Below, piece by piece: positions 1 to 9,374 of a DNA stretch of 9,374 nucleotides (the stretch's first letter is position 1; every line of letters starts with the position of its first letter). Source of the stretch: Actinomycetes bacterium. Lineage in GTDB: Bacteria; Actinomycetota; Acidimicrobiia; Acidimicrobiales; Bog-793. The notes beneath the pieces are model-generated. The model did no database searches. It was not told the origin of the DNA and worked only from the letters and a program-made list of their open reading frames with translations. Made by a program: the position numbers and the translations under genes. Where the stretch lies: the NCBI GenBank assembly GCA_021785095.1, contig JAJYGM010000307.1, positions 1 to 9,374 of the forward strand, given 5' to 3'.

Positions 1-1
1 G

Positions 2-409
2 GACAGCTCGACGGCCGATGCGCTCGGCGAGTACGGCGCGCATCTGGGGATCGCGTTCCAGGCAGTCGACGACGTGCTCGGGGTGTGGGGCGAGCCCGCC
101 GTCACCGGCAAGCCGGTCGGCGCCGACCTGCTGGCGCGCAAGAAGGCCCTCCCCGTGGCGGTGGCCTTCGAGCGCGGTGACCACGTCGCTGCCGAGCTGG
201 CACTGATCCTCTCGCACCCGCTCGGAGCCGAAGACGTCGCTCGGGCGACCGCTCTCATGGAGGCCGCAGGCGTGCGCGAGGCGGTGAGCGCCATCGCCGA
301 CGAGCACCTGCGCACCGCCCTCGGTGCGCTCGACCTGGTGGACATCGAGACGAGATCCAAGGAGCAGCTCGTGGAGATCGCACGCTACGTGACCACGAGA
401 GACCGATGA
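2..409 (+). CDS. Trans-prenyl diphosphate synthase, C-terminal part (5' end outside window)
   Basis: About 135 C-terminal residues of a class I polyprenyl synthetase (FPP/GGPP synthase family), a soluble enzyme that condenses isopentenyl diphosphate with allylic diphosphates. Visible are the second aspartate-rich helix (FQAVDDVLGVWGE, the Asp pair at bases 68-73), followed by TGKPVGADL and RKKALPVAVAF, which is the usual Mg-diphosphate and lysine region. The first aspartate-rich motif lies upstream of the window. The motif reads DDxxG rather than DDxxD, which I recall as common in the actinobacterial hopanoid-cluster homologues. The stop overlaps the shc start by 4 bases (ATGA), so translation is probably coupled. 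By context it likely supplies farnesyl diphosphate for squalene. Product chain length cannot be read from this fragment. Confidence 0.9.
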   Translation, partial: DSSTADALGEYGAHLGIAFQAVDDVLGVWGEPAVTGKPVGADLLARKKALPVAVAFERGDHVAAELALILSHPLGAEDVARATALMEAAGVREAVSAIADEHLRTALGALDLVDIETRSKEQLVEIARYVTTRDR

Positions 410-2346
410 CGACGACGGACCCGCGCGCGCCGGAGCAGGAGCGGTTGGTACCCGGGGCCACCGCGCTCGAGGTGAGCACGCATGTGGCCGCGGCCAGCGC
501 GCTGGAGGCGGGGGCGGCGGCGCTGGTCGACCTCCAGCACGGGCGCGAGTGGTGGAAAGGCGAGCTCGAGACCAACGTCACCATGGACGCAGAGGACCTC
601 CTCCTCCGCCAATTCCTTGGTATCCGCACCCAAGCGGACACGGTCGGCGCGGCGGATTGGATCCGGTCCAACCAGCGCGCGGACGGGACCTGGGCCAACT
701 ACCTGGGCGGCCCGGGCGACCTGTCCACGACCATCGAAGCGTACGTGGCCCTCCGGCTCGCGGGCGACCAGCCGGACGCTGCGCACATGTCCGCCGCCCG
801 TGCGTTCATTCGCACACGAGGCGGGCTCGAGCAGGCCCGCGTGTTCACGAAGATGTGGCTCGCGCTCTTCGGGCAATGGTCGTGGGACGACCTGCCGGTG
901 CTGCCGCCCGAGCTGATGTTCTTCCCGCCATGGCTGCCGCTCAACATCTACGACTTCGGCTGCTGGGCCCGGCAGACCGTCGTCGCGCTCACGATCGTGA
1001 GCACCTACCGCCCGGTGCGAGACCTCGGCCTCGACGTCGCTGAGCTCCGCACGGGCCTGCCGCCGCTCCCCTCCCACCCGCTCTTCACCTGGGAGGGGGC
1101 TCTCGAGCGGGCAGACGCCCTCGCACGGCGCTACGCGCGCAGGCCGGTGCGCCCGCTGCGCGAGGCCGCTCTGCGCAAGGCGGAGCGCTGGATCGTCGAG
1201 CGCCAGGAGGCGGACGGCGGGTGGGGCGGGATCCAACCCCCCTGGGTGTACTCGATCATCGCGCTCCACCTGCGCGGCTACGCGCTCACACATGGGGTGC
1301 TCGCGGACGCCCTCGCCGGCCTCGAGGGGTTCATCGTGCGCGACGAGCGCGGCCGTCGGCTCGAGGCCTGCCAGTCGCCGGTGTGGGACACCGCACTCGC
1401 GGTCATCGCACTGGGCGACGCGGGGCTCTCCGCCGATCATCCCGTCCTGCGCGGCGCGGCGCGCTGGATGCTCGGTGAAGAGGTCACCGTCGACGGGGAC
1501 TGGAAGGTGCGCCGCCCCCGCCTCTCGCCGGGGGGATGGGCCTTCGAGTTCGCCAACGACCACTATCCCGACATCGACGACACGGCAGAGGTGGTGCTCG
1601 CGTTGCTGCGCTCCGCCGAGGACGACCACGGCGCCGTCGAGCGCGCCACCGAGTGGGTGCTCGGCATGCAATGCAGCGACGGCGGCTGGGCCGCGTTCGA
1701 CGTCGACAACACGCGAACGCTCTGCCGCAAGTTGCCGTTCTGCGATTTCGGAGAGCTCATCGACCCCCCGAGCGCCGACGTGACCGGGCACGTCGTCGAG
1801 ATGCTCGCCACCCTCCAGGCGGCAGGGCGTCGCACGGACCGCGCAGCGCTCGACCGCGGGGTCGCCTGGCTGATCGAGCACCAGGAGCCCGATGGCTCGT
1901 GGTTCGGCCGCTGGGGGGCGAACTACGTGTACGGGACGGGCGCGGTGCTCCCTGCGCTGGTGGCGGCCGGAGTGCCGCGGGCACACCCGGCGCTGCGTCG
2001 AGCAGTCGAGTGGCTCTGCGCCCACCAGAACGACGACGGCGGATGGGGCGAGGACCTCCGCTCGTACGACGAACCCGCCTGGGCGGGGAGGGGTGCGTCG
2101 ACCGCCTCGCAGACTGCGTGGGCGTTGCTCGCCCTGCTGGCTGCAGGCGAGGTCGGCCGACTCTCGACGCGCCGCGGCGTCGAGTTCCTCTGCGCCACGC
2201 AGCGCCCTGACGGGACGTGGGACGAGCCGTGGTTCACCGGCACCGGGTTTCCCGGCGACTTCTACATCAACTACCACCTGTACCGGCTCGTCTTCCCAGT
2301 CAGCGCGCTCGGCCGGTTCGTCCACGGAGGTGGACCGCATGAGTGA
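406..2346 (+). CDS. shc: Squalene-hopene cyclase
   Basis: 646 residues, the usual full length. The enzyme is a monotopic membrane-associated class II triterpene cyclase that turns squalene into hopene/hopanol by protonation. The catalytic acid motif DIDDTA is at residues 389-394, equivalent to DxDD of the Alicyclobacillus enzyme. Several QW repeats (QxxxGxW) are visible: QRADGTW, QEADGGW, QCSDGGW, QEPDGSW, QNDDGGW and QRPDGTW. Other family blocks are SPVWDTALA, GRGASTASQTAWALLALL and the C-terminal FYINYHLYRLVFP. The ATG at 406 is inside the stop of the prenyl synthase gene, and the end overlaps the next start by 8 bases. This is the core hopanoid enzyme and fixes the pathway assignment for the operon. 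I see no missing motif or truncation. Recognition is based on family motifs; hpnF is the alternative symbol. Confidence 0.97.
   Translation: MTTTDPRAPEQERLVPGATALEVSTHVAAASALEAGAAALVDLQHGREWWKGELETNVTMDAEDLLLRQFLGIRTQADTVGAADWIRSNQRADGTWANYLGGPGDLSTTIEAYVALRLAGDQPDAAHMSAARAFIRTRGGLEQARVFTKMWLALFGQWSWDDLPVLPPELMFFPPWLPLNIYDFGCWARQTVVALTIVSTYRPVRDLGLDVAELRTGLPPLPSHPLFTWEGALERADALARRYARRPVRPLREAALRKAERWIVERQEADGGWGGIQPPWVYSIIALHLRGYALTHGVLADALAGLEGFIVRDERGRRLEACQSPVWDTALAVIALGDAGLSADHPVLRGAARWMLGEEVTVDGDWKVRRPRLSPGGWAFEFANDHYPDIDDTAEVVLALLRSAEDDHGAVERATEWVLGMQCSDGGWAAFDVDNTRTLCRKLPFCDFGELIDPPSADVTGHVVEMLATLQAAGRRTDRAALDRGVAWLIEHQEPDGSWFGRWGANYVYGTGAVLPALVAAGVPRAHPALRRAVEWLCAHQNDDGGWGEDLRSYDEPAWAGRGASTASQTAWALLALLAAGEVGRLSTRRGVEFLCATQRPDGTWDEPWFTGTGFPGDFYINYHLYRLVFPVSALGRFVHGGGPHE
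2326..2330 (+). promoter_or_regulatory. Strong Shine-Dalgarno for the HpnG-IspH gene
   Basis: GGAGG lies 8 bases before the ATG at 2339, inside the last codons of shc. It is the best ribosome binding site at any junction in the operon and supports 2339 as the start, rather than the open frame that continues upstream as a shadow of shc. Confidence 0.75.
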
Positions 2347-3898
2347 CGACGTGATCGTGCTCGCGCCGACGCGCCGAGAGGCCCATGTCATCGGGACGCC
2401 GACGATCGTCACCGGAACCGGCGCCGCCTCGGTCGCCGATACCGTCGCCCGCCTCTTGCCCAGGCTCGCGCCGGGCACCGCTGTCGCCGTCACGGGCACC
2501 GCGGAGAGGCTTTGCCCCGATCTCGTACCGGGCCAGCTGGTGGTCGCCACCGAGCTGTGGGCGGCCGGCTCGGGAACGGCGCCGCGTCTCGTGCGGCGCC
2601 TCCCTTCCGCGTCGCTGCTCGCGGACGAGCTTCGCCGCGACGGCCACGTGGTCGCCGCGGGGCCGGTCGTCTCCACGAGCGAGGCATGCGGTGAGAGCCC
2701 CGGGGCTCCACTCGACTCCGGGGCCCGGCAGGGCGCCACAACAGCTCGACTCGACGTCCGGGGCGAGCTGGTGCAGCTCGGGGCGCTGGTCCTCGACCAC
2801 GACTCGGCGTGGGCTGCCGCGCTCGCCGAGCGCGACCGTCCGCTCGCCGTGGTGCGCGCCGTCGAGGACCTCCCTGGCCCCGGGGCGATGTCGGCGGTCG
2901 ACGCTCCGCGCGCCGCGGCGTCGCTCGCCGGGGTGAGAGGGACGATCGAGCGATGGGCGCGTGCCTGTCGGCGGCGGCGCGTCGTGCTCGCGTCGCCGCG
3001 ATCGTTCTGCGCCGGAGTGGAGCGGGCGATCGAGATCGTCGAGCGGGCGCTCGAGCGCTACGGGGCCCCTGTCTACGTCCGCCGCCAGATCGTCCACAAC
3101 ACGCACGTGGTCGGTCGGCTCGCCCAGATGGGTGCGGTGTTCGTCGAGGAGCTCGAGGAGGTCCCTGACGGCGCGACGGTGGTCCTCGCCGCCCATGGCG
3201 TCTCCCCCGGCGTCCGGGGCGAGGCCGAGATCCGTGAAGGTCTGAGAGTGATCGACGCGACGTGCCCTCTGGTCGCCAAGGTGCACCACGAGGCGCGGCG
3301 CTACGCGGCACGCGGGTACGAGATCGTCCTCGTCGGCCACGACGACCACGAGGAGGTGATCGGCACCTACGGTGAGGCCCCCGAACGGATGCACGTCGTG
3401 GCCACGACCGGAGACGTCGCCGACCTCGGCCTCGCGACCGACGCGCCGATCGCGTACCTCACGCAGACGACGCTCGCGACCGACGAGACCGCCGAGATCG
3501 TCGATGCGCTGCGCTCGAGGTTCCCCCAGCTCGTCGGACCGAGCGCCGAGGACATCTGCTACGCGACGCAAAACCGCCAGGACGCGGTGCGGGCGATCGC
3601 CCGCGACTGCGACCTCCTGCTCGTCGTCGGCTCGGCCAACTCGTCGAACACCGCGCGCCTCGTCGAGGTCGCCAGGCGGGAAGGCTGCCGTGCGGAGCTG
3701 GTGGAGGACGCCGGCCAGCTCCGTCTCTCGTGGCTCGACGGGGCGGCAACCGTCGGGGTGACCGCTGGTGCGTCCGCCCCCGAGTCCCTCGTCTCCGACG
3801 TGGTCCGGGCGTTGTCCGACCTCGGTTCGATCGACGTCGACGAACGCAGGATCACTTCAGAATCCGTCCGCTTCGCTCTCCCCCCACAGGTGCGCTGA
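2339..3898 (+). CDS. ispH: HpnG-like phosphorylase fused to HMBPP reductase (IspH)
   Basis: 519 residues with two domains. Residues 1 to about 200 look like the hopanoid-associated nucleoside phosphorylase HpnG: PGQLVVATEL, then GPVVST, then LDHDSAWAAAL at 152-162 in the place of the family's D-M-E-S motif. HpnG acts after HpnH by removing adenine from adenosylhopane. Residues from about 211 are a complete IspH, the 4Fe-4S enzyme that makes IPP/DMAPP in the last MEP step. It has three cluster cysteines C224 (PRSFCAGVERAI), C309 (DATCPLV) and C407 (ICYATQNRQDAV), plus IVHN, AAHGVS, HEEV with E339 in the catalytic Glu position, YLTQTTL, and SANSSN. No stop or frame change separates the domains. 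An internal ATG at 2888 (M184) could give IspH alone. The phosphorylase half is weakly conserved, with an insert of about 25 residues after GPVVST, so its activity is less certain than that of the IspH half. Confidence 0.88.
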   Translation: MSDDVIVLAPTRREAHVIGTPTIVTGTGAASVADTVARLLPRLAPGTAVAVTGTAERLCPDLVPGQLVVATELWAAGSGTAPRLVRRLPSASLLADELRRDGHVVAAGPVVSTSEACGESPGAPLDSGARQGATTARLDVRGELVQLGALVLDHDSAWAAALAERDRPLAVVRAVEDLPGPGAMSAVDAPRAAASLAGVRGTIERWARACRRRRVVLASPRSFCAGVERAIEIVERALERYGAPVYVRRQIVHNTHVVGRLAQMGAVFVEELEEVPDGATVVLAAHGVSPGVRGEAEIREGLRVIDATCPLVAKVHHEARRYAARGYEIVLVGHDDHEEVIGTYGEAPERMHVVATTGDVADLGLATDAPIAYLTQTTLATDETAEIVDALRSRFPQLVGPSAEDICYATQNRQDAVRAIARDCDLLLVVGSANSSNTARLVEVARREGCRAELVEDAGQLRLSWLDGAATVGVTAGASAPESLVSDVVRALSDLGSIDVDERRITSESVRFALPPQVR

Positions 3899-4902
3899 TG
3901 CCCATTCCCTTGAAGCAGAACTTGAAGATCGGTTCCCATCTCCTCCGGCAGCGGCTGATGGGCCGGAAGTACTACCCGTTGATCGTCGAGATCGAGCCCC
4001 TGTTCACGTGCAATCTCTCCTGCCCTGGCTGCGGGAAGATTCAGCATCCCACCGAGATCCTGCGCAAGAGGCTTTCAGTCGACGACGTGGTGAACGCCGT
4101 CGAGGAGAGCGGCACGCCGATGGTCTCGATCGCCGGCGGCGAGCCGCTCTTGCACCCGCAGATCTCCGAGATCGTCGAGGCCCTCGTGAAGCGCAAGGTC
4201 TACGTGTACCTCTGCACGAACGGGGTGCTCCTCGAGCGACGGCTCGACAAGTTCGCTCCGAGCGAGTACTTCTCGTTCGTGGTGCACATGGACGGGCTGC
4301 GGGAGCGCCACGATGCCGCGGTCGACCGCGAGGGGGTCTTCGACACCGCGGTCGAGGCGATCCGGAGCGCCAAGCGCCGGGGGTTCCGCGTGACGACCAA
4401 CTCGACGTTCTTCAACACCGACTCTCCGAAGACGGTACGCGACCTCCTCGACTTCTTGAACGACGAGCTCGAGGTCGACGCGATGATGATCTCCCCCGCG
4501 TACGCGTACGAGAAGGCCCCTGACCAGGAGCACTTCCTCGGAGTGGAGCAGACCACGAAGCTCTTCAAGGAGGCCTTCGCCGGCAGACGCAGGAAGTGGC
4601 GGCTGAACCACTCGCCCCTCTTCTTGGACTTCCTCGAGGGGAAGCGGGACTTCCAGTGCACCGCGTGGGGGATCCCGAGCTACTCGGTGCTCGGGTGGCA
4701 ACGACCCTGCTACCTCATGTCCGACGGGTACGTCTCGTCCTACAAGGAGCTCGTCGAAACGACCGACTGGTCGAAGTACGGCAGGGGGAGGGACCCCCGC
4801 TGCGCCAACTGCATGGCGCACTGCGGGTACGAGCCGTCGGCGGTGATCGCCTCGATGGGATCCTTGCGCGAGTCGTTGCGCGCGCTCGTCAACACCCACT
4901 GA
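3898..4902 (+). CDS. hpnH: Adenosylhopane synthase, radical SAM enzyme HpnH
   Basis: 334 residues, near full length for the family. HpnH joins the 5'-deoxyadenosyl radical from S-adenosylmethionine to the diploptene double bond, making adenosylhopane, the first step of bacteriohopanepolyol side chains. The N-terminus MPIPLKQ is typical of the family. The radical SAM cysteines are C38, C42 and C45 (FTCNLSCPGCGKIQHP), followed by the SAM-binding GGEPLLHP at 80-87. The C-terminal region has a second cysteine group: C254, C271, C302, C305 and C309 (CANCMAHC). The ATG shares one base with the preceding stop (TGATG). Only a weak AGG lies upstream, so translation is probably coupled. It sits next to the HpnG domain that would act on its product. 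The identification is firm from motifs and context. Confidence 0.95.
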   Translation: MPIPLKQNLKIGSHLLRQRLMGRKYYPLIVEIEPLFTCNLSCPGCGKIQHPTEILRKRLSVDDVVNAVEESGTPMVSIAGGEPLLHPQISEIVEALVKRKVYVYLCTNGVLLERRLDKFAPSEYFSFVVHMDGLRERHDAAVDREGVFDTAVEAIRSAKRRGFRVTTNSTFFNTDSPKTVRDLLDFLNDELEVDAMMISPAYAYEKAPDQEHFLGVEQTTKLFKEAFAGRRRKWRLNHSPLFLDFLEGKRDFQCTAWGIPSYSVLGWQRPCYLMSDGYVSSYKELVETTDWSKYGRGRDPRCANCMAHCGYEPSAVIASMGSLRESLRALVNTH

Positions 4903-4906
4903 CCCG

Positions 4907-6820
4907 GTGACCACGCTCCACGACATCGACGTGCACTCCGACGCGGTGGCCGCCGCCCCCGCCGCCCCCGCTGCGGCGAACGGCAACGGGCACGGCCTCG
5001 ACGCCGCGCGGGTGCCAGACCTCCTGCGGGACCTCACCCCGTCGCGGCTTCGCGCGATGGACCGGCCCGCGCTCGAGCGCCTCGCGGCGGAGATACGTCG
5101 ATTCCTCGTCGTCTCGTTGGCACGTACCGGAGGGCACCTCGGATCGAACCTCGGCGCAGTAGAGCTCTCGATCGCGCTCCACCGGGTCTTCGACTCCCCG
5201 GCAAACCCTATCGTGTGGGACACCGGCCACCAGGCGTACGTCCACAAGGTCCTGACCGGAAGGGCGGAGGGCTTCGCGCGGCTCCGGAGAGCTGGCGGCC
5301 TCTCCGGGTACCCGAACCGCGCGGAATCCGTGCACGACCTCGTCGAGAACAGCCACGCGTCGACTGCGCTCAGCTACGCCGACGGCCTCGCGCGCGCCCG
5401 CGACGCGCGCGGCGAGTGCCACCACGTCGTCGCTGTGGTCGGTGACGGCGCGCTGACCGGAGGGCTCGCCTACGAGGGCCTGAACAACATCGGGGTCGCA
5501 CACCGCCGCGTCCTCGTCGTCTTGAACGACAACGGGCGTTCGTATGCTCCTACGGTCTCCCCGCTCACGACGGCCGCTGGAGCCGGCAGCGCCGGCGCGC
5601 GGCAGTCAGCGCCGGGGTCGTCGGCGCCGTCCGCGTTCTTCGAGGCGCTGGGCTTCGCCTACATCGGCCCCGTCGACGGCCACGACCTCGACGCGCTCGA
5701 GGCCGCGCTCGGCCAGGCAGCTGCGTCCGCTGGCCCCGTCGTGGTGCACGTCCATACCGTGAAGGGCCGCGACTACGGACCCGCAGAGCGCGATGCCGAG
5801 AAGCGCCTCCACGACGTCTCCCCGTTCGACGCCGCGACCGGCCAGCCGCGGGTCCCCAAGGGCAGCGTGCCGACGTACACCGACGCCTTCGGGGTGGCGC
5901 TCGTCCGCGAGGCCGCCTCACGGCCCGAGCTCTTCGCGCTCACCGCCGCGATGACCGGGCCGACTGGCCTCATCCCCTTTGCCGAGCGCTACGGCGACAG
6001 GCTGGTCGACGTGGGGATCGCCGAGCAGCATGCCGTCGCCGCCGCCGCAGGGATGGCCATGGGCGGGCTGCGTCCGGTGGTCGCCGTGTACTCGACCTTC
6101 CTCAATCGCGCGTGGGACCAGGTGCTCCACGACGTGGGGCTCCACCACCTCCCGGTCGTGCTCTGCCTCGACCGCGCGGGGGTGACCGGTGACGACGGTC
6201 CGAGCCACCACGGGATCTTCGACCTCGCCCTGCTCACCAAGGTCCCCGGGATGACCGTGCTTGCGCCCTCGTCCTACGAGGAGGTGGGGGTCATGCTGCA
6301 CGACGCCCTCGAGCACACGGCAGGGCCAGTCGCGATCCGCTGGCCCAAGACGCCTGCCCGGCGGGCAGCTGAGACCGGCTCGGGACTCCGGGCCCGTCGG
6401 CTCACGGCCGGCGACGGCTCGGTCTGCCTCCTCGCAGTAGGCAAGCTCCTCGAGGCGTGCGAGCAGGCCGTCGAGCTGTTGGGCCGAGAGGGCGTGGCCG
6501 CGACCCTGTGGGACGTGCGGGTCGCGAGCCCCCTCGATCCCGAGATGCTCGCCGACGCGGGGTGCCACGCAGTGGTCGTGACGGCCGAGGACGGGATCGC
6601 ACCAGGAGGCGTCGGCTCGGCGGTCGCGGCCGCGCTGGTCGGCGCATCAGGCGATCCCTCGCGGCGCCCGGCCGTGGGCATCTGCGGCCTGCCGCTTGCG
6701 TACCTCCCCCACGCCACGCCGGACGAGATCCTCGCCGCGAACGGCCTCGACGCCGTCGGGATCGCGGGTACCGCGCGACGCCTGCTGCGTTCGGGCGGTG
6801 CCAGCCTGCAGACGCGGTAG
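4907..6820 (+). CDS. dxs: 1-deoxy-D-xylulose-5-phosphate synthase
   Basis: 637 residues. Dxs is the thiamin-diphosphate enzyme that condenses pyruvate and glyceraldehyde 3-phosphate, the first and flux-setting MEP step. Visible motifs are GGHLGSNLG, DTGHQAYVHK (D105, H108), the ThDP motif GDGALTGG to LNN (residues 179-194), GPVDGHDL, KGRDYGPAE, and GIAEQHAV with catalytic Glu at 373. The start is GTG, 4 bases after the hpnH stop, with no clear Shine-Dalgarno, which suggests coupling. There is an Ala/Pro-rich N-terminal extension (residues 12-30). The linker between NDNGRSYAPTV and FFEALGF (about residues 217-244) is Ala/Gly/Ser-rich and clearly shorter than in standard Dxs. Its place in the operon points to dedicated precursor supply for hopanoids; another dxs could exist elsewhere in the genome. 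Confidence 0.95.
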   Translation: MTTLHDIDVHSDAVAAAPAAPAAANGNGHGLDAARVPDLLRDLTPSRLRAMDRPALERLAAEIRRFLVVSLARTGGHLGSNLGAVELSIALHRVFDSPANPIVWDTGHQAYVHKVLTGRAEGFARLRRAGGLSGYPNRAESVHDLVENSHASTALSYADGLARARDARGECHHVVAVVGDGALTGGLAYEGLNNIGVAHRRVLVVLNDNGRSYAPTVSPLTTAAGAGSAGARQSAPGSSAPSAFFEALGFAYIGPVDGHDLDALEAALGQAAASAGPVVVHVHTVKGRDYGPAERDAEKRLHDVSPFDAATGQPRVPKGSVPTYTDAFGVALVREAASRPELFALTAAMTGPTGLIPFAERYGDRLVDVGIAEQHAVAAAAGMAMGGLRPVVAVYSTFLNRAWDQVLHDVGLHHLPVVLCLDRAGVTGDDGPSHHGIFDLALLTKVPGMTVLAPSSYEEVGVMLHDALEHTAGPVAIRWPKTPARRAAETGSGLRARRLTAGDGSVCLLAVGKLLEACEQAVELLGREGVAATLWDVRVASPLDPEMLADAGCHAVVVTAEDGIAPGGVGSAVAAALVGASGDPSRRPAVGICGLPLAYLPHATPDEILAANGLDAVGIAGTARRLLRSGGASLQTR

Positions 6821-6823
6821 CGT
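6818..6823 (+). promoter_or_regulatory. Possible -10 box (TAGCGT) overlapping the dxs stop codon
   Basis: TAGCGT fits the actinobacterial -10 pattern TANNNT, and its first three bases are the dxs stop codon. The surrounding string GGTAGCGTC (6816-6824) is identical to the one before the ABC ATPase gene at 7422-7430. I see no convincing -35 element. It could be a chance consequence of the TAG stop. Confidence 0.35.
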
Positions 6824-6922
6824 CTCACCACGCCGACTCCCCGCACCACGACGATTGCCGGCGACGCCCGTGGCGCCGGCGTCCCTCCGTGGCTCGCGAT
6901 CGACACGCCGATCGGGCCGCTG
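6821..6922 (+). other. In-frame N-terminal coding extension of the methyltransferase without a standard start codon
   Basis: These bases stay open in the methyltransferase frame right after the dxs TAG and encode PWLAIDTPIGPL just before the GTG at 6923. IDTPIGPL is the conserved first beta-strand of Ogt/MGMT proteins, so translation almost certainly begins upstream of 6923. No ATG, GTG or TTG occurs in frame between 6821 and 6922. Candidates are ACG at 6830, ATT at 6854 or CTG at 6920. Other explanations are a sequence error or readthrough of the dxs stop. Confidence 0.6.
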
Positions 6923-7360
6923 GTGCTCGAAGGTGACGCGGCGGCCCTCACCGGCGTCTTCTTTCTGCCGGGCGCCGCGGTGCCGCCGGCTCTTCCGCAG
7001 ATCGTGCCGCCGCTGCTGGGCGTCGCCGCCGTGGAGCTCGAGGAGTACTTCTGCGGCACGCGCAGGTCGTTCTCGCTCCCTCTCGCGCCACGCGGGAGCG
7101 CCTTCCAGCTCGCGGTGTGGGAGGCGCTCGCCGACATCCCCTACGGCGCGACGACCACCTACGGCGACCTCGCCCGCCGCCTGGGTCGGCCCGCCGCGTC
7201 GCGGGCAGTCGGGCAGGCGGTCGGCGCCAACCCGCTGCCGATCGTCCTCGCGTGCCACCGGGTGGTCGCCGCGAACGGGAGGCTCGGGGGCTACGCGGGA
7301 GGAACCGGCACGAAGCGGCGCCTGCTCGCGTTGGAAGGCGCGGCGGTGGCCGCCCGCTGA
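6923..7360 (+). CDS. ogt: Methylated-DNA-protein cysteine methyltransferase (Ogt/MGMT type)
   Basis: This is a suicide DNA repair protein that moves the alkyl group from O6-alkylguanine to its own cysteine. Counted from the first standard start (GTG 6923) it has 145 residues. Starting near 6830 would give about 176, closer to the family's usual 160-180. Visible are GSAFQLAVWEAL, then IPYGATTTYGDLARRLG (recognition helix region), RAVGQAVGANPLPIV, and the active site ACHRVV with Cys111, followed by GGYAGGTGTKRRLLALEG. The residue before the active cysteine is Ala where most members have Pro (PCHR). It is in the same frame as dxs and may be co-transcribed, although a TAGCGT box overlapping the dxs stop could provide a separate promoter. 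The link to hopanoids is probably only positional. The start is unresolved. Confidence 0.88.
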   Translation: MLEGDAAALTGVFFLPGAAVPPALPQIVPPLLGVAAVELEEYFCGTRRSFSLPLAPRGSAFQLAVWEALADIPYGATTTYGDLARRLGRPAASRAVGQAVGANPLPIVLACHRVVAANGRLGGYAGGTGTKRRLLALEGAAVAAR

Positions 7361-7400
7361 GCGTGGCGACGTCGGTTCTGGCGACGGGGCGCGGGCGACC

Positions 7401-7435
7401 GTGATCGCGCCGGGCGCTCGGGGTAGCGTCAGCTC
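7401..7435 (+). promoter_or_regulatory. Likely promoter for a leaderless ABC transporter transcript
   Basis: TAGCGT at 7424-7429 matches the actinobacterial -10 pattern TANNNT and ends six bases before the GTG start at 7436. Transcription would therefore begin at or next to the start codon. GTGATC at 7401-7406 is a weak -35 candidate with a 17-base spacer. No Shine-Dalgarno precedes the GTG, as expected for a leaderless message. The 75-base gap after the methyltransferase gene is the longest between + strand genes in the window (the next largest is the 9196-9291 convergent gap). Confidence 0.6.
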
Positions 7436-8386
7436 GTGACCACCGTGGACAGGCACGTTCTTGGCGCCACCATCGAGGTCCGTGGGCTCACGAAGCGGTT
7501 CGGCTCCGTCACCGCGGTGGACGATCTCAGCTTCACGGTCGAGCCCGGACGCGTGACCGGGTTCCTCGGCCCGAACGGGGCGGGGAAGACCACGACGCTG
7601 CGGATCCTCCTCGACCTCGCGTCGGCAACGTCTGGGAGCTGCTCGATCGGCGGCCGCCGCTACCGTGACATCCCCGAGCCGGCTCGCCATGTTGGCGCGG
7701 TGCTCGAGGCGACGAACTTCCACCCGTCGCGGCGCGCCCGGGCACACCTCGAGATGCTGGCCATCGAGGCCGGGATCGACCTCTCGAGGATCGACCCGGT
7801 GCTCGAGCTCGTCGGGCTCACCGCCGACGCGAGGCGCAGGGTCGGCGGGTACTCGCTCGGCATGCGACAGCGGCTCCAGCTCGCAGGCGCACTGCTCGGC
7901 GACCCTGGCGTCCTCGTTCTCGACGAGCCGACCAACGGTCTCGACCCCCAGGGGATCGCGTGGGTACGCGACCTGCTCCGCCACCTGTCGTCCGAGGGAC
8001 GCACGGTGCTCGTTTCGTCTCACTTGCTCGCCGAGATGGCCCAGACGGTCGACGACGTGGTGATCGTGTCAGGGGGACGGCTACGGGCGCAGGGTCCCCT
8101 CTCCCTGCTCACGAGCCAGTCGCGGTCGTCGATGCGCGTGCGGACCCCCGAGCGCGACCGGCTGGCGGCGCTCGCCCACGCCGCCGGGTACACGCCCCGG
8201 CAGCTCGGAGAAGACGCACTCATGATCGACGGCGCGACCCCCGAGGGACTCGGACCGCTGATCGCGTCCAATGGCGTCGTCGTCTACGAGCTCGTCCAGG
8301 TGAGCCAGGACCTCGAGAGCCTCTTCCTCGAGCTCACCACATCGATGACCACCCGCGGGGCGCCCGCCGCGGTGGGGGCACGATGA
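7436..8386 (+). CDS. ABC transporter ATP-binding protein (ABC-2 exporter type)
   Basis: 316 residues, the normal size for DrrA/CcmA-like ATPases of two-gene exporters. Walker A is GPNGAGKTT at 45-53. The signature is YSLGMRQRL (S140 onward), a common replacement for LSGGQ in this subfamily. Walker B is VLVLDEP with D163/E164, then GLDP, and the switch His is H196 (SSHLL). The Q-loop region reads GAVLEATNFHPSR with Glu in place of Gln, as often seen in this group. The C-terminal 90 residues are the usual accessory domain of the subfamily. The GTG start is supported by the TAGCGT box just upstream. The stop overlaps the permease start (ATGA), so the two form a transporter. The substrate is unknown; drug or lipid export are family-level possibilities only. 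Confidence 0.93.
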   Translation: MTTVDRHVLGATIEVRGLTKRFGSVTAVDDLSFTVEPGRVTGFLGPNGAGKTTTLRILLDLASATSGSCSIGGRRYRDIPEPARHVGAVLEATNFHPSRRARAHLEMLAIEAGIDLSRIDPVLELVGLTADARRRVGGYSLGMRQRLQLAGALLGDPGVLVLDEPTNGLDPQGIAWVRDLLRHLSSEGRTVLVSSHLLAEMAQTVDDVVIVSGGRLRAQGPLSLLTSQSRSSMRVRTPERDRLAALAHAAGYTPRQLGEDALMIDGATPEGLGPLIASNGVVVYELVQVSQDLESLFLELTTSMTTRGAPAAVGAR

Positions 8387-9195
8387 CGCTCTCTCCTCGG
8401 CTGATCCGCGCGGAGCTCTTCAAGTTCCGCACCACGCCCGGGGCCTGGGTGTGCATCGCGGTCGTCCTGCTGCTCACGGGACTCGACATCACGACGTCGT
8501 TCATCAACGGGAGCCAGGGCGTGGTGCACTTCTCGGCTCCGACGACCACCACAGGCCTGCGCCGCCTCATGGGGGCGGGCTACACGGCGGCGATCGTGAT
8601 GGCGCCCGTCCTCGGGGTCCTGTCCATCACCACCGAGTACCGCCACCGCGTGCTCACCTCGACCCTCTTGGCTCACCCGCGCCGTGCGGACGTGCTCAGC
8701 GCGAAGGTGCTCGCCTCGGCGCTGTGGGCGCTCTTCATGGGCGTCGCGTCGTTCGTGATGATCGGCGCCATGGGCATCCCCCTCCTCCTCGCCGAGGGGG
8801 GCTCGGTGTCGGCGCTGCTCCATCAGGTCGGCCCCGTCCTGCCCGGCATGCTCGCGGCCTACATCCTGCTCGCCGTCTACGGCATGGGGATCGGCACCCT
8901 CGTGCGCAACCAGATCGCCGGTGTGATCCTCGCGATCGGGCTCACCCTGGTCCTCGAGCCGATCATCGTGGCGATCTTCAGCTCGCTCGCGCACATGGAC
9001 GTGAACTTCCTGCCGACACGGGCGACGCAGGCGATCGCAGGAGGGGTGGCGGCGCGAGGGCCGGGAGGCGCCAGCGCCGCGGCGACAGCCCACGTCCTCC
9101 TCAGCTGGTGGCTTGGAGCGGTGGCCCTCGTCGTCTGGGGCGTCGGCACCGCGATGGTCGGCTACTTCACGACGTTCCGCCGCGACGTCACCTAG
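8383..9195 (+). CDS. ABC-2 type transporter permease
   Basis: 270 residues with six hydrophobic segments at about 21-38, 66-84, 107-137, 152-173, 177-201 and 236-262, the usual layout for an ABC-2 membrane subunit. The N-terminal RLIRAELFKFRTTPGAW is the amphipathic stretch typical of actinobacterial members. ITTEYRHRVLTSTLLAHPRR between segments 2 and 3 is a conserved block in the family. The ATG overlaps the ATPase stop by 4 bases, with a G-rich stretch (8371-8378) as a loose Shine-Dalgarno. It forms the membrane channel for the ATPase encoded just before it. There is no further + strand gene after it in the window. The substrate cannot be inferred. Confidence 0.92.
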   Translation: MTLSPRLIRAELFKFRTTPGAWVCIAVVLLLTGLDITTSFINGSQGVVHFSAPTTTTGLRRLMGAGYTAAIVMAPVLGVLSITTEYRHRVLTSTLLAHPRRADVLSAKVLASALWALFMGVASFVMIGAMGIPLLLAEGGSVSALLHQVGPVLPGMLAAYILLAVYGMGIGTLVRNQIAGVILAIGLTLVLEPIIVAIFSSLAHMDVNFLPTRATQAIAGGVAARGPGGASAAATAHVLLSWWLGAVALVVWGVGTAMVGYFTTFRRDVT

Positions 9196-9250
9196 ACGCC
9201 TCGGCCGCGACTGGCGGCGAGCCGTCCGACGAGCGCGCGCTGCGAGGGTC

Positions 9251-9276
9251 CGCCCGGCCGCTCCGCCCGGCCGCTC
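9251..9276. repeat. Two tandem copies of a 13-base GC-rich unit
   Basis: CGCCCGGCCGCTC occurs at 9251-9263 and again at 9264-9276, followed by CGCCGGGC, which closes the hairpin. Either copy can pair with the closing arm, so two alternative hairpins are possible. This is probably local slippage in a non-coding spacer. Confidence 0.7.
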
Positions 9277-9284
9277 CGCCGGGC
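9265..9284. terminator. GC-rich hairpin between convergent genes, possible bidirectional terminator
   Basis: GCCCGGC (9265-9271) pairs perfectly with GCCGGGC (9278-9284) around a six-base loop CGCTCC. There is no T-tract on either side, as is common in high-GC actinobacteria. It sits 69 bases after the permease stop and 7 bases beyond the stop of the - strand gene, so it could end both transcripts. It overlaps a tandem duplication of a 13-base unit starting at 9251. Confidence 0.5.
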
Positions 9285-9291
9285 CAACCGG

Positions 9292-9374
9292 TCACAAGAG
9301 CTCCATCGTCTCGAACGGCGCGCACTCGACGACGGTCGCGACGGTCGCGCCCTGCGGGCCGCGACGCCGGCGCA
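9292..9374 (-). CDS. C-terminal end of an unrecognised protein (continues beyond window)
   Basis: Reading the - strand, an open frame enters at the window edge and ends with TGA at 9294-9292. The last 26 residues include GATVATVVECAPFETMELL. All but one of the 26 codons end in G or C, which matches real genes in this window. The spacing, convergent orientation and hairpin just after the stop support a true gene end. The tail is too short for me to assign a family. Confidence 0.55.
   Translation of the reverse strand, partial: RRRRGPQGATVATVVECAPFETMELL

Follow-up and report, generated by a model that had tools for sequence, protein, structure and literature searches.

The window, i.e., the whole stretch of 9,374 nucleotides that was analysed, contains a hopanoid operon in which a single reading frame (2339–3898) encodes a protein with a phosphorylase-fold N-terminal half (N-half) and a complete IspH. 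This frame is flanked by the genes of squalene-hopene cyclase (shc) and HpnH. The features are as follows:

406–2346, + strand: shc, squalene-hopene cyclase (TIGR01507, 740 bits; cut-off 431.1)
2339–3898, + strand: fused gene, 519 aa, a phosphorylase-fold domain of the HpnG-like clade and IspH
2339–2959, + strand: N-half, approximately residues 1–207, predicted nucleoside phosphorylase/MTAN fold with a degenerate motif
2792–2806, + strand: LDHDS, residues 152–156, corresponding in the motif alignment to (V)DMES of intact relatives
2861–2872, + strand: VEDL, residues 175–178, position of the general-acid Asp, which is retained in the window protein
2975–3895, + strand: IspH half, residues 213–519, with Cys224, Cys309, and Cys407 aligned with the cysteines of E. 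coli IspH
3898–4902, + strand: HpnH, adenosyl-hopene transferase, radical SAM (TIGR03470, 516 bits; cut-off 225.05)
4907–6820, + strand: Dxs, 1-deoxy-D-xylulose-5-phosphate synthase (TIGR00204, 552.5 bits; cut-off 465.95)

The shc stop and the start of the fused gene overlap by eight bases, and the hpnH ATG overlaps the stop of the fused gene (TGATG); for the hpnH profile scans, the first base was set at 3895. The dxs gene is an additional MEP gene within the operon. An open frame at 74–409 ends just inside the shc start; by eye, it resembles the C-terminal part of a polyprenyl diphosphate synthase and is possibly cut by the window start. A methylated-DNA-protein cysteine methyltransferase (6923–7360; PF01035, 117 bits) is encoded 3′ of dxs, and an ABC transporter ATPase with an ABC-2 type permease (7436–9195) is found downstream of the operon.

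The IspH half scores far above the thresholds of both of its profiles (TIGR00216, 316.9 vs. 187.85; PF02401, 312.9 vs. 24.5). In addition to the three cysteines of the [Fe-S] cluster, the His, Thr, Ser, and Asn blocks of the conserved active site align with E. coli IspH. The window protein differs from IspH/LytB proteins (TIGR00216; E. coli structures) in having some 207 additional residues as an N-terminal domain and in its hopanoid operon setting.

The N-half matches the nucleoside phosphorylase/MTAN fold, which is predicted for it with high confidence. It shares this fold and the gene place beside shc and hpnH with HpnG (TIGR03468); however, no TIGR03468 match was found for the window protein at E ≤ 1, and the profile libraries searched gave no phosphorylase match. 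Intact fused and Streptomyces-type relatives are also below the TIGR03468 cut-off of 187.1 (43–78 bits; up to 95.5). Two proteins of the same type as the window protein match PF01048: P0014, which has 72% identity with it and carries DHDS, passes the cut-off (27.9 vs. 25.1), and P0021 is the second. The earlier note, which described an HpnG-like phosphorylase fused to a complete IspH, is supported in this respect: the domain belongs to the HpnG-like clade, and the gene lies in a hopanoid operon. Relatives from separate MAGs have the same join, which rules out an assembly error or a frameshift at the junction.

Distribution of the fused gene

A search with the window protein yielded 524 loci. 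Among the best 80 of them, which were examined, the shc-[NP-IspH]-hpnH synteny (NP, phosphorylase half) was observed in 21, one (L019) contains only a relic of the N-half, and the remaining 58 have no fused frame. L019 is counted as fused in the locus, motif, and IspH-tree tallies, though it is a relic. The fused loci come from MAGs of Acidimicrobiaceae and other Actinomycetota and from the genera Desertimonas, Parafrankia, Pseudofrankia, Amycolatopsis, Thermomonospora, Actinomadura, Pseudonocardia, Actinomycetospora, and Flexivirga. Two suspected second fusions, L284 and L285, were rejected, having neither an IspH nor an NP-profile match. The Parafrankia genome G012 (L189, L012) has two HpnH places, one of them apart from the fused cluster.

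A class-wide HpnH search with a loose E-value matched 148 of 198 genomes, only five of them over the cut-off, and stricter searches were therefore used afterwards. In the family of the closest relative, HpnH is present in 34 of 172 genomes; of the 33 HpnH-bearing loci read, 32 carry the fusion, flanked by shc and hpnH, and the remaining one is truncated at the end of its contig. Sampling the phylum evenly gave 33 HpnH-bearing genomes among 396, for which 32 loci were read (the loci read in the two surveys exclude G258 and G496). Five of these have the fusion; in eleven, a phosphorylase encoded on its own separates shc from hpnH, with no IspH in the stretch (Streptomyces-type); one, G140, has an IspH without the N-half in this place (L190:5050–5958); and fifteen show other arrangements, some of which include a stand-alone phosphorylase. 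One stand-alone protein of the Streptomyces type (L177) matches Streptomyces proteins at up to 95%. Some actinobacterial groups carry the fusion as a rule, and others lack it. The earlier note regarded it as an unusual architecture, which is not supported, given that it is the standard form in the closest relative's family and is present in several other actinobacterial orders; a standard form across a wide group had been named in that note as a refutation.

Of the 37 HpnH-bearing genomes searched, 34 have two or more IspH places, some of which are fragments (22 of 24 in an earlier genome set). Among the family genomes with a degenerate fusion, 9 of 12 have a second ispH; in G001, G003, and G268, all three of which are drafts, the fused ispH is the only one seen. 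Since a second ispH is usual in relatives, the fused IspH would not alone fix the precursor supply.

State and history of the phosphorylase half

The DME motif is absent from the window protein, which has DHD instead, and the later Asp is retained. An acidic residue is thus found at both positions: Asp155 in place of Glu, and Asp177. The corresponding residues of E. coli MTAN, Met173-Glu174 and Asp197, belong to the nucleoside pocket, Asp197 being the general acid; the E. coli numbering was checked, and the equivalence for the window protein comes from the motif alignment. Among 54 fused rows, 34 carry DME, four DTE, and one EMES (L007); one is the relic L019, and fourteen, including the window protein, have neither Met nor Glu (DHD, DHQ, DHA, DDD, DYD, DRD, DRH, or DSD). 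The general-acid Asp is kept in five of these fourteen rows, the window protein among them, and not in the other nine. The other fused proteins have the same architecture, synteny, and clade as the window protein; however, the 39 rows outside the degenerate clade (a tally that omits L019) keep the Glu, unlike the window protein. No stop codons were found in the 23 NP stretches checked.

Selective constraint was compared by NG86 dN/dS in 14 chosen pairs of 23 fused genes, the low-dS pairs overlapping in members. For six pairs of close relatives within the degenerate clade, none of which includes the window gene, dN/dS is 0.33–0.93 for the NP stretch versus 0.06–0.26 for IspH, with NP ratios reaching 0.84–0.93 in one sub-clade. 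Five intact pairs gave 0.07–0.29 for NP versus 0.09–0.23 for IspH, and in one of them (L169/L171) NP is above IspH too (0.29 vs. 0.09). The ratio is not raised in the three pairs that include the window gene (0.20–0.24 for NP versus 0.18–0.24 for IspH); NP dN is about twice the IspH dN in these pairs, and NP dS is higher as well. Relaxed constraint on the N-half is visible in sister branches, and the window's own branch gives no dN/dS signal.

In a quick NP tree, which leaves out six of the seven ‘WK’ rows and many fused rows, the fused, degenerate, and Streptomyces-type stand-alone proteins form one clade (SH-aLRT 99), within which the degenerate members form a single clade (90). In a quick, midpoint-rooted IspH tree, for which 88 rows were selected from the loci, the fused IspHs form one group (92) with a number of IspHs that lack the N-half, apart from the other actinobacterial IspHs. 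This group includes 14 rows without the N-half, one of which is the relic-bearing L028, and the relic L019; L147 is scored as stand-alone in this tree, although its contig breaks off immediately before IspH. When the 230 residues upstream of 70 IspHs outside hopanoid clusters were searched for NP, four matches at E ≤ 1 were obtained. NP relics are present in Microtetraspora (L019, 24.5 bits), Saccharopolyspora spinosa (L028, 17.2 bits), and Streptomonospora (L018, 8.1 bits); the match of L067 (5.5 bits) was not counted as a relic. The nesting of these IspHs in the fused group, together with the relics upstream, favours an old fusion followed by repeated loss of the N-half. The Streptomyces lineage may have diverged before the fusion arose or may have lost the IspH half afterwards, and the tree fits either order of events.

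Fate of the adenine-removal step

The account that we consider probable is that of an ancient hopanoid-operon fusion in which IspH stays as a pathway-dedicated second copy and the phosphorylase half decays. An HpnG-type phosphorylase and IspH would have been fused early in Actinobacteria, in hopanoid operons with shc and hpnH on either side. The IspH half, together with the neighbouring dxs, would provide a dedicated second last step of the MEP pathway, another IspH usually being encoded elsewhere in relatives. Where the N-half is intact, it would act after HpnH and release adenine from adenosylhopane, which is the role proposed for HpnG (PMC12583986). In the lineage of the window, the N-half would keep its fold but decay, remaining a folded extension of an IspH that still works. 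With Met and Glu missing from the nucleoside pocket and the domain in decay, the window N-half probably has little or no phosphorylase activity; the acidic residues at both positions make some activity possible. We infer the catalytic loss of the N-half, the IspH activity, and the pathway dedication from the sequences compared. What is new here is the likely decay of the phosphorylase half, the architecture itself being ordinary in several groups of hopanoid-making actinobacteria. An apparent metabolic-coupling fusion would thus be an old and widespread one, probably half-decayed in the window's branch, which corrects a likely misreading.

The HpnG step might have moved to an unlinked stand-alone protein, H2, freeing the fused half to decay; we consider this unlikely, despite a suggestive distribution. 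H2 is a predicted HpnG-like nucleosidase family of Acidimicrobiaceae relatives (e.g., L143:7786–8499 and its homologues in alignment A1), called at over 100 bits to A1. It was found in all 12 family genomes with a degenerate fusion, in G009 (also degenerate), and in G140, where the N-half is lacking, and in none of the 18 DME-intact genomes of the family. G228, whose fused protein carries DTES and adjoins the degenerate clade, has both genes, as expected of an intermediate. Family-wide, H2 is present in 14 of the 34 HpnH-bearing genomes versus 12 of the 138 others. The DME triplet is conserved in each of the 15 H2 rows of A1, as is the later Asp, and H2 forms its own clade (98) in the NP tree, separate from E. 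coli MTAN. However, 12 of the 26 H2-bearing family genomes have no HpnH match, and 11 of these 12 have no SHC match either, which argues against a hopanoid-specific role and weakens a simple replacement of HpnG by H2. No match to shc, hpnH, dxs, or the fused gene was detected in the 16 H2 loci read (4–17 kb), and the best H2 score against the HpnG profile is 94.6, far under the cut-off of 187.1. Moreover, because of shared ancestry, the co-occurrence may equal about two independent events, the degenerate clade and G140. Being present without HpnH and SHC matches and without hopanoid genes nearby, H2 is probably a nucleosidase of general function; at most, it might substitute at this step. By eye, a TetR-like gene adjoins H2 in several loci. 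Weak TIGR03468 matches in intact genomes gave no H2 match at 1e-4 within the stretches read; that of G265 matches E. coli MTAN at 100.7 bits.

The earlier note suggested that the fusion couples precursor production to product maturation at a fixed 1:1 ratio. An enzyme with both activities, in which HMBPP reduction and the deadenylation of adenosylhopane are coupled in this way, is compatible with the fusion and its synteny, and it may well exist in the 34 DME-intact rows. As for the window protein, both acids are chemically kept as Asp, dN/dS is not raised in its three pairs, and P0014 and P0021 match PF01048; these points still speak for coupling. Nevertheless, the idea is weakened by the absence of DME from the window's whole clade and of the general-acid Asp from most of its rows, by the missing library match, by the weaker constraint in the six sister-branch pairs, by the second ispH of most relatives, and by the loss of the N-half elsewhere, and we hold such an enzyme to be rather improbable here. 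Re-use of the N-half as a non-catalytic sensor of an adenine or adenosyl ligand, or as an assembly scaffold tuning IspH, agrees with the predicted fold, the stop-free stretches, and the ratios of the window pairs, but it is very doubtful, as the pocket motif varies (DHDS, DHQS, DHAS, DYDS, DRDS, DRHS, DDDS, DSDS), unlike a conserved new ligand site, and NP dN/dS approaches one in one sub-clade.

It could be supposed, with considerable doubt, that in the Acidimicrobiaceae-like lineage the fused HpnG is now a pseudo-phosphorylase attached to a hopanoid-dedicated IspH, and that the cells have adenosylhopane, or a different nucleoside hopanoid, as their end product or else rely for this step on an adenine nucleosidase that is not linked to the operon. 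Uncultured actinobacteria of the window's lineage would then be a source of adenosylhopanes, which serve geochemists as soil markers. The assignment of hpnG by synteny might mispredict ordinary bacteriohopanepolyols in this lineage, which is relevant to the use of hopanoids as biomarkers.

Names and precedents

The earlier note stated that stand-alone phosphorylases of Streptomyces clusters often have an IspH-like product name, and this was confirmed. Among the best 120 of the 2365 matches to a Streptomyces-type stand-alone protein, a count by eye gave 52 with the NCBI name ‘1-hydroxy-2-methyl-2-butenyl 4-diphosphate reductase’, though they carry only PF01048. It is plausible that this name derives from the fused proteins; the fusion would then offer a source for the IspH naming of stand-alone Streptomyces HpnG, which is still found in public databases.

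No description of an HpnG-IspH fusion was found in the literature searched, as judged from titles, the openings of abstracts, and passages, among them passages of PMC5462960, PMC12583986, PMC7987185, and PMC8079986, most subscription papers being outside its scope. A precedent for IspH fusions is the IspH-ribosomal protein S1 protein (NF000907), in which IspH is likewise joined to a second protein; however, the partner is different and is placed behind IspH, and the window protein scores 237 bits against this model versus the 624 needed. Hopanoid-pathway genes are also fused in some Acidobacteria, in which HpnC is joined to HpnD; these are other genes, which belong to squalene synthesis (PMC5462960).
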